A stretch of 64,000 bases of DNA, from positions 283,000 to 346,999 of the forward strand of contig JAUJOY010000003.1 in assembly GCA_030447385.1 (NCBI GenBank), written 5' to 3'. The DNA is from Mycobacteriales bacterium (GTDB taxonomy: Bacteria > Actinomycetota > Actinomycetes > Mycobacteriales > SCTD01). This document shows, piece by piece, positions 1 to 64,000 of this stretch. Both the position numbers and the translations under genes were made by a program. The notes under the pieces were generated by a model. It saw only the letters and a list, made by a program, of their open reading frames with translations. It searched no databases and had not been told where the DNA came from. Within the stretch, counting starts at the first letter, position 1; each line of letters begins with the position of its first letter.

Positions 1-47
1 GACGTCCCCACCGCTGACGTCCCCAGCGCCGACATCTCCAGTCCCAT
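1..47 (-). CDS. 5' end of an unidentified divergent gene (partial)
   Basis: A start codon lies on the minus strand at 45-47, preceded at a 6-nt spacing by an AAAGGAG ribosome-binding site (minus strand, 54-60). The reading frame stays open to the window edge and begins [15 protein letters not shown], from degenerate 15-bp repeats. Only about 15 codons are visible, so the product cannot be identified. In many actinobacteria the gene divergent to hemE encodes a DUF3000 protein; that is synteny-based inference only. Confidence 0.45.
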
Positions 48-142
48 CCGTCACTCCTTTCCCTCGACGTCCCACGACGGTGCCATGCGGGTCCGACAGA
101 ACCGTGGAGGCGCGCCACAGCAGGCGTGCAACGATCGTGGGG

Positions 143-1213
143 ATGACCAGCGACGCCGCAGCGGTTCCCTCCCGGGTCGCGGACTCCGCCTTCCTGCTGG
201 CCTGCCGGCGCGAGCCCGTCCCGCACACACCGGTGTGGTTCATGCGGCAGGCCGGCCGGGCCCTGCCGGAGTACCGCGCGCTGCGCGAGGGCACCTCCAT
301 GCTGCAGGCCTGCTCCACGCCCGACCTGGTCACGGAGATCACGCTGCAGCCGGTGCGCCGCTACGGCGTGGACGCCGCCATCCTGTTCTCCGACATCGTC
401 GTCCCGTTGCAGGCTGTTGGCGTCGGCCTCGAGATCGTCCCTGGGGTGGGGCCGGTCGTTGCGGAGCCGTTCCGGAGCGCGGCGGACCTCGACCGGCTGC
501 CCGCGCTCACGCCGGAGCACGTGCCGTACGTCGCCGAGGCGGTCCGCAGCCTGGTGGGTGAGCTGGGCCGCACCCCGCTGATCGGCTTTGCGGGGGCGCC
601 CTTCACCCTCGCCAGCTATCTCGTGGAGGGCGGGCCGAGCAAGAACCACGCCAGGACCAAGGCGCTGATGTACGGCGAGCCGGAGCTCTGGTCGGCGCTG
701 CTCGACCGGCTGGCGACGATCACGCTGTCCTTCCTGCGGGTGCAGATCGATGCGGGAGCGAGCGCCGTGCAGCTGTTCGACTCCTGGGTGGGGGCGCTGC
801 CGGCAGCGGACTACCGCACGCTCGTGCAGCCGCACTCCGCCCACGTGCTGCGCGGCGTCGCGGACGTCCCGCGCATCCACTTCGGCGTCGGCACCGGCGA
901 GCTGCTGCACGACATGGGCTCGGCCGGCGCCGACGTCGTGGGCGTGGACTGGCGGGTGCCGCTGTCCGAGGCGGTGCGCCGCATCGGCCCCGGCAAGGCG
1001 GTGCAGGGCAACCTCGACCCGGCGCTCGTGTTCGCCTCCGCCCAGGTGCTGGCGGACAAGGTGCACGAGACGCTCGAGCAGGGCAAGGCGGCCGAGGGGC
1101 ACATCTTCAACCTCGGCCACGGCGTGCTGCCCGAGACCGACCCCGATGCCCTGCTACGCGTCGTCGAGCTGGTGCACGCGGGATTCGAGGGTCCGTCCGC
1201 AGAAGGCCGCTGA
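143..1213 (+). CDS. hemE: Uroporphyrinogen decarboxylase HemE
   Basis: This cytoplasmic enzyme removes the four acetate carboxyls of uroporphyrinogen III to give coproporphyrinogen III, a shared step of heme synthesis. The N-terminal family signature MRQAGR is at residues 34-39, followed by LPEYR. The substrate-pocket stretch around [12 protein letters not shown] and the C-terminal [12 protein letters not shown] are also present. The start at 143 (MTSDAA) gives 356 residues, normal for the family; an upstream in-frame ATG at 80 would add 21 non-conserved residues. The cgoX-hemQ pair 2.7 kb away supplies later steps. The last 60 bases overlap the 3' end of the convergent transporter gene. Confidence 0.95.
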
Positions 1214-2689
1214 GGCGAGCAGCACCACAGCCGCCCCCAGCAGCGCGACCTGCACCGATGCGATGTAGGACGCCTCAGCGGCGCCCCGCAGCTGCAGCAG
1301 GACGTCGAGCGGCACCGCGCCGGAGGACTGGGCCAGGATGTCCGCGGGGCTGGCCCCGCGCAGCAGCGCCTCCACCAGGGCGTCGGCGCGGTCGTCCGGC
1401 ACGCCGAGGGTCAGCAGCCGGGCCAGCAGGTCGCTGCCGAGCCGCGCCACCACCAGCGCGCCGAGGCCCGCCACGGCCACGACCCCGCCGAGCTCGCGCG
1501 CGACGTTGACGGTCGCGGCGGCGAGCCCGGAGCGGTTGCGGCTGACCGCGTCCAGCGAGGCGGTGACCACCGGCGCCGTCGTCAGGCCGATGCCGACGCC
1601 GCACAGGGCGAGCAGGGCGAGCAGCTCCAGGTCGGTCATCCCCTTGTCGAGCCGCACCCCGGTCAGGCCCACGCCGATCGCCGTCAGCACGAGGCCGACG
1701 ACCACCGGCGGTCGCGGCCCCCGCGCAGCGGCGAGGCGACCGGCCAGCGGCGCCGTCACCACCAGGGCCACCGTCAGGGGCAGGAGGCGCAGCGCGGAGG
1801 GCAGCGCCTCGCGCTCCTGCACCAGCTGCAGGAACAGCGACAGGAACACCAGCAGGACGAAGACCGCCAGGCTCGCGGCGAACGCTCCGACAGTGGCGCC
1901 GACGAAGCCGCGCTGGCGGAGCAGGGCCATCGGCAGCACAGGGTGAGGCGTACGCCGCTCGACCGCGGCGAAGGCCGCCAGCGACAGCAGCGCGACCGTC
2001 GTGGCCACCACGACCGGTCGGCCGAGCCCGTCCCGCCCGCCGAGGACCACCGCGTACGTCGCCGCCGCCAGGCCGACCGCCGCAAGAGCCTGCCCGGGCA
2101 GGTCGAGCCGGCGGTCGCGTGCGGCGGGAGGGCCGGCAGGGGCGAAGGCCACCACGGCCGCGACCGCGATGCAGAGCGGCACGTTGACCCAGAAGATCGC
2201 CGGCCAGCCGGACGCGGCAACGAGCAACCCGCCCACGATGGGCCCGGCCACCAGGGCGGCGGCGCCGGTGGCGGCCCACAGCCCCACCGCACGGGCCCGC
2301 GGGCCCGGCTCCGGGTAGGCGGCGGCCAGCACCGCGAGCCCGCCGGGCAGGACGAGGGCCGCACCGACGCCCTGGACCGCCCGCGCCGCGATCAGCGCGG
2401 TGGAGCTGTCGGCCGTCGCGCAGGCGGCCGAGGCGGCGGCGAACACCGCGAGACCGGACACGAACACCCGCCGCCGGCCGAGGACGTCGGCCAGGGTGCC
2501 GCCCGTGAGCAGGAGCGCCGCGAGCGCGACCGTGTAGGCGGTGACGATCCCCTGCAGCTGCGCCACACCGGCCCCGAGGTCGGCCTGGATGTCGCGGATC
2601 GCGACGGCGACCACCGTGTTGTCGAGCGTGGCGGTGAAGGCGGCGAGGGAGGTGGCGACCAGGACCAGGGCGCGCCTTGACCGGTCCAC
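1154..2689 (-). CDS. MFS drug exporter, DHA2-like (14 TM)
   Basis: Predicted inner-membrane proton-coupled exporter of the major facilitator superfamily. The 511-residue protein is almost entirely hydrophobic helices. It shows the DHA2-type LDNTVVAVA motif in the first helix (residues 22-30), the motif A loop [14 protein letters not shown] (about 63-76) and a glycine/proline-rich motif C around [11 protein letters not shown]. The length fits the 14-helix group. Translation starts at GTG, 10 nt after the stop of the DUF4349 lipoprotein gene, so the two probably share a transcript. Its 3' end overlaps hemE by 60 nt in convergent orientation. The substrate cannot be told from the sequence. Confidence 0.88.
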
Positions 2690-2699
2690 CCGCGAAACC

Positions 2700-3563
2700 C
2701 TAGGCGCTACGCCGCGTACGCACCCGCCAGAGCAGGAGCAGCAGGGCCACGAGCAGTGGCGTGAAGGGCAGCAGCGCGCCGGTCGCCACCGCGGCGGCCC
2801 GTCCCACGGTGAGCAGGGCCTCCCACCCCTTCTGCAGCCCGTCCCGGAAGCCGAGCGGGCCGGAGCCCGCGGTAAGGCCCCGCTCGTCAGTGAGGCGCAG
2901 CGTCACGCTCGACAGGTCCACCTGCTCGGTCAGGGCCGCCAGGCGGGCCTGCAGCGACTCGAGGTCGGCGGTGCGCCGCGTCAGCTCGGACTCGACCTGC
3001 ACCACCTCGCCGAGCGTGTCCGCCTCGGCCAGCAGCGCGCGCACCCGCTCGACGCTCGCCCGCTGCGTGGCCAGGCGGCTGTCCAGGTCGACCACCTGGT
3101 CGGTGACGTCCTGGCTGCCGAGCCGGCGGGACTGCTCCTTCCCGAGAGCGGACAGCCGGCGCAGCGTGTCGTCGAAGGCGGCCGGCGGCACCCGCAGCCG
3201 CAGGATTGCGCGGCCCGAGCCGTTGTCGCTGGTGCGCTCCTCGCTCTCGACCGAGCCGCCGGCGCCGCGTACGACACCGGCGGCCTCCTCAGCCGCGCGG
3301 CGTGCGTCGTCGACGACGACCTCGAGATCGCCGGTACGAAGGACGGCTGCGGCCGGGCCCACCCGGCCGAGGGGGCCCGGCGCCTCGGGGGCGGCGCGCT
3401 CGGCGGACCTCGCCTCGGGGGCGCCAGGGGCACCGGCGCTCCCGGCAGTGCTCGCGCCGGCGGCGTCCGAGGCCGAGCCGCTCACCCGCGAGGCGTCGCC
3501 GGAGCAGCCGCCCAGCAGCAGCACCGTGATGGTCAGGGGGGCAAGGAGGGCAGAGCGCTTCAT
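2700..3563 (-). CDS. DUF4349-family lipoprotein with C-terminal membrane anchor
   Basis: A 287-residue exported protein of unknown function. The start at 3563 is supported by a GGAGG site 5 nt upstream and exposes a lipoprotein signal (MKRSALLAPL..VLLLGGC) with the lipid-modified Cys near residue 20. An Ala/Gly-rich linker follows, then the DUF4349 region with a long central coiled coil (about 120-200, DLDSRLATQRASVERVRALL) and a single C-terminal helix ending in Arg residues. This arrangement is typical of DUF4349 proteins. It probably forms an operon with the MFS exporter downstream. The cgoX gene is divergent, and the 345-bp gap between them carries AGATCTTCGG dyads. Confidence 0.8.
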   Translation of the reverse strand: MKRSALLAPLTITVLLLGGCSGDASRVSGSASDAAGASTAGSAGAPGAPEARSAERAAPEAPGPLGRVGPAAAVLRTGDLEVVVDDARRAAEEAAGVVRGAGGSVESEERTSDNGSGRAILRLRVPPAAFDDTLRRLSALGKEQSRRLGSQDVTDQVVDLDSRLATQRASVERVRALLAEADTLGEVVQVESELTRRTADLESLQARLAALTEQVDLSSVTLRLTDERGLTAGSGPLGFRDGLQKGWEALLTVGRAAAVATGALLPFTPLLVALLLLLWRVRTRRSA

Positions 3564-3908
3564 GGGGACCTCCGGAGCGGGACAGATGCGGATGGGACGC
3601 GCGCCGCGGGAGATCGGTTGCGCCCCGCCCGCACCCGGTCGTTCCGCCGCCGCCGCCCGCGCCCCCGCCGCCCGCAGCTGCCGAGACCGAGATCTTCGGA
3701 AGATCCCCAGCATCAGAGTGCTGTGGACATCCCGAAGATCTTCCACGGGCCGAGGGATCGCGGGGCGGGGTTACCGGGGCGGGCGCTGGCGAGGCAGGCA
3801 ACTCGGGCCGGGCCCTGGACGGCCGGCGAGCCCTACTCGGGGGATGGCCGCCCCGGCTCGCCGGCGAGCCGGGCGACGGGCGGCACCGGTCTTCCTAGGC
3901 TGGCCGGT
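3564..3908. promoter_or_regulatory. Divergent intergenic region with AGATCTTCGG dyads
   Basis: This 345-bp gap separates the divergent DUF4349 and cgoX genes. Two related dyads lie in it. AGATCTTCGG at 3690-3699 is matched by its exact inverted copy at 3732-3741, 32 nt apart. The first copy also sits in a local palindrome (ATCTTC-G-GAAGAT, 3692-3704) and the second in a perfect GAAGATCTTC (3734-3743). This is a plausible regulator binding region for one or both genes. No regulator gene is adjacent, and no clear -35/-10 pair could be assigned. Confidence 0.45.
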
Positions 3909-5288
3909 GTGCGGGTCGTCGTGGTGGGTGCGGGCATCAGCGGGCTGGCCGCCGCGCTGGAGGCGCGTGCGCTGCGCCCGGACGCCGACGTCGTCGTCCT
4001 CGAGGCGAGCTCCCGCATCGGCGGCAAGGTCGCGGTGAGCGAGGTCGGCGGGCTCGCCGTGGACGAGGGCGCCGACTCGATGCTCACCCGGACCCCGGAC
4101 GGCCTCGCGCTGGTGCGGGCCGCCGGGCTGGAGGCCGAGCTGGTTGCCCCGGCGACGGCGCAGGCCGGCGTGTGGAGCCGCGGCCGCCTCCGGCCGCTGC
4201 CCTCCGGCACGCTGCTCGGCCTCCCGACCGACCTGGCAGCCCTCGCCAGGACGCGCCTGCTCTCCCCGCCAGGCCTGACCCGGGTGCCCCTCGACCTGCT
4301 GCTGCCCGGCCGACCCGTCAGCCAGGACGTCAGCGTCGGCAGCCTCGTCACCCGCCGGTTCGGCCGCGAGGTCGTCGACCGGCTGGTGGACCCGCTCCTC
4401 GGCGGCGTCTACGCCGGCCGCGCCGACCTGCTGTCCCTGCACGCGAGCCTCCCGCAGCTCGTCCCCCACCTCACCGGCCGGCGCAGCCTCCTGTGCGCGG
4501 CGCGGGCCGCGCGGGCAGCAACACCCCCGCTCGACGGCCCGTTGTTCGCCTCGCTGCCAGGCGGTCTCGGCCGGCTCCCGGCAGCCCTCGCCCTCGCGAC
4601 AGGCGCCGACATCCGGATGGGCACGACGGTGCGCGAGCTGACCCGTACACCCACGGGGTGGTCGCTCGTCCACGGCTCCGCGGCAGCGCCCGCCGAGGTC
4701 ACCGCCGACGCCGTGGTCCTCGCGGTCCCCGCCGCTCCGGCGAGCCGGCTGCTCGCCGGGCTGGTCCCGGCGGACAGCCGAATCTGCGTCGACTACGCCG
4801 CCGTCGCGCTCGTCACCCTGGTTCTCGACGGGCCGCTGCCCGGCGGGGGCAGCGGCTACCTCGTGCCCGCCGTCGAGGGCCGCACAACCAAGGCAGTGAC
4901 CTTCTCCTCCCGCAAGTGGGCCTACCTCGACGGCCCGCGGTCGGTGATCCGGGCCAGCGTCGGGCGGTACGGCGAGGCCCGCGACCTGCAGCGCGACGAC
5001 CCCGACCTGATGGCCGTCGTGCGCGCTGAGCTGGAGCTCGCCGTCGGGCCGCTGCCCCGCCTGGTCGACAGCCGGGTGACGAGGTGGGGCGGTGGGCTGC
5101 CGCAGTACACCGTCGGGCACCTCGAGCGCGTACGCCGGCTGAGGACGGCCGTGGAGCAGCACCCCGCACTCGCGGTGGCTGGCGCGGCGTACGACGGGGT
5201 CGGCGTGCCGCTCTGTGCCCGCAGCGGCCGCGCGGCGGCCCGAACAGCCTTGCGGCACCATGGAGTCCATGACCCAGACCCGTCCTGA
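3909..5288 (+). CDS. hemY: Coproporphyrinogen III oxidase, HemY/CgoX type (FAD)
   Basis: FAD-dependent oxidase that aromatises a porphyrinogen ring. In actinobacteria with hemQ, this family acts on coproporphyrinogen III (CgoX role) rather than protoporphyrinogen. The N-terminal dinucleotide-binding motif VVVGAGISGLAAALEA starts at residue 3, followed by VVLEASSRIGGK and DEGADSM. The C-terminal AGAAYDGVGVPLC is the second FAD-contact segment. Length is 459 residues from the GTG at 3909, the first start placing the Rossmann motif at the N-terminus; the frame stays open far upstream without conserved sequence. Its last 20 nt overlap hemQ, implying translational coupling. Confidence 0.93.
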   Translation: MRVVVVGAGISGLAAALEARALRPDADVVVLEASSRIGGKVAVSEVGGLAVDEGADSMLTRTPDGLALVRAAGLEAELVAPATAQAGVWSRGRLRPLPSGTLLGLPTDLAALARTRLLSPPGLTRVPLDLLLPGRPVSQDVSVGSLVTRRFGREVVDRLVDPLLGGVYAGRADLLSLHASLPQLVPHLTGRRSLLCAARAARAATPPLDGPLFASLPGGLGRLPAALALATGADIRMGTTVRELTRTPTGWSLVHGSAAAPAEVTADAVVLAVPAAPASRLLAGLVPADSRICVDYAAVALVTLVLDGPLPGGGSGYLVPAVEGRTTKAVTFSSRKWAYLDGPRSVIRASVGRYGEARDLQRDDPDLMAVVRAELELAVGPLPRLVDSRVTRWGGGLPQYTVGHLERVRRLRTAVEQHPALAVAGAAYDGVGVPLCARSGRAAARTALRHHGVHDPDPS

Positions 5289-5976
5289 GGCGCCCACCGC
5301 GCGCGAGCTGAACGACCAGCTGCTCTACGCGATGTACGCGGTCTTCACGGTGACGACGCCGCTGCCGGAGGGGTCCCGGCAGTCACTGGCGGAGGAGGCT
5401 CAGCAGTTCCTGGACAGCGCGCTGTCCAAGGACGTCTACACCCGCGGGACCTACGACGTCGCCGGGTTCAAGGCCGACGCCGAGCTGCTGGTGTGGTGGA
5501 CCTGTCCCGACGTCGACGTGCTGCAGGAGACCTACAACCGCTTCCGCCAGACCGGCCTCGGCCGCCACCTCGCCCCGGTCTGGTCGGCAGTCGCGATCCA
5601 CCGGCCGGCGGAGTTCAACCGCAGCCACATCCCGGCGTACGTCCGTCGCGAGGACGCCAAGAAGTACGTCTGCGTCTACCCGTTCAACCGGTCCCTCGAG
5701 TGGTACCTGCTGCCGGACTACGAGCGCAAGGGGATGCTGTCCGAGCACGGGATCATGGGGCGGGAGTACGAGGACGTGCGCGCCAACACCGTTGCGGCGT
5801 TCGGCCTCGGCGACTACGAGTGGCTGCTCGCCTTCGAAGCCGACCAGATGCACCGGATCACCGACTGCCTGCGGGCGCTGCGCGCCTCCCGCGCCCGGCT
5901 GCACACCAAGCTCGAGACGCCCTTCTACTCCGGCATCCGCAAGAGCGTGGCGGAGGTCGTCGCCGGGCTGCCCTAG
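5269..5976 (+). CDS. hemQ: Coproheme decarboxylase HemQ/ChdC
   Basis: HemQ decarboxylates coproheme to protoheme, the last step of the coproporphyrin-dependent pathway used by Gram-positive bacteria. The 235-residue protein has the chlorite-dismutase fold family features: VYPFNRSLEWYLLPDY, with the family's catalytic Tyr position near 137, and MLSEHGIMGREY, with the proximal heme-ligand His at about 160. The start ATG at 5269 has GGAG three bases upstream; an ATG at 5260 is the alternative. The gene overlaps cgoX by 20 nt, and hemE lies upstream. A ferrochelatase gene is not in the window. The stop codon shares CTAG with the convergent gene's stop. Confidence 0.95.
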   Translation: MTQTRPEAPTARELNDQLLYAMYAVFTVTTPLPEGSRQSLAEEAQQFLDSALSKDVYTRGTYDVAGFKADAELLVWWTCPDVDVLQETYNRFRQTGLGRHLAPVWSAVAIHRPAEFNRSHIPAYVRREDAKKYVCVYPFNRSLEWYLLPDYERKGMLSEHGIMGREYEDVRANTVAAFGLGDYEWLLAFEADQMHRITDCLRALRASRARLHTKLETPFYSGIRKSVAEVVAGLP

Positions 5977-6827
5977 TCGGCGGGGTCTCTCGGGTGCACG
6001 GCCGGGCTCAGGCCACCGCCGGGCTGATGCGGTACGCGGATCTGCTCCCCGCGCAGGCGCAGGCCGTCCCAGTTGCCGAACTCGCTCTCCGGCGTCCACT
6101 CGTTGCCCCAGAAGCGCTCGCCGTAGCGCTCCTTCATCTCCTTGGCCCAGTCGCCCTCGAGGAGCCGGGCCGCGTCCTCAGGGGTGCGCCAGACGCTGAG
6201 CAGGTAGCAGGCGCCGCCGGTGCCGAGGCCGACGACGCTGCGCAGGAGAGCCGGGTCGGAGAACATCTGCTTGCGCTGCTTGGCGAGCCGCAGCAGCGCC
6301 ATCGGCGCCTTCAGCCGGCTGGTCTGCACGGCGAGCACCGCGCCCCCGACGCCCTTGATCTGCGAGCGCGCGAACCGCGCCTCCGGGGAGGACTCGAAGC
6401 TGATCCGGCCGTCCGGGCCCACCGAGCTGCTCAGCAGCGGCGGGAGGGTCGCCGCGTTGGGCCAGGCGAACTCCCTCGGCGGCTGCGGCTCAGGAGCGTG
6501 CGGCGCGAGGGTGACGCCCAGCCAGGTGCCCGACTCGCGCTCGGTGGGCCGCCAGCGGACCAGCCACAGGGAGCTGAGCAGCTTGGAGAAGTCCCACATG
6601 ATGTCGCCGTGCGCGTCGGACCGCATGAACTCCTGCATGGCGTGCCGGCTCTGCCAGGCGGTGATCGTCCAGAACTCCGTCGGGCCCGACACGACGCTCG
6701 CCCAGCGCACGAGGCCCTCGGTCCCGGCGAGCTGTCGGCGCACCCGCCGGGTGACCACCATCATCAGCGGGAAGGCCCGGACGCTCCGCAACCGGGAGCG
6801 GGTGGTCACGATGAGCAGGTCGGTCAC
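5973..6827 (-). CDS. Duplicated dimeric alpha/beta-barrel (ABM-like) protein
   Basis: A 284-residue cytoplasmic protein without a confidently assigned reaction. Two halves each look like an antibiotic-biosynthesis-monooxygenase/DUF3291-type barrel. The first has TEFWTITAWQSRHAMQEFMR near residues 50-70. The second has CYLLSVWRTPEDAARLLEGD followed by ERYGERFWGNEW. Both carry the sequence pattern in which a strand ending in W is followed by an acidic helix. The start is the GTG at 6827 with a weak AAAGAG upstream. Stop codons of this gene and hemQ interlock over CTAG. Because barrels of this fold bind heme in several families, a link with hemQ is possible but unproven. Confidence 0.6.
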   Translation of the reverse strand: MTDLLIVTTRSRLRSVRAFPLMMVVTRRVRRQLAGTEGLVRWASVVSGPTEFWTITAWQSRHAMQEFMRSDAHGDIMWDFSKLLSSLWLVRWRPTERESGTWLGVTLAPHAPEPQPPREFAWPNAATLPPLLSSSVGPDGRISFESSPEARFARSQIKGVGGAVLAVQTSRLKAPMALLRLAKQRKQMFSDPALLRSVVGLGTGGACYLLSVWRTPEDAARLLEGDWAKEMKERYGERFWGNEWTPESEFGNWDGLRLRGEQIRVPHQPGGGLSPAVHPRDPAD

Positions 6828-6894
6828 TCTTTGACCCTAGATGCGCGAGTCCGCTAGTGGGAAGTCGAAGGCCGAAAGTGGCGCCCAGCCCATG

Positions 6895-6970
6895 GATGAT
6901 CTTGCGGGTCGTGGCCTGGTCAGCGACTGGCCGGCGAGTCCTGTGCCGACCCACGAACCAGAAGATCATC
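6895..6970. repeat. Hairpin element 1 with 20-bp imperfect terminal inverted repeats
   Basis: The ends GATGATCTTGCGGGTCGTGG (6895-6914) and, inverted, GATGATCTTCTGGTTCGTGG (6951-6970) match at 17 of 20 positions and enclose 36 bp. The element fills most of the gap between the barrel-protein gene and msrB. A second element with related ends (TGATC-W-T...GGTT) occurs at 27063-27128. REP or MITE-like small elements are the best comparison. A terminator role for msrB is the alternative, since it sits just past the msrB stop. Confidence 0.5.
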
Positions 6971-6988
6971 GGCAGAGGGCGTGGGCGC

Positions 6989-7414
6989 TCAGCCGGCCTG
7001 CGGGGCGGCCGGCTCCAGGCGCAGGCTGACGCTGTTCATGCAGTAGCGGTCGCCCGTCGGGGTCTGGGGCGAGTCGTGGAACAGGTGCCCCAGGTGTGAG
7101 CCGCACCGCGCGCAGAGGGCCTCCACCCGCACCATGCCCAGGCTGTAGTCCTCCCGCAGCTTCACCGCGTCGGAGTCCTTGGGGGCGTAGAAGCTGGGCC
7201 ACCCGCAGTGCGAGTCGAACTTGGTCTCGCTGCGGAAGAGCTCGTGGCCGCAGGCCCGGCAGGAGTAGACGCCGGTGATCTTGGTGTCGTTGTACTCCCC
7301 GGTGAAGGGGCGCTCGGTGCCGGCGCGGCGCAGCACGGCGTACTCCTCCCGCGTCAGCTCGCTGCGCCACTGCTCGTCGGTCTTGGAGATGGGGTACGTC
7401 GCGTCGTCTCTCAT
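6989..7414 (-). CDS. msrB: Peptide-methionine (R)-S-oxide reductase MsrB
   Basis: Reduces the R epimer of methionine sulfoxide in proteins, a repair step against oxidative damage. All hallmarks are visible in 141 residues: zinc-binding CRAC (Cys52, Cys55) and CARC (Cys101, Cys104), the HCGWPSF loop with a candidate recycling Cys70, and the catalytic Cys125 in RYCMNSVSL. Length and start (MRDDATYPISKTDEQWR) are normal for the family. It is divergent to the LigD-type polymerase gene, 54 bp away, and followed by hairpin element 1. Confidence 0.95.
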   Translation of the reverse strand: MRDDATYPISKTDEQWRSELTREEYAVLRRAGTERPFTGEYNDTKITGVYSCRACGHELFRSETKFDSHCGWPSFYAPKDSDAVKLREDYSLGMVRVEALCARCGSHLGHLFHDSPQTPTGDRYCMNSVSLRLEPAAPQAG

Positions 7415-7468
7415 GACCGACTACAGCGCGGGGCGCGGCCGGGGGATTCCAGGCCGATACGGTGCGGC

Positions 7469-8551
7469 ATGGCCAGCCCCTTCGTCGAGCTCGACATCGA
7501 CACGCCGTACGGGGAGCGGACGGTCAAGGTCACGAACCCCGAGAAGACCTACTTCAGCGGGCTGCCTGCCGGCAGGGGGCGCAAGCTCGACCTCGTCGAG
7601 TACTACCTGTCGGTTGCGGACGGCGTGGTCAGGGGCCTGCGCGAGCGGCCCACCGTGCTGAAGCGGCATCCAGGAGGCGCCGAGACGCCGCCGATCTACC
7701 AGAAGCGGGTGCCCGACAACCGGCCGCCCTGGATGGAGACGGTGACCGTCACCTTCCCGAGTGGCCGCAGCGCCACCGAGCTGTGCCCGGTCGACGTGGC
7801 GCATGTCGCCTGGGCGGCCAACAGCGGGTGTCTGGACTTCCATCCCTGGCCGACGCGCCGTGGGCACGTCGAGCAGCCCGACGAGCTGCGCATCGACCTC
7901 GACCCGATGCCGGGCACCGGCTGGGTGGATGTGCAGGAGGTCGCCCTGGAGGTGAAGGCGTTCTTCGACGAGCTGGGCTACACCGCCTTCCCGAAGACCA
8001 GCGGCAGCAAGGGCATCCACGTCTACCTGAGGATCCGCCCGGACTGGACCTTCACCGAGGTGCGGCACGCGGCGGTCGCCGTCGCGCGGGAGATCGAGCG
8101 CCGCCGCCCCGACCTCGCGACCGCCCGCTGGTGGAAGGAGGAGCGCGGCGAGCGGGTCTTCCTGGACTACAACCGGATGGCGCGCGACCAGACGATCGCG
8201 AGCGCGTACAGCGTGCGGGCGCGGCCGCAGGCGACGGTCAGCGCGCCGGTCACCTGGGCGGAGGTGCCGATCGTGGAGGTCGCCGACTTCGACATCTGGA
8301 CGATGCGCGACCGGTTCGCCGCGCTGGGGGACCTGCATGCGGCGATCGACGACGTCGCGCACGACCTCACCCCGCTGCTCGAGCTCTACGAGCGGCAGGG
8401 CGAGGGGGAGGCGCCCTACCCGCCTCAGTTCCCGAAGATGGAGGGCGAGCCGATGCGGGTGCAGCCGAGCCGGGCCAGGAAGCCGGTCCTGCCGGTCGAG
8501 CCGGTCGAGCCGGTCGAGCCGGTCGAGCGGGGGGTGAGCCCTACCGGGTGA
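7469..8551 (+). CDS. LigD-type polymerase domain protein (stand-alone NHEJ primase-polymerase)
   Basis: Archaeo-eukaryotic primase-superfamily polymerase of the LigD PolDom type, which fills gaps and adds nucleotides during non-homologous end joining. In 360 residues the metal-binding DLD is at 143-145 (RIDLDPMPGTGW), the SGSKGIHVYL motif at 178-187, and DYNRMARDQTIASAYSVRAR marks the third catalytic region. The start ATG at 7469 is the only one giving a normal N-terminus. Ligase and nuclease domains of full LigD are absent; an ATP-dependent ligase is encoded 2.5 kb away. The tail is a Pro-Val-Glu repeat from four 9-bp units. Its end overlaps tesB by 11 nt in convergent orientation. Confidence 0.9.
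   Translation: MASPFVELDIDTPYGERTVKVTNPEKTYFSGLPAGRGRKLDLVEYYLSVADGVVRGLRERPTVLKRHPGGAETPPIYQKRVPDNRPPWMETVTVTFPSGRSATELCPVDVAHVAWAANSGCLDFHPWPTRRGHVEQPDELRIDLDPMPGTGWVDVQEVALEVKAFFDELGYTAFPKTSGSKGIHVYLRIRPDWTFTEVRHAAVAVAREIERRRPDLATARWWKEERGERVFLDYNRMARDQTIASAYSVRARPQATVSAPVTWAEVPIVEVADFDIWTMRDRFAALGDLHAAIDDVAHDLTPLLELYERQGEGEAPYPPQFPKMEGEPMRVQPSRARKPVLPVEPVEPVEPVERGVSPTG
8492..8527 (+). repeat. Four tandem copies of CCGGTCGAG in the polymerase gene tail
   Basis: Four exact, contiguous 9-bp units encode the Pro-Val-Glu repeat at the C-terminus of the LigD-type polymerase. In-frame tandem units of this kind can change copy number by slippage without breaking the gene. Confidence 0.85.
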
Positions 8552-9428
8552 GCCTGCGCAGCAGGCCCTCCTGCACGACGCTGACCACGAGCGAGCCGTC
8601 CCGGGTGTAGATCGAGCCGCGGGCCAGCCCCCGGGCCGCGCCGGTCCAGGGCGACTCCTGGTCGTAGAGCCACCACTCGTCGGCGCGGAACGGCCGGTGG
8701 AACCACATCGCGTGGTCCAGGCTCGCCCCCATGACGTCGCCGGTGCCCCAGGCGAGTCCGTGGTTGAGCAGCGTCGAGTCCAGCAGCGTCATGTCGCTGG
8801 CGAAGGTGACCGCGCACACGTGCAGCAGCGGGTCGTCCGGCAGCCTGCCGTCGGCGCGCATCCACACCCGCGAGCTGGGCTGGCGGTGTCCGCTGTCCTT
8901 GGCCACCCGCGGCGGCTCCCCGACGTAGCGGACGTCGATCGGGCGCGGCCGGGTGTACCAGCCGCCCATCTCGTCGGCGTAGGGCGCCATCCGCTCCTGC
9001 AGCGTGGTCAGCGTCTCGGGGTCCGGGGCGTCCGGCATGGTCGACTCGTGCTCGATCCCCTCCTCGACGAGCTGGAAGGACGCCGCCAGGTTGAAGATCG
9101 GCTTGCCGTGCTGGATCCCGACCACGCGGCGGGTGGTGAAGCTCCGGCCGTCGCGGATGCGGTCCACCTCGTACACGATCGGGATGCTGGGGTCGCCGGG
9201 GCGCAGGAAGTAGGCGTGCAGGCTGTGCACCGGCCGGTCGACCGGAACGGTGCGGCCGGCCGCCACGAGTGCCTGGCCGGCCACCTGCCCCCCGAAGACC
9301 CGCTGCAGCGACTCCTGCGGCTGCTTGCCGCGGAAGATGTCGACCTCGATGCGCTCCAGGTCGAGCAGGTCCACCAGCCGGTCCAGCGGGGTGGCACCCG
9401 ACGTCGTGGGCACTGAGGTCGTCGTCAC
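8541..9428 (-). CDS. tesB: Acyl-CoA thioesterase II (TesB family)
   Basis: Double hot-dog thioesterase that hydrolyses acyl-CoA to free fatty acid and CoA. In 295 residues the first hot-dog has FGGQVAGQALVAAGRTV and SLHAYFLRPGDP. The second has FASDMTLLDSTLLNHG, with the catalytic Asp, and SLDHAMWFHRPF. These are the standard TesB signatures. The GTG start at 9428 overlaps the stop of the ABC-F gene by 4 nt (GTGA), so the two are probably translationally coupled even though their roles seem unrelated. The 3' end overlaps the polymerase gene on the other strand. Confidence 0.93.
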   Translation of the reverse strand: MTTTSVPTTSGATPLDRLVDLLDLERIEVDIFRGKQPQESLQRVFGGQVAGQALVAAGRTVPVDRPVHSLHAYFLRPGDPSIPIVYEVDRIRDGRSFTTRRVVGIQHGKPIFNLAASFQLVEEGIEHESTMPDAPDPETLTTLQERMAPYADEMGGWYTRPRPIDVRYVGEPPRVAKDSGHRQPSSRVWMRADGRLPDDPLLHVCAVTFASDMTLLDSTLLNHGLAWGTGDVMGASLDHAMWFHRPFRADEWWLYDQESPWTGAARGLARGSIYTRDGSLVVSVVQEGLLRRLTR

Positions 9429-11065
9429 CCCGAGAGTGTTCCAGCGCCCCCTCGAAGGGCGACGGTCCGGTCCACGGCGACGGCGTCCAGCAGGCGGCGG
9501 TCGTGCGTGACGAGCAGCAGCGTCCCCGCGTAGGACTCCAGCGCCTGCTCCAGCTGCTCGATCGCCGGGAGGTCCAGGTGGTTGGTCGGCTCGTCCAGGA
9601 CCAGGCAGTTCACGCCCACCGCCTGCAGCAGCGCGAGGGTGGCCCGGGTCTTCTCGCCCGGCGACAGCGAGGCGGCCGGACGGTTCACGTGGTCGGCGCG
9701 CAGCCCGTACTTCGCCAGCAGCGTGCGTACCTCCGACGCGGGCCACTCGGTGATGCCCTCGAGGACCTCGACCACCGTCTCCGGCCCGCGAAGCAGCGAC
9801 CTGCCCTGGTCCACCTCGCCGACCCGCACGCCGGGGCCGAGCGACTGGCGGCCGGAATCGAGCGGCAGCCGGCCCAGCAGTGCCTGCAGCAGCGTGGTCT
9901 TGCCGGACCCGTTCGGCCCGACCACGGCGATGCGCTCGCCGCTCGACACCTGCAGGTCGACCGGGCCCAGCGTGAACTCGCCTCGCCGCACGACGGCCTC
10001 GGAGAGCACCGCCACCACGTCCCCGGAGCGGGGCGCTGCGGCGATGGACATCTGCAGCTGCCACTCCTTGCGCGGCTCGGCCACCTCGTCCAGGTGGCGC
10101 AGCTGCGACTCGATCGTCTTGACCCGGCCGGCCGCGTGCGTCGCGGCCTCGAGGCGCGCGCCCTTCGCGGCGCGGTCGTTGTCCGGCATCCGGCGCTTCG
10201 CGCGCACGGCCCCGCGCACCGACTGCTCGCGCTGGCGCTGCGCCTGCTCGACCAGGCCGACGCGCTTGTCCTCGTACTCCTCGTAGTGCTCGCGGGCCTG
10301 CGAGCGCCGCCGCGACCGCTCGGTCAGGTAGGCGTCGTAGCCGCCGCCGTACAGCGTCGCCGTGCGCGTCGGCTCGTCCAGGTCGAGCACGGACGTGACC
10401 GTACGGGCGAGGAACTCGCGATCGTGGGACACGACGACCAGTCCCGCCGAGAGGCCGAGCACGAAGGTCTCCAGCCGCTCGAGCCCGCCGAAGTCGAGGT
10501 CGTTGGTCGGCTCGTCGAGCAGGAACACGTCGTAGCGCGACAGCAGCACCGACGCCAGCGACGCCCGGGCGGCCTGTCCGCCCGACAGGGAGCCGGTCTC
10601 GGCGTCGAGCAGGTCCAGCGGGAGGCCCAGGTCGACGCACACCTGCTCGGCGCGCACCTCCAGATCCGCTCCGCCGAGCTCGAGCCAGCGCTCGAGGGCA
10701 GCCGAGTAGGCGTCGTCCGCTCCCGGTGCCGACCGCGTCAGCGCCTCGGTGGCCCCGTCGAGGTCTGCCTGGGCGGCGGCGACGCCCGTGCGCCGCGCCA
10801 GGAAGTCGGTGAGCACCTCGCCTGGGCGCCGGTCGGGCTCCTGCGGGAGGAGCCCGACGGTCGCCGACCGCGGGGACAGGGTGACCGCGCCGGCGTCGGG
10901 CTGGAGGGCGCCTGCGAGAGTCGCGAGCAGCGTCGACTTGCCCGCGCCGTTCGGCCCGACCACCCCGATCCGTGACCCCGGCGCGACCGTGAGGCTGACG
11001 CCGGACAGGACGGGGGTCGGGCCGCGTACGACGGTGACGCCGCTCGCGACGAGCGTGGCGGACAC
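9425..11065 (-). CDS. ABC-F family ATPase
   Basis: Soluble twin-ATPase protein of the ABC-F group, whose members act on the ribosome E-site as translation factors or antibiotic-resistance proteins. The 546 residues hold two nucleotide-binding domains. The first has Walker A GPNGAGKST (37-45), signature LSGGQ and Walker B FLLDEPTNDLD. The second has GPNGSGKTT, the diverged signature LSPGEK and VLDEPTNHLD. The charged inter-domain linker includes the stretch around ARLEAATHAAGRVKTIESQL. No transmembrane helices are present. Start is the GTG at 11065. It lies 26 nt downstream of the ligase stop on the same strand. Which ABC-F subgroup it belongs to cannot be decided by eye. Confidence 0.88.
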   Translation of the reverse strand: MSATLVASGVTVVRGPTPVLSGVSLTVAPGSRIGVVGPNGAGKSTLLATLAGALQPDAGAVTLSPRSATVGLLPQEPDRRPGEVLTDFLARRTGVAAAQADLDGATEALTRSAPGADDAYSAALERWLELGGADLEVRAEQVCVDLGLPLDLLDAETGSLSGGQAARASLASVLLSRYDVFLLDEPTNDLDFGGLERLETFVLGLSAGLVVVSHDREFLARTVTSVLDLDEPTRTATLYGGGYDAYLTERSRRRSQAREHYEEYEDKRVGLVEQAQRQREQSVRGAVRAKRRMPDNDRAAKGARLEAATHAAGRVKTIESQLRHLDEVAEPRKEWQLQMSIAAAPRSGDVVAVLSEAVVRRGEFTLGPVDLQVSSGERIAVVGPNGSGKTTLLQALLGRLPLDSGRQSLGPGVRVGEVDQGRSLLRGPETVVEVLEGITEWPASEVRTLLAKYGLRADHVNRPAASLSPGEKTRATLALLQAVGVNCLVLDEPTNHLDLPAIEQLEQALESYAGTLLLVTHDRRLLDAVAVDRTVALRGGAGTLSG

Positions 11066-11091
11066 CCGCGGAACGCTACCGAGGCCGCGGG

Positions 11092-12153
11092 CTAGGACCC
11101 GGACGTGCCGAGGACGTCGGCGAGGTCGAAGCGGACCGGACGTTCGAGCTGGGCGTACGTGCAGGACCGTGGCGACCGGTCGGGACGAAAGTGCCGGAAC
11201 TGCGCGGTGTGCCGGAAGCGCGCGCCCTCCATGTGGTCGTAGGCCACCTCCACGACGAGCTCGGGCCGCAGCGGCACGAAGCTGGTGTCCTTGTCGCGGT
11301 TCCAGCGCGACGGCTCCCCGCCGGGCCGCCGCTCGCTGCCGAGCTCCCCGAGCCACGGGTGCTCCTCGCCCTCTCCGAGCAGGTACGGGCGCAGCTCCTC
11401 GACCAGCGCCTTCCGCCGGGCCATGGGGAAGGACGCCGACACCCCGACGTGCTGCAGGGCGCCGTTGTCGTCGTACAGCCCCAGCACCAGCGAGCCGACC
11501 ACAGGACCGCTCTTGTGCCAGCGGAACGCGCCGACGACGCAGTCCGCCGTACGCGCGTGCTTGACCTTGAGCATCGTGCGCTTGTCCGGGCAGTAGCTGC
11601 CCGACAGCGGCTTCGCGACGACCCCGTCGAGCCCGGCGCCCTCGAACAGGTGAAACCACTCCCGGGCGAGCGACGGGTCGGTGGTCGCCGGCGTCAGGTG
11701 GACCGGCGGCTGCGCTCCCGACAGCGCCTCCTCGAGCCGGCGCCGCCGCTCGTCCTGCGGGCGGTCGAGCAGCGACTCGTCGCTCACCGCGAGCAGGTCG
11801 AAGGCGACGAGGGACGCGGGTGTCGTGACCGCGAGCATCTGCACCCGCGAGTCCGCCGGGTGAACCCGTTGCAGCAGCGCCTCGAAGTCCAGGCCGACCG
11901 ACCCGGCGATGACGATCTCCCCGTCGACGACGCACCGATCCGGGAGCTGCACCTTCGCGGCCGCCACCACCTCGGGGAAGTAGCGCGTGAGGGGCTTCTC
12001 GTTGCGGCTGCCGAGCTCCACCTCGTCGCCGTCACGGAAGACGATGCACCGGAAGCCGTCCCACTTGGGCTCGTAGAGGTACGCGCCGTCCGGGACGTCG
12101 GGGACGGACTTGGCCAGCATCGGCTGGACGGGTGGCAGTACGGGCAGGTCCAT
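11092..12153 (-). CDS. ATP-dependent DNA ligase (LigC type)
   Basis: Seals nicks with ATP; LigC-type ligases of actinobacteria are accessory enzymes linked to end-joining and repair. In 353 residues the adenylated Lys30 sits in motif I, EPKWDGFR. VVDGEIVI, GLDGVVAK and MLKVKHAR are later nucleotidyl-transfer motifs, and VVEVAYDHMEGARFRH marks the OB-fold domain. The start at 12153 has GGGGAGG 8 nt upstream. It is transcribed away from the TerD-VWA gene over a 40-bp gap. With the stand-alone LigD-type polymerase nearby it could supply two of the activities that full-length LigD combines. No Ku gene is in the window. Confidence 0.9.
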   Translation of the reverse strand: MDLPVLPPVQPMLAKSVPDVPDGAYLYEPKWDGFRCIVFRDGDEVELGSRNEKPLTRYFPEVVAAAKVQLPDRCVVDGEIVIAGSVGLDFEALLQRVHPADSRVQMLAVTTPASLVAFDLLAVSDESLLDRPQDERRRRLEEALSGAQPPVHLTPATTDPSLAREWFHLFEGAGLDGVVAKPLSGSYCPDKRTMLKVKHARTADCVVGAFRWHKSGPVVGSLVLGLYDDNGALQHVGVSASFPMARRKALVEELRPYLLGEGEEHPWLGELGSERRPGGEPSRWNRDKDTSFVPLRPELVVEVAYDHMEGARFRHTAQFRHFRPDRSPRSCTYAQLERPVRFDLADVLGTSGS

Positions 12154-12193
12154 CGGCCCATCCTCCCCTTCGCGCGAGCCACTACGGTCGGGC

Positions 12194-13459
12194 ATGCCGA
12201 CGCTTCCGCCTGGAGCCAACGCCGCACTGCCTGCCGCCGCGGAAGTCACCCTGGCGCTCACGACGGACCGAGGGCACGTCGACCTGGTCGCGTTGTGCGT
12301 CCGCAAGGATGGCACCGCGGACGGCGACAACGGCGTCGCCCTGTGGAGCCAGCCCACCGCGGCGTCCGGCGCGGTGACCATCGACGTCAGGACCGACACG
12401 GTCACGCTCCGACTCGACCGGCTGTCGGCGGACGTCCACCGCGTGCTCGTCGTCGGGCAGGCGGACGACGTCGCGGACCTCGCGCAGGTCGGCGGGATGA
12501 CCGGGCTCCTCCGTGCAGGCGGCACCGAGGTGGCCACGCTGGTGGTGCCCAGCCCCCCGGCGCTGCCGACCGTCCAGATCGGCGAGATCTACCGACACGC
12601 CTCCGGCTGGAAGGTCCGGTGCCTCGGTGACGGATACGCCGAGGGGCTGGCCCGGCTGCTGCAGGTGCACGGAATCGACGTGGCGGAGGAGGAGCCACAC
12701 GCCGCGCAGGCGGCGGCGCCGGCCCGCTCGGCGCCTCCGGTCGACCTCGAGAAGCAAAGGCGGGTCAACCTGCAGAAGAGGGTCGAGGCCACGGGCTCGG
12801 TCTCGCTGGTCAAGTCCTTCCAGGCCGCCGCCGTCTCCCTGGACAAGACCGGCCTGACCGGGGTGCGGGCCGAGGTGATCCTCGTCCTCGACGTCTCCGG
12901 CTCCAGCCTGAAGCTGTTCCGGCAGGGCGTCTACCACCAGCTCGTCGAGCGCTTCCTCGCGGCCGCGCTGCACTTCGACGACGACGGCGTCATCCCCGCG
13001 TACCTGTTCGACAGCAGGCTGCACGATGCCCCTGACATCACCCTGGACAACGTCGAGCGCTGGTCCCGGGACGTCGCCGCCCGCATGGATCTGTGGGGCA
13101 CCACGTCCTATGCGCCACCGATCGAGGCGGTCACCCGGACCTTGCGCCGCGGTAACGCCGTCCCCACGTACGTCGCCTTCGTCACCGACGGCGGCAACCA
13201 GGACCGCAAGCAGGCCACGCAGGCGATCCGCGACGCCTCCGCGCTGCCAGCCTTCTTCCAGTTCATGGCCATCGGCCGCGAGAACGAGTTCCCCTTCCTG
13301 CAGAAGCTCGACGAGCTCAGTGGCCGCACCGTCGACAACGCCGGGTTCTTCGCCGTCCCAGATCCGGCCGCCCTCAGCGACGCGGAGTTCTACGGGAAGA
13401 TCATGATCGAGTTCCCGCTCTGGCTGAAGTCCGCACGCAGCGCCGGCGTCCTGGGCTGA
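12194..13459 (+). CDS. TerD-domain / VWA-domain fusion protein
   Basis: A 421-residue cytoplasmic stress protein combining two domains. Residues 1-190 are TerD-like, ending in GEIYRHASGWKVRCLGDGYA, a signature of calcium-binding Ter proteins. A variable linker follows (AAQAAAPARSAPP), then a von Willebrand A domain with the metal-site DVSGSS and the second loop TDGGNQDR. The C-terminal FWxKxA-like segment reads LWLKSAR. This resembles the TerF arrangement of tellurite-resistance and chemical-stress loci. No other ter gene is adjacent, so it is an orphan. Start ATG 12194 begins MPTLPPGANA, the usual TerD opening. Confidence 0.85.
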   Translation: MPTLPPGANAALPAAAEVTLALTTDRGHVDLVALCVRKDGTADGDNGVALWSQPTAASGAVTIDVRTDTVTLRLDRLSADVHRVLVVGQADDVADLAQVGGMTGLLRAGGTEVATLVVPSPPALPTVQIGEIYRHASGWKVRCLGDGYAEGLARLLQVHGIDVAEEEPHAAQAAAPARSAPPVDLEKQRRVNLQKRVEATGSVSLVKSFQAAAVSLDKTGLTGVRAEVILVLDVSGSSLKLFRQGVYHQLVERFLAAALHFDDDGVIPAYLFDSRLHDAPDITLDNVERWSRDVAARMDLWGTTSYAPPIEAVTRTLRRGNAVPTYVAFVTDGGNQDRKQATQAIRDASALPAFFQFMAIGRENEFPFLQKLDELSGRTVDNAGFFAVPDPAALSDAEFYGKIMIEFPLWLKSARSAGVLG

Positions 13460-13484
13460 CAGGCCCTTCAGGCACACTGGCTCC

Positions 13485-13880
13485 ATGGGCCGCCTTTCTG
13501 CTGCGTCCCCGTACGCCCTCGCGGCGCTCCTGGCCGGCGCCGGCATCACCCACTTCCTGAACCCGGGCTTCTACGACGGCCTGATCCCACCCGTCCTGCC
13601 TGCTCCGAGGACCTGGATCTACGGCAGCGGCGTGCTCGAGCTGGCCTGTGCGGCGGCGGTGGCCCACCCCGCCACCCGCCGCCAGGGGGCGGTCGCCGCC
13701 GCCGTCCTGCTCGTTGCGGTCTTCCCCGGCAACCTCTACCTGGCGCTGGAGCCGGGAGAGGTGCCGCGGGAGCTGGCGCTTGCCCGCCTGCCCCTCCAGG
13801 TCCCGCTGGTGCTGTGGGCGCTGCAGGTGGCCCGCGTGTCGTCAGGCGACGCCGACACGCGGACCGGTTCCGCGCGCTGA
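13485..13880 (+). CDS. DoxX-like small membrane protein
   Basis: A 131-residue integral membrane protein with four predicted helices and the DoxX-family pattern: AGITHFLNPGFYDGLIPPVLP after the first helix, YGSGVLELACA opening the second, and LPLQVPLVLWALQVA as the last. The precise function of this family is unsettled; some members associate with oxidoreductases. It begins 25 nt after the TerD-VWA stop on the same strand and could be co-transcribed. Confidence 0.75.
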   Translation: MGRLSAASPYALAALLAGAGITHFLNPGFYDGLIPPVLPAPRTWIYGSGVLELACAAAVAHPATRRQGAVAAAVLLVAVFPGNLYLALEPGEVPRELALARLPLQVPLVLWALQVARVSSGDADTRTGSAR

Positions 13881-13914
13881 TTCCGTGCCACGGGGCGCTC
13901 GTGTCCGGGATGCG

Positions 13915-14964
13915 TCAGATCACGCGGTCGGCCAGCGTCGCCCTGCCGATCTCGACCAGCGGCGTGATCCGCTCCTCGATCCCCTCGAACCCCTCTCCCA
14001 CCATCGCGCCGAAGCGGACCCGCGCCACGATCCCGGCGCACACCACAGCGAGCTTGAAGGCGGCGAAGGCTGCGTACCATGGCAGGGGGGTGAGGTCGAG
14101 CCCGGTGCGCGCGGCGTAGAGCGAGGCGACCTCCGCGCGGGTCGGGAAGCCCGAAAGCACGGTGGCGGCCGGGACGACGACGGCGGTCGTACGCGCTCCG
14201 CTGTCGTCAGCCTGCGACCAGTAGCCCAGCAGGATCCCGAGGTCGGCCAGCGGGTCGCCGAGGGTGGACATCTCCCAGTCGAGAACCGAGGCGATCCGCC
14301 CCGGTAGGGCCGGGTCGAGGATCGTGTTGTCCAGCCTGTAGTCGCCGTGCACGACGGTGTGGCGCTGGGTGCGCGGGACCTGTGCGGCCAGGTCCGCAGC
14401 CAGGTGGTCGAGATCCTCGTGGCCCTCGATCCGGGTGAAGTCCCACTGCTTGCTCCAGCGGCGCACCTGCCGGTCGAGATACCCCTCCGGTCGGCCGAAC
14501 TGATCCAGGCCGACGTCCGCGGGCACGATCTCGTGCAGATCGGCGAGCACGCCGACCAGGCCCTCCCCGATCCGGCGGCGCTCCTCGGGCTGCTCGGCGT
14601 AGCCGGCCGGCAGCGCGTCCCGGCAGACGTGGCCGCCCACCAGCTCCATCACGTAGAACGGCTGACCCAGCACCTCGACGTCGGTGCACAGGTGCAGCAT
14701 CCGCGGCACGGGTACCGCCGTGCCGGCCAGCGCGGACATCACCGTGTGCTCGCGGACCATGTCGTGGGCGGTCGGCAGGACCTGTCCCAGAGGTGGTCGC
14801 CGCAGCACGACGTCGCCCGCGGCAGAGGAGATCCGGTACGTGAGGTTGCTCTTCCCACCGGCGATGAGGCTGACCTCGCACCCGACCCAGCGGGCGTCGT
14901 CCAGAGCCCGTGCCAGATGCGCGCCGACCACAGCCGGGTCCGCGCCCGCGGACAGCGAGGTCAT
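13915..14964 (-). CDS. APH-fold phosphotransferase (ACAD10/11-type)
   Basis: A 349-residue kinase-like enzyme of the aminoglycoside-phosphotransferase fold, of the subgroup related to the N-terminal domain of ACAD10/11. Visible elements are SLIAGGKSNLTYRI (nucleotide loop), VVHGDYRLDNTIL (catalytic Asp, about residue 187) and VLDWEMSTLGDPLADLG (metal-binding Asp). These strings are diagnostic. Known relatives phosphorylate hydroxyacyl-CoA or related hydroxyl substrates rather than antibiotics; the substrate here is unknown. The start ATG at 14964 sits just before the divergent small ORF. Confidence 0.85.
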   Translation of the reverse strand: MTSLSAGADPAVVGAHLARALDDARWVGCEVSLIAGGKSNLTYRISSAAGDVVLRRPPLGQVLPTAHDMVREHTVMSALAGTAVPVPRMLHLCTDVEVLGQPFYVMELVGGHVCRDALPAGYAEQPEERRRIGEGLVGVLADLHEIVPADVGLDQFGRPEGYLDRQVRRWSKQWDFTRIEGHEDLDHLAADLAAQVPRTQRHTVVHGDYRLDNTILDPALPGRIASVLDWEMSTLGDPLADLGILLGYWSQADDSGARTTAVVVPAATVLSGFPTRAEVASLYAARTGLDLTPLPWYAAFAAFKLAVVCAGIVARVRFGAMVGEGFEGIEERITPLVEIGRATLADRVI

Positions 14965-14980
14965 CGCCTGAATCTAGGCC

Positions 14981-15382
14981 GTGCCTGCTTCGCGCCCCAT
15001 CGACACCGAGGCGGCACTCCTGCAGACTGCCCCTCATGGGATGCCGTTGATCCGCGTCGACCATGCCGGGATGCAGGGTCTGGTCCACAGCCTGGCAGCG
15101 GTCGCCGAGACCTTCGACGTCCTGCCGCAGCCCCTGCGCAACCGGGCCGATGACGCTGCCGCGGCTGCGGGGGAGTTCGCTGCGGCTGCTCGAGCTCGGT
15201 GTCGTGCACTTCTGACGTCTGCCCGCCGCAATCCGCTGGCCGCGCAGGGTTCCGGCATCAATCAGGTCTTCCGTGGACGGCAGTTCGGCTACCTCAGAAC
15301 GTCCGTCGATGCACGCGTGCCCTCGGACATGGAGCGGGTGCCCCTCAACTACTCCTTCCACTGGGAGCCATCGGGCGGGTAG
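14981..15382 (+). CDS. Hypothetical protein, mostly helical N-terminal part
   Basis: I do not recognise this gene. The ORF of 133 codons (GTG start; an ATG at 15041 is an alternative) fills the gap between the phosphotransferase and the ZapE-like gene. The first two thirds have strongly coding-like GC3 and predict two helices (GLVHSLAAVAETFDVL and RADDAAAAAGEFAAAARARC), superficially like small secretion-type helical hairpins. GC3 falls in the last third. It could be a real actinobacterial small gene or a chance ORF. Confidence 0.4.
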   Translation: MPASRPIDTEAALLQTAPHGMPLIRVDHAGMQGLVHSLAAVAETFDVLPQPLRNRADDAAAAAGEFAAAARARCRALLTSARRNPLAAQGSGINQVFRGRQFGYLRTSVDARVPSDMERVPLNYSFHWEPSGG

Positions 15383-15451
15383 CGGGACTGCCGGGCGCGC
15401 CAGGCACCGCGCCTGAGGCGGTCCCTGCGGGGGGACCCGTAGCGTCAAGCC

Positions 15452-16459
15452 GTGCCCGCGATGCGACTGGTCGACCGCGCTCCGGTCGTCCCGTCCGAGG
15501 GCCTTGTCGCCGCTCTCGTGCCGCCGCCCCACTTCGCCGGAGCCCGCTTCGAGACCTACCTGCCGGATCCTGGGGAGCCCTCGCAGGCGGACGCGGTCGA
15601 GGTGCTCCGCCGCTTCGCCCACACCTTGGAGCCGCGGCCGGCCCGTCTGTTCGGTCGCCGTCGAGCGTCTGCCGTTCGCCCCGGCGTCTACCTCGACGGC
15701 GGGTTCGGCGTCGGCAAGACGCACCTGCTGGCGAGTCTGTGGCACGTGGCTCCGCCACCCAAGGCGTACGGCACGTTCGTCGAGCTCACCCACCTCGTGG
15801 GTGCCCTGGGCTTCGCGGGGACCATCAGCGCGCTCGCAGAGCACCGGGTGCTGGCGATCGACGAGTTCGAGCTCGACGACCCCGGCGACACGGTGCTGGT
15901 GTCCTCGCTGCTCGCCCGGCTGGTCGACTCCGGTGTACGCCTCGCGGCCACCTCGAACACCCTGCCCGGCTCCCTGGGCGAGGGTCGCTTCGCGGCGCAG
16001 GACTTCCTTCGCGAGATCCAAGGTCTGGCGGCTTCTTTCGAGGCGGTACGCGTCGAGGGCCAGGACTACCGGAATCGCGGTCAGGCGGCTGCCCCGCCAC
16101 CGGTTGCCGACGACGTGGTCGTGCGTCGCACCGGCCTCACGCCGGGCGCGACCTGCGATGATTTCGAGGCGCTGCTCACCCACCTGTTGTCCCTGCACCC
16201 CTCGCGCTACGGAGCGCTGGTGGACGACGTCGCGCTGGTGGGGCTGACGGGTGTACGACCGGTGGACGACCAGGCCGCGGCCCTGCGCCTGGTGGTGTTC
16301 GTGGACCGGCTGTACGACCGCGACGTGCCGGTGCTGGCCTCCGGCGTTGCCCTGGACCGGGTCTTTCCCGAAGAGCTGCTGTCCGGCGGCTACCGAAAGA
16401 AGTACCTCCGGGCGATCTCGCGGCTCACCGCTCTGGCGAGGCAGGCACGGGCGGCCTGA
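15452..16459 (+). CDS. zapE: AFG1/ZapE-like ATPase
   Basis: AAA-type ATPase of the AFG1 family, called ZapE in E. coli, where it modulates Z-ring stability in late division. In 335 residues the Walker A loop is GGFGVGKTH (about 83-91), Walker B is LAIDEFELDD, and the sensor region reads RLAATSNTLPGSLGEGRF, the typical AFG1 TSN-P motif. The conserved DFLREIQGLAASFEAVRVEGQDYR follows. The C-terminal part ends in YRKKYLRAISRL. Start is the GTG at 15452. It converges with the epimerase gene over a 160-bp gap in which I see no strong hairpin. Confidence 0.9.
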   Translation: MPAMRLVDRAPVVPSEGLVAALVPPPHFAGARFETYLPDPGEPSQADAVEVLRRFAHTLEPRPARLFGRRRASAVRPGVYLDGGFGVGKTHLLASLWHVAPPPKAYGTFVELTHLVGALGFAGTISALAEHRVLAIDEFELDDPGDTVLVSSLLARLVDSGVRLAATSNTLPGSLGEGRFAAQDFLREIQGLAASFEAVRVEGQDYRNRGQAAAPPPVADDVVVRRTGLTPGATCDDFEALLTHLLSLHPSRYGALVDDVALVGLTGVRPVDDQAAALRLVVFVDRLYDRDVPVLASGVALDRVFPEELLSGGYRKKYLRAISRLTALARQARAA

Positions 16460-16620
16460 GGCACGCGGATTCGGGTGGCTGTCCCGGTCCCGGTCCGGTC
16501 CGATCACCAGCCAGGAGACGTGCAGATGGTGGAGTTGGGGGATGTCCCGCCCGCGCCGCGGGCCGGCCGCGCCTCAGCGCCCTCTCGCCACCGCGCCAAC
16601 CCGAGCAGGCTCTCGAGCCC

Positions 16621-17682
16621 TCAGCCGGTGCCCCCCGCCCCAGGGACGAGCGCGCGGACGACCTCGAGGACCCGGCCCGCCCCCCCCGCGCGCCGGCGCA
16701 GGACAGGTGAGGCGCCACCACGTCCCGCGGCCATCCCCGCGAGGGTCTCGAGCAGGGCCTCGGCGGCATCCATGCTGGGCGCCCAGTCGAGCTCCTGCCG
16801 CGCCCGCGCGCTGTTGAGCAGCGGGGCGCGCAGGCTGATGTCCACCCAGCCCGGGTCCGTCGGCTGCAGGTGCAGCCGCCAGGTGAGGGAGACGAGCGCA
16901 CGCAACACCGCAGCCGGCACCCGCACCCGGCGCGCCCCGAGGATCGCCGCCAGGGTCGGCGGGTCGAGGACCGGCTCGGCGGCGAGGTTGAAGGCGCCGA
17001 CGACCGGACGGACGCACGCCTGGACGTACGCCTTCGCGGCGTCGGAGGTGTGCATCGCCTGCACCGCGAGGCCGTCCACATCCGGGACGAACGGGATGAG
17101 GGAGCGCCGCAGGAGCGACTGCGGAAGCAGCGGGCCGAGGAAGTAGCGGGCGAACGCACTGCCGGCCTCGCCCTGCAGCACGAGGGCGGGCCGCATCCGC
17201 ACGACGCGTCGCTCGGGGTGCTGCGCCTCCAGCTCGTCGAGCATCCGCTCCGCGGCCGCCTTGTGGCGGCTGTAGGTCGAGCTGGCGATGCCGTACGTGG
17301 GGTGGCTCTCGTCGACGCCCGGCCGCTTCGGGCCGGGGGAGTAGGCACCGATCGATGAGGCGTGCACGACCGCGGGGACGCCGGTGCGGACCACCGAGTC
17401 GAAGACCCGGCGGGTGCCGAGCACGTTGACCCGCCACATCTCGTGCGGGTCGTGCACCGGCTGGAGGAGCCAGGCCAGGTGCACCACGACGTCGGCGCCG
17501 CGGATCACCGGGTCGAGGTCGGCCTCAGCGATATCGAGGGCGTGCCACTCCACCCGGGGATCGGGATCGACGGGTGGCCGCCGAGCCAGCGCCACGACCG
17601 AGCGGACCTTGGGCTCGGCGATCAGCTGAGGCAGAAGCCGCGAGCCGACGTTGCCGGAGGCTCCCGTGACGACGATGCGCAT
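16621..17682 (-). CDS. NAD-dependent epimerase/dehydratase (extended SDR)
   Basis: A 353-residue extended SDR with N-terminal TGASGNVGSRLL (residues 5-16, NAD-binding TGxxGxxG), catalytic STYSRHKAAAE (YxxxK) and HASSIGAYSPG ahead of it. The family acts on nucleotide sugars or related alcohols, but the substrate is not visible. The start at 17682 (MRIVVTGAS) places the Rossmann motif at the N-terminus; an ATG 14 codons upstream lacks support. A glycine-rich tail (GRGGASP to the end) is not conserved-looking. It is followed upstream on the same strand by treZ with only a 51-bp gap, but it need not belong to the trehalose operon. Confidence 0.85.
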   Translation of the reverse strand: MRIVVTGASGNVGSRLLPQLIAEPKVRSVVALARRPPVDPDPRVEWHALDIAEADLDPVIRGADVVVHLAWLLQPVHDPHEMWRVNVLGTRRVFDSVVRTGVPAVVHASSIGAYSPGPKRPGVDESHPTYGIASSTYSRHKAAAERMLDELEAQHPERRVVRMRPALVLQGEAGSAFARYFLGPLLPQSLLRRSLIPFVPDVDGLAVQAMHTSDAAKAYVQACVRPVVGAFNLAAEPVLDPPTLAAILGARRVRVPAAVLRALVSLTWRLHLQPTDPGWVDISLRAPLLNSARARQELDWAPSMDAAEALLETLAGMAAGRGGASPVLRRRAGGAGRVLEVVRALVPGAGGTG

Positions 17683-17733
17683 GCCCGTTCGGTGCCCGTC
17701 CCGCGGCGCCGCCAACCCGCTCACCGCGCCGGG

Positions 17734-19464
17734 TCAGGCCAGCTCCACGATCAGCACCGACTCGCCCTCCAGCTCCACCTGGCCATCGGCGTAGACGAAG
17801 CCGGGCTCGCTCGAGAGCAGCGCGGCCAAGGGCCGACCGGGCACCGGGACCGTCTGCCGATCCCGCCCCAGGTTGCAGACGACGACGACCGCACCGCGTC
17901 GCACGACGATCCAGCTCCCCTCGTCGTGGGTGACCCTCACCCGGTCACGCCGGCCGTCGGAGAGCTCCAGGCGCTCGCGGCGCAGGGTGATCAGGTCACG
18001 GGTCCACGCCAGGTGCGAGGCGTGCTGCTCCCTGTCCAGCTCGGTCCAGTCGAGAGTGGATGCGCGCAGGGTGGACTCCGCCTGAGGGTCAGGGATCTCC
18101 TCGGTCGCCCAGCCGTGCCGCGCGAACTCGGCGCGCCGTCCGGTGCGCACCGCCTCGCCGAGGTCCCCGTCGTGGTCGGAGAAGAACTGCCAGGGCGTAC
18201 GCGCTGCCCACTCCTCGCCCATCCAGAGCATCGGCGTGTAGGGGGAGGTCAGCACGAGCGCAGTACCCACCGCCAGCAGGCCTGGTGAGAGGGTGGCCGA
18301 GATGCGTTCGCCGATCGCGCGGTTGCCCACCTGGTCGTGGTCCTGGAGGTAGACCACGAAGCGTGAGCCGGACACGGTCGGGGGTACGGGACGGCCGTGC
18401 GTGCGCTCGCGGAACGACGACCAGGTGCCGTCGTGCAGGAAGACCTCGCGCAGCACCTTGGCCACCTGCGGCACACCACGGAAGTCGCTGTAGTAGCCGG
18501 CGGTCTCGCCGGTCAGGGTGGCGTGCAGCGCGTGGTGCACGTCGTCCGCCCACTGCGCGTCCAGGCCCTTGCCGCCGCCCTCCCGTGACATCACCGTCCG
18601 CGGGTCGTTCACATCCGACTCGGCGATGAGGAACAGCGGCTTTCGCAGCTGCGCACCCAGCGCCTCCACCTCGGTCGACATCTCCTCGAGCAGGTGCGTC
18701 GCCCGCTCGTCGACGAGTGCGTGCACGGCGTCCAGCCGCAGCCCGTCCAGGTGGTAGTCCCGCAGCCACATCAGGGCGTTGTCGAGCACGTAGCGGCGTA
18801 CCTCGTCCGAGCCCGGCCGGTCCAGGTTGACCGCCGGCCCCCATGGCGTCGTGTGTGCCTCGGTGAGGTAGGGCCCGAACTCCGACAGGTAGTTGCCGGC
18901 CGGACCCAGGTGGTTGTGCACGACGTCCATCACGACGCCGATACCCCTGGCGTGGCAGGCGTCGACGAACCGCTTCAGCCCGTCCGGACCGCCGTACGGG
19001 TCGTGCACGGCGTACCAGCCGACGCCGTCATAGCCCCATCCCCACCGCCCGGCGAAGGCGTTGCAGGGCAGCAGCTCCACGGCGGAGATGCCCAGGTCGG
19101 CCAGGTGGTCGAGCCGCTCGAGCGCCGCGTCGAAGGTCCCCTCCGGGGTGAACGTGCCCACGTGCATCTCGTACAGCACGCTGCCGGCCAGCGGGATGCC
19201 TCGCCAGTGCAGATCGGTCCATGCGAAGGCGGCGTGGTCGACGACCCGCGACGGGCCGTGCACCCCCTGGGGCTGCCACGCGCTGCGCGGGTCGGGCCGC
19301 AGCGGGCCGCCGTCGAGGGAGTAGGCGTAGTCGCTTCCCGGTCCGGTCGCCTCGAGGACCGTCTGCCACCAGCCGTTCTCGTCGGCGCGGAGTGCATGGC
19401 GTACGCCGTCGACCTCGACCTCCACAGCGCCGGCCCGCGGCGCCCACACCCGGAAGGTCGTCAT
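17734..19464 (-). CDS. treZ: Malto-oligosyltrehalose trehalohydrolase TreZ
   Basis: TreZ cleaves trehalose from the end of maltooligosyl-trehalose, completing the TreY-TreZ route. The 576-residue GH13 protein opens with an N-terminal carbohydrate-binding-like beta domain (MTTFRVWAPRAGAVEVEVDG). The catalytic barrel follows, with MDVVHNHLGPAGNYL, the nucleophile Asp in DGLRLDAVHAL, the acid Glu in FLIAESDVND and the transition-state Asp in YLQDHDQVGNRA. Its ATG overlaps the treY stop by 4 nt. It is last of the glgX-treY-treZ operon. Confidence 0.95.
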   Translation of the reverse strand: MTTFRVWAPRAGAVEVEVDGVRHALRADENGWWQTVLEATGPGSDYAYSLDGGPLRPDPRSAWQPQGVHGPSRVVDHAAFAWTDLHWRGIPLAGSVLYEMHVGTFTPEGTFDAALERLDHLADLGISAVELLPCNAFAGRWGWGYDGVGWYAVHDPYGGPDGLKRFVDACHARGIGVVMDVVHNHLGPAGNYLSEFGPYLTEAHTTPWGPAVNLDRPGSDEVRRYVLDNALMWLRDYHLDGLRLDAVHALVDERATHLLEEMSTEVEALGAQLRKPLFLIAESDVNDPRTVMSREGGGKGLDAQWADDVHHALHATLTGETAGYYSDFRGVPQVAKVLREVFLHDGTWSSFRERTHGRPVPPTVSGSRFVVYLQDHDQVGNRAIGERISATLSPGLLAVGTALVLTSPYTPMLWMGEEWAARTPWQFFSDHDGDLGEAVRTGRRAEFARHGWATEEIPDPQAESTLRASTLDWTELDREQHASHLAWTRDLITLRRERLELSDGRRDRVRVTHDEGSWIVVRRGAVVVVCNLGRDRQTVPVPGRPLAALLSSEPGFVYADGQVELEGESVLIVELA

Positions 19465-21875
19465 GACGCAGGTCCTGCGGGCTGGGCCCGGAGCAGCACC
19501 GCCACGGGGAAGTCGGCGAGCAGATCGCTCAGCCGGTGCAGCCCGCCCCGCCGGTCCGCACCGGTGAGCACGTCGCGCCACTGGCCGGCCGGGAGCTCCA
19601 CGCTGTCCTTCCCCCACCCGCTGCGGCCGACCTCCACGGCACGGATCGGCGCGATGACGGCCACCCGGTCGCTGCGCAGGTAGGCCACGGCGCGCGAGCC
19701 GGCGTCCAGCGGCGCGTAGGTCGCGGATGCCAGGAACAGCTCCGGGTGGTCCCGCCGCAGCCGGAGCAGCCGGGTGAGGACATGCAGCTTGGCGGCTCCG
19801 GACCCGTCCACCGGCGGCGGCTCCTGCCCGAGTGCGTCGAGGGCGCGCCGCCGGGCCGGGAAGTCCACCGGCCGGCGGTTGTCCGGGTCGACGAGCGAGA
19901 GGTCCCACAGCTCGCTGCCCTGATAGCAGTCGGCGACCCCCGGCACGGTGAGCTGCACCACCTTCTGCGCCAGAGCCGTGACCTGCCATGCCGCGGTGAG
20001 CCCGCCGACGAAGCCGGCCAGGTCGGAGCACAGCCGCTCGTCGCGGAGCACGGCCCGGACGAAGGCGGCGGTGGCGGTGTCGAACTCCGGCACCGGATCG
20101 ACCCAGGAGGTGGCCACCTTGGCCTCGCGCGTGGCCTTCTCGACGTAGGCCACCGCCCGATCGGCGCTCAGCGGCCAGGCGCCGACGAGGCTCTGCCAGA
20201 CCAGCTGCTCGGTGGCCGCGTCCGGTCCGGCCGGCGAGCGGTAGGCAGCGGCCGCCGAGCTCCACCGCCGCACGCACTCGCTCCACTGCTCGGGGCACGC
20301 GGACAGCAGCACCAGGCGCGCGCGTAGGTCCTCCGACCGCTTGGTGTCGTGCGTCGACAGGGTCGTCATGGTCAGCGGCCACTCGCGCTGCCGCAGGAGG
20401 TTGGCGTCGTGGAAGACCGTCAAGGACAGGCCGAACCGGCCGGGGTCGCCGCCGACCTCGTTGAGCGCCGACAGGCGCAGGTAGCGGTAGAACGCGGTGT
20501 CCTCCACCCCCTTGGCCATCACCGGGCCGCAGGTCTGCTGGAAGCGGGTGACGAACTCCTCCGCATGGGGACCGCTCGGGCCCTCCGCGAGCACCAGCCG
20601 CTCGACGAGGTCGATCTCCGCCTTGCGCTCCGGGAGCGTGCTCCGGGCCGCCGTGGCGGCGTGCTCCACCCGGGCGCGAGCTGCCGGGCCCGCCGGACCG
20701 CCGGAAGGCAGGTAGGCGCGATAGACCTCGAAGGAGACCAGCACCTCGACCAGCGCCTCGCGCAGCGCCTCCCGCGGGACGTCACCGACGCCGGCCCGCA
20801 GAGCCACGTCCACCAGGCGGTTCACCTCTGAGGGCAGGACGTCGGCCAGCACCGCCCGCTTGGCGCGCGTCACCACCTGCTCGTAGGTCGAGCCGTCCCC
20901 GGTCTGGCTCTCCCACAGCTCGGTCAGGGGCCGCTCCCCGTCGGGGTCCACGAACAGCCCGAGCACGTCGTTGAGGACGTCGTAGCCGGTGGTGCCCGAG
21001 CTCTGCCAGTGCTCCGGCAGCACCTCACCGGGCTCCAGGATCTTCTCGACGACCACCCAGGAACCGCCGGTCGCAGCGGCCAGGCGGTCGAGGTAGCCAG
21101 CCGGGTCGGCCAGCCCGTCGGGGTGGTCGACCCGCAGGCCGTCCAGCGTGCCGGCCGCCACCTGCTCGAGGACGACCCGGTGGGTGGCGTCGAAGACCTC
21201 GGGCACCTCGACGCGTACGCCGGTCAGCGTCGTGACGTCGAAGAAGCGGCGGTAGTTGAGCCGGTCCTTGGCCTCGCGCCAGAAGCAGAGCCGGTAGTGC
21301 TGGCGGCCCAGGACCGCAAGGACGTCACCGCCTCCGGTGCCCGGGGCGAGGGGCACCTCGTGGTCGAAGTAGCGGATGCGGTCCTCGAGCAGCTGCAGGT
21401 CAGCGACCACCTCCTCCACAGGTGCCCCCAGCACCGGCACCAGGATCTTCTCCCCGCCCTCCCAGTCCACGTCGAACCACGACGCGTACGCGGAGGCGCG
21501 ACCCTCGCGCAGCAGCGACCACCAGGCGGCGTTCTGCGACTCCGGTGCACTGACCGCCATGTGGTTGGGGACGATGTCGAGGACGATGCCGAGGCCCGCC
21601 TCCCGGCACGCGGCGACCATGCGGTCGAAGGCCGCCGCGCCGCCCAGCTCGTCGTTCAGCCGGCTGTGGTCCACCACGTCGTAGCCGTGCACCGAGCCCG
21701 GGGCGGCCTGCAGGCAGGGCGAGCAGTACAGGTGCGTGATGCCGAGGTCGGCGAGGTAAGCCGCGATCCCGGCCGCGTCGTCGAAGCCGAAGCCGGGGTG
21801 GTCGGCAGCCGGGGGACGCAGCTGCACGCGGTAGGTCGAGACCGGCACCGGGCGGTCGGGGGAGGGCAACCCCAC
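19461..21875 (-). CDS. treY: Malto-oligosyltrehalose synthase TreY
   Basis: TreY rearranges the reducing-end alpha-1,4 link of maltodextrins to the alpha,alpha-1,1 link of trehalose. The 804-residue GH13 protein begins with STYRVQLRP, the family opening, followed by HLYCSPCLQAAPGSVHGYDV and LDIVPNHMAV. GLRVDHPDGL holds the nucleophile Asp, and VVVEKILEPGE the catalytic Glu. MAKGVEDTAFYRY and STHDTKRSEDLRAR are TreY-specific. The GTG at 21875 starts 2 nt past the glgX stop, and its own stop overlaps the treZ start. A later GTG at 21848 is possible. Confidence 0.95.
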   Translation of the reverse strand: MGLPSPDRPVPVSTYRVQLRPPAADHPGFGFDDAAGIAAYLADLGITHLYCSPCLQAAPGSVHGYDVVDHSRLNDELGGAAAFDRMVAACREAGLGIVLDIVPNHMAVSAPESQNAAWWSLLREGRASAYASWFDVDWEGGEKILVPVLGAPVEEVVADLQLLEDRIRYFDHEVPLAPGTGGGDVLAVLGRQHYRLCFWREAKDRLNYRRFFDVTTLTGVRVEVPEVFDATHRVVLEQVAAGTLDGLRVDHPDGLADPAGYLDRLAAATGGSWVVVEKILEPGEVLPEHWQSSGTTGYDVLNDVLGLFVDPDGERPLTELWESQTGDGSTYEQVVTRAKRAVLADVLPSEVNRLVDVALRAGVGDVPREALREALVEVLVSFEVYRAYLPSGGPAGPAARARVEHAATAARSTLPERKAEIDLVERLVLAEGPSGPHAEEFVTRFQQTCGPVMAKGVEDTAFYRYLRLSALNEVGGDPGRFGLSLTVFHDANLLRQREWPLTMTTLSTHDTKRSEDLRARLVLLSACPEQWSECVRRWSSAAAAYRSPAGPDAATEQLVWQSLVGAWPLSADRAVAYVEKATREAKVATSWVDPVPEFDTATAAFVRAVLRDERLCSDLAGFVGGLTAAWQVTALAQKVVQLTVPGVADCYQGSELWDLSLVDPDNRRPVDFPARRRALDALGQEPPPVDGSGAAKLHVLTRLLRLRRDHPELFLASATYAPLDAGSRAVAYLRSDRVAVIAPIRAVEVGRSGWGKDSVELPAGQWRDVLTGADRRGGLHRLSDLLADFPVAVLLRAQPAGPAS

Positions 21876-21877
21876 GG

Positions 21878-23989
21878 CTAGTAGATCTTCCGCAGCACGC
21901 GCACCGTACGCCCCTCGACCTCGAAGGTCTCGCCGGTCTTGACCCGCCACTCCTCGGCGTCGCCGAGCATGGGCGCGGCCGTGTCGATCTCGACCTGCCA
22001 CCGCTCGCCGGCGCCGAGGTCGGGCAGGGTGAAGTCGATGGGCTCGTGGTAGCCGTTGAAGAGCAGGAAGAAGGAGTCGTCGACGATGCGCACGCCGCGC
22101 GCATCGGGGTCACGAATGCCGTCGCCGTTGAGGAAGACGCTCACCGAGTTGAGGTAGCCGTGCTCCCAGTCGTGGTCGTTCATCGGCGCCCCGGGCGGCG
22201 TGAACCAGCCGATGTCCTGGATGCCGTTCTCCTTGACCGGCCGGCCACGGAAGTGCTTACGCCGCCGGAAGATCGGGTGCGCATGGCGGATCCGTGCGAG
22301 TCGCGAGACGAAGTCCGTGAGGACCTCGAAGTCCTTGGCCCGCTGCCAGTCGATCCAGGCGATCTCGTTGTCCTGGGCGTAGACGTTGTTGTTGCCGACC
22401 TGCGTGCGCCCCATCTCGTCGCCGTGCAGCAGCATCGGGACGCCCTGGGACAGGAAGAGCGTGGTGAGGAAGTTGCGCTTCTGCTGCTCGCGCAGCGCGA
22501 CGATCTCGAGCTCGTCGGTGTCGCCCTCCACCCCGCAGTTCCAGGAGGAGTTGTGGCTCTCGCCGTCCTGCCCGCCCTCGCCGTTGGCCTCGTTGTGCTT
22601 GTCGTTGTAGGAGACGAGATCGTGCAGCGTGAAGCCGTCGTGGGCAGTGACGAAGTTGATCGAGGCGTACGGCCGGCGCCCGTCGTCCTCGTAGAGGTCG
22701 GCGGACCCGGTCAGCCGTGAGGCGAACTCGGCGAGCGTCGCCGGCTGCCCGCGCCAGAAGTTGCGGGTGGTGTCGCGGTACTTGCCGTTCCACTCGGTCC
22801 ACAGCGGCGGGAAGCCGCCGACGTTGTAGCCGCCGTGCCCGATGTCCCAGGGCTCGGCGATCAGCTTGGTCTGGCTGATGATCGGGTCCTGGTGCACCAG
22901 GTCGAAGAAGGCCGAGAGGCGGTCCACCTCATGGAACTGGCGGGCCAGGGAGGACGCCAGGTCGAAGCGGAACCCGTCCACCCGCATCTCGGTGACCCAG
23001 TAGCGCAGCGAGTCCATGATCAGCTGCAGCACGTGCGGGCTGCGCATCAGCAGCGTGTTGCCGGTCCCCGTCGTGTCGTAGTAGTGCTTCCTGTCGTTGT
23101 CGACGAGGCGGTAGTAGTTGGCGTTGTCGATGCCCCGGAACGACAGCGTGGGGCCGCAGTGGTTGCCCTCGGCCGTGTGGTTGTAGACCACGTCGAGGAT
23201 CACCTCGAGCCCATGGGAGTGCAGCTCCTTCACCATCGCCTTGAACTCCTGCACCTGCTGGCCGCGTGAGCCGAAGCTGGCGTAGCCGTTGTGCGGCGCG
23301 AAGAAGCCGATCGTGTTGTAACCCCAGTAGTTGCGCAGCCCTCGGTCGACGAGGTTCTTGTCGTGCACGAACTGGTGCACCGGCATCAGCTCGATCGCGG
23401 TGACGCCGATCTTCCTGTAGTGCTCCAGCATGACGGGGTGGGCCAGCGCCGCGTACGTCCCGCGCACGTCCTCGGGGATGTCCGGGTGGGTCATCGTCAG
23501 GCCCTTGACGTGGGCCTCATAGATGACGGTCTCGTTGTAGGGCGTGTGCGGGTGGCGGTCGTTGTCCCAGTCGAAGTAGGGACTGATGACGACCGACTTG
23601 CTCATGTGCGGGCCCGAGTCCTCCGCGTTGTAGGACTCCTCGTCGCCCCAGGTGTAGGAGAAGCAGGCCTGCGACCAGTCGATGTCGCCGTCGACGGCCT
23701 TGGCGTAGGGGTCGAGCAGCAGCTTGCTGGGGTTGCAGCGATGACCCTGCTCCGGCGAGTACGGCCCGCGGACCCGGTAGCCGTACCGCTGCCCGGGGCC
23801 GACGTTGGGCAGGTAGCCGTGCCAGACGAACGCGTCGCGCTCCATCAGGCGGACCCGCTGCTCCGTGCCGTCGTCGTCGAACAGGCACAGGTCGACCCGT
23901 TCGGCGACCTCCGAGAACAGCGCGAAGTTGGTGCCGGAGCCGTCGTAGGTCGCGCCCAGCGGGTAGGCGGTGCCGGGCCAGGTGCGCAC
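21878..23989 (-). CDS. glgX: Glycogen debranching enzyme GlgX
   Basis: Debranches glycogen or limit dextrins by hydrolysing alpha-1,6 links, feeding linear maltodextrins to TreY. The 703-residue GH13/CBM48 protein starts WPGTAYPLGATYDGSGTNF, the standard family N-terminus, which is why the GTG at 23989 is chosen over an ATG about 27 codons upstream. Catalytic segments are LDVVYNHTAEG, DGFRFDLASSL (nucleophile), LIAEPWDIG (acid) and NFVTAHDGFTLHD. First gene of the glgX-treY-treZ operon. It is divergent to the receiver-like gene, with about 200 bp between them that should hold both promoters. Confidence 0.95.
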   Translation of the reverse strand: MRTWPGTAYPLGATYDGSGTNFALFSEVAERVDLCLFDDDGTEQRVRLMERDAFVWHGYLPNVGPGQRYGYRVRGPYSPEQGHRCNPSKLLLDPYAKAVDGDIDWSQACFSYTWGDEESYNAEDSGPHMSKSVVISPYFDWDNDRHPHTPYNETVIYEAHVKGLTMTHPDIPEDVRGTYAALAHPVMLEHYRKIGVTAIELMPVHQFVHDKNLVDRGLRNYWGYNTIGFFAPHNGYASFGSRGQQVQEFKAMVKELHSHGLEVILDVVYNHTAEGNHCGPTLSFRGIDNANYYRLVDNDRKHYYDTTGTGNTLLMRSPHVLQLIMDSLRYWVTEMRVDGFRFDLASSLARQFHEVDRLSAFFDLVHQDPIISQTKLIAEPWDIGHGGYNVGGFPPLWTEWNGKYRDTTRNFWRGQPATLAEFASRLTGSADLYEDDGRRPYASINFVTAHDGFTLHDLVSYNDKHNEANGEGGQDGESHNSSWNCGVEGDTDELEIVALREQQKRNFLTTLFLSQGVPMLLHGDEMGRTQVGNNNVYAQDNEIAWIDWQRAKDFEVLTDFVSRLARIRHAHPIFRRRKHFRGRPVKENGIQDIGWFTPPGAPMNDHDWEHGYLNSVSVFLNGDGIRDPDARGVRIVDDSFFLLFNGYHEPIDFTLPDLGAGERWQVEIDTAAPMLGDAEEWRVKTGETFEVEGRTVRVLRKIY

Positions 23990-24195
23990 GTGGGTTCTGT
24001 CCCGTCGTCGGAGTGTCGAGGCCGTCCCGGCAGGTCCCACCGCAGCCGGCAACGGCTGCAAGATCGACATGGCGCCGAAAGGTGGACAGGCTTCTTCCCT
24101 CGAGGTTACTGTTCTCGGCGGTTGAGCAGCCAGCCGTGACGTCCCCGGCTGCTCGCATCGAGCAGCCGAACCCAGACTGCGATGATGAGGCACAC

Positions 24196-24849
24196 ATGAC
24201 CCGGCTCTCGCCCTCCGACCCCTCAGGACGGCAGCTCACCGTCCGCGACCCAGGCACCGCCTGGCGGCCGCGCGGCGAGATCGAGGTCCTCCGCGACCAG
24301 ATCTCGGCGATCGACCGCTGGAACTCGGCTCGGCGCGTCGCCGAAGCAGCTGCGCAGAGCGCTGCCCGGTCGCGCGAGGCGCGCCTGGACCTCTCCCGCC
24401 GGATGGACATCAGCCGGCGTGAGCACGCGGCCCTCGTGTCCCGCACCGACGACCACCTGCGGGCCAGTGCGCGGACCCTTGCCACGACCGCGCCCCGGCG
24501 CGCGGTGCTCGTCCACCGCCACGAGTGGTTCCGCGAGCGGGTGGCTCGCTCCCTGCACGAGCGCGGGATCCACGTGGTCGCCCAGCTGGACAACGGAGCG
24601 GACGCGGTCGGGGTCATGATCGCCGAGCAGCCCGACCTGCTCCTGGTCGAGGACAGCCTCGCCATGCTCTCCGGCGAGGAGGTGCTGCGCTCGGTGTCGA
24701 CCTACGCGCCCGCCACGGTGTCCGCAGCCCAGGTCGCCCACGACGACCGCATGGGTGCGCTGCTCGACGCAGGCGCCCACGCCGTCTGGGTGCGGCGCGT
24801 TCCGCCGCAGGACGTCGCCGTGCAGCTGGCCCAGCTCGTCGGAGTCTGA
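24196..24849 (+). CDS. Degenerate response-regulator receiver protein
   Basis: A 217-residue protein whose C-terminal half (about 95-217) follows the receiver-domain pattern: RRAVLVHRHEWFRERVARSL, QPDLLLVEDSLAMLSGEEVL and AGAHAVWVRR. The acidic pair normally near the first strand is replaced by HRHEW, and the phospho-acceptor segment reads VEDSLAM instead of the usual D-x-x-MP, so phosphorylation is doubtful. The N-terminal half is a charged helix (ISAIDRWNSARRVAEAAAQS) likely to form a coiled coil. The start ATG 24196 has GATGAGG upstream. It is followed after 100 bp by the broken CheR-PAS gene in the same orientation, suggesting a former signalling pair. Confidence 0.65.
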   Translation: MTRLSPSDPSGRQLTVRDPGTAWRPRGEIEVLRDQISAIDRWNSARRVAEAAAQSAARSREARLDLSRRMDISRREHAALVSRTDDHLRASARTLATTAPRRAVLVHRHEWFRERVARSLHERGIHVVAQLDNGADAVGVMIAEQPDLLLVEDSLAMLSGEEVLRSVSTYAPATVSAAQVAHDDRMGALLDAGAHAVWVRRVPPQDVAVQLAQLVGV

Positions 24850-24948
24850 CGCCGGTTTCCTAGTCCGGGCTGTCGCTGCGGAGCACCTCCCGCTGGATCT
24901 CAGCGTCGTCCTCGACGTCGCGCACCTGCGATCGCTGGACGGCGCCGG

Positions 24949-26685
<1,737 letters not shown>

Positions 26686-26712
26686 CCCGCCTTCGCCGCA
26701 GACCTTTTCGAT

Positions 26713-26728
26713 CCCTTCCGCGCTGATC
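26713..26728. repeat. 16-bp direct repeat, copy 1 (CCCTTCCGCGCTGATC)
   Basis: This 16-bp string recurs exactly at 27055-27070, so the two copies flank the small zinc-site gene at 26766-27047. The second copy forms that gene's ribosome-binding site and the first bases of hairpin element 2. The first copy may be a leftover half of a similar element. Confidence 0.6.
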
Positions 26729-26765
26729 CCTCTGGGCGGGGTGCGGGGCGGGCGCGGGCGGACGC

Positions 26766-27047
26766 TCAGGGGCGCGGGTCCTGCCTGCTCCACCTGCCCT
26801 GCCTGTCGCGAGGTCCCCGCAGCGCGGCGGAGCAGCGCCGGCAGACGACCTGCACCGCATCGGCCTTGCCGCCGGACTCCGGCTGCACGTCCTCCCACGT
26901 CACAGCCCGGAAGGTACGCAGGCGCGAGCGGCTCAGCTGCAGGCCGCACATCGTGGAGTTGCGGCCCGGCATCCAGCCGTGCACCTCACCGGCGGGGAGG
27001 CGCACGAGGTCCGGGTCGAGCCAGTCGTCGGTGGCTGCGACATTCAT
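26766..27047 (-). CDS. Small conserved-looking protein with a CxxC site
   Basis: A 93-residue protein that I recognise only as a recurrent actinobacterial hypothetical type. The body reads LPAGEVHGWMPGRNSTMCGL followed by RSRLRTFRAVTWEDVQPESG, and ends in VVCRRCSAAL. Together with the earlier Cys and His it could bind one zinc ion. The start has GGAAGCAGG directly upstream. It is a single gene between the CheR remnant and hairpin element 2. No enzymatic motif is visible. Confidence 0.65.
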   Translation of the reverse strand: MNVAATDDWLDPDLVRLPAGEVHGWMPGRNSTMCGLQLSRSRLRTFRAVTWEDVQPESGGKADAVQVVCRRCSAALRGPRDRQGRWSRQDPRP

Positions 27048-27062
27048 CCTGCTTCCCTTCCG

Positions 27063-27128
27063 CGCTGATCATGCAGTTGTTGCTCGGTGGCCACGCTCAG
27101 CGCACGCACAACAACCCCATGATCAGCG
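27063..27128. repeat. Hairpin element 2 with 20-bp near-perfect terminal inverted repeats
   Basis: Left end CGCTGATCATGCAGTTGTTG (27063-27082) and inverted right end CGCTGATCATGGGGTTGTTG (27109-27128) match at 18 of 20 positions around a 26-bp centre. The arms share the TGATC-W-T...GGTT pattern with element 1 at 6895-6970, suggesting a dispersed REP/MITE-like family. It lies between the small zinc-site gene and the SDR gene. Confidence 0.55.
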
Positions 27129-27177
27129 GCGAGGTCAGCGCCCGGGTTCGCGGGGGAGGTCGGCGGGGGCCGGCGGG

Positions 27178-28065
27178 CTACGGCAGGGGCGTCCCGCCGG
27201 TCACCCCGATGCGCTCCCCGGTGATGAAGCTGGACTCCTGCGAGGCGAGGAAGACGTACGCGCCCGCAACCTCGGCCGGCTGCCCCGGTCGACCCAGCGG
27301 CGCCTGGGTGCGGAACGAGTCCACCTCCTCCGGAGGCATCGTCGAGGGGATGAGGGGTGTCCAGACGGGACCGGGGGCAACGACGTTCACCCGGATCCCC
27401 TTCTCGGCCAGCTCCTTGGCCAGGGACTTCGTGATGTTGATGATGGCGGCCTTGGTCGCGGCGTAGTCCATGAGGCCCGGCTTGGGCTGGTAGGCCTGCA
27501 CCGACGAGGTGTTGATGATGCTCGACCCGGGGGACAGGTGGGGGATCGCGGCCTGGCACAGCCAGAACAGCGCGAAGACGTTGGTCGCGAAGACCCGCTC
27601 CAGCTGCGCGGTCGTGAAGTCCGCGATGCCGCCCTGCTGCATCTGGTAGGCGGCGTTGTTGACCAGCACGTCGAGCCCGCCGAGCTCCGCGACCGTCCGC
27701 TCGATGACCTCCCGGCAGAACTGCTCGTCCCGCAGGTCACCGGCGATGGAGATCCCGCTACGTCCGGCATCCTTGACCAGCTGCAGAGTCTCATCGGCGT
27801 CCTGCTGCTCCTCGGGCAGGTGCACCACCGCCACGTCGGCGCCTTCACGGGCGAACGCCAGTGCCACCGCGCGCCCGATCCCGGAGTCGGCGCCCGTGAT
27901 GACGGCTCGCTTGCCCGCAAGCCTGCCGCTGCCACGGTAGGTCTTCTCGCCGTGGTCGGGCCGGCTCTGCATGTCGGCGGTTAGCCCTGGATGGTCGAGC
28001 TGCTCGACCGGCTGGTCGTTCGGGTACTGCGCGCGGGGATCCGCCGGGGTGTGCTGGGTGGTCAT
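27178..28065 (-). CDS. Short-chain dehydrogenase/reductase (general-stress type)
   Basis: Classical SDR of 295 residues with an N-terminal extension typical of glucose/ribitol-dehydrogenase-like stress proteins (YhdF/YdaD type): QYPNDQPVEQLDHPGLTADM. The NAD(P) loop TGADSGIGRAVA, VLVNNAAYQ, and the catalytic Ser (INTSSVQAY) and Tyr-Lys (MDYAATKAA) are all present. Start ATG 28065 has AGGAG 6 nt upstream. The substrate cannot be inferred. The neighbouring exported CHRD protein is on the same strand 111 bp upstream but is probably a separate unit. Confidence 0.88.
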   Translation of the reverse strand: MTTQHTPADPRAQYPNDQPVEQLDHPGLTADMQSRPDHGEKTYRGSGRLAGKRAVITGADSGIGRAVALAFAREGADVAVVHLPEEQQDADETLQLVKDAGRSGISIAGDLRDEQFCREVIERTVAELGGLDVLVNNAAYQMQQGGIADFTTAQLERVFATNVFALFWLCQAAIPHLSPGSSIINTSSVQAYQPKPGLMDYAATKAAIINITKSLAKELAEKGIRVNVVAPGPVWTPLIPSTMPPEEVDSFRTQAPLGRPGQPAEVAGAYVFLASQESSFITGERIGVTGGTPLP

Positions 28066-28176
28066 GGAAGCTCCTGCACCGCTACGGGATGGGCGGCGAT
28101 GCGGTGCCCGGTGCTCTGCGGAACAAACGGGGCGCACGGCCCGGGCACTCGCCGCGGACCGTGCGCCGTCCGGAGG

Positions 28177-28677
28177 CTAGCCCTGAGGGCTGAGCTGCCC
28201 GCGGATCGCCCCACCGGGGTATTCCGCGTTGTGCACGTTGACGTAGTAGTTCGACGGGTCGGCCAGGATGTCGGCCACCTTCTCGTTCGTCGGGAACTTG
28301 CCGGCCTCGCCCTCGGTGAGGCAGTCGGCGGCGTTGCCGTCGGCGGGTGCTGCGAGGCTGGCCACGACCGGCCCGTTCTCGCCCCGGGCCCCCTCGTGGA
28401 TGTGGGCGGCGGTGGCCGGCTCGATCTTGTCCACCGTCAGCACGTAGCAGAGGGTCGTGGCGTCCCCGTCGATCCCGAACACGTACGCCTCGCCCCGGCC
28501 GTTCGGGTCGCCGACGTTGCGGTTGTTCGTCACCCCGTTGGCGACCTCGGAGCGGCCGTTCAGGTCGGCTTCGAGCACGATGTTGCTGTGACCGGCGGTG
28601 GCCACGCCCGCCGTGACGGCCAAGCCGGCCGCAGCGAACGTTGCCGTGGTGACGGCCAGAAGCATCTTCTTGCGCAT
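28177..28677 (-). CDS. Exported CHRD-domain protein
   Basis: A 166-residue secreted protein. A Sec signal peptide (MRKKMLLAVTTATFAAAGLA..ATAG) is cleaved near residue 29. The mature part is a single CHRD domain, ending with the hallmark YYVNVHNAEYPGGAIRGQL. CHRD domains are beta-rich and occur in chordin and many bacterial surface proteins; no catalytic role is established. A GAGGG site lies 11 nt upstream of the ATG, rather far. Confidence 0.85.
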   Translation of the reverse strand: MRKKMLLAVTTATFAAAGLAVTAGVATAGHSNIVLEADLNGRSEVANGVTNNRNVGDPNGRGEAYVFGIDGDATTLCYVLTVDKIEPATAAHIHEGARGENGPVVASLAAPADGNAADCLTEGEAGKFPTNEKVADILADPSNYYVNVHNAEYPGGAIRGQLSPQG

Positions 28678-28794
28678 GTGCGTGTGTCCCTCGTCGAAAG
28701 CACTGCGGCCGCCTTCGGCGGTCACTTCCCACTGCATACGTCGCGGACCGGCCCAGGGTTCAGTGGCCGTCCGGGGGACCGTAGGGTCCACAGG

Positions 28795-29535
28795 ATGAGA
28801 CTGCTGGTGCTCGGCGGCACCTCCTTCGTCGGGCGCGCGATCGTCGCGGAGGCACTGCGGCGCGGCGACGACGTCACGCTGTTCAGCCGCGGGCGCACCG
28901 GCACCGACCTGTTCCCCGAGGCAGAGCGGCGCAGGGGTGACCGCGATCGAGGGGACTACGCGAGCCTGGCCGGCGGCGGGTGGGACGCCGTGGTCGACGT
29001 CAGCGGCTACGTCCCGCGGCACGTCCAGCAGGCGGCGGACGCCGTGGCCGAGCGCACCTCCCGCTACCTGTTCATCTCGACCGGCTCGGTGTACGACGTC
29101 TCGCGCGCACCGGAGGTGATCAACGAGGACGCGCCCCGCCTGGCGCCGGAGCGCAGCACGGAGCAGGTCGACGGGGACACCTACGGGGGGTTGAAGGTCG
29201 CTTGCGAGGACGACGCACTGGCCGGGTGGGGCGAGCGGGCGACGCTGGTCCGGCCCGGCATCGTCGCCGGTGCCGACGACCCCACCGACCGCTTCACGTA
29301 CTGGGTGCGACGGGCAGCCCAGGGCGGGCGGGCGGCGCTGGCAGGGCGCCCGGACCAGCCCGTGCAGGTGGTGGACGCCGGCGACCTCGCCCGTCTCGTG
29401 ATCGCGCTCGTCACCGCTGACGTGCCGGGGATCTACAACGCCGTCGGACCCTCGGAGGCGACCACCCTGGCCGGGCTGATCGAGATCTGCGCACGGGCCG
29501 CCGGGAGTTCGGTGGAGGTCGTGCCCGTACCTCGG
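28795..29535 (+). pseudogene. NAD-dependent epimerase-like gene, 3' end lost at an insertion boundary
   Basis: Extended SDR-like reductase starting MRLLVLGGTSFVGRAIV (NAD loop at 6-14). It has FISTGSVYDV and the YGGLKVACE catalytic YxxxK segment, then TLVRPGIVAGADDPTDRF and QVVDAGDLARLVI. Homology-like sequence ends around ICARAAGSSVEVVPVP (about residue 246). The frame then runs on through unrelated sequence to a stop at 29683-29685, where proteins of this type would continue for another 70 or so residues. The break coincides with the left edge of accessory block 1, so the gene was probably truncated by insertion or later deletion. Confidence 0.7.
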
Positions 29536-29571
29536 CGTTTTTCGCCGTCCGCTGAAGTGGATAACCGCAGG

Positions 29572-29690
29572 TCACAGCGTTTGGCGTCCGGGGCTGTGCG
29601 CCCGAATCCGCCGCTGAGCGGGGGCTGTGGCTACCAGTTTGGCTACCAGTTCCGTCACCCGTCCGGCCGGGTCCGCCAGCGCTAAAAGGG
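29572..29690 (-). pseudogene. Possible integrase C-terminal remnant
   Basis: On the minus strand a short frame reads ALADPAGRVTELVAKLVAT and continues to a TGA at about 29572. The TELVAKLVAT tail resembles the C-terminal linker of some actinobacterial tyrosine integrases, and the LVAKLVAT codons coincide with the 24-bp direct repeat. The upstream part would have been lost when the IS3 element landed. The peptide is short, so the assignment is tentative. Confidence 0.3.
29627..29650. repeat. Left copy of the 24-bp direct repeat bounding block 1 (putative att)
   Basis: Begins GTGGCTACC and ends GGCTACCAGT, itself a near-tandem of GGCTACCAGT. The identical 24 bp occur at 38028-38051, 8.4 kb away, in the same orientation. 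Exact identity outside any gene pair points to a recombination site, but both copies also read LVAKLVAT on the minus strand, so conserved coding is an alternative. Confidence 0.55.
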
Positions 29691-29707
29691 CTGCGCTGAG
29701 CCCCTTT
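29684..29707 (+). terminator. Possible factor-independent terminator
   Basis: AAAAGGGCT and AGCCCCTTT can pair with a small bulge around a GCGCTG loop, ending in T-rich sequence. It lies at the left edge of block 1 just before the IS3 element. No active gene clearly needs it. Confidence 0.35.
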
Positions 29708-29813
29708 GTGGACTTCGGCTTGGCGGGGGGACACCACACCAGGCGATCGTTGGGGACTGCTGAGCTGCAGGTCTGGTTGACACCTCTTCTGTGAATCGAG
29801 GTCCACCGGGAGG

Positions 29814-30107
29814 ATGTTCGCTGTGCCGAAGAAGTCCCCGCCCGAGTTCAAGCGTGACGTTGTACGGGTCGCCCGCCGTGGTGATCTGAGCCAGGCCGAG
29901 GTCGCTGCCGACTTCGACATCTCCGTGGAGTCGGTGCGCCGCTGGGTGCGCCAGGCCCACGTCGACGACGGCGTCGTCGACGGTCAGACCAGCGCCGAGC
30001 AGAGCGAGTTGGTGCAGCTGCGCCGCAAGGCTCGTCGGCTGGAGATGGAGAACGAGATCCTTCACCGGGCCGCGGCCTACTTCGCCGCCGGCAGCCTGCC
30101 AAAATGA
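29814..30107 (+). CDS. IS3-family transposase OrfA
   Basis: A 97-residue DNA-binding subunit with an N-terminal helix-turn-helix (FKRDVVRVARRGDLSQAEVA..SVESVRRWVRQA) and a leucine-rich coiled coil (LRRKARRLEMENEILHRAAA) for pairing with OrfB. The ATG at 29814 or the GTG at 29823 could be the start; GGAGG precedes the GTG by 9 nt. The last 4 nt overlap the OrfB ATG. Confidence 0.88.
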   Translation: MFAVPKKSPPEFKRDVVRVARRGDLSQAEVAADFDISVESVRRWVRQAHVDDGVVDGQTSAEQSELVQLRRKARRLEMENEILHRAAAYFAAGSLPK

Positions 30108-30980
30108 GTTACCCGCTGGTCCGTGATCTGGCCGCCGAGGGGATCCCGGTGCGGCTGACCTGCGGGTTCTCGGCCACTCCAGGCAGGCGTACTACGCCTG
30201 GCTGCGCGAGCCCATCAGCCAGCGCGAGCTCGAGGACGCCTACGTCACCAACGCGCTGGTCGACGCCTACGACGACGATCCGGAGTTCGGCTACCGGCTG
30301 CTGGCCGATGAGCTCGAGCGAGCTGGCCACCTCGTCGATAGCGGCGCGTCTGGCGGCTGTGCTCCCAGCAGCGCCTGTGGTCCAACACCGTGCGCAAGGG
30401 CCGGCGCGGCAGCGGCAAGACACCCGGCCCGGCCGTGCACGACGACCACGTCCAGCGCGACTTCACCCCCGCCGCGCCGGACACCGTCTGGGTCACCGAC
30501 ATCACCGAGCACCCGACCGCCGAAGGCATCTCTACTGCTGCGCGATCAAGGACCTGTTCAGCAACCGCATCGTCGGCTACGCGCTGGACGAGCGGATGAC
30601 CGCCCAGCTCGCCGTCACCGCGCTCCGTACTGCCGTGGCCAGGCGGCAGCCGACCGGCGTCGTGGTGGTCCACAGCGACCGCGGCTCCCAGTTCCGGGCA
30701 AGATCCTTCCGGGCGGTGCTGGCCGCCGCCGGGCTGCAGGGCTCGATGGGACGGGTCGCCTCGGCCGGAGACAACGCCGCCATGGAGTCCTGGCACGCGC
30801 TGCTGCAGAGAAACGTTCTAAGATCGCCGCCGCTGGCGCACCCGCGACGAGCTGCACGAGGCGATCGTCTTCTGGATCGAGCACACCTACAACCGGAGCC
30901 GCCGCCAGCGCGCCCTGGGCAAGCTCACCCCAGTCGAGTACGAACTCGCCTTCACCACCCAGGCCTCAATCGCGGCATGA
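30104..30980 (+). pseudogene. IS3-family transposase OrfB, at least four frameshifts
   Basis: Intact IS3 OrfB would be a DDE integrase. Here the frame changes near 30,163, 30,338, 30,530 and 30,821. Recognisable pieces are AYYAWLREPISQRELEDAYV, VWRLCSQQRLWSNTVRKGRR, DTVWVTDITEHPTAEG (first Asp), VVVVHSDRGSQFRA (second Asp), NAAMESWHALLQ (Glu) and HTYNRSRRQRALGKLTPVEY. The catalytic residues survive at sequence level but not in one frame, so the element cannot transpose unless the indels are sequencing errors. Confidence 0.85.
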
Positions 30981-31014
30981 TCACCACCCACCCGGTGTCA
31001 ACCGAACCTGCAGC

Positions 31015-31212
31015 AATCCCAACCTTGCAGCGCGCCTTGGCTGCACCGCGGGTCGTGAGCTTGCCGTCGTACTGACCACCTCCGGAAGTCCGCTCCTCCC
31101 AGATCTGCTCAGCCGGCACGCCGCAGTTCGGGCACACGAACGCCCGCGCGCCGTACACCGGCGGACCAGTCGGTGTTCCCGGCGATGGTTCGTTCCGACG
31201 GGGCAGCGTCAT
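31015..31212 (-). pseudogene. Zinc-ribbon-like hypothetical gene, 3' end removed by IS3
   Basis: The minus-strand frame starts MTLPRRNEPSPGTPTGPP and has VCPNCGVPAEQIWEERTSGG, a CxxC ribbon half, before running into the IS3 right end. The remaining frame through the IS is unrelated sequence. The family is not recognised. Confidence 0.5.
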
Positions 31213-31321
31213 GGCACCAACGTAAGGTCCCGAGACATGACGTACCGGCAGAACGGCTGAGTGTGGTCAGCGCCGCAGGGGTGACGGCATTCCTTCCCTG
31301 TTCGAACAGGTCGACAGGTGG

Positions 31322-32050
31322 GTGGCGCGGACAGAGTCGAAGAGCTCGGAGGTCCAAGCGGGGAGCTCGCTGGCGAGCGACGATGCAGCCACGGCGCGCT
31401 GGCATCTATCTCACGCAGCGCTGTCGGGGCTGTCGCATGGCATTGACCACCTGCACTGCTTCCGCAACCTCGTCCTCGGCGCCCGGGTGCTGCATCCCTA
31501 TGCGCCGTTCTCGCTCCTGCGGTCGGCTGTCGAGAACCTGGCCACGGCGGTCTGGCTGTTGGCGCCCGAAGAGGGCGTCGACCGCGTGCAACGGCGACTG
31601 CAGCTGGCCCGCGCCGACGCAGCCAGGGGCGAGGAAGTTCGCCAGATGGTCGGCGCGCCGGTCGGCAGGCCACTCGAGACGCGGCTCGAAGAGATGGCGT
31701 CTGCGGCTATCGCGGCAGGCGTCCCGAGAGACAGCGCATACGGCAAGGCCCCGGGCTTCGAGCGCATCGTTCGGGAGGCCGGAGAAGCCACGCGCCTCAA
31801 GGGCGACACGCTCGTCATGGTGTGGAAGACGTGCAGCGGCATCACTCACGGCCAGCTCTGGGCCAGCTTCGGAGTCCTGACTCGCGAGATGGTGCCGGAT
31901 CTCGACGACCCTGAATCCGAGTCTGTCCACCTGAAGCTCAGCGCCCCGGAAAGCACGCTGCAACTCGCGACCGAGTGTGCCGTCGTCGTCGGCAAGGAGG
32001 CCTGGCGGCTCTTCGACAACCGTCGGCTCAAGTTCACGACCCACCAGTGA
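31322..32050 (+). CDS. Hypothetical helical protein
   Basis: I do not recognise this 242-residue protein. It is predicted soluble and mostly helical, with SLLRSAVENLATAVWLL and WKTCSGITHGQLWASFGVL as the most conserved-looking segments. The R..E..A and HG positions recall HEPN-like or AbiV-like helical proteins, but this is only a resemblance. GTG start at 31322, no close neighbour on the same strand, IS1380 immediately downstream. Codon usage is less extreme in GC3 than the core genes around the island, fitting acquisition. Confidence 0.6.
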   Translation: MARTESKSSEVQAGSSLASDDAATARWHLSHAALSGLSHGIDHLHCFRNLVLGARVLHPYAPFSLLRSAVENLATAVWLLAPEEGVDRVQRRLQLARADAARGEEVRQMVGAPVGRPLETRLEEMASAAIAAGVPRDSAYGKAPGFERIVREAGEATRLKGDTLVMVWKTCSGITHGQLWASFGVLTREMVPDLDDPESESVHLKLSAPESTLQLATECAVVVGKEAWRLFDNRRLKFTTHQ

Positions 32051-32141
32051 TCTAAGCCAAGGGCGATCTAAGGCGGCCGCGCCCGCCCCTACGCAGCACG
32101 CCCGGCACGCCTGGAACCGCCGTTACGCGCCTCCTGCTAAG

Positions 32142-33769
32142 CCCGTATCCACCGCTGTAGTTGGTGTGCGGCGCGGGTCGTGACGCCGAAATGCCCCTCT
32201 GTTGCTGGAGAATCGATCTTGTCTAGGGATCAAATCCACCACATCAGAAGGGCACCTGGTAGGTGCGAGTCTGCCACGGCGTTGCTGCCGTCTTTGATGA
32301 TCCGAACCTCGTGTCGTGCGCAGGGTTGGCGCCGGTGCTGCAGCTGGCCGAACGGGCGGGCCTGCACGAGCTCGTCGGGCGGCATCTGCACCTGACCCGG
32401 CCGGGCGGGAGCAACGCGCAGTTGAAGATCCCGGCGCTGGTCTCGGGGATGATCGCCGGTGCCGACTCGATCGACGACATGGACCTGCTGCGCCACGGCG
32501 GGATGAGCCGGCTGGTCGAGGACGTGCGGGCGCCCTCCACGCTCGGGACGTTCCTGCGCTCGTTCACCTTCGGTCATGTCCGTCAGCTCGACGCAGTCGC
32601 CTCGCGGCTGCTGATCAACCTCGCCCGCCACGCGCCGCTGCTGCCCGGCGCCGATGAGGTGGCGTTCGTCGATGTCGATGACACGCTCAAGCAGACCTAC
32701 GGCTACGCCAAGCAAGGCGCCGGCCGTGGCTACACCGGCGTGAAAGGCCTGAACGCGCTGCTCGCCACCGTCAGCACCCGGTCCTCAGCGCCGGTGATCG
32801 CCGCCACCCGGCTGCGCCGCGGCTCGACCAACAGCACCAAGGGCTCCGCGAAGCTCATCGGTGAAGCCCTCGGAACGGCCAAGCAGGCCGGTGCCACCGG
32901 GCTGCTGGTGCTGCGCGCGGACTCAGCCTTCTACCGCCGGGACGTGATCGAGATGGCGCTGCGGCACGGCGCGTGCTTCTCCATCGTCGCCCGGCTGCTT
33001 CCCCCTGTCCGCCAGGCGATCACGCAGATCCCGGCCTCGGCGTGGACGCCGATCAAGTACCCCCACGCCCTCTACGACGAGGCGTCGCAGGGCTGGGTCA
33101 GCACCGCGGAGGTCGCCGAGATCCCCTACACCGCGTTCGCCAGCAAGGCCAAGGCGCAGCGGGTCACCGCCCGGCTGATCGTGCGCCGGGTGCCGGACCT
33201 GAACCCGGACAACCAGAGCGAGCTGTTCACCGCCTACCGCCATCACGCGGTGTTCACCAACAGTCCGCTGCCGCTGCTCGAGGCGGAGAGGACGCACCGG
33301 GCGCACGCGATCATCGAGCAGGTTATCTCCGACCTGAAGAACGGGCCGCTCGCGCACCTGCCCTCGGGGCGCTTCTGGGCCAACAGCGCCTGGCTGGTCT
33401 GCGCCGCGATGGCGTTCAACCTCACCCGCGCCGCCGGCACCCTCGCCTCGACCTTCCACGCCAAAGCCACCACCGGCACCATCCGGGCGCAGCTCATCAC
33501 CGTCCCCGCGCGGCTGGCCACATCGGCGCGGCGGCTCACTCTGCACCTGCCCACAGCCTGGCCGTGGGAGCACGCCTGGCAACGAATGCTCGTCCGCGCG
33601 ACCGGCCCACCCCTACCGACCTGAAACCCGACCACCCGTCCAACAGGACCCGACCGGAGACGACAGTGGAGGTAGCCGGCGCCGCCCGGCCACCCCGGCA
33701 TGCGCCGATCCATCAGCACCCACGCCGACCGCTGCGAGCGTCCCGAGCCGGGGCGCCGGTGGATACGGG
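32142..33769 (+). mobile_element. IS1380-family insertion sequence
   Basis: A 1628-bp element with short inverted ends CCCGTATCCACCG (32142-32154, and inverted at 33757-33769) around an intact transposase gene. I could not see a convincing 4-bp target duplication in the flanks. It separates the hypothetical gene from the DHFR-like pseudogene. Confidence 0.8.
32263..33624 (+). CDS. IS1380-family transposase
   Basis: A 453-residue DDE transposase with VAFVDVDDTLKQTYGYAKQG (first catalytic Asp), LVLRADSAFYRRDVIEMAL (second Asp) and HRAHAIIEQVISDLKNGPLA (Glu), the set expected for IS1380. It is unbroken, so this element may still be active. Start at the GTG at 32263 is approximate. Confidence 0.92.
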   Translation: MRVCHGVAAVFDDPNLVSCAGLAPVLQLAERAGLHELVGRHLHLTRPGGSNAQLKIPALVSGMIAGADSIDDMDLLRHGGMSRLVEDVRAPSTLGTFLRSFTFGHVRQLDAVASRLLINLARHAPLLPGADEVAFVDVDDTLKQTYGYAKQGAGRGYTGVKGLNALLATVSTRSSAPVIAATRLRRGSTNSTKGSAKLIGEALGTAKQAGATGLLVLRADSAFYRRDVIEMALRHGACFSIVARLLPPVRQAITQIPASAWTPIKYPHALYDEASQGWVSTAEVAEIPYTAFASKAKAQRVTARLIVRRVPDLNPDNQSELFTAYRHHAVFTNSPLPLLEAERTHRAHAIIEQVISDLKNGPLAHLPSGRFWANSAWLVCAAMAFNLTRAAGTLASTFHAKATTGTIRAQLITVPARLATSARRLTLHLPTAWPWEHAWQRMLVRATGPPLPT

Positions 33770-33780
33770 ATCAGTCTTGG

Positions 33781-34316
33781 CTAGGCTCGGGGCCGGTAGG
33801 TCCTCGCGACGACCCCGTCCGGGAGGTCCACCTGATCCACGAGCTCCAGGTCGAGCTGAACCCCGTCGAGCAGCCGCGGCCCTCGCCCTGCCACGTGCGG
33901 GTGGACCACGAGCACGTACTCGTCGATGAGACCCCACCCGGCCAACGCAGCGGGGAGGGTCACGCCCCCGACGTAGAGCCCGTCGCCCGGCTCCTCCTTG
34001 AGCGTCAGCACCGCCTGGCGCAGGTCCCCGCGCACGAGCTCGGCGTTCCAGTCGACCCGCTCCAGCGTGCTCGACACGACGTACTTCTTCGCTGCGTCGA
34101 TCGTCCGCGCGAAGGGCAGCGTCCACTCGGGCATCTCCGGCGAGGGCTCCCGCCACGCCGACTCCATGAGCTCGAACGTCACGCGGCCGAGGATCAGGGC
34201 GTCAGCGCTCGCGATGAGGCCGGCTGCGTGGTGGTGCATCTGCTCGGACGGCGTGACCGCGGTGTGGTCGCAGCAGCCGTCAAGGTGACGTTGATGGAGT
34301 ACCGCAGCGGCCTCAT
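33781..34316 (-). pseudogene. Dihydrofolate-reductase-fold protein (RibD C-terminal type), one frameshift
   Basis: The body contains ALILGRVTFELMESAWREP, AKKYVVSSTLE, GDGLYVGGVTLPAALAGWGL and [14 protein letters not shown], the pattern of the DHFR-like reductase family common in actinobacteria. The natural N-terminus MRPLRYSINVTLDG is split: MRPLRYSINVTL is in one frame and DGCCDHTAVTP in the next, with one base apparently missing at 34280/34281. A longer in-frame start exists at 34332 but gives a non-homologous N-terminus. A real mutation or a sequence error would both fit. Confidence 0.75.
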
Positions 34317-34464
34317 CCGCCGACCCTGCCACGCGGGCGGGCGGACGCGTCGCGAACAGCAGCGCCCCGGCCGCAGCGATCGCGGAGCTCGGGCTCGTGA
34401 CGTGCGCAGGCAGGGCCGCAGTCGAGGACGTCCGCGTGTCGCCGACCTGCGCACGTAGCGATCG

Positions 34465-35043
34465 TCATCGTTGGCGTGCGATGTGGGCCGTCCAGGCGTC
34501 GACGGCCTGCTCGCTGGTCATCGCAAGGACATCGTCGCGGTTCAAGCCAGCGGTGTGCACGAGGCGGTCGACAAGCCAGTCCTCCGGACGAGAAGGCGCC
34601 TGTTGCGGGGGCTGAGCCGCAAGACCCTTCGCACGCTTCCCGAGCTCGTCGAGGACGGCTGACAGGGAGCGACGGACGGGGGAGTCACCAAGAAACGCCA
34701 CGCGCTGGGTCATCTCGCTGTAGACCTCGCTGTCGGAGCGGGCCCCGACCGCCCACACCTCGGCGATCTCGATGGTGAGGGTGCCGCGCAGGTCGGTGCT
34801 GGCGCGCCAGATGATGCGCCAGTCCCTGTTGCCGACGACCAGCTTGCGATAGCCGATGAGGGTCCCGAGCAGGGGCTCGCCCGCGAACGGGTCGGCCTCC
34901 AGCAGCAGCATCTTCTTCAGCGCCCAGACCAGCGGTGCGCCGTCGAGCCGGTCCAGGTCTGCCCGGGCGGGATCGGTGAGCCAGACCTCGGCGCGGCTGG
35001 GGGACGGCCCCGGTGCTGGGAATGATCGCTTCCTGCCGGGCAC
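34465..35043 (-). CDS. RelE/ParE-family toxin with C-terminal extension
   Basis: Toxin half of a type II pair. The first 100 or so residues show the RelE-like core: VWLTDPARADLDRL, LLLEADPFAGEPL, IGYRKLVVGNRDWRIIWRA and IEIAEVWAVGARSDSEVY. Chromosomal RelE proteins are near 90-100 residues, but this one has 192, with a tail of about 75 residues (RSLSAVLDELGKRAK to WTAHIARQR) that I cannot assign. The start is the GTG at 35043, 2 nt after the antitoxin stop, so the two are co-translated. Target (ribosome-bound mRNA or gyrase) cannot be told from the sequence. Confidence 0.8.
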   Translation of the reverse strand: MPGRKRSFPAPGPSPSRAEVWLTDPARADLDRLDGAPLVWALKKMLLLEADPFAGEPLLGTLIGYRKLVVGNRDWRIIWRASTDLRGTLTIEIAEVWAVGARSDSEVYSEMTQRVAFLGDSPVRRSLSAVLDELGKRAKGLAAQPPQQAPSRPEDWLVDRLVHTAGLNRDDVLAMTSEQAVDAWTAHIARQR

Positions 35044-35045
35044 CG

Positions 35046-35351
35046 CTACCGCGGCTCGTCCATAGCCTCGAGCTGCTCACGGGTGTAGCCCAGGCCTTCG
35101 ATCACGTCGTCGAGAGACGTCCGTCGGCCGTTGTCGGTGGCCGCGCGGGCGAGCACGAGTGCGATATCGACCAGGTCGCGCTCCAGCCCCTGCAGCCGCA
35201 GGAGCTCCTGATAGCCGATGATCGCTGCGACGGGTTCCGAGTGTCGTCGCAGGATGGTCGGGCGACCCCCCTCCGCGTCCGCGACGAGCTTGGATACGCC
35301 CCGACGGCTCGCCTCGGCGATCGGCAGGGGCTCGGCTTCGTTGAGGCTCAT
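35046..35351 (-). CDS. Phd/YefM-family antitoxin
   Basis: A 101-residue antitoxin with the Phd N-terminal DNA-binding pattern IAEASRRGVSKLVADAEGGRPTILRRHSEPVAAIIGYQEL and a helical C-terminal part expected to wrap the toxin. It precedes the toxin gene by 2 nt. Upstream, AGTG-N7-CACT (35357-35371) overlaps a TATACA-like -10 on the minus strand and is a plausible autoregulatory site. Confidence 0.85.
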   Translation of the reverse strand: MSLNEAEPLPIAEASRRGVSKLVADAEGGRPTILRRHSEPVAAIIGYQELLRLQGLERDLVDIALVLARAATDNGRRTSLDDVIEGLGYTREQLEAMDEPR

Positions 35352-35456
35352 GGCAGAAGTGTATAGATCACTGGGCAGAAAGCTGGCCTCAGCCAGTCGG
35401 CAATCCTAGGCCGTCATCGGTCGACGATGCGGACAATCGACGCGTTTCCCGCTTCC

Positions 35457-37817
35457 TCATCGAGGGTCAGGGAACCCCAGGCTGAGGTAGCCAGGTGCGC
35501 GCCTGTTCAGCGAGTGGGCCAGGACGCCAACATCGGTGTCGTGGTAGTCGTGCACCTGGGCCAGCACCTTGCCGGGGTGGGGCCGGACGATCCGGCCGAC
35601 GTACTGCACGAGCCGGCCCTTGAACGCGATCGGCGCGACGAGGAACAGCGTGTCGAGCGCGGGGCAGTCGAAGCCCTCGCCAAGGTAGGAGCCGGTGGCC
35701 ACCGCGAGCAGCGGCGGCCCGCCGTCCGGGGGCACGAGCCGGTCAAGCGCTGCCGCGCGCGCCTTAACGCCGAGACCGCCCCGGAGCACGACAGGGTCGT
35801 GGCCCATGCCACGCAGCGCTTCGGCGAGAAACTCGACGTGGCGGGTCCACTGGGTGAGCACGAGGCAGTGCCTGCCCGCCTCGAGAGCGGCGTGGACGTC
35901 GGTCAGCACCTGCTCGTTGCGGCCCGGGTCGTCAACCAGGGCCCGGTAGACGGCCTGGATCGCCCCGGGACGAGACAGGTCGTCGTCGGTGTCGAAGGCG
36001 AAGCCCGTGAGATGCACGAGCACCTCCCGTCGCAGCGGTGGTGCTCCGTCGAGGGTGTCGCCGGCGCTGTGCTTGATCTCGTGCCGGACGGGTCCGCACT
36101 GCTGGAAGATCAGCTCGTCGAGACCGTCGCGCCGGTAGGGGGTGGCCGTCAGGCCCAGCCAGCGCCGCACCGGGATCTGGCGTACGGCGTTCTCGAACGC
36201 GACCGCAGGCACGTGATGGCACTCGTCGACGATCACCAGCCCGTACGCAGCGGTGACCTCGCCGACGTCTGTCCGCTTGCTGAGCGTCTGCAAGGTGGCG
36301 ACGTCGACGACGCCGGTACGCCTGTCCTTGCCGCCTCCGATCTGGCCGGCCGACACCCCGAGGAACTCCAGGAGTCGGGCCCGCCACTGGTCGAGCAGCG
36401 GCTTGCGGTCCACCAGGACCAGGGTGGGCACAGCGTGCTCGGCGATGAGGGCGCAGGCGATCACGGTCTTGCCGGCGCCTGGCGGCGCGACCAGCATCCC
36501 GAGCTCGTGCTCGGATAGGGCGTCGGCTGCGCGAGCCTGGTCCAGTCCGAGCTGCGCCGTGAACGCGAACTCCTGCCGGGCCGGCTCGGGCCGCGTGTCG
36601 CTCAGCTGCAGGCGGCTGCCGACCTCGGTGACGAGCGCTTCGACGCTGGAGCGCATCCCGCGCGGCACGGTGAAGTCCTCAAGGTCCTCGTAGTAGCAGC
36701 GCAGGAACCGCGGCAGGTTGTAGGTCGACATGCGCCGGCGCTCCCGCTCGTAGAAGACCGGGTTGGGCATCGACGCTGCGTGCTTCAGCGTCGCCAGCAG
36801 GGCGGCGGGAAGCGTCGTGCGGTCAAGGGCGAGGCCGGCTCCGAGCCTCGCCGGGATGAACGGCGGTGCCGGCGGGTGGATGCGCGAGGCGGTCGATCGA
36901 CGCAGCCGATCGACCTCGGAGCCGGTGGTGACGGCCGCTGCACGGTTCGCCAGCCGGTCGAGCTCCTTCGGGGTGATGCGTCCGACCGTGGACAGGTAGG
37001 CCCACTGGTCCTCCTGCGGCTCCAGGGTGCTCAGGTCCAGGAAGACCGTCGCCCCGCGACGCCGGCACTGCCCCTGCAGGGGAGCGGCGATGAGGTTCCC
37101 GATGGCGTCCAGGCCAGGCAGCGTGTCCTGCGAGGGGAACAGCCGGTCGTAGCTGCTCAGGTCCATCTCACCGCGAAGAGTCATGGCCTCCCGGAGCAGG
37201 CCCATCCCGAGCCTGCGAGCGGTGGCAGCGGGCACGGCGCCAGTGAAGAAGAGCCACACGTGCGCACCGACTCCGGAGCGGGAGACCTCGAGCGCCGCAG
37301 GGGCGCCCAGTGCGCGGGTCGCCTTGAGGTAGGACAACGCATCCAGCAGCGCTGCCGGGCCGTCGAAGTCCGCGGCGACCCAGTGGCAGCGGTTGTCGGC
37401 CTTGAGCGGGTACAGGCCGACGTGGAGCTCGCCGCTCAGGTGGGCCGCGACGATCTTGTCGGTCAAGGGCAGGTACTGAGGCTTGGACGCTCCGCTGCCC
37501 TTGCGCCAGCCACCAGGAACCGCCGGCACCCACCCCGCCCGGCCGGTGCGGGCGTTCTCCCAGCGCGTGGCATAGACGTCCTGACGGCAGGCGAACATGG
37601 CTCGGAAGAACGCGACCTTGGTCGCCGGGTCGGACCGCGCGTGCACGGGCCCGGGAGGCCGCTCAAACAGGCCGGACTGAGCCGGACCTGGAGCCGCCGC
37701 TTCCTGCGGGCTGAGTCGGAGCAGCCGCAGCAGGCGGTCGTTCTCCGCCTGGAGCCGGACGACAGCGGCGCGCAGCTCGTCGAGCTCGACATCGAGCGCC
37801 AGCACGTGCTGCGTCAT
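35457..37817 (-). CDS. Primase-helicase fusion of the TOTE conflict-system type
   Basis: A 786-residue fusion. Residues 5-35 form a coiled coil. An archaeo-eukaryotic primase domain follows, with WVAADFDGP (Asp150, Asp152) and VSRSGVGAHVWLFF (Ser181 to His186), then DRLFPSQD and GNLIAAPLQ. From about 415 there is a superfamily 2 helicase: Walker A APPGAGKT (444-451), DECHH (531-535), TATPYRRDGLDE and QYVGRIVR. This arrangement matches proteins annotated as TOTE conflict-system primases, thought to act in defence. No nuclease gene is adjacent. It lies in an island next to a toxin-antitoxin pair. Start at 37817 gives a complete N-terminus. Confidence 0.8.
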   Translation of the reverse strand: MTQHVLALDVELDELRAAVVRLQAENDRLLRLLRLSPQEAAAPGPAQSGLFERPPGPVHARSDPATKVAFFRAMFACRQDVYATRWENARTGRAGWVPAVPGGWRKGSGASKPQYLPLTDKIVAAHLSGELHVGLYPLKADNRCHWVAADFDGPAALLDALSYLKATRALGAPAALEVSRSGVGAHVWLFFTGAVPAATARRLGMGLLREAMTLRGEMDLSSYDRLFPSQDTLPGLDAIGNLIAAPLQGQCRRRGATVFLDLSTLEPQEDQWAYLSTVGRITPKELDRLANRAAAVTTGSEVDRLRRSTASRIHPPAPPFIPARLGAGLALDRTTLPAALLATLKHAASMPNPVFYERERRRMSTYNLPRFLRCYYEDLEDFTVPRGMRSSVEALVTEVGSRLQLSDTRPEPARQEFAFTAQLGLDQARAADALSEHELGMLVAPPGAGKTVIACALIAEHAVPTLVLVDRKPLLDQWRARLLEFLGVSAGQIGGGKDRRTGVVDVATLQTLSKRTDVGEVTAAYGLVIVDECHHVPAVAFENAVRQIPVRRWLGLTATPYRRDGLDELIFQQCGPVRHEIKHSAGDTLDGAPPLRREVLVHLTGFAFDTDDDLSRPGAIQAVYRALVDDPGRNEQVLTDVHAALEAGRHCLVLTQWTRHVEFLAEALRGMGHDPVVLRGGLGVKARAAALDRLVPPDGGPPLLAVATGSYLGEGFDCPALDTLFLVAPIAFKGRLVQYVGRIVRPHPGKVLAQVHDYHDTDVGVLAHSLNRRAPGYLSLGFPDPR

Positions 37818-37883
37818 CGCCTCATCATGGGCGCCCCTGCGTCAGGAGCACGGCCCGCGGGCCCGCGACACGCTGCCGTCCCG

Positions 37884-37914
37884 CGCATTCGTGGTTCGGG
37901 CACGCCCGAATGCG
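37884..37914. repeat. Nested palindrome upstream of the primase-helicase gene
   Basis: Outer arms CGCATTCG (37884-37891) and CGAATGCG (37907-37914) enclose inner arms TTCGGGC-AC-GCCCGAA (37895-37910). It lies 67 bp upstream of the primase-helicase start, the right place for an operator, and near the right end of block 1. Confidence 0.5.
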
Positions 37915-38027
37915 AAACGTCAGGCGGCCGTTCGATTTCTACCAGGAAGCTGTCCGCGTTGACCCATGAACGGCCCCTCGCGGACGTCCACGGACGGCCT
38001 CGAAAGGTGGCGACTTCCGCAGAGCGC

Positions 38028-38051
38028 GTGGCTACCAGTTTGGCTACCAGT
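38028..38051. repeat. Right copy of the 24-bp direct repeat bounding block 1 (putative att)
   Basis: Identical to 29627-29650, same orientation. It lies directly before the hairpin that terminates the tRNA cluster, a common neighbourhood for integration sites. On the minus strand it also reads LVAKLVAT. Confidence 0.55.
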
Positions 38052-38059
38052 ACAAGATC

Positions 38060-38104
38060 AAGGCCAGGTCAGAGGGGACGACACCCCCTCTGACCTGGCC
38101 TTTT
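38060..38104. terminator. Strong hairpin terminator of the tRNA cluster
   Basis: A perfect 18-bp stem (AAGGCCAGGTCAGAGGGG, 38060-38077, with its complement at 38085-38102) and a 7-nt loop. TTTT follows on the plus strand. It ends transcription of the tRNA-Gly/Cys/Val cluster coming from the right and can also stop plus-strand transcripts from block 1. Confidence 0.8.
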
Positions 38105-38108
38105 CGTG

Positions 38109-38182
38109 TGGGCGATACAGGACTTGAACCTGTGACCTCTTCCGTGTCAGGGAAGCGCGCTACCAGACTGCGCCAATCGCCC
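38109..38182 (-). tRNA. tRNA-Val (anticodon GAC)
   Basis: The cloverleaf starts GGGCGATTGGCGCAGTCTGG, has anticodon loop CTGACAC between CTTCC and GGAAG, T arm GGTTCAAGTCC and acceptor ATCGCCC. CCA is not encoded. It is last of the Gly-Cys-Val cluster, 5 bp from the terminator hairpin. Confidence 0.97.
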
Positions 38183-38236
38183 GTGCTGTGCAGTTGTGCT
38201 GCGGTGTGGTTGTCGTGCCGGTGTGCCGTGCGGGAG

Positions 38237-38308
38237 AGGCCGGGGCGGGAATCGAACCCGCGTACAGGGCTTTGCAGGCCCTTGCCTAAACCACTCGGCC
38301 ACCCGGCC
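38237..38308 (-). tRNA. tRNA-Cys (anticodon GCA)
   Basis: Acceptor GGCCGGG, D arm GGCCGAGTGGTTTAGGC, anticodon loop with GCA, T arm GGGTTCGATTCCC, discriminator U as expected for cysteine. CCA is not encoded. Confidence 0.97.
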
Positions 38309-38370
38309 ACAGCCGGCTCCCAGATGCGGAGCCCGGTGCAGCGCCGACGCCCGAGGGTGGGCGCCTTCCG

Positions 38371-38442
38371 AGCGGACGACGGGATTCGAACCCGCGACCC
38401 TCACCTTGGCAAGGTGATGCTCTACCACTGAGCCACGTCCGC
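38371..38442 (-). tRNA. tRNA-Gly (anticodon GCC)
   Basis: Acceptor GCGGACG, D arm GCTCAGTGGTAGAGC, anticodon stem CACCT/AGGTG around GCC, T arm GGGTTCGAATCCC, discriminator U. First tRNA of the cluster; its promoter should lie in 38443-38528. Confidence 0.97.
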
Positions 38443-38528
38443 GATGCGCAGGCCCGCACGGCCTTGCGCGACGACGAACGTTAGCAGAACGACGCTCTCC
38501 GACCGGGGCGCCGGGTCAGCGTACCGGC

Positions 38529-38969
38529 TCAGGTCTCGGGCTCGGCCCAGAGCAGCAGCGCCAGCTCGCTGTCGACGTCCACATAGGCGCTCTCGCTCCC
38601 GGCAGGGACGGCCTTGTAGGTGTCACCCAGGAACTCGACGAGGTCGGCGAGGGGCAGCTCGAACAGCGCCCGACCCGACGGCGAGGACAGCGAGAGGCAG
38701 GCCACCCGGCCGCCGGCGCTGGTGGACGGCCAGACCTGCACGTCGCCCTCACCCGAGGGCAGGCTGACCCCCTCGCTGAGCAGCTGCCGCGCGAAGGTCC
38801 ACTGCACCACGTCGCCCTGCGCCTCGGGACCGGTGTGGAACGAGATCTGCACCGCGTACGGGTCGGCGACGTCGTAGCGCAGGTCGGCGCGCACCGGGAG
38901 CACCGCCGTACCAGGGACGAGCAGCCGCAGGCGCATGGAGGCGCTGACCGAGGTGGGGCGGGTCGACAT
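38529..38969 (-). CDS. ssgB: SsgA/SsgB-like sporulation and cell-division regulator
   Basis: A 146-residue SALP-family protein. SsgB in Streptomyces positions FtsZ at sporulation septa, and family members occur only in morphologically complex actinomycetes. The sequence follows the family pattern: RLRLLVPGTAVLPVRADLRYD, DPYAVQISFHTG, VVQWTFARQLLSEG, GDVQVWPS and CLSLSSPSGRALFELPLADL, ending in a variable acidic segment. The start ATG at 38969 has GGAGG 6 nt upstream. It is divergent to the ECF sigma gene over about 200 bp carrying a perfect dyad at 39101-39118. Family membership is secure; the SsgB rather than another SALP label is likely but not proven. Confidence 0.8.
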   Translation of the reverse strand: MSTRPTSVSASMRLRLLVPGTAVLPVRADLRYDVADPYAVQISFHTGPEAQGDVVQWTFARQLLSEGVSLPSGEGDVQVWPSTSAGGRVACLSLSSPSGRALFELPLADLVEFLGDTYKAVPAGSESAYVDVDSELALLLWAEPET

Positions 38970-39100
38970 GCTCGGCCTCCTGCAGGGCGAGGGCCAGGGA
39001 GGCCCTTCGTCCTGCATGGAGGTCCCCGCTCCCGCGGGCTTCCAACCGCGCGGAGGTGCTTCAGCGGGCGAGCGGGCCAGAACGCGTCCGGAGGTAGCGT

Positions 39101-39118
39101 TGCGTGACGGGTCACGCA
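39101..39118. promoter_or_regulatory. Perfect dyad TGCGTGAC-GG-GTCACGCA
   Basis: Eight-base arms around a 2-nt spacer, in the gap between the divergent ssgB-like and sigma-factor genes, 9 bp upstream of the candidate ECF promoter. The position suits an activator or repressor of either gene. Confidence 0.55.
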
Positions 39119-39126
39119 CCTGGTAC

Positions 39127-39153
39127 CCATCCGTTCGTCCCGCTCGCGCGAAC
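39127..39153 (+). promoter_or_regulatory. Candidate self-recognised ECF promoter (SigK-like)
   Basis: CCATCC (39127-39132), 16 nt, then CGAAC (39149-39153), ending 20 nt before the sigma start codon. This resembles the CCATCC and CCGAAT-like elements described for mycobacterial SigK. Autoregulation of an ECF operon is common. Spacing is one shorter than that consensus if CGAAC is aligned, so it is a candidate only. Confidence 0.5.
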
Positions 39154-39173
39154 AACCCGTCGTGAGGACCTCC

Positions 39174-39881
39174 GTGATGCAGCCCCGCAGCCGTGGCGAG
39201 CAGACGCCCGACGCTGCGGCGCCGGCTGCCGCGGCGACCCGGCGCTATGACGGGCTGGACGACCGGGCGCTGGTCGCGCGGGTCACCGAGGGTGACGCCG
39301 ACGCCCTCGAGGCGCTCTACGGTCGCTACGGGCGGGCCTGCTACGGCCTGGCCCGGCGCATCCTCGCCGACGAGCAGTTCGCCCAGGACGTGGTCCAGGA
39401 GGTCTTCCTCACCGTCTGGCGGGACGCGTCCCGGTTCGACCCCAGCCGCGGCGGCTTCTCGACCTGGCTGCTGTCGATGACGCACCACAAGGCCGTGGAC
39501 AGCGTCCGGCGCGAGGAGAACCTGCGCAAGCGCCGCACCACCAGCGAGCTGCTCGAGACCCGCGAGAGCGATGCACCCCGCGTGGACGACCAGGTGTGGT
39601 CCCGGCTGCGGCGCGAGCGCGTACGCGCTGTGCTCCGGACCCTGCCGGACGTGCAGCGGGAGGCGCTGACCCTTGCCTACTTCGGCGGCTACACACAGCG
39701 TGAGATCTCCGGACTGACCGGCACTCCGCTGGGCACCGTCAAGACACGGATGCTCGCGGGCATGAAGCGGATGAAGGGAAGCCTCGACGGGCTGTCCAAC
39801 GCGGACGGCGGCCTCGAGCCGGTCGACCCCAGCGGATCCGCCCTGACCACCCGTCCCCCCGACACGAGGAGCCCGTCGTGA
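39174..39881 (+). CDS. ECF RNA polymerase sigma factor (SigK/RskA type)
   Basis: A 235-residue ECF sigma factor. Region 2 reads ALYGRYGRACYGLARRIL, DEQFAQDVVQEVFLTVWRD and FDPSRGGFSTWLLSMTHHKA; region 4 reads LPDVQREALTLAYFGGYTQREISGLTGTPLGTVKTRM. The start is placed at the GTG at 39174 (a GAGG site 6 nt upstream); the ATG at 39177 and a GTG at 39162 are alternatives. Its stop overlaps the anti-sigma gene start by 4 nt. A candidate self-recognised promoter lies just upstream. Its regulon cannot be seen here. Confidence 0.92.
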   Translation: MMQPRSRGEQTPDAAAPAAAATRRYDGLDDRALVARVTEGDADALEALYGRYGRACYGLARRILADEQFAQDVVQEVFLTVWRDASRFDPSRGGFSTWLLSMTHHKAVDSVRREENLRKRRTTSELLETRESDAPRVDDQVWSRLRRERVRAVLRTLPDVQREALTLAYFGGYTQREISGLTGTPLGTVKTRMLAGMKRMKGSLDGLSNADGGLEPVDPSGSALTTRPPDTRSPS

Positions 39882-40720
39882 CCCGCCCCGACTCGCACGA
39901 GCTCTACGAGGAGCTGGCGGCGGGCTACGCGCTGTCCGCGCTCGAGCCCGAGGACGAGCAGGCCTTCCTGCAGCACCTGAGCGGCTGCGCCCGCTGCGAG
40001 CGCGACATGGCCGTGCACGCTGCGACCCTCACCCACCTGGCCTACGCGGCGGACGCCCCGGAGCCGCCGGAGTCCCTGCTCGCCTCGATCCGCCAGGGGG
40101 TGGCGGACTCCGGACGCGGCGCCAGCTTCCCGGCCGCCGCCCCCAGGACGTTCACCGACGCACCTGAGCCCGTCGCCCCCGCTCGGCAGCCGGCGCCGGT
40201 GGCCTCGCTCGACGCCGCCCGCCGTCGCAAGCTCCGCTTCGGCCCCGCGCGGTCCGGAGCGTGGGTGGGCATCGCCGCCGCTGCCGCTCTGGTGATGGGC
40301 CTCGGCGTCTGGAACACCTCGCTGCAGGCCGACCGCGACCAGCAGGAGGCGTGGGGGGACCGCATGGCCGCCGCCGTCCGCGAGCTGCGGGACACCACCA
40401 CCGACACGGTGCCGCTGACCAGCCCGGAGGGGGAGGTCGTCGCCGTGGCACTCGTTCGCGGCAGCGAGCTGTCGCTCGTCGTGGACGGCCTGCCGGTCAA
40501 CGACGAGTCGACCACGTACATCCTGTGGGGGCAGAGCCGCTACGGTGATGTCCGCCCGGTGGGGGCCTTCGACGTGACCCGTCCGGGGGTGGACGTCCGG
40601 GAGGACATGCAGGTGCAGGCCGGTGTCGCGGACGTGACCCGCTTCATGGTCACCCGAGAGCGGGGCTCGCAGGCCCCGCCCATCCCGGAGCAGCCCCTGC
40701 TGGCCTCCGGCGACGTCTGA
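39878..40720 (+). CDS. RskA-type transmembrane anti-sigma factor
   Basis: A 280-residue membrane protein that should hold the upstream ECF sigma factor inactive at the membrane until proteolysis releases it. The N-terminal zinc anti-sigma motif is H33-x3-C37-x2-C40 in LQHLSGCARCERD. A Pro/Ala-rich linker, one transmembrane helix (GAWVGIAAAAALVMGLGVW, about 127-145) and an extracytoplasmic RskA domain (VVDGLPVNDESTTYILWGQ) follow. It starts at GTG with a 4-nt overlap with the sigma gene. Confidence 0.92.
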   Translation: MTRPDSHELYEELAAGYALSALEPEDEQAFLQHLSGCARCERDMAVHAATLTHLAYAADAPEPPESLLASIRQGVADSGRGASFPAAAPRTFTDAPEPVAPARQPAPVASLDAARRRKLRFGPARSGAWVGIAAAAALVMGLGVWNTSLQADRDQQEAWGDRMAAAVRELRDTTTDTVPLTSPEGEVVAVALVRGSELSLVVDGLPVNDESTTYILWGQSRYGDVRPVGAFDVTRPGVDVREDMQVQAGVADVTRFMVTRERGSQAPPIPEQPLLASGDV

Positions 40721-40728
40721 GCGGGCCC

Positions 40729-41166
40729 GTGGATCGCCAGGCGCAGCCAGGGCAGGTGGCACCGGGTGTGGTCGAGGCCTCCGCGGTGGCCGGGCCTGTC
40801 GAGGAAGCAGGCGTCCGGGCGCGCCTGCGGCGTACGCCGGGCGGAGCCCTTCTGCTTCAGCTGCTCGTCTTCGTGGCCGGCCTGCTGTTCATCCTGCTGG
40901 GCTTCCTGCTGGTCGCCCTCCCCGGCCCGCTGACGATCCCCCCGATCCTCATTGGCCTCTACATCTGGTCCACCGAGTTCGCGTGGGCCGACCGGCTGCT
41001 GGAGCGGGCCAAGAAGCAGGCGCGTGAGGCATGGGCGAACGCCAAGGCGAAGCCGGTGCTCTCCACCGTGCTCACTCTGGGTGGCCTCCTGGCCGTGGCA
41101 GTCGTGATCTACCTGGTCGGCCGCTACGACCTCCTGGCGCGGGGCAAGGAGCTCGCGGGGCTCTGA
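40729..41166 (+). CDS. PGPGW-family small membrane protein
   Basis: A 145-residue membrane protein with two to three helices. The loop VALPGPLTIPPILIGLYIW matches the PGPGW family, followed by STEFAWADRLLERAKKQA, a charged amphipathic segment, and a last helix (LTLGGLLAVAVVIYLVG). No function is established for the family. It starts 8 nt after the anti-sigma stop and may be part of the sigma operon. Confidence 0.75.
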   Translation: MDRQAQPGQVAPGVVEASAVAGPVEEAGVRARLRRTPGGALLLQLLVFVAGLLFILLGFLLVALPGPLTIPPILIGLYIWSTEFAWADRLLERAKKQAREAWANAKAKPVLSTVLTLGGLLAVAVVIYLVGRYDLLARGKELAGL

Positions 41167-41239
41167 GCGTGGAAGGCCGCTGAGGTAGTGTCCGGCCGTT
41201 GCGCCCGGCTCCGGACGCGCTGCCGGACAACCAGGACGC

Positions 41240-41313
41240 GGACGTATAGCTCAGCTGGTTAGAGCGCACGCTTCACACGCGTGAGGTCGCAGGTTCGAGT
41301 CCTGCTACGTCCA
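41240..41313 (+). tRNA. tRNA-Val (anticodon CAC)
   Basis: Acceptor GGACGTA, D arm GCTCAGCTGGTTAGAGC, anticodon stem CACGC/GCGTG around TTCACAC (anticodon CAC), T arm CAGGTTCGAGTCCTG, acceptor TACGTCC with discriminator A. CCA is not encoded. Its 3' end is the attachment site of the adjacent integrative element. Confidence 0.97.
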
Positions 41314-41314
41314 C
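41286..41314. repeat. Left att site of the integrative element (tRNA-Val 3' end)
   Basis: 29 bp from GTCGCAGG to GTCCAC, covering the T arm and acceptor of tRNA-Val(CAC), repeated exactly at 50375-50403. The tRNA stays complete on this side. Confidence 0.9.
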
Positions 41315-41317
41315 ACC

Positions 41318-41343
41318 GAAACCCCTGATTCGCAGGGGGTTTC
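41318..41343 (+). terminator. Hairpin terminator after tRNA-Val(CAC)
   Basis: GAAACCCCTG (41318-41327) pairs with CAGGGGGTTTC (41333-41343), with one bulged G, around a 5-nt loop, 4 bp after the tRNA 3' end. Confidence 0.65.
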
Positions 41344-41473
41344 AGATCTAGACCCTCCGCCGTGCCACTGGGCGTGCCATTCGCACCTTGTCCGGTGCCG
41401 ACAACGGGCGGGAGCCTTGGGCGTGTTGCGGCCGTCCTGTCCCCGGGTGGCGTAGCGTCCTGCGCCGTCGCTA

Positions 41474-41589
41474 GGTCCGTGGCCCGGCGGCGGTGAGAAC
41501 GGCGTGAGGGCCCGTGGTCCACGTCGGGACAGGACGACAGCAGGCCCGTGGCCAGGCAGTCGGTGCAGCACTCCACACCAGGCCCGTGG
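41474..41589. repeat. Four GGYCCGTGG repeats, spaced about 35 bp, beside the left att
   Basis: GGTCCGTGG at 41474 and GGCCCGTGG at 41509, 41543 and 41581, all in one orientation and 34-38 bp apart. They lie between the left att site and the excisionase-like gene. The rest of 41344-41650 shows no ORF with coding-like bias. Confidence 0.5.
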
Positions 41590-41650
41590 CCGGCGTGGAC
41601 TCCACCGCCAATGCCGCCACCGCGTGCGGCCCCTCGCCGGGAGTCCTCCT

Positions 41651-41869
41651 GTGAACGTCCGTCTGCCCGACCCCGCCCCACCCGCACCGCAGTACGAGAC
41701 CCTGGCCGAGGTGGCCGCCCGCTACAACTGCAGCACCAAGACGGTGCGCAGACGCATCGCTGAGGGCAAGCTCACGGCCTACCGCCTCGGCCCGCACCTG
41801 ATCCGGATCGACCGCGCCGAGGCAGACGCCCTGCTGCGCCCGATCCCGGCCGCCGCGCACAGCGCGTGA
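41651..41869 (+). CDS. Excisionase-like helix-turn-helix protein
   Basis: A 72-residue MerR/Xis-type DNA-binding protein: YETLAEVAARYNCSTKTVRR, IAEGKLTAYRLGPHLIRIDR. This is the short-form excisionase/recombination directionality factor architecture. GTG start with GGGAG about 8 nt upstream. It is the first gene after the left att site, and the repeats upstream could be its binding sites or integrase arm sites. Confidence 0.85.
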   Translation: MNVRLPDPAPPAPQYETLAEVAARYNCSTKTVRRRIAEGKLTAYRLGPHLIRIDRAEADALLRPIPAAAHSA

Positions 41870-41909
41870 ACCGGAAGGCTGCCGACGCCGGCGTGAGCGG
41901 CGTTGCCTG

Positions 41910-42770
41910 ATGGCCGCCGACCTTGACGGGTACTCCCAGGTGCCGGCTGTGCTGCTGCTGGCCGACGTGAGCGACCGCGCCGTACGCCTCTGGGCGGTCC
42001 TCGACTGCCACCAGCGCGGGCGCACCGTGGCGTGGCCCAGCCGCGCCACCCTGCAGGCCCTTCTGCGCTGCTCGGCCGACTCCGTGGACCGGGCCGTGGT
42101 CGAGCTAGAGAACTCCGGCCTGGTCGTCGTGCAACGGCGCGCCGACAAGGGCGCCACCAACCGGTACAGCCTGCGTGGTCGGCCGCGGGACGGAGCCGCA
42201 GGTAGCCGCACCGGTGCGGCTAGCGCTAGCCGCTCGGATGCGGCTACCGACGGCGCAGGTAGCCGCACCGGTGCGGACCGGGTAGCCGCACCGGTGCGGC
42301 CCAAAGCAGAGGAAAGAAACAGAGACACCACCTCCACCACCGTCACCGCGCCGGCCGCGGACGAGTCGGCAGCAGACGGAGGAGGAGGTGAGGAGCAGCT
42401 ACGACAGGCAGAACACGCCCTGCTCGCCGCCGTGCCGGCGTCGGTGCGTCAGCAGGTCAAGCCCTCGCCGGCAGCACGTCGGTGCATCGCCACCGCGACC
42501 GAGAAGGGCTGGACCGTGGACCAGCTCCAGGCCGTCGCTGCGGAGCCCTGGGACGGCGCAGCACGCCCCGCCGCGGTGTGGCTGACCCGTCTGCGGGAGT
42601 GCTCCACCAGCACGCCGCCGCCGCCGGTACAGGACGACCAGGCCGCGCCCCGACCCGCCTGCGGCCACTGCAGCCCGACCCGCCGGCTGGAGGATCCCGA
42701 CGACGGCGCCGACCTGGGGCCGTGCCCGCGGTGCCACTGGAGCCTGCCCGCGCAGGAGGCGGTCGCGTGA
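41910..42770 (+). CDS. Replication-initiation-like HTH protein with internal iteron-like array
   Basis: A 286-residue protein with an N-terminal winged-helix/HTH (VSDRAVRLWAVLDCHQRG, WPSRATLQALLRCSADSVDR and VELENSGLVVVQRRADKGA) like phage and plasmid replication organisers, then a low-complexity middle with GSRTGA repeats (about 97-127) encoded by 19-bp palindromic repeats, and a C-terminal part with a CGHC/CPRC zinc-ribbon-like pair (ACGHCSPTRR, GPCPRCHWSL). It overlaps the next gene by 4 nt (GTGA). Like lambda O, it may contain its own origin. Whether it initiates replication is inference. Confidence 0.65.
   Translation: MAADLDGYSQVPAVLLLADVSDRAVRLWAVLDCHQRGRTVAWPSRATLQALLRCSADSVDRAVVELENSGLVVVQRRADKGATNRYSLRGRPRDGAAGSRTGAASASRSDAATDGAGSRTGADRVAAPVRPKAEERNRDTTSTTVTAPAADESAADGGGGEEQLRQAEHALLAAVPASVRQQVKPSPAARRCIATATEKGWTVDQLQAVAAEPWDGAARPAAVWLTRLRECSTSTPPPPVQDDQAAPRPACGHCSPTRRLEDPDDGADLGPCPRCHWSLPAQEAVA
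42201..42299. repeat. Iteron-like palindrome array inside the replication-type gene
   Basis: GGTAGCCGCACCGGTGCGG occurs exactly at 42201, 42258 and 42281. The first extends to a perfect 20-bp palindrome, TAGCCGCACCGGTGCGGCTA (42203-42222), and overlaps a second perfect one, CGGCTAGCGCTAGCCG (42217-42232). A diverged inverted copy, beginning GGTAGCCGCA when read on the minus strand, ends at 42248. Clustered repeats like this in a rep-type gene are candidate origin iterons. Confidence 0.8.
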
Positions 42771-43099
42771 ACCTCCACCGCATCGACCCCGACGACCAGC
42801 GTGCCCTGCAGGCGCTGACCGTGCCGCTGGCCGAAGGCGTGGCCCTGGCCGAGTGCGTTGCCCCTGACGGCTCCACGGCGTTCTGGCTGCTGCAGGCCGG
42901 CAGCCACACCTACGGCTGCGCCTGCCGTCGCTGCGTGCCGCACGAGCTCACCGGCCGGCTGCCCGTCGAGCTCCGCGACCGCCTCGGCCTGGTCCACCGC
43001 TGCGGCGCACCGACCCGCAGCACCGGGCAGCCCTGCCGCAGCATCGTGCAGGACCCCGACGCCACCTGTACCTCGCACCTGCGACAGACCCGCCCATGA
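42767..43099 (+). CDS. Small cysteine-rich protein of the integrative element
   Basis: A 110-residue protein with several Cys/His pairs: YGCACRRCVPHE, LVHRCGAPTRSTGQPC and DATCTSHL. It could hold one or two zinc sites, with the C-terminal CGAP..C..C..H spacing like a small treble-clef. It overlaps both neighbours by 4 nt and belongs to a tightly packed operon. I do not recognise the family. Confidence 0.6.
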   Translation: MNLHRIDPDDQRALQALTVPLAEGVALAECVAPDGSTAFWLLQAGSHTYGCACRRCVPHELTGRLPVELRDRLGLVHRCGAPTRSTGQPCRSIVQDPDATCTSHLRQTRP

Positions 43100-43584
43100 G
43101 GCGCGACCGCACCGGTGAGCTGCTGGAAGACGACGACGTGCACCTGGTCCCCGCCGCCGCGCAGGACATGCACGCCTGCGAAGGAGGCTGGGCCGGCGAG
43201 GACGACGATGGCCGCCCAACACCGTGCCGCACCTGCCGGCCGCACCTGCCGGCCGCACGCCGCGGGTCCCGGCTGATCGTGCCGCCCTCGGCCGGCACGC
43301 TGGCCATGAGCGAGGCCGCGTGGCAGACGATGATCACCGACTACGCCACGCTGACCGGCTGGCGCTGGCATCACCAGCGCCTCAGCAAGCAGTCACGCCC
43401 GGGTTGGCCTGACCTGACCCTCTGCCGTTCTTCCCGCTTGATCTTCGCCGAGCTGAAGACCGAGCGCGGCACCGTGCGCCCCGAGCAGACCGCGTGGCTT
43501 CACGCCCTGCGCGAGGTGCCCTCCTGCGAGGTGTTCGTCTGGAGGCCACGTCACTGGGCCCTCGTGCAGCAGGTGCTCCGGTGA
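43096..43584 (+). CDS. VRR-NUC domain nuclease
   Basis: A 162-residue protein whose second half is a VRR-NUC domain of the PD-(D/E)xK fold. WHHQRLSKQSRPGWPDLTLC supplies the metal-binding Asp106, LIFAELKTERG gives Glu119 and Lys121, and VRPEQTAWLHALREV completes the domain. The N-terminal part has Cys/His pairs (MHACEGGW, CRTCRPHL) perhaps binding zinc. Such nucleases are frequent in phages and satellites, where they cut or process DNA. It overlaps its neighbours by 4 nt each. Confidence 0.85.
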   Translation: MRRDRTGELLEDDDVHLVPAAAQDMHACEGGWAGEDDDGRPTPCRTCRPHLPAARRGSRLIVPPSAGTLAMSEAAWQTMITDYATLTGWRWHHQRLSKQSRPGWPDLTLCRSSRLIFAELKTERGTVRPEQTAWLHALREVPSCEVFVWRPRHWALVQQVLR

Positions 43585-43997
43585 GCCCGCGGCAGGCCGG
43601 CGCCAGGGAGCTGTCGCACGACCTGCTGGACAGCGTGCTGGCGCTGCGCATCCACCTGGGGCTGGGCCACGACGACGACGCCCGCCACCAGCTGGAGCGC
43701 AGCTTCCACGCCCTGGTGGCGCTGGACGCCGCCATGCCCCCCGATCCCCCGGCTGCCATCCGGCACCGGGTCCCCGTAAGACAGGAGAAGCCCGTGGGCT
43801 ACCTCGGACAAGACGCAGCCGACCTCGCAGCCGACCGCAAGGCCGCTGCCGCCCTCGGCGTACGACCCGGCCCGCTCGACCCGCCGGCCACGCCTACGCA
43901 GCTGACCGACCAGGACGGCACGCCGCTGGCCGAGCAGCCGCCCGGCGGCCACGTCGCTGACACGACCAGCGCCACGCACACCGGCAGCGCCGGCTAG
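43581..43997 (+). CDS. Hypothetical protein of the integrative element
   Basis: A 138-residue protein, GTG start overlapping the nuclease stop by 4 nt. The N-terminal half predicts helices (SHDLLDSVLALRIHLGLGHD, QLERSFHALVALD); the C-terminal half is polar and proline-rich. Family unknown. It is the last clearly intact gene of the overlapping run 41910-43997. Confidence 0.55.
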   Translation: MSPRQAGARELSHDLLDSVLALRIHLGLGHDDDARHQLERSFHALVALDAAMPPDPPAAIRHRVPVRQEKPVGYLGQDAADLAADRKAAAALGVRPGPLDPPATPTQLTDQDGTPLAEQPPGGHVADTTSATHTGSAG

Positions 43998-44100
43998 CCC
44001 CTGACCCCCGGTCGGCGCCGTGGGCATCACGCGACGCGGCGCCGACCGGCACCAGCACCACCTGCAGCACGCCCCCGACGAACAGGAGATCCACCCCGTG

Positions 44101-44604
44101 AACATGACGACCAGCCCACTCCAGCGCGTGGCCGAGGTGCGCGCACGCCTCCAGCTGCTCGACCGGCGGGAGGCCGCCATCCGCGCCGCCGACACCTTGC
44201 GCGAGGACCACCAGGCCAGGGACCAAGCCCGAGCTGGACGCCGCCGTGGCCGCCCACAAGGCCGCGACCGACGCCTGGAGAAGGCCCACGCGGCGTACGG
44301 CTCCGCCGGCAGCACCGACCTGGGCAGCATCATGCGCCCGCGACATCGGCCGCGAACGCGACGCCCTGCAGGCCGAGCTGTCCGGCGACCTCGCGCCGTG
44401 GGTCAGCTCCGTGAGCACCGACGACAAGCGCAGCGCCGGAGGACTGCTGGATGCGCTCACAAGCTCGCAGCCCCGGCCGGCATCCCCACCGAGGAGCCCA
44501 CCGGCGAGCCGACCGCGGGCAGGCGCGCATCGGCCGCGATCCGCGCAGCGTCGGACCGCACGGTGCGCCGGATAGCACCGTCCACCGACAGCACCGGCCG
44601 GTGA
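44101..44604 (+). pseudogene. Coiled-coil hypothetical gene, multiply frameshifted
   Basis: From the GTG at 44101 the protein begins MTTSPLQRVAEVRARLQLLD (after VN) and continues in shifting frames: PELDAAVAAHKAATDAW, EKAHAAYGSAGSTDLGSIM, RDIGRERDALQAELSGDLAP and KLAAPAGIPTEEPTGEP. Apparent indels lie near 44,224, 44,280, 44,338 and 44,460. The reconstructed protein is a charged helical protein of unknown role. Its end overlaps the next ORF by 4 nt. Confidence 0.6.
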
Positions 44605-45349
44605 CGACGACGCCCACCAAGCCCGCGCCCGCCGCCGGTCAGGCGTGGACCGTGGGAGAGCCTGGTGAGCCCTGCTCGCGGCCACGCCGGTGGAGGTCGT
44701 GGCGGTGCGCCGCGGCCTGGTCCGCTTCGTGACCAGCAGGGGCGTGCCCATGCGCGCCTGTGTCAGTGTTCTCCGCGGGCTGTTCGATGGTGCCGACGTG
44801 AGCCGCCGCACCTACACCGACCAGCAGCGCGACGCCGCCCGCGAGGCCTACCTGCAGCACGGTCTCGCCGGCGCCGCCAGGGAGACCGGCATCCCCAAGG
44901 GCACGGTGAACACCTGGGCACGGGCGGCCGCTGGCGCACAGACGATGCGGCCGGCTCGTGCGCGCGCGGCAGCGGGTGCTCGTGCCCGGTGGGAGGAGGT
45001 CAGCGAGGAGCGCCGGCAGGAGCTCGCGGGCCGCTGCTGGAGGAGGTGCACCGCCTGGGGACCAGCTGCAGGAGGAGACCACCTACCACTCCGTCGTCGT
45101 CGTCAGCGGGGGCAGAACCAGCCCGCCACCGCGCAGGTGGTCGAGGTGCACGTGTCGCACCCGGTGGCGGCGACCAGAAGGACCGCGCCCTGGCCATGGC
45201 CGCGCTGATGGACAAGCTGCAGCTGCTGTCCGGCGGCGCCACCGACCCGCGTGGAGGCCGCGGGCATGGACCTGGCGCCGAGCTTGGAGACCGTGGCGCG
45301 CGACGCGGAGCTGCGCCGGCTGCGGGCTGTCGAGGACGGCGCCTCCTGA
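44601..45349 (+). pseudogene. Terminase-small-subunit-like HTH gene and upstream fragment, frameshifted
   Basis: A GTG at 44601 opens MTTTPTKPAPAAGQAWTVGE and shifts frame near 44,662. From about 44,690 the frame reads EVVAVRRGLVRFVTSRGVPM, then from the GTG at 44798 RRTYTDQQRDAAREAYLQHG followed by GAARETGIPKGTVNTWARAA, an HTH like that of phage terminase small subunits. Further shifts near 45,035 and 45,060-45,240 precede AALMDKLQLLSGGAT and the final RAVEDGAS stop. Perhaps two genes were originally present, split at 44798. Confidence 0.55.
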
Positions 45350-45838
45350 CGCGGCGCCGCCGGCCGTGAACGGATGAGGCGACCGGCGGGCCGTCCAGGC
45401 GAGACAGCCGCCACAGGCGGCTAACGGGCACCTGGCCGCTGCCGAGGAGATGCTCCGCCCGTTCCCAACGAACCCTTGAGTGCCACGAAGTAGCTCCTGG
45501 AGCACCGGCGCGACCTGCTCGTCGACGAACGGGCCGTCCGCCCACACCCAGACGACACGGGACACCGTGTCACCGTCAACTACGCCGCCTCCTGGGTAGT
45601 CCTTCGCAGCGGCGTTGATCACGGTGTCCCGGTGAGCAACCACCATGCTCCTTGAGCGCCTTCAGCTCGGCGTGCCGCAACGCGAACAGATCGGCGCGAC
45701 GCGGGATTGGCTCCGACGCCACCATTCGCTGAAGGCGTTCGTTCGTTGGCCTTTGCTCTCCTCGTCGATCAGTCGGCTGACCGCGGCGAGCAAGTCAAGG
45801 ACGTAGGGCAGCCGGTCCCGGAACAGAGCAATAGTCAA

Positions 45839-47110
45839 GACCTGTGGATCGGGGTGTCACGCGGCTTGCTGATCACCTCCTGATTCGTCAGGCGTTCGAC
45901 GAGTTTGCCCTTCTCGAAGTTTGCGCCGGCGCGGACGAGGGCGACCAGGTGCGGGGCGTTCACGGCGCGCCAGCGGGCCTGGGCGGACTCGATGAGCTTG
46001 AAGGCCATGGCGACTCCCGCGACTCGCGAGCCGGGGCTGGTGACGCGGGTACGCAACCTGACGGTCGCGAAGGTCGACTCGATCAGGTTGGTCGTGCGCA
46101 GGTGGATCCAGTGCTCGGCGGGGTAGTCGTAGAACGCCAGCAGGTGTCGATCTCGTCGGTGATCTTGGCGACGGCCTTGGGAAACTTCGCGCCGAAGTCG
46201 ATCTCGAAGGCCTTCGCTGCAACCAGGGCATGCTGCGCATGCGGGCGTTGTAGATCTCAGCGAGGCGGCCTTGGCCGACGGGTGCGCCGACTTGGGCAGC
46301 GCGGCCAGCACATTCGCCATGCGATGCCACCAGCAACGCTGTTCCTTGGTTTCGGGAACACGTCGCGGACCGCCTTCCAGAGACAGCGCACCGTCGCCGA
46401 CCGCAAGGACAGGGGCCCGCATGCCGCGGCGCTTGCACGGGCAGCAGGTGTCCAGGACTCAGATGCCTCCTCGCGGAACCCGTCCGCGAGGTGACCACTC
46501 TTCGTGCCGTCAGCCCGCACGCCCAGGATCACCAACAGGCACACCTTGTCCTGCTCGAGGCGGACAGCAGGTGGATCCCGTCGACCCGCATTACGTAGTC
46601 GCAGTCCTTCAACGAGCGCTTGTTGAAGGCCGCGGCCTCCTGCTGCCACTGCGTGGTGAGCCGAAACCTACCGTGGATGCCGACAGACCCGCCCCGGAAC
46701 CCAGGAACTGCTCCAGCGCCGTAGAGTCCAAACTCGACAGGCCGTGCAAGTACAGCAACAGCAGCACCTCGGCGACCTTCGGGGACTTGCCGCGCCCACG
46801 CCGGCAGGATCGCCGAGGAGAACCGCACCCGCTCACCGGTGTCCTCATCAATCCGCCGGTCGTTCACCCGCGGTGCCCGCACCGGCAACGCACCGGCCCC
46901 GGTCGTGATCTCCCGCTCGGCGTGATAGCCGTTGCGCACGACCAGCCGACGGCAGCCTCATCGAGCTGATCGACATGCGCGTCGATGTAGGCCGCGACCT
47001 CGGCCTGCAAGGCTGCGGCCAGCATCGCGCGAGCACCGTCGCGCACGATCTCGGCAGCAGCCAACGACCCGCCGACCACCGTGGCGTCACCGCGCTGTTC
47101 TTGCTGCCCT
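45839..47110 (-). pseudogene. IS256-family (mutator-type) transposase, many frameshifts
   Basis: Recognisable pieces in N-to-C order on the minus strand are MLAAALQAEVAAYIDAHVDQ, RNGYHAEREITTGAGALPVR, APRVNDRRIDEDTGERVRF, LVILGVRADGTKSGHLADGF, KEQRCWWHRMANVLAALPKS, FYDYPAEHWIHLRTTNLIES and MAFKLIESAQARWRAVNAPH. They correspond to the standard mutator-type transposase but lie in all three frames. At least six indels separate them. Confidence 0.8.
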
Positions 47111-47129
47111 CCTGGACTACCTTGAGCAC

Positions 47130-47215
47130 GGGCGCACCTTCCCGAACCAGCGCTCCAACGCCGGCTCTTGATCAGAACTGCATGGGCTTCGGATCATCCT
47201 CGGGAAGGTGCGCCC
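47130..47215. repeat. 16-bp perfect inverted repeat inside the IS256 right end
   Basis: GGGCGCACCTTCCCGA at 47130-47145 and its exact inverse at 47200-47215 flank 54 bp around the transposase 5' region. It could fold over the transposase start and limit its translation, or be an old internal duplication. Confidence 0.6.
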
Positions 47216-47463
47216 TTTCGCGTCACCTCGCCGGGGGCCACATCCCACAGGTTCTGACCATTGCTCCGGAACGCAACTGGATCGAGGCTGTGCCTGATCA
47301 GATCAGGCAGCATGCGGTCGGCTCGTTCAAGGGCTGCTGCCGCCCTTGGGAGAAAGGCGCTGCTCCAGCCTCCACGAGCGGGAGGGTAGTGCGGATCATC
47401 GGCGTCACCTGGGGCTACGCCTGTACGACCTGCGCCAGCGGCTGCGTGTCGTAGAGGGGCTGA

Positions 47464-47480
47464 CGGTCGTAGTACGACCG
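47464..47480. promoter_or_regulatory. Operator-like palindrome CGGTCGTA-G-TACGACCG
   Basis: Perfect 8-bp arms around one base, centred in the 129-bp gap between the minus-strand pseudogene (start 47408) and the plus-strand membrane-protein pseudogene (start 47538). The position is right for a divergent-promoter operator. Confidence 0.5.
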
Positions 47481-47537
47481 CCCACGTAGCGGTGCTCGGC
47501 GCACCGCCAAGGATGAGACCATGGACCTTGAGCAGCG

Positions 47538-48119
47538 GTGCGTTACGCAGGCATCCTCGTCAGCGTCGTTGGTGCTCTAGTTGTCTCCCCGTCGATCACG
47601 ACGCGGGCCGTGCGTGATGCGACCGCGTGGCTCGAAGCGCACGTGCTGTCGCTCGCCAGGTACTTGGGCCTGGTAGCGCCCAGCGCCGGCCACGGGCGGG
47701 GGCCATGCGACGTTCGGCGTGCGTGCCGCTGGTCTCGGCTACGCACCGGTGGCCTTCCGTCAGGACGAGCCACTGGAGCAGCAGGTTGAGCACCTGCAGG
47801 TACGCGTTACCGAGTTGGTCGCGGCGATGGCGCGCGTACAAGCCGACGCGCAAGAGGCAGCACTGGACCAGGAACAAGCGCTGGCTGAGGTACGGGGGGA
47901 GTTGCATCGGACCGTGAGGGGCTCGCCGACAGCTTGGCCACGGCCAGGCTGCAAGCGGCCAGGGCGGGCAGTCGTGCCCTTCCGGTAGTCGGTGTGGGCA
48001 TCCTGCTGTCGGGAGCCTCGCAGAGCTTGGGTCACCACTACGTGGCCTGGCCCCTGATCCTCAGCGCGTGCGTGTTCGCGGCTTGGGCGGCGTGGCTTTC
48101 GTTAACCGCCCGCAGATGA
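47538..48119 (+). pseudogene. Membrane protein with central coiled coil, two frameshifts
   Basis: Starts MRYAGILVSVVGALVVSPSI (one helix), then ARYLGLVAPSAGH. After a shift near 47,700 it continues VRAAGLGYAPVAFRQDEPLE, QQVEHLQVRVTELVAAMARV and QADAQEAALDQEQALAEVRG, a coiled coil. After a second shift near 47,918 it reads LADSLATARLQAARAGSRAL, VVGVGILLSGASQSLGHHYV and ILSACVFAAWAAWLSLTARR, two helices. Possibly a membrane-anchored superinfection or surface protein of the element; function unknown. TGA at 48117-48119 overlaps a small ORF start. Confidence 0.55.
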
Positions 48120-48393
48120 GCTGTTGGCGGTCTGCCGCGCGTGCGGGCCCTGACACCTGGCGGGGCCGCATCGGCCCGCAGCAGCCGATGCAGCAGCGGT
48201 GCGGCGCGTCCTACGGGCTCACCCCTGCGGCCGCCGCAGGCACTACAGCTAGGGCTGCAGCGTGGAGGGCACGGCTCTGACGCGCGCGGCGCTCGGGCGC
48301 GCTTCGCGCGGGTTTGCGCCTTCTGGCCCCAGGCACTGCTGACTCTGTCAGTGTGTCCCCGACAGCGTCGCCACGAAAGGTAACTACCTCTCC
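48116..48393 (+). other. Region with a doubtful 54-codon ORF
   Basis: An ATG at 48116 overlaps the preceding stop and opens a frame to 48280 (MSCWRSAARAGPDTWRGRIG..). Its composition gives no sign of a known family. The remaining 113 bp up to the next start show no clear promoter or hairpin. Confidence 0.3.
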
Positions 48394-48962
48394 ATGTCTG
48401 AGCCAATGCCGCCGACCGCAGCCACCGATGGACAAGCGAGGAGGCCAAGTCGCGGGCGGCCGCCGAGAAGGCTTACGCGAAGTCGCAGCGCAACTGGTTC
48501 GCTCGGCACAAGATCCTCACCGGGCTGGGGGGCCTGATTCTCCTGGTCATCATCATCTCGGCTGCAAGCGGAGGAGGAGGCGGAGGCGGAGGTACCGAGA
48601 CCGTGGACACCGAGGCCAACCCGCCTGCCAATGCACCTGCTGCCCCTAAGGCACCGGCTCCTCCGAAGGAGGATGAGGCAACGAAGAACGTCACGGTCAC
48701 GTCGTGTGACGTGAACGATCTTGGTGGTACCAAGTTCGCTGACGTGGGGTACACGATCAACAACCCCACCAGCAAGTCGTCCACATACATCCTGACCATC
48801 GCTGTGATCGATTCTTCCAGGTGCAAGTGTGAGTCGCCAACGGTGTCGAGGCGAACGTGCTTCCGGGGCGCGAGTCAGGGCAAGGCGCAAGGCAATGTCA
48901 GTGACAGCGCGAGGGGCCGTACAAGTGCGAGGTCAAGCGTGACTCGCACCGCCGCCAACTAG
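48394..48962 (+). pseudogene. Single-pass membrane protein with exported beta-like domain, frameshifted
   Basis: ATG 48394 opens MSEPMPPTAATDG. After a shift near 48,430 the main frame reads WTSEEAKSRAAAEKAYAKSQ, one membrane helix (ILTGLGGLILLVIIISAAS), a glycine run, an Ala/Pro linker, then NVTVTSCDVNDLGGTKFADV and GYTINNPTSKSSTYILTIAV, a pattern like FxLYD/DUF4352 extracytoplasmic domains. Shifts near 48,818 and 48,885 split the end (EANVLPGRESGQ, GPYKCEVKR). Such proteins are frequent cargo of actinobacterial phages and integrative elements. Confidence 0.6.
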
Positions 48963-49066
48963 GCAACATCACCCTCGCTTTCGTCCCGCGCCACCCCGCC
49001 GCCCGCTCCAGCTCGTGCTCGGCATAACGCGCAAGCCGCTGCTGCCCGCTCCGCGTACGGACCCGG

Positions 49067-50193
49067 TCACCGACCACCGACCCGGCGCAGCGGCACCACG
49101 TTGTCGGTGGCGAACCCGGACAGCTTCGGCTATCGCGGCGTCGGTCTGCGAACAGCGTGCTGGTAACGCATCGCTGCCGCGGGGTCGAGTGCCCGAGCCG
49201 GGCCATCAGGTCCGCGAGCGTGGCGCCCGTTGCCGCCGCCAGGGTCGCCCCGGTGTGCCGCAGGTCGTGGAAGCGCAGATCCTCTACCTGCTGCGCTGCG
49301 CGTGCCTTCGCCCACGGCCCGTGCAGCGTCGTGGCCGCGAGGTGGCCGCCGCCGTGCGCCGGGAACAGCAGCGAGTCGGCAGCGGGCGGCACATGCCGTT
49401 CTAGGTGATCCTCGAGCGCGGGCAGCAGGTGCGGCGGGATCGACACCGCGCCTGGTGCCGGCGTGCGACTTCGGGGTCCCCGATGAACACCTGGCCGTCG
49501 CGTGGGTCACCGCCCGCTCGACCCGGAGCACCCGCGCGTCGAGTCGACGTCGTCTCCGGCGCAGCTCGGCAAGCTCACCAAACGAAGCCCGCACCACGCC
49601 GCGAGCAGCACCGGTAGCGGTCGGGCATCGCCGCGGTGATCACTTCGAGCTCGCCGAGGCTCGCCACCTTCGTCGAGCTGGTCCCTGCTGGCCCCTGCAC
49701 CCCGGATGCGGCACGGGTTGGTCGGCACGAGGTCGTCGGCAACCGCCGTCGTGTAGATCGACCGCAGGAGGCTGTACGCGTGTGCCCGCCGGGTCGGCGC
49801 CTCCGCGTCCAGGCCGGCATACCAGTTGCGCACCATCGTCGGGGTGATCTTGTCGAGCCGGTGCCGACCGAGCGCGGGCAGGATCAAGGGTGTCGAGCAT
49901 GCCTCGGCGTAGAGCAGGCGGGTGCTCGGCTTGAGGTCGCGGCTCGCGAGCCAAGTCTGCGCGGCGTAGACCTTGAGCGTCGTCGTGGTCGTGGCGCCGG
50001 TGCAGGGCAGCCCAGGTGCCGCGTTCGAGGTCAGCGGCCTGCCCTTTGAGCCACGCGCTGGCGTCGAGCTTGCTGTCGAAGGTGACCGGCGCCGGCCGCA
50101 TGACGCCGTCCTCACCACGGAACCTGGCCTGCCAGCGCCCAGAGGGAAGCTGTCGCGTCGTGCCGCTACCGCCGGCCGCCGCTTGCTCGCCAT
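49067..50193 (-). pseudogene. Tyrosine recombinase (integrase) of the element, frameshifted
   Basis: Pieces in N-to-C order: MASKRRPAVAARR, GRWQARFRGEDGVMRPAPVT, FDSKLDASAWLKGQAADLER, VYAAQTWLASRDLKPSTRLL, LDKITPTMVRNWYAGLDAEA, RRAHAYSLLRSIYTTAVADD, LVPTNPCRIRGA, a SPPHLLPALEDHLERHV-like linker, RFHDLRHTGATLAAATGATL (catalytic H-x-x-R), ADLMARLGHST, MRYQHAV (catalytic Tyr) and FATDNVVPLRRVGGR. Nearly all integrase landmarks are present but in different frames, with at least five shifts. It reads away from the right att site 180 bp upstream, as expected for an integrase beside its attachment site. Confidence 0.85.
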
Positions 50194-50219
50194 GCCGCGG
50201 GCCTATCCTGGGGGGACGC

Positions 50220-50288
50220 GTGGCACAAGCCCTCGTCGCAGACCGATTCCCTGCGGCGGATCGTGTGGCACGCCATTCGGAGTGGCAC
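50220..50288. repeat. Three GTGGCAC repeats beside the right att
   Basis: GTGGCAC at 50220-50226, 50265-50271 and 50282-50288, all in the same direction, with two inverted GTGGACA-like copies at about 50303-50317. They lie between the integrase gene and the right att site, where integrase arm sites usually are. Confidence 0.4.
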
Positions 50289-50374
50289 GAGCGTCAAATT
50301 GTGTCCACGGCTGTCCACTCATTCTCACGATCCTCGCAGGTCGGAGCTATTCATGCAGGTCAGAGAGTCGTGCC

Positions 50375-50403
50375 GTCGCAGGTTCGAGTCCTGCTACGTC
50401 CAC
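50375..50403. repeat. Right att site of the integrative element
   Basis: Exact 29-bp copy of the tRNA-Val(CAC) 3' end (see 41286-41314), without the rest of a tRNA. The chromosome resumes after it; the 141 bp to the osmC start must hold that gene's promoter, but no motif stands out. Confidence 0.9.
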
Positions 50404-50544
50404 TACACCGACCGCGTCTGGCCGTCCCAGTCGAGGGAGCATGTACCGCGCCGGCGTCGCGAGCAGGCCACAGGCGGCCAGGGAATCGGATGGGGGTGCG
50501 GGGGATTGCACCGGTTGCCCCGCCCTGACCCCGAAGGAGCCCCC

Positions 50545-50982
50545 ATGGCCATCCGCACCGCACGCACCGCCTGGAACGGCGGCCTGATGGACGGCTCCGG
50601 ACAGGTCGAGCTGTCCAGCAGCAAGACCGGCACGTACGACGTCTCCTGGCCTGCGCGGACGTCGGAGGAGGCAGCGGGCACGACCAGCCCGGAGGAGCTG
50701 GTCGCCGCGGCGCACTCGTCGTGCTTCGCGATGCAGCTGTCCCACCTGCTCGCCGAGGCCGGGAGCACGCCGCAGAGCCTCGAGGTCACCGCCGACATCA
50801 CGTTCGGCCCGGACCCCGCCGGCGGGTTCCGCCTGACCGAGATCGCCCTGACGGTCGTGGGCGAGGTCCAGGGCCTGGACGCGGCCGGCTTCGACAAGGC
50901 CGCCCAGGAGGCCAAGGCCACCTGCCCGGTGAGCAAGGCCCTCACCGGGGTCCCGATCACGCTCCAGGCGTCGCTGGCCTAG
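50545..50982 (+). CDS. OsmC/Ohr-family peroxidase
   Basis: A 145-residue thiol peroxidase of the OsmC family, which reduces organic hydroperoxides. The two reactive cysteines are Cys60 in AAAHSSCFAMQLSHLL and Cys127 in EAKATCPVSKALTGVPI. TSPEELVAAAHSSC is the family signature. Start ATG 50545 has AAGGAG 6 nt upstream. It is a single gene placed between the integrative element and thrS. Confidence 0.93.
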   Translation: MAIRTARTAWNGGLMDGSGQVELSSSKTGTYDVSWPARTSEEAAGTTSPEELVAAAHSSCFAMQLSHLLAEAGSTPQSLEVTADITFGPDPAGGFRLTEIALTVVGEVQGLDAAGFDKAAQEAKATCPVSKALTGVPITLQASLA

Positions 50983-51065
50983 GCCGCCCGCGCGGAAGAA
51001 CCCGGTCGGAGGCCGGCATCCCCGCCGATAGGCTCGGCAGCCCCACGCGCCTGGAGTCCCCGCTG

Positions 51066-53059
51066 ATGTCGCTCCCCGACTCGCCTGCTCCCGTTACGGT
51101 GACCGCGCAGCAGGCGGGGACCACGGCCGGCGAGGTGCTGCGCAGCGCGGGGTTCCCGCGACAGTGCGGTGGCCTCGGGTGGACGGCCAGCTGTGTGACC
51201 TGGCCGTCGTGGTCGCAGAGGGGCAGGAGGTCGAGCCGGTCCCGTACGCGAGCGAGGACGGCCGGGCGGTGCTGCGCCACAGCGCCGCGCACGTGCTCGC
51301 CCAGGCCGTGCAGGACCTCTTCCCCGGCACCCGGCTCGGCATCGGCCCGCCGATCCACGACGGCTTCTACTACGACTTCCTGCCCGAGCGGCCGTTCACC
51401 CCCGAGGACGTCGCCGCGATCGAGCGGCGGATGGACCAGATCGTGCGGCAGCGGCAGCGGTTCTCCCGACGCGTGGTCAGCGAGGGGGATGCCCGCACCG
51501 AGCTCGCCGACGAGCCGTTCAAGCTCGAGCTGATCGAGCTGAAGGGCGCTCCGCAGGACGCCGAGGGCGCCGACGTCGAGGTCGGCGGCACCGAGCTCAC
51601 CATCTACGACAACCTCGCCGGTGACGAGCTCGTGTGGAAGGACCTGTGCCGGGGGCCGCACCTGCCGACGACCCGCGACATCCCGGCCTACAAGCTGATG
51701 CGCACCGCGGCCGCGTACTGGCGGGGCAGCGAGCACAACCCGCAGCTGCAGCGGATCTACGGCACCGCGTGGGAGAGCACGTCGGCGCTGAAGGCCCACC
51801 TGACGATGCTCGAGGAGGCCGAGCGGCGCGACCACCGGCGGCTCGGCGCCGAGCTCGACCTGTTCAGCTTCCCCGACGAGATCGGGTCCGGGCTCGCGGT
51901 CTTCCACCCCAAGGGTGGCATCGTCCGGATGGAGATGGAGGACTACAGCCGGCGCCGGCACGTGCAGGAGGGCTACGAGTTCGTCGTCACCCCGCACATC
52001 ACCAAGGGGGGGCTGTTCGAGACCAGCGGGCATCTCGAGTGGTACGCGGAGGGCATGTACCCGCCGATGCAGCTCGACGCCGAGCACGGCCCGGACGGGC
52101 AGGTGCGCAAGCCCGGCCAGGACTACTACCTCAAGCCGATGAACTGCCCGATGCACAACCTGGTGTTCAGCTCGCGCGGCCGGTCCTACCGCGAGCTGCC
52201 CCTGCGGCTGTTCGAGTTCGGCACCGTCTACCGCTACGAGAAGTCCGGGGTGGTGCACGGGCTGACCCGCGCGCGGGGGTTCACCCAGGACGACGCGCAC
52301 ATCTACTGCACCCGCGAGCAGATGAAGGACGAGCTGACCTCGCTGCTGACCTTCGTGCTCGGGCTGCTGCGCGACTACGGCCTCGAGGACTTCTACCTGG
52401 AGCTGTCGACCAAGGACCCGGTGAAGTACGTCGGCGACGACGACACCTGGGAGGAGGCCACCCGCACGCTCGCCGAGGTCGCCGCGGACAGCGGGCTCGA
52501 GCTCGTGCCCGACCCAGGCGGCGCGGCCTTCTACGGCCCGAAGATCAGCGTGCAGGCGCGCGACGCGATCGGGCGCAGCTGGCAGATGTCGACCATCCAG
52601 CTCGACTTCAACCTGCCCGAGCGGTTCGACCTGGAGTACCAGGCGGCCGACGGCACCCGCCAGCGGCCGGTGATGATCCACCGCGCCCTGTTCGGCTCGA
52701 TCGAGCGCTTCTTCGGCGTGCTGCTCGAGCACTACGCCGGCGCCTTCCCGGCCTGGCTCGCCCCCGTGCAGGTCGTCGGGATCCCGATCACCTCCGAGCA
52801 CGAGGCCTACCTGCAGGACATCGCTGCCCGGCTGCGCCGCCACGGCGTACGCGTGGAGGTCGACACCTCCGCCGACCGCATGCAGAAGAAGATCCGGACC
52901 GCCCAGAAGGCGAAGGTGCCCTACATGCTCCTGGCCGGGGACGACGACGTGAGCAAGGACGCGGTCTCGTTCCGCTACCGCGACGGGACGCAGGAGAACG
53001 CCGTGCCGGTGGAGGAGGCGATCGCTTCGGTGGTGGCGGCGGTGGAGTCGCGCCGGTGA
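51066..53059 (+). CDS. thrS: Threonyl-tRNA synthetase (5' end frameshifted)
   Basis: Charges tRNA-Thr; essential. Editing domain: [17 protein letters not shown] and [11 protein letters not shown]. Catalytic core: [10 protein letters not shown] (zinc Cys), [31 protein letters not shown] and [22 protein letters not shown]-terminal anticodon domain follows. The natural start is ATG 51066: [20 protein letters not shown] is the beginning of the TGS domain. The frame then shifts between about 51,147 and 51,170 before [20 protein letters not shown]. Without correction, translation could only begin at the GTG at 51164, losing half the TGS domain. A sequence error is likely since the rest is perfect. 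Confidence 0.9.
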
Positions 53060-53592
53060 CCGGGCAGACGCCGCCTCCGCAGGAGCAGGAAGGCGTCGGG
53101 ATCGCGGACGCCTTCGCCCGCCTCTACACCCCGCACCGGATGGCCTACATCAAGGGCAAGGGCAAGGAGGGCTGCCCCTTCTGCGCCATCCCGGCGATGG
53201 CGGACGAGGACGGGCTGGTCGTCGCGAGGGGCCGGCTGGCGTACGCCGTGCTGAACCTCTACCCCTACAACGCCGGCCACCTGATGCTGGTCCCCTTCCG
53301 GCACGTGCCGGGCTATGACGACCTGACGGCGGCGGAGGCCGCGGAGGTGGCCGACCTCACGCAGCGGGCGATCCGGGCCTTGCGCCACGCCACCGGCGCG
53401 CAGGGCTTCAACGTCGGCATGAACCTCGGCACCGTGGGCGGCGCCGGGATCGCGGCCCACCTGCACCAGCACGTCGTCCCGCGGTGGGGTGGCGACACGA
53501 ACTTCATGCCGGTGGTCGGGCACACCCGGGTGCTGCCGCAGCTGCTCGCGGACACCCGCGCCCTGCTCGCCGTCGCCTGGGCCGAGGTCTGA
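53056..53592 (+). CDS. HIT-family Ap4A phosphorylase-like protein
   Basis: A 178-residue HIT protein related to the mycobacterial Ap4A phosphorylase encoded next to thrS (Rv2613c position). It shows [11 protein letters not shown] (zinc-like Cys pair), [34 protein letters not shown] and the catalytic triad [10 protein letters not shown]. The GTG start overlaps the thrS stop by 4 nt. Removes diadenosine tetraphosphate made by aminoacyl-tRNA synthetases, which fits its pairing with thrS. Confidence 0.88.
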
Positions 53593-53614
53593 CAGCCGGC
53601 ACCTCCACAACCGA

Positions 53615-55753
53615 TCAGCGGGAGGGTGCCGGGGTGGGGACGCGCTCGTAGCCCAGCTCGCGCCGGCGAAACCGGCCGGTGCCGTGGGACACCCCCCGCA
53701 GCGCGGCGGCGTAGGTCAGGAGCTCGACCTCGGGCAGCTCGGCCCGCACGACACTGCGCTCGTCGTCCTCGGGGTCCGGCTCGTTGCCCGTCACGCGGGC
53801 CCGTCGCCCGGACAGGTCGCTCATCACGGACCCGACGAAGGAGGTGGGGATGTGGATCTCGACCTCGCACCAGGGCTCGAGAACCACCGCGCCCGCCGCC
53901 GCGGCCGCCTCCCGCAGGGCCAGCGCACCGGCGCTCTGGAACGCCGCGTCGGAGCTGTCCACCGAGTGGGCCTTGCCGTCGACGAGGACCACGTGCACGT
54001 CGACCAGCGGCCCGGCGGCGCTCACCCCGCGGGCGGCCTGCGCGCGTACGCCCTTCTCGACGCTCCCGTGGAAGGCGCTGGGGACGGCCCCGCCGACCAC
54101 GCGCTGCTCGAACACGATCCCGGACCCAGGTGCACCGGGGGAGACCTCGAGCACCACCACGGCGTACTGCCCGTGGCCGCCGGACTGCTTGACGTGGCGA
54201 CCGGTCACCGTGACCGGGCGGGCGAGGGTCTCGCGCAGTGCCACCTTCACCGGCGGGGTCAGCACGTGCAGCCCGTGCCGGGAGGAGAGCCGGTCGAGCA
54301 GGACCTCCGCGTGAGCCGCCCCGACGCACCACAGCAGCTGCTGCCCGGTGTCCACCCGCCGCTCCCACCGCAGGGTCGGGTCCTCCGCGACGAGCCGGCC
54401 CAGCGCCACGCCCAGCCGGTCCTCGTCGGCCCGGCTGGCGGCCTCGACCGCGACCGGCAGCTGCGGCTCGGGCAGGACCCACGGCCCGATGAGCAGCGGG
54501 TCGTCCGGCCTGGACAGGGTGTCGGCCGTCTCGGCGGTGCTGAGCCGTCCGACGGCGCAGATGTCCCCGGCCGGGCACGACGACACCGGGCGCAGCGCCG
54601 CGCCTAGCGGTGAGGCGAGCGGTCCCACGCGCTCGTCGACGTCGTGGTCGGGGTGGTCCTCCCGGTGCCAGGGCCCCCCGGCTCCGTGCCCGCACACGTG
54701 CACGGTGGTGTCCGGGCGCAGCGTCCCGGAGAAGACGCGCACGTAGGACATCCGGCCGAGGTACGGGTCGGTGGTGGTCTTCACGACCTCCGCCGCGAGC
54801 GGTCCGTCCGGGTCGCAGGCCAGCGGCGAGGCGGGGGAGCCGTCGGGGCGGCTGACCGGCGGGCACGGGTGCTCCAGCGGCGACGGGAAGCCGGCGGCAA
54901 GCAGATCCAGGAGCTCGCGCACCCCGACACCCGCGAGCGGGGCTGCGGCGAGCACCGGGTGGAAGTGGCCACGGGCGACGGCCGTCTCCAGGTCGTCCAG
55001 CAGTGTGGCCGGGTCCAGCTCCTCGCCATCGAGGTAGCGGTCGAGCAGGGTCTCGTCCTCGCTCTCCCCGATGATCCCCTCCACGAGCTCGGCCCGTAGC
55101 GAGGAGATCAGCTCCAGGTGCTCGGCTTCGGCCGGCCGCTCGACGCGCTCGCCGCTGGAGTGGTCGACGACCCGGCAGTCCAGAAGGGAGATCAGCCCCG
55201 CGACGGAGCCCGCGTCGTCGTGCATCGGCAGGTGCAGGGGCAGCACCGCCTCGTCGAGCACCCGCTGGCACAGCGCCACCGTCTCGTCGAAGTCCGCGCG
55301 CGGGCGGTCGAGCTGGGTCACGACGAGCGCCGTCGGGATCCCGACCTCGGCGCACTCGCGCCACAGCTGCGACGTGACCGCGTCCACGCCGGTGGCCGCC
55401 GCCACCACGAACAGCACCCCGTCCGCCGCCCGGAGCCCGGCCCGCAGCTCCCCCACGAAGTCCTGCCCGCCGGGGGTGTCGAGCAGGTTGACCTTGACGC
55501 CGTCGTGCTCGAAGCACGCGACCGACAGCGACACCGAGTGGTGCCGGCGCTGCTCGATCTCCTCGCTGTCGCAGGTCGCCGTGCCGTCCTCGACGCGCCC
55601 CGCCCGCGAGATGGCGCCGGCCTGCGCCAGGAGCGCCTCGACGAGGGTCGTCTTGCCGGCACCGCTGTGCCCCACCAGCGCCACGTTGCGCACCGACGAG
55701 GCCGCTCGTGGCTGGGGGGCGGCGCCGTTGTCGGCGCTCTTCGGACTGCGCAC
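53615..55753 (-). CDS. EF-G-like translational GTPase (FusA2 type)
   Basis: A 712-residue paralogue of elongation factor G, of the actinobacterial EF-G-like group with no settled role. G1 GHSGAGKT is at residues 28-35, and the HHSVSLSV switch region and G3 LLDTPGGQDF follow; G4 reads TQLDR instead of the usual NKxD. Domains II-V include DPYLGRMSYVRVFSGTL, HGQYAVVVLEVSPG and EPWCEVEIHIPTSFVGSVMS. Start GTG 55753 with AGGAGA 7 nt upstream. It stands on the opposite strand inside the otherwise conserved thrS-HIT-pgsA-patA-pimA block, back to back with pgsA. Confidence 0.88.
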   Translation of the reverse strand: MRSPKSADNGAAPQPRAASSVRNVALVGHSGAGKTTLVEALLAQAGAISRAGRVEDGTATCDSEEIEQRRHHSVSLSVACFEHDGVKVNLLDTPGGQDFVGELRAGLRAADGVLFVVAAATGVDAVTSQLWRECAEVGIPTALVVTQLDRPRADFDETVALCQRVLDEAVLPLHLPMHDDAGSVAGLISLLDCRVVDHSSGERVERPAEAEHLELISSLRAELVEGIIGESEDETLLDRYLDGEELDPATLLDDLETAVARGHFHPVLAAAPLAGVGVRELLDLLAAGFPSPLEHPCPPVSRPDGSPASPLACDPDGPLAAEVVKTTTDPYLGRMSYVRVFSGTLRPDTTVHVCGHGAGGPWHREDHPDHDVDERVGPLASPLGAALRPVSSCPAGDICAVGRLSTAETADTLSRPDDPLLIGPWVLPEPQLPVAVEAASRADEDRLGVALGRLVAEDPTLRWERRVDTGQQLLWCVGAAHAEVLLDRLSSRHGLHVLTPPVKVALRETLARPVTVTGRHVKQSGGHGQYAVVVLEVSPGAPGSGIVFEQRVVGGAVPSAFHGSVEKGVRAQAARGVSAAGPLVDVHVVLVDGKAHSVDSSDAAFQSAGALALREAAAAAGAVVLEPWCEVEIHIPTSFVGSVMSDLSGRRARVTGNEPDPEDDERSVVRAELPEVELLTYAAALRGVSHGTGRFRRRELGYERVPTPAPSR

Positions 55754-55830
55754 GCTGGTCTCCTGGGGGGATGAGGCGGACGTACGCCGCTATCGTCCCC
55801 CCAACCCCGCCGTCGCTGAAACGGATCCTG

Positions 55831-56442
55831 ATGCTCAACCTGCACGTGCGCCCGGCGATCGGCCGCCTGGTCGATCCGGTGGCGGACGCCCTGCTGCGGC
55901 TGAAGGTGCACCCCGACGCGGTGACGATCGCCGGGACGGTCGGCGTGGTCCTCGGATCGTTGGTGTTCTTCTCCCGGGGCTCGTTCCTGATCGGCACCGC
56001 GGTCATCGCCGTGTCCGCCCTGACCGACCTGCTCGACGGTGCGATGGCCCGCAAGCTGGGGACGACCAGCCGGTTCGGTGCCTGGCTCGACAGCACCTGC
56101 GACCGGGTGGGCGACGCCGCCATGTTCAGCGGGCTCGTGCTGTGGCTGACGGGGGCCGGCGAGGACCGGGCGCTCGCGGCGGTGACGCTGTTCTGCCTGG
56201 TAGCGGGCACGATCGTGTCGTACGCGAAGGCGCGGGCCGAGGGGCTTGGCCTGACCTGCAACGTGGGGATCGCCGAACGCGCGGAGCGCGTGATCCTCGT
56301 CCTGGTCGGCACCGGGTTCGCCGGTCTCGGCGTCGACGTGGCGCTGACGGTCGCGCTGTGGCTGCTGGCGGTGCTCACGGCCGTGACCGTCGTCCAGCGG
56401 CTGGTCGAGGTTCGCCGCCAAGCGGCCCTCGTCGCCCCGTGA
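55831..56442 (+). CDS. pgsA: Phosphatidylinositol-phosphate synthase PgsA
   Basis: Membrane CDP-alcohol phosphotransferase that joins CDP-diacylglycerol to inositol phosphate, the base of PI and PIM lipids. The 203-residue protein has the family motif D66-x2-D69-G-x2-A-R-x8-G-x3-D87-x3-D91 (LTDLLDGAMARKLG, FGAWLDSTCDR) and about six helices. Start ATG 55831 (MLNLHVRPAIGRLVDP) matches the usual N-terminus; an ATG at 55771 would add 20 unlikely residues. First gene of pgsA-patA-pimA. Confidence 0.9.
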   Translation: MLNLHVRPAIGRLVDPVADALLRLKVHPDAVTIAGTVGVVLGSLVFFSRGSFLIGTAVIAVSALTDLLDGAMARKLGTTSRFGAWLDSTCDRVGDAAMFSGLVLWLTGAGEDRALAAVTLFCLVAGTIVSYAKARAEGLGLTCNVGIAERAERVILVLVGTGFAGLGVDVALTVALWLLAVLTAVTVVQRLVEVRRQAALVAP

Positions 56443-56452
56443 CCGCCGCGTC

Positions 56453-57382
56453 GTGACAGCGGTTGCGCGGCCCGCCTCGCCGGTTGCCAAGGTCGCCGGC
56501 CTGCTGGGCGGACGGGTGTCCGAGGCGGCGTACGCCTCCGGCTGGGCCTTCGTCCGTGCCCTTCCGGCGCCGGTGGCGGCTCGCCTGTTCCAGGCGGGCG
56601 CGGACCTCGCGTACCGGCGGGGCGCGAAGAGCATCGACCGGATGCGCGACAACCTCGCCCGCGTCGCTCCCGGTCAGGACCTCGACCGGCTGACCCACGA
56701 GGCCGTGCGCTCCTACGGCCGCTACTGGTGCGAGGTCTTCCGGCTGCCGGTGATGTCCAAGGAGCACCTGGTCACCCGGACGGCGACGGTGGGCGAGCAC
56801 CGCATGCGGGAGGCGGTCGCCGGCCCCCGCGGGATGATCCTTGCGCTGCCGCACAGCGGCAACTGGGACGCCGCCGGTGCCTGGTGCGGGGTGACCGACG
56901 CCCCCTTCACGACGGTCGCCGAGCGACTGAAGCCCGAGTCGATGTACGACCGGTTCGTCGCCTTCCGGGAGTCCCTCGGCATGGAGGTGCTGCCCCTGAC
57001 CGGTGGTGCGCGCCCGCCGTACGAGGTGCTGCGCGAACGACTGGAGGCCGGCCGGTCGCTGTGCCTGCTGGCGGACCGCGACCTGTCCAAGCGCGGCATC
57101 GACGTCGACTTCTTCGGGGCGACCGCCCGCATGCCCGCGGGTCCGGCCTCGCTGGCGCTGAAGACCGGCGCGACGCTGATCCCCACCACCTTGTCGTTCC
57201 GTCCCGACGGGTGGGAGATCTGCTTCCACCCGGAGGTCGAGCACACCGACGTGGCGACGATGACGCAGGCGATGGCGGACGCGTTCGGGCGGGCCATCGC
57301 GGCCCATCCGGCGGACTGGCACATGTTCCAGAAGCTCTGGCTGGACGACCTCGACCCCGACGACCCGCGGCTCGCGCGATGA
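56453..57382 (+). CDS. patA: Phosphatidylinositol mannoside acyltransferase PatA
   Basis: Acylates a mannose of phosphatidylinositol mannosides on the cytoplasmic membrane face. In 309 residues the acyltransferase HxxxxD motif is ALPHSGNWDAAG, followed by TVAERLKPE and CLLADRDLSKRGIDVDFFG, and ends in PADWHMFQKLW. It is a lipid-A-acyltransferase-type LPLAT fold. Start GTG 56453 follows pgsA by 10 nt, and the stop overlaps pimA. Confidence 0.92.
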   Translation: MTAVARPASPVAKVAGLLGGRVSEAAYASGWAFVRALPAPVAARLFQAGADLAYRRGAKSIDRMRDNLARVAPGQDLDRLTHEAVRSYGRYWCEVFRLPVMSKEHLVTRTATVGEHRMREAVAGPRGMILALPHSGNWDAAGAWCGVTDAPFTTVAERLKPESMYDRFVAFRESLGMEVLPLTGGARPPYEVLRERLEAGRSLCLLADRDLSKRGIDVDFFGATARMPAGPASLALKTGATLIPTTLSFRPDGWEICFHPEVEHTDVATMTQAMADAFGRAIAAHPADWHMFQKLWLDDLDPDDPRLAR

Positions 57383-58638
57383 AGATCGGGATCGCCTGCC
57401 CCTACACCTGGGACGTTCCGGGGGGCGTGCAGGCGCACGTCCGCGACCTCGCCGGAAGCCTGATCGGCCTGGGTCACGAGGTCTCCGTCCTGACCCCGGT
57501 GGACGACCCGGAGAGCGCCGCCCTCCCGACGTACGTCGTGCCCGTGGGCCGGGCGGTGCCCATCCCCTACAACGGCTCGGTGGCGCGGCTGGCGTTCGGC
57601 CCGCTGTCGCTGACCCGCACCCGGAGGTGGCTGCGCGAGGGGGAGTTCGACGTGCTGCACGTGCACGAGCCGACGGTGCCGAGCGTGTCGATGCTGGCCT
57701 GCTTCGCCGCGAGCGGGCCCATGGTCTCGACGTTCCACACGGCGACGGCCCGCTCCCGGGCGCTGCAGGTGTTCGGGACGGCGCTGCAGCCGGCGCTGGA
57801 GAAGATCTCCGGCCGGATCGCGGTGAGCGCCGCGGCGCGGCGGGTGGTCGTCGAGCACCTGGGCGGTGACGCCGTGCTCATCCCCAACGGCGTGCACGTC
57901 TCGCAGTTCGAGAACGCCGGCCCGCTGCCGGACCGCCCGCCCGGACCGACCGTGGTGTTCCTCGGCCGGATCGACGAGGCGCGCAAGGGGTTGGCGGTCC
58001 TGCTCGAAGCGCTCCCGGAGCTGGTCCGCCGCGTCCCCGACGTCCGGCTGCTGATCGCCGGTCCGGGTGATGCGGGTGAGGTCCGCGAGGCGGTGCCGAA
58101 GTCGCTGCGCAGCCGGGTGGAGCTGCTGGGGCTGGTCAGCGACGAGGACAAGCCGCGGGTGTTCGCGAGCGGCGAGGTCTACTGCGCGCCCAACACGCAC
58201 GGCGAGTCCTTCGGGATCGTGCTGGTCGAGGCGATGGCCACCGGCACCCCCGTCGTCGCCAGCGACCTGGAGGCGTTCCGCCGGGTGCTCGAGGACGGCC
58301 GCGCGGGCGTGCTCGTGCCCGTACGCGACGCCGGCGCCCTGGCCGCGGCGCTCGCCGACCTGCTGGGGGACGCGCCCCGCCGGGAGCGGCTGGCCGCGGC
58401 GGCGCGGCAGGCGGTGCAGGCCTACGACTGGTCGGTGGTCACCCGCCAGATCGTCGAGGTGTACGAGACCGTCGCGGGCAGGGTGCAGCCGACGGGGCAC
58501 GTCGACGTGGACGCGGAGCTGGAGAGCCTCGCGGTGCTGCTGGCCCAGGGCGACGGCAACGACGACGACGCCGGCCGCCTGGTCAGCACCCTGCGGCGCT
58601 GGCTGGCCGAGCGCCCGCGGCTGGCCGACCGCTCGTGA
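57379..58638 (+). CDS. pimA: Phosphatidylinositol alpha-mannosyltransferase PimA
   Basis: GT4 glycosyltransferase that adds the first mannose from GDP-mannose to phosphatidylinositol. In 419 residues the N-terminal GGVQAHVRDLAG acceptor/phosphate loop (about 15-26), DVLHVHEPTVPS, VSAAARRVV, LIPNGVHVSQF and the EX7E element HGESFGIVLVEAMATGTP are all present. The C-terminal 30 or so residues are a GHVDVDAELES-type tail. It starts within the patA stop. Confidence 0.93.
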   Translation: MKIGIACPYTWDVPGGVQAHVRDLAGSLIGLGHEVSVLTPVDDPESAALPTYVVPVGRAVPIPYNGSVARLAFGPLSLTRTRRWLREGEFDVLHVHEPTVPSVSMLACFAASGPMVSTFHTATARSRALQVFGTALQPALEKISGRIAVSAAARRVVVEHLGGDAVLIPNGVHVSQFENAGPLPDRPPGPTVVFLGRIDEARKGLAVLLEALPELVRRVPDVRLLIAGPGDAGEVREAVPKSLRSRVELLGLVSDEDKPRVFASGEVYCAPNTHGESFGIVLVEAMATGTPVVASDLEAFRRVLEDGRAGVLVPVRDAGALAAALADLLGDAPRRERLAAAARQAVQAYDWSVVTRQIVEVYETVAGRVQPTGHVDVDAELESLAVLLAQGDGNDDDAGRLVSTLRRWLAERPRLADRS

Positions 58639-59162
58639 CCGCCGCTCTCGTCGCGGTCGGGCTCCTCGTCCTGGTGCTGGTCTACGCCAGCTGGATCGCC
58701 GGCCGGCTCGACCGGCTGCACGCGCGGGTGGACGCCGCCTGGGCGGCGCTCGACGTGCAGCTGGTACGCCGCGCCGCGGCCGCTCGCGCCGTCGCGGCGG
58801 CGCTCCCGCCGGGGGAGGTTGCCGCTGCTCTGGACGCCGCGGCGAGGGCAGCCCTCGACAGCGGTCCGGCGGGCCGGGAGGCCTGCGAGAACGACCTGTC
58901 CCGGGCGCTGCGCAACGCCTTGCCGGTGCTGCCCCCCGGCACCGAGCTCGGGGAGCTGGAGACGGCGACGACGAGGGTCGGGCTGGCCCGCTCCTTCCAC
59001 AACGCCGCCGTGGGGGACACCCGCGCGATCCGCCTGCGCCGCATCCCCCGCGCGCTGCGCCTGGCTGGCCACCGGGCGCTGCCGCAGTACTTCGAGATCG
59101 ACGACACCGCCAATCCGGCAGAGGGCCGGAACATGGCAGCGGGTGACGGTCGATCCACGTAA
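58635..59162 (+). CDS. LemA-like single-pass membrane protein
   Basis: A 175-residue protein with one N-terminal helix (ALVAVGLLVLVLVYASWIAG), followed by a helical region RLHARVDAAWAALDVQLVRR like the start of LemA-type proteins, and a C-terminal RALRLAGHRALPQYFEIDDT. The final YFEIDD segment is recurrent in the actinobacterial version. Function unknown. It overlaps pimA by 4 nt and so belongs to the PIM operon. Confidence 0.65.
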   Translation: MTAALVAVGLLVLVLVYASWIAGRLDRLHARVDAAWAALDVQLVRRAAAARAVAAALPPGEVAAALDAAARAALDSGPAGREACENDLSRALRNALPVLPPGTELGELETATTRVGLARSFHNAAVGDTRAIRLRRIPRALRLAGHRALPQYFEIDDTANPAEGRNMAAGDGRST

Positions 59163-59172
59163 CGTGGCGCGG

Positions 59173-60303
59173 GTGACCGCCCCCACCCCCACCCGCGCCC
59201 ACCGCTCGTCCGTCGTGCCGGCAGCCGGACGTGCCGGCGTCCCCGTCCGCGCCGGCGGGACGCGGTCCCCTGCTCGGCTGCTGCTGCTCCGGGCCGTTGC
59301 CGTGCTCACCCTGGCCGGCCTGCTGGCCGCGTGTGGCGGCTCCGACGAGCCCGCGGCGGCCCCGTCCAGCCCCTCCGGTGCCAGCCCCGCCGCGCCGCCT
59401 CCCCCCCCGCCGCCCCCGCCGCCGGCCAGCCCCCTGACCGGTCTCGTCCCCGCGCCGGTGGGCCCGCTGCTCGCCGTGAAGATCGACAACGGCGTCCTGG
59501 CCCGTCCCTTCCACAAGGGCCTGGAGAAGGCGACGGTGATGTACCAGGAGCTGGCCGAGGGGGGGTCGACCCGCTTCCTCGCGATCTACGACAGGACCAC
59601 GGACACCGAGATCGGCCCGATCCGCAGCGTCCGCGAGAGCGATGTCGAGCTGATCGCGCAGTACGGCAAGGTCGCCTTCGCGTTCTCGGGCGGGCAGGGC
59701 GGGGTGCTGGCGATCGTCGCCAGGGCGCGTGACGCCGGAGCCGTCCTGGATGTGTCCTACGACTCCCGCCCGCAGCTGTACCGCCTGGCCGAGAAGCGGC
59801 GCGACGCGCAGAACTTCTATGCGATCCCGGCCAAGCTGGCGACGGTCAACCCGGGCGACGTGCCGCTCAAGGACGTCGGCTGGAAGTTCGGACCGGTGCC
59901 GCCCGAGGTCGGCGCACCGGTGCCCGCTGGGCGCCTGGTGTTCTCCGAGATCTCCACCGTCGGGCTGCGCTGGAACGCGCCTGCAGCGCGCTGGGTGATC
60001 TCGCAGGACGGCAGGGAGATGCCGGCGGTTGCGCCGGTCAACGTCATCCTCCAGCAGGTGGCGGTGCGTCCCAGCTCGTTCAAGGACGTCAAGGGGCTGG
60101 CCAGCCCCTTCACGCCCACGGTCGGTCAGGGACCGGTCAGCGTGCTGCGCGACGGCAAGCGGATCGACGGGACCTGGACTCGCCCCGACGCCGCCAGCGG
60201 CACCCGCTTCGTCGACGCCGCGGGGGCGGACATCCCGCTCACCCCCGGGGGGGCGACCTGGGTGATGCTCGTCCCGACCGGGGTCACGCTCAACGCCGGC
60301 TGA
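59173..60303 (+). CDS. DUF3048 (YerB-like) lipoprotein
   Basis: A 376-residue exported lipoprotein. The signal ends in [10 protein letters not shown] (Cys near residue 57 of a long Arg-rich N-terminus), followed by a Ser/Ala/Pro linker with ten successive prolines, then a DUF3048 domain: [60 protein letters not shown] and [16 protein letters not shown]. The domain function is unknown. Start GTG 59173; the N-terminus is long for a lipoprotein, and a later start cannot be excluded. Confidence 0.82.
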
Positions 60304-60390
60304 AACCGGGCGCGCCGACGCCGCCTCTGGCGCCCGATCCTGGCAGGATCCGGCGGACACCCGCCTGCGCCGGCTCGAAGGAGGACGTCC

Positions 60391-61578
60391 GTGTCCTCGC
60401 AGCCAGCCCCGAGCCGGGCCCTGCCCTCGGCCGGACCCGCAATGTCCGTACGTGCGGTGGCGCTCGGTGGCCTCGCCCTGGTGCTCGCGCAGGTGGCGTT
60501 GTTCCTGATCCTGGCCGGGGGGGACGTCAGCCGGCTGGTCCATGCCGCTCCACCCCTCACCGATCCGGCGGCCGCGCCGCAGTCGCTGACGGTCGGGCCT
60601 GCCGGCACGGGCTTCGACGGGCAGATGTACTACCGGCAGGCAGAGGCTCCTGTCTCCACGGCCCCCTCGGTCAACGGCGTGATGCTGGACCTGCCCGCCG
60701 TCCGGTCCGCGCGCGTCGGCTACCCGCTGCTGGCCGCGGCCCTGTCGCTCGGGCAGAAGGCTCTGCTGCCGTGGGCGCTGCTCGGCGTCAACGTGCTCGC
60801 AGCCGTGGCGCTCGTCGCGGCGGTCGCCGCGATCGCCGTCGACGCCGGACGCTCTCCCGCGTGGGGGCTGGTGGCCGTGTCCTTCCCGGGCTTCGTCTAC
60901 ACGCTCGGCTTCGACCTGGCCGAGCTCACTGCGGTGGCTCTGCTGGCCCTTGGCATGCTGGCCGCCCGCCGCTCCCGGTGGCTGCTGACGGCGGCCCTGT
61001 GGTCCGCGGCCCTGCTGACGCGGGAGAGCGCCGCGGTCCTTCCCCTTGCGGCGGCGACGGTCGTCGCTCTCGACGCGGCCCGCCGGCGCCGGGTCGATCG
61101 GGGCATGGCCCTGGCGGCGGGGGTGCCCCTGCTCGTCCTGCTCGTCTGGCAGCTGAGCCTCAAGCAGGTCTTCGGTGGGCTGCCGGTGCTGTCCTCCGGC
61201 GAGAAGAACATCGGCCTCCCGCTGCAGGGGCTGCTCGACAGCGCCGGGCAGTTCGCCCCGACCTCCACGGACGGGGTGTTCCGGCTGGTCAGCCTGGGCG
61301 GGCTGCTCGCCCTCCTGGGGATCGCCCTGGCGTGTGCCCGCTCGTCGGCCGCAAGCCGGGTCGAGAAGGCGGCTCTGGTGCTCGCCGCTGTTGTCCTGAG
61401 CACGCTGAGCCCGTTCGTGTGGGCCGGCGCCACCTCGTTCATGCGGGCCGCCGCGGAGATGGGCCTGCTGGCCACGGTCGTCGCCGCGACCTCCACGGCG
61501 CGTACCCGCCTGCTCCTGCCCCTGGTGGTCGCACCGGTCACCCTGCTCACCCTCGCCTCCCAGGTGATCAAGGCCTGA
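60391..61578 (+). CDS. Polytopic membrane protein, GT-C-like
   Basis: A 395-residue membrane protein with about nine to ten helices. The extracytoplasmic loop after the first helix contains [14 protein letters not shown], the GxDGQxYxxxA pattern seen in GT-C-type glycosyltransferases, and [12 protein letters not shown] follows. [15 protein letters not shown] is typical of this group. It may transfer a sugar from a polyprenyl donor at the cell envelope. Start GTG 60391 with AAGGAGG 7 nt upstream. Its location next to PIM genes fits envelope work, but the substrate is unknown. Confidence 0.65.
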
Positions 61579-61652
61579 CCGGCCACGGCGGTGCGGCCCG
61601 GTTCCGGGCCTACCATGGAGCACACCGCCATCGACTCCGAGGAAGCCCTGCG

Positions 61653-62573
61653 ATGTCCGCCGACGCGCCCGCCCCGACCTCCGCAGCCGTCTCCCAGGTC
61701 GGCACGGCCACGGTCAAGCGCGGCATGGCCGAGATGCTCAAGGGCGGCGTCATCATGGACGTGGTGGACGCCGACCAGGCGCGCATCGCAGAGGACGCTG
61801 GCGCCGTGGCGGTCATGGCCCTGGAGCGGGTGCCGGCCGACATCCGCCGGGACGGCGGGGTGGCCCGCATGAGTGACCCGGACATGATCGACCGCATCCA
61901 GGCGGCGGTGTCCATCCCGGTGATGGCCAAGGCGCGGATCGGCCACTTCGTCGAGGCGCAGGTCCTGCAGGCGAGCGGGGTGGACTTCGTCGACGAGTCG
62001 GAGGTGCTGACGCCCGCCGACTACACCCACCACATCGACAAGCGGTCGTTCACGGTCCCGTTCGTGTGTGGGGCGACCAACCTCGGCGAGGCGCTGCGCC
62101 GGATCTCCGAGGGCGCGGCCATGATCCGCTCCAAGGGCGAGGCCGGCACCGGCGACGTCTCCCAGGCCACCACCCACATCCGCACGATCCTCGGCGAGAT
62201 CCGACGCCTCACGGTCATGGACGAGCCCGAGCTGTTCGCGGCGGCCAAGGTCATGGCGGCCCCGATCGACCTCGTCCGGGAGACCGCCGGGCTCGGCCGG
62301 CTGCCTGTCGTCCTGTTCACCGCGGGCGGTGTGGCGACTCCGGCGGATGCCGCGATGATGATGCAGCTCGGGGCCGACGGCGTCTTCATCGGCTCGGGCA
62401 TCTTCAAAAGCGGCGACCCCGCTTCGCGGGCCAGGGCGTGCGTCGAGGCCACGGCCTACTTCACCGACGCGGAGCGGATCGCGAAGGTCAGCCGCGGGCT
62501 CGGCGAGGCGATGGTCGGCATAGCCGCGGACAGCCTGGGCGCCGCTGAGCTGCTGGCGCAGCGCGGCTGGTGA
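61653..62573 (+). CDS. pdxS: Pyridoxal 5'-phosphate synthase subunit PdxS
   Basis: Synthase half of the DXP-independent PLP route, making PLP from ribose 5-phosphate, glyceraldehyde 3-phosphate and ammonia. In 306 residues: [87 protein letters not shown] and [17 protein letters not shown], all family-invariant. Start ATG 61653 has GAGGAAG about 9 nt upstream. It is coupled to pdxT by a 4-nt overlap. Confidence 0.97.
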
Positions 62574-63226
62574 CCGCACGTCCCGCTGCCGCGGGGCGGG
62601 CGGTCGGCTCGGACGGCTGGCCCGTCCCGCGGGTGGGCATCCTCGCCCTGCAGGGAGACGTGCGCGAGCACGACCGGGCGCTGCGCGACGCCGGCGCCGA
62701 GCCGCTGGCCGTGCGGCGGGTCGAGGATCTCCACGGCCTGGACGGGCTGGTGCTGCCGGGCGGCGAGTCGACGACGATGGGCCGGCTGCTCGGCGTGTTC
62801 GACCTGCTCGATCCGCTGCGCCGCCTCGTGCAGGAGGGACTGCCGGTCTACGGCTCCTGCGCGGGGATGATCCTGCTGGCCGACGAGGTGCGGGGCGGTC
62901 CATCCGACCAGCCCCGGCTCGGTGGCCTCGACATCACCGTGCGCCGCAACGCCTTCGGCCGCCAGGTGGACTCCTTCGAGACCGACCTGGCCTTCGCCGG
63001 GGTGGGGGACGTGCACGCGGTGTTCATCCGCGCCCCCTGGGTCGAGGCGGCCGGCAGCGACGTCCGGGTGCTCGCCCGCGTACCCGACTCCGCTCGCCAG
63101 GCCGCGGGTAGGGTCGTCGCCGTACGCCAGGGGGCGGTCCTGGCCACCTCGTTCCACCCGGAGCTGACCGGGGACTCCCGGATCCATGCGCTGTTCGTGG
63201 ACATGATCAAGGAGGGGGCCGGATGA
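62570..63226 (+). CDS. pdxT: Pyridoxal 5'-phosphate synthase glutaminase subunit PdxT
   Basis: Glutamine amidotransferase that supplies ammonia to PdxS. In 218 residues: [25 protein letters not shown], the nucleophile Cys97 in [11 protein letters not shown] and the His/Glu pair in [11 protein letters not shown]. The first 18 residues (GTG start) are an Ala/Gly-rich extension before the usual start of the domain. It overlaps pdxS and yebC by 4 nt each. Confidence 0.96.
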
Positions 63227-63975
63227 GCGGCCATTCCAAGTGGGCGACGACCAAGCACAAGAAGGCGGTCGTCGACGCCAAGCGCGGCAAGCTGTTCGCC
63301 AAGCTGATCAAGACGATCGAGGTGTCGGCCCGCACCGGCGGGGGCGACCCGGCCGGCAACCCGACGCTCGCGGATGCGATCACGGGCGCCAAACGGCAGT
63401 CCGTGCCGGCCGACAACATCGAGCGGGCCATCAAGCGGGGCAGCGGTGCGCTGGGCGACGCCGCGGCCTACGAGGAGATCCTCTACGAGGCCTACGCACC
63501 CGGCGGCGTGGCGGTCCTCGTCGAGTGCCTGACCGACAACCGCAACCGGGCCGCCGCCGAGGTGCGTACCGCCATCACCCGCAACGGCGGTACGCCGGCG
63601 GACCCCGGATCGGTCTCCTACCTGTTCGCCCGCAAGGGGGTGGTCCTCGTCGCCACGACGCCGGGGCTGACGGAGGACGACGTGCTGATGGCCGTGCTCG
63701 ACGCCGGCGCGGAGGACGTCAACGACCTGGGCGACAGCTTCGAGGTGGTGTGCGCGGCGAGCGACACCTCGCGGGTGCGCGAGGCCTGCACCGCCGCCGG
63801 GCTCGACGTGGAGTCCGCGGCGATCGCGCGGCTGCCGAGCCTGTCGGTGCCGCTGGAGGACGAGGTGGCCGTCAGGGTGCTGCGCCTGGTGGACGCGCTC
63901 GAGGACCTCGACGACGTCCAGAACGTGTGGGCCAACTTCGACGTGAGCGACGAGGTGCTCGAGCGGGTGGGCTGA
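63223..63975 (+). CDS. yebC: YebC/PmpR-family regulator/translation factor
   Basis: A 250-residue YebC-family protein, described both as a transcriptional regulator and as a factor helping ribosomes through proline stretches. It begins [20 protein letters not shown], with [49 protein letters not shown] and [17 protein letters not shown]. The full length fits, and the stop is 25 nt before the window end. In many actinobacteria ruvC follows; nothing can be seen here. Confidence 0.96.
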
Positions 63976-64000
63976 GCGTCCGCACCTCGCGGGGTCCGGC

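Follow-up and report, generated by a model that had tools for sequence, protein, structure and literature searches.

Palindromic repeats inside a putative initiator gene point to a probable lambda-like replication origin in an actinobacterial integrative element

The coding sequence of an HTH gene in an integrative element of a Mycobacteriales bacterium carries a dense group of palindromic repeats, which raises the question of whether they are kept for the DNA or for the peptide that they encode, and what they do. We analysed the 64,000-nt stretch of contig JAUJOY010000003.1 that contains this gene (hereafter the window). A preliminary description had reported three exact 19-bp copies, a 20-bp and a 16-bp palindrome and a diverged copy, and we recovered all of them at the same positions, with the 19-mers starting at 42201, 42258 and 42281. 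They resolve into an array of four 20-bp sites on the forward strand (42203–42302), each with a left arm TAGCCGC, an N6 spacer and a right arm GCGGCTA or a sequence like it. Site 1 (42203–42222, TAGCCGCACCGGTGCGGCTA) is a perfect 20-bp dyad with the spacer ACCGGT, and site 2 (42227–42246, TAGCCGCTCGGATGCGGCTA), which is the diverged copy, retains both 7-bp arms perfectly with the spacer altered to TCGGAT. Sites 3 (42260–42279, TAGCCGCACCGGTGCGGACC) and 4 (42283–42302, TAGCCGCACCGGTGCGGCCC) have the ACCGGT spacer and a full left arm, while only GCGG is preserved in the right arm, which reads GCGGacc in site 3 (4/7) and GCGGccc in site 4. The 16-bp palindrome (42217–42232) is the seam joining site 1 to the inverted-looking site 2. 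The dyad centres are 24, 33 and 23 bp apart; the spacing had been described as close to two helical turns, which does not hold, as 23–24 bp corresponds to ~2.2 turns and the helical phasing is therefore loose. With five matches in the window at up to three mismatches, compared to 0.17 expected, a chance origin of the repeats is excluded.

To separate DNA from peptide, the synonymous codons of the gene were shuffled 3000 times with protein and codon usage held fixed. The gene contains 67 inverted 8-mer pairs (shuffle maximum 42), 35 out-of-frame direct pairs (maximum 28) and 29 in-frame pairs (maximum 25), and none of the 3000 shuffles equalled the observed count in any of the three classes. 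Exact repeats in the gene extend to 23 nt, compared to at most 17 in 500 shuffles. Sites 1, 2 and 3 share a reading frame and encode SRTGA, SRSDA and SRTGA, whereas site 4 lies in another frame and encodes VAAPVRP. The earlier statement that the repeats encode a GSRTGA linker thus stands for the first two 19-mers and fails for the out-of-frame copy at 42281 (VAAPVR). As the same DNA word is kept across reading frames, selection acts on the DNA and not on the peptide; the suggestion of DNA-level selection made in the preliminary description is borne out by the out-of-frame fourth site and by the shuffles.

The gene that holds the array (41910–42770, forward strand) encodes a putative replication initiator of 286 residues, assigned from PHROG profiles, an AlphaFold2 model and Foldseek PDB matches. 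The protein consists of a wHTH domain (~residues 10–90), a disordered linker (92–159), a helical C-terminal part (160–233) and a CxxC...CPxC tail. Its PHROG matches are 270 (1.8e-10), 428 (2.1e-7) and the O-like profiles 391 (3.5e-7) and 678 (2.1e-6). The Pfam matches are weak: HTH_36 (PF13730) is the top one but remains sub-threshold (15.6 vs 25 bits), although its cutoff is passed by two homologues, L013 (39.7 bits) and L009 (48.9 bits). Neither Phage_rep_O nor the RepA_N domain (PF06970) is matched at E ≤ 1, and no NCBIfam family matched any of the seven proteins searched. The AlphaFold2 model, built with four homologues, has a mean pLDDT of 55.6, so that only its wHTH (confident at ~residues 11–90) is reliable; it places the residues encoded by the sites inside the disordered segment 92–159, with helices at 160–233. 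Foldseek against the PDB is led by N-domains of plasmid RepA initiators (4pql, 4pta, 4pt7, 5kbj), with DnaD (2v79) after them, as weak, generic wHTH matches (best E 6e-3) mixed with other wHTH proteins. A viral structure library gave matches with low TM-scores, to HTH proteins of phages and to a Gordonia 'RepA-like replication initiator'. A PDB sequence search with the single wHTH domain gave no match, and one with a profile gave mostly generic wHTH regulators. In these computations the gene resembles initiator families. The tail, a putative zinc-binding motif (42648–42760), also ends the initiator of L009, and the remaining C-terminus is not clearly alike.

The gene belongs to an element integrated in tRNA-Val(cac) (41240–41314). 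Its borders, 9.1 kb apart, are 29-bp exact direct repeats on the forward strand, one formed by the 3′ end of the tRNA gene (41286–41314) and the other at 50375–50403. Just upstream of the initiator is an excisionase/MerR-type HTH gene with an inferred start codon (41651–41869, forward; Pfam HTH_17, 28 bits vs cutoff 27; PHROG 66 excisionase, 2.4e-7). The initiator stop is overlapped by a gene for a 110-residue Cys-containing protein without a helicase-loader match (42767–43099, forward), and a VRR-NUC, Holliday-junction-resolvase-like nuclease gene is located at 43096–43584 (forward; PF08774, 1.2e-4, 22.6 bits vs cutoff 23.8; PHROG 93 endonuclease, 2.5e-10; PHROG 5702 Holliday junction resolvase, 9.2e-8). 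On the reverse strand are a remnant of a Mutator-family transposase (45835–46422) and a broken tyrosine integrase (48898–50193), with the catalytic PF00589 and the N-terminal PF14659 on separate ORFs. The split integrase and the transposase remnant suggest that the element is decaying, and it is probably defective and not mobile by itself now. The earlier idea of a plasmid-like or satellite replicon finds only partial support: the att borders favour it, but the broken integrase, the transposase remnant and the lack of a recognisable helicase loader do not. Among the element genes scanned, no helicase, primase or helicase loader was recognised. Neither the initiator ORF nor its sites are damaged; given the decay of the element, however, the origin proposed below may be a fossil. 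Outside the element, a gene on the reverse strand (35457–37817) encodes a 786-residue protein in which a TOTE-conflict-system archaeo-eukaryotic primase domain (E 2e-72) is fused to a ResIII/DEAD helicase; it adjoins a tRNA-Val/Cys/Gly cluster.

Directly after the array, the gene contains a candidate unwinding element. The segment 42301–42336 is the most AT-rich 36 bp of the gene (50% GC compared to 74% for the whole gene) and is A-rich on the forward strand. It begins 1 bp past the iteron end as set in our script, where iteron ends were marked by eye, with a synonymous-shuffle P of 0.002, and the GC dip was also seen in a further computation. The same arrangement was looked for in 19 genes, several of them from closely related Arthrobacter phages and all with iteron ends marked by eye: in 14/19, the AT content of the gene peaks no more than 12 bp from the iteron end, and in 15/19 the depth of the dip exceeds that obtained by synonymous recoding (P ≤ 0.01).

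For a wider comparison, relatives were picked by wHTH similarity alone; phage records, viral contigs, plasmids and genomes all contributed, giving 41 genes in 25 clusters at 60% wHTH identity. As controls we took 36 genes that neighbour them in the phage and plasmid records. PHROG 270, which also matches in control genomes, was too unspecific for counting initiators. Out-of-frame repeats (P ≤ 0.01) were found in 19/25 clusters compared to 2/36 controls (Fisher 9e-9), and inverted repeats (P ≤ 0.01) in 8/25 compared to 0/36 (Fisher 4e-4), in keeping with the preliminary description, which had proposed looking among homologues for different repeats in the same place. The out-of-frame test was failed by six clusters, the Streptomyces and Chlorohelix plasmid genes among them. 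In most homologues the repeats lie directly 3′ of the wHTH, each gene with its own sequence: the units are GGGGTACCCC in Edmundo and Waltz, GGCCCGTCAGCGGGCC in Laroye, GTCGTCACCCGTGACGAC in L014, TCACCAAATTTGGTGA in G273 (L012), GCAGAATCTGC in L079 and TGACAGAGTGTCA in L074. Arthrobacter phages and many uncultured phages have related initiator genes with like sites of differing sequence. The repeat spacing is often 22–25 bp, and the repeats are therefore frequently out of frame. The linker peptide is not common to the homologues while the layout is, which is the opposite of a conserved peptide without DNA palindromes. Some homologues are annotated as 'RepA-like replication initiator', and some of the Arthrobacter genes have as their neighbour a gene for SSB or for an annotated helicase loader. 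No close relative of the initiator was found among the 23 other genomes searched in the same family, a full-length search of genome contigs yielded one relative, and the L014 domain had no match among phage records. A resemblance of the L013 iteron (AGCCGCAGGGGTGCGGCC) to the window iteron (16/18) was dropped as a sign of shared specificity, as shuffled pairs also reach 16. Seven initiator-like genes from genomes of the same phylum group (L018, L021, L025, L026, L028, L032 and L035) also carry strong in-gene repeats; they came from a loose profile search and were left out of the cluster statistics.

We consider it very probable that the repeats are initiator-binding sites (iterons) of a replication origin embedded in the coding sequence for its own initiator, the layout known from lambda O and the staphylococcal RepA_N plasmid pSK41. 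The computations above directly show the repeats and the selection on their DNA, the likeness of the gene to initiator families, the position of the array in the linker, the AT-rich tract next to it and a shared layout among homologues; from these we infer initiator binding, melting, helicase recruitment and actual replication. In this mechanism, wHTH dimers would bind the four TAGCCGC-N6-GCGGCTA dyads, and the resulting nucleoprotein complex would strain the AT-rich tract at 42301–42336 until it opens. The helical C-terminal part may then recruit a replicative helicase or primase, which would come from the host or a helper phage, since the element has no recognisable loader gene. The iteron-encoded peptide would act as a disordered spacer, leaving the DNA free to drift under selection for matching between initiator and sites, and the origin would stay private to each replicon. 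The lambda-O-like origin proposed in the preliminary description appears largely right, given the O-like PHROG profiles, the linker location, the AT-rich tract directly after the repeats and the excess of differing repeats in most homologue clusters.

Alternatively, the dyads could be operators through which the HTH protein controls transcription. Repressors, too, can occupy their operators as wHTH dimers on 20-bp dyads, and the protein does match PHROG 16198, 'transcriptional repressor' (8.7e-5), but this match is weaker than those to the replication-initiation profiles. Furthermore, the sites lie ~300 bp inside the gene, 41300–43000 contains no promoter match (scanned with the sigma-70 consensus only), and the homologues keep several mid-gene sites, mostly with an AT-rich tract after them, a layout that operators leave unexplained. 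An operator function is thus unlikely. The array could also serve another DNA function of a mobile element, as a parS-like partition site, a site of recombination or packaging, or a hairpin in the mRNA. Folding of the strand is indeed much stronger than that of shuffled sequences (z −7.3), an outcome to be expected of nested palindromes in general. Nevertheless, no ParB or terminase was recognised among the element genes scanned, there is no terminator-like site, and such a role would account neither for the AT-rich tract nor for the presence of the array in an initiator-type gene, which makes a function of this kind quite improbable.

We regard as very improbable that the repeats are a low-complexity protein linker grown by tandem duplication, with incidental DNA symmetry. 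In its favour, both of the leading 19-mers encode SRTGA in the same frame, and the 24-bp repeats of Edmundo and Waltz are mostly in frame as well. This reading is largely refuted by the out-of-frame fourth site and by repeat counts that synonymous shuffles never reach; in addition, the spacer of the second site is changed, and the homologues share a layout without sharing a linker peptide. Finally, insertion of a mobile REP/MITE-like palindrome into the gene would explain the palindromic form but is refuted for the present genome, with next to no chance of being correct, as the exact 19-mer occurs nowhere else in its 3.4 Mb.

The AT-rich tracts of otherwise different initiators may share a further, new feature. 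Repeats of the GAACCATCA, GAACCGTCA or GAACCTATCA type occur just after the iterons, in or beside the tract, in ten genes (L009, L067, L076, L078, L081, L082, L084, L085, L026 and L060), in several of them in tandem at 9–12-bp spacing, and Arthrobacter phages have GAACTTAGAA at that place. Among 29 non-Arthrobacter genes, a GAACCATCA-like motif occurs where expected in 14 (mean 5.2 and maximum 10 in 500 shuffles) and in tandem in seven (mean 0.33, maximum 3). As the motif was picked post hoc and six of the 29 genes had been chosen for having repeats, this result is a lead. The window's own tract has no GAACCATCA-like repeat. It is conceivable, although we would not call it probable, that wHTH initiators follow a common rule, in which fast-changing dyad iterons private to each replicon are followed by an AT-rich tract, often with a 9–12-bp tandem repeat (GAACCATCA, or GAACTTAGAA in Arthrobacter phages) that may be read by a shared factor, either a single-strand-binding surface of the initiator or host DnaA. 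If the rule is true, sequence alone would be enough to find the origins of such phages.

In actinobacteria, where temperate phages and integrative elements have poorly mapped origins, out-of-frame dyad repeats within a coding sequence, with an AT-rich tract after them, would place an origin within ~150 bp. Such a rule could yield minimal replicons for GC-rich hosts, and the homologues offer a natural series for the joint change of initiator and sites while the sites must stay translatable. In the literature searched, largely outside subscription journals, we found no published report of an in-gene origin for these actinobacterial and Arthrobacter phage genes.

The in-gene type of origin is itself already known from lambda and RepA_N plasmids (PMC5703833). 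In lambda, the iterons and AT-rich tract lie in the middle of the O gene (PMC7466680, PMC5043065), and the window shares with ori-lambda an HTH-type initiator, ~20-bp dyad iterons mid-gene (four in lambda) and an adjoining AT-rich tract (PMC5043065, PMC7466680). In contrast to O of lambda and of lambdoid/Stx phages, the window initiator matches O-like PHROGs without a Phage_rep_O Pfam match, lies in a 9-kb integrative element rather than a phage, and has no recognisable loader gene (lambda P) directly downstream; we thus propose an origin that works in the manner of lambda, not an element that possesses the lambda O–P module. RepA_N plasmid initiators such as pSK41 Rep, and alongside them pPR9 Rep, a hybrid whose N-domain is HTH_36, can be compared with the window initiator in its predicted N-terminal wHTH and in the central position of its candidate origin boxes; RepA N-domains are its best, though weak, PDB fold matches (E 6e-3), with HTH_36 as the sub-threshold top Pfam match. 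In pSK41 rep, the four Rep boxes are central and the origin-encoded linker can be dispensed with (PMC5703833). The window differs from these plasmids in lacking a RepA_N Pfam match, in its GC-rich dyads, in its chromosomal integrative element and in having the CxxC...CPxC tail where the plasmid proteins have a shown DnaD/DnaG-binding domain. For the mycobacterial phages Miko and Rachaly, which we liken to the window by their published description, an HTH RepA was reported with a lambda-like origin proposed just upstream of or within repA (PMC7157519); in the mycobacterial RepA prophages, no repeats were identified and an origin inside repA was suggested (PMC7157519). A further parallel in domain and layout is to the 'RepA-like replication initiators' of Arthrobacter phages (Lilmac1015, Bolt007, Prairie and Kovu, with the relatives Laroye, Edmundo and Waltz). 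These are full phages with other iteron sequences, some with an adjoining SSB gene or annotated helicase loader, but their wHTH domain is homologous (~32–48% identity to that of L013, and 39.5% between Edmundo and the window), and most of them have in-gene repeats with an AT-rich tract after.
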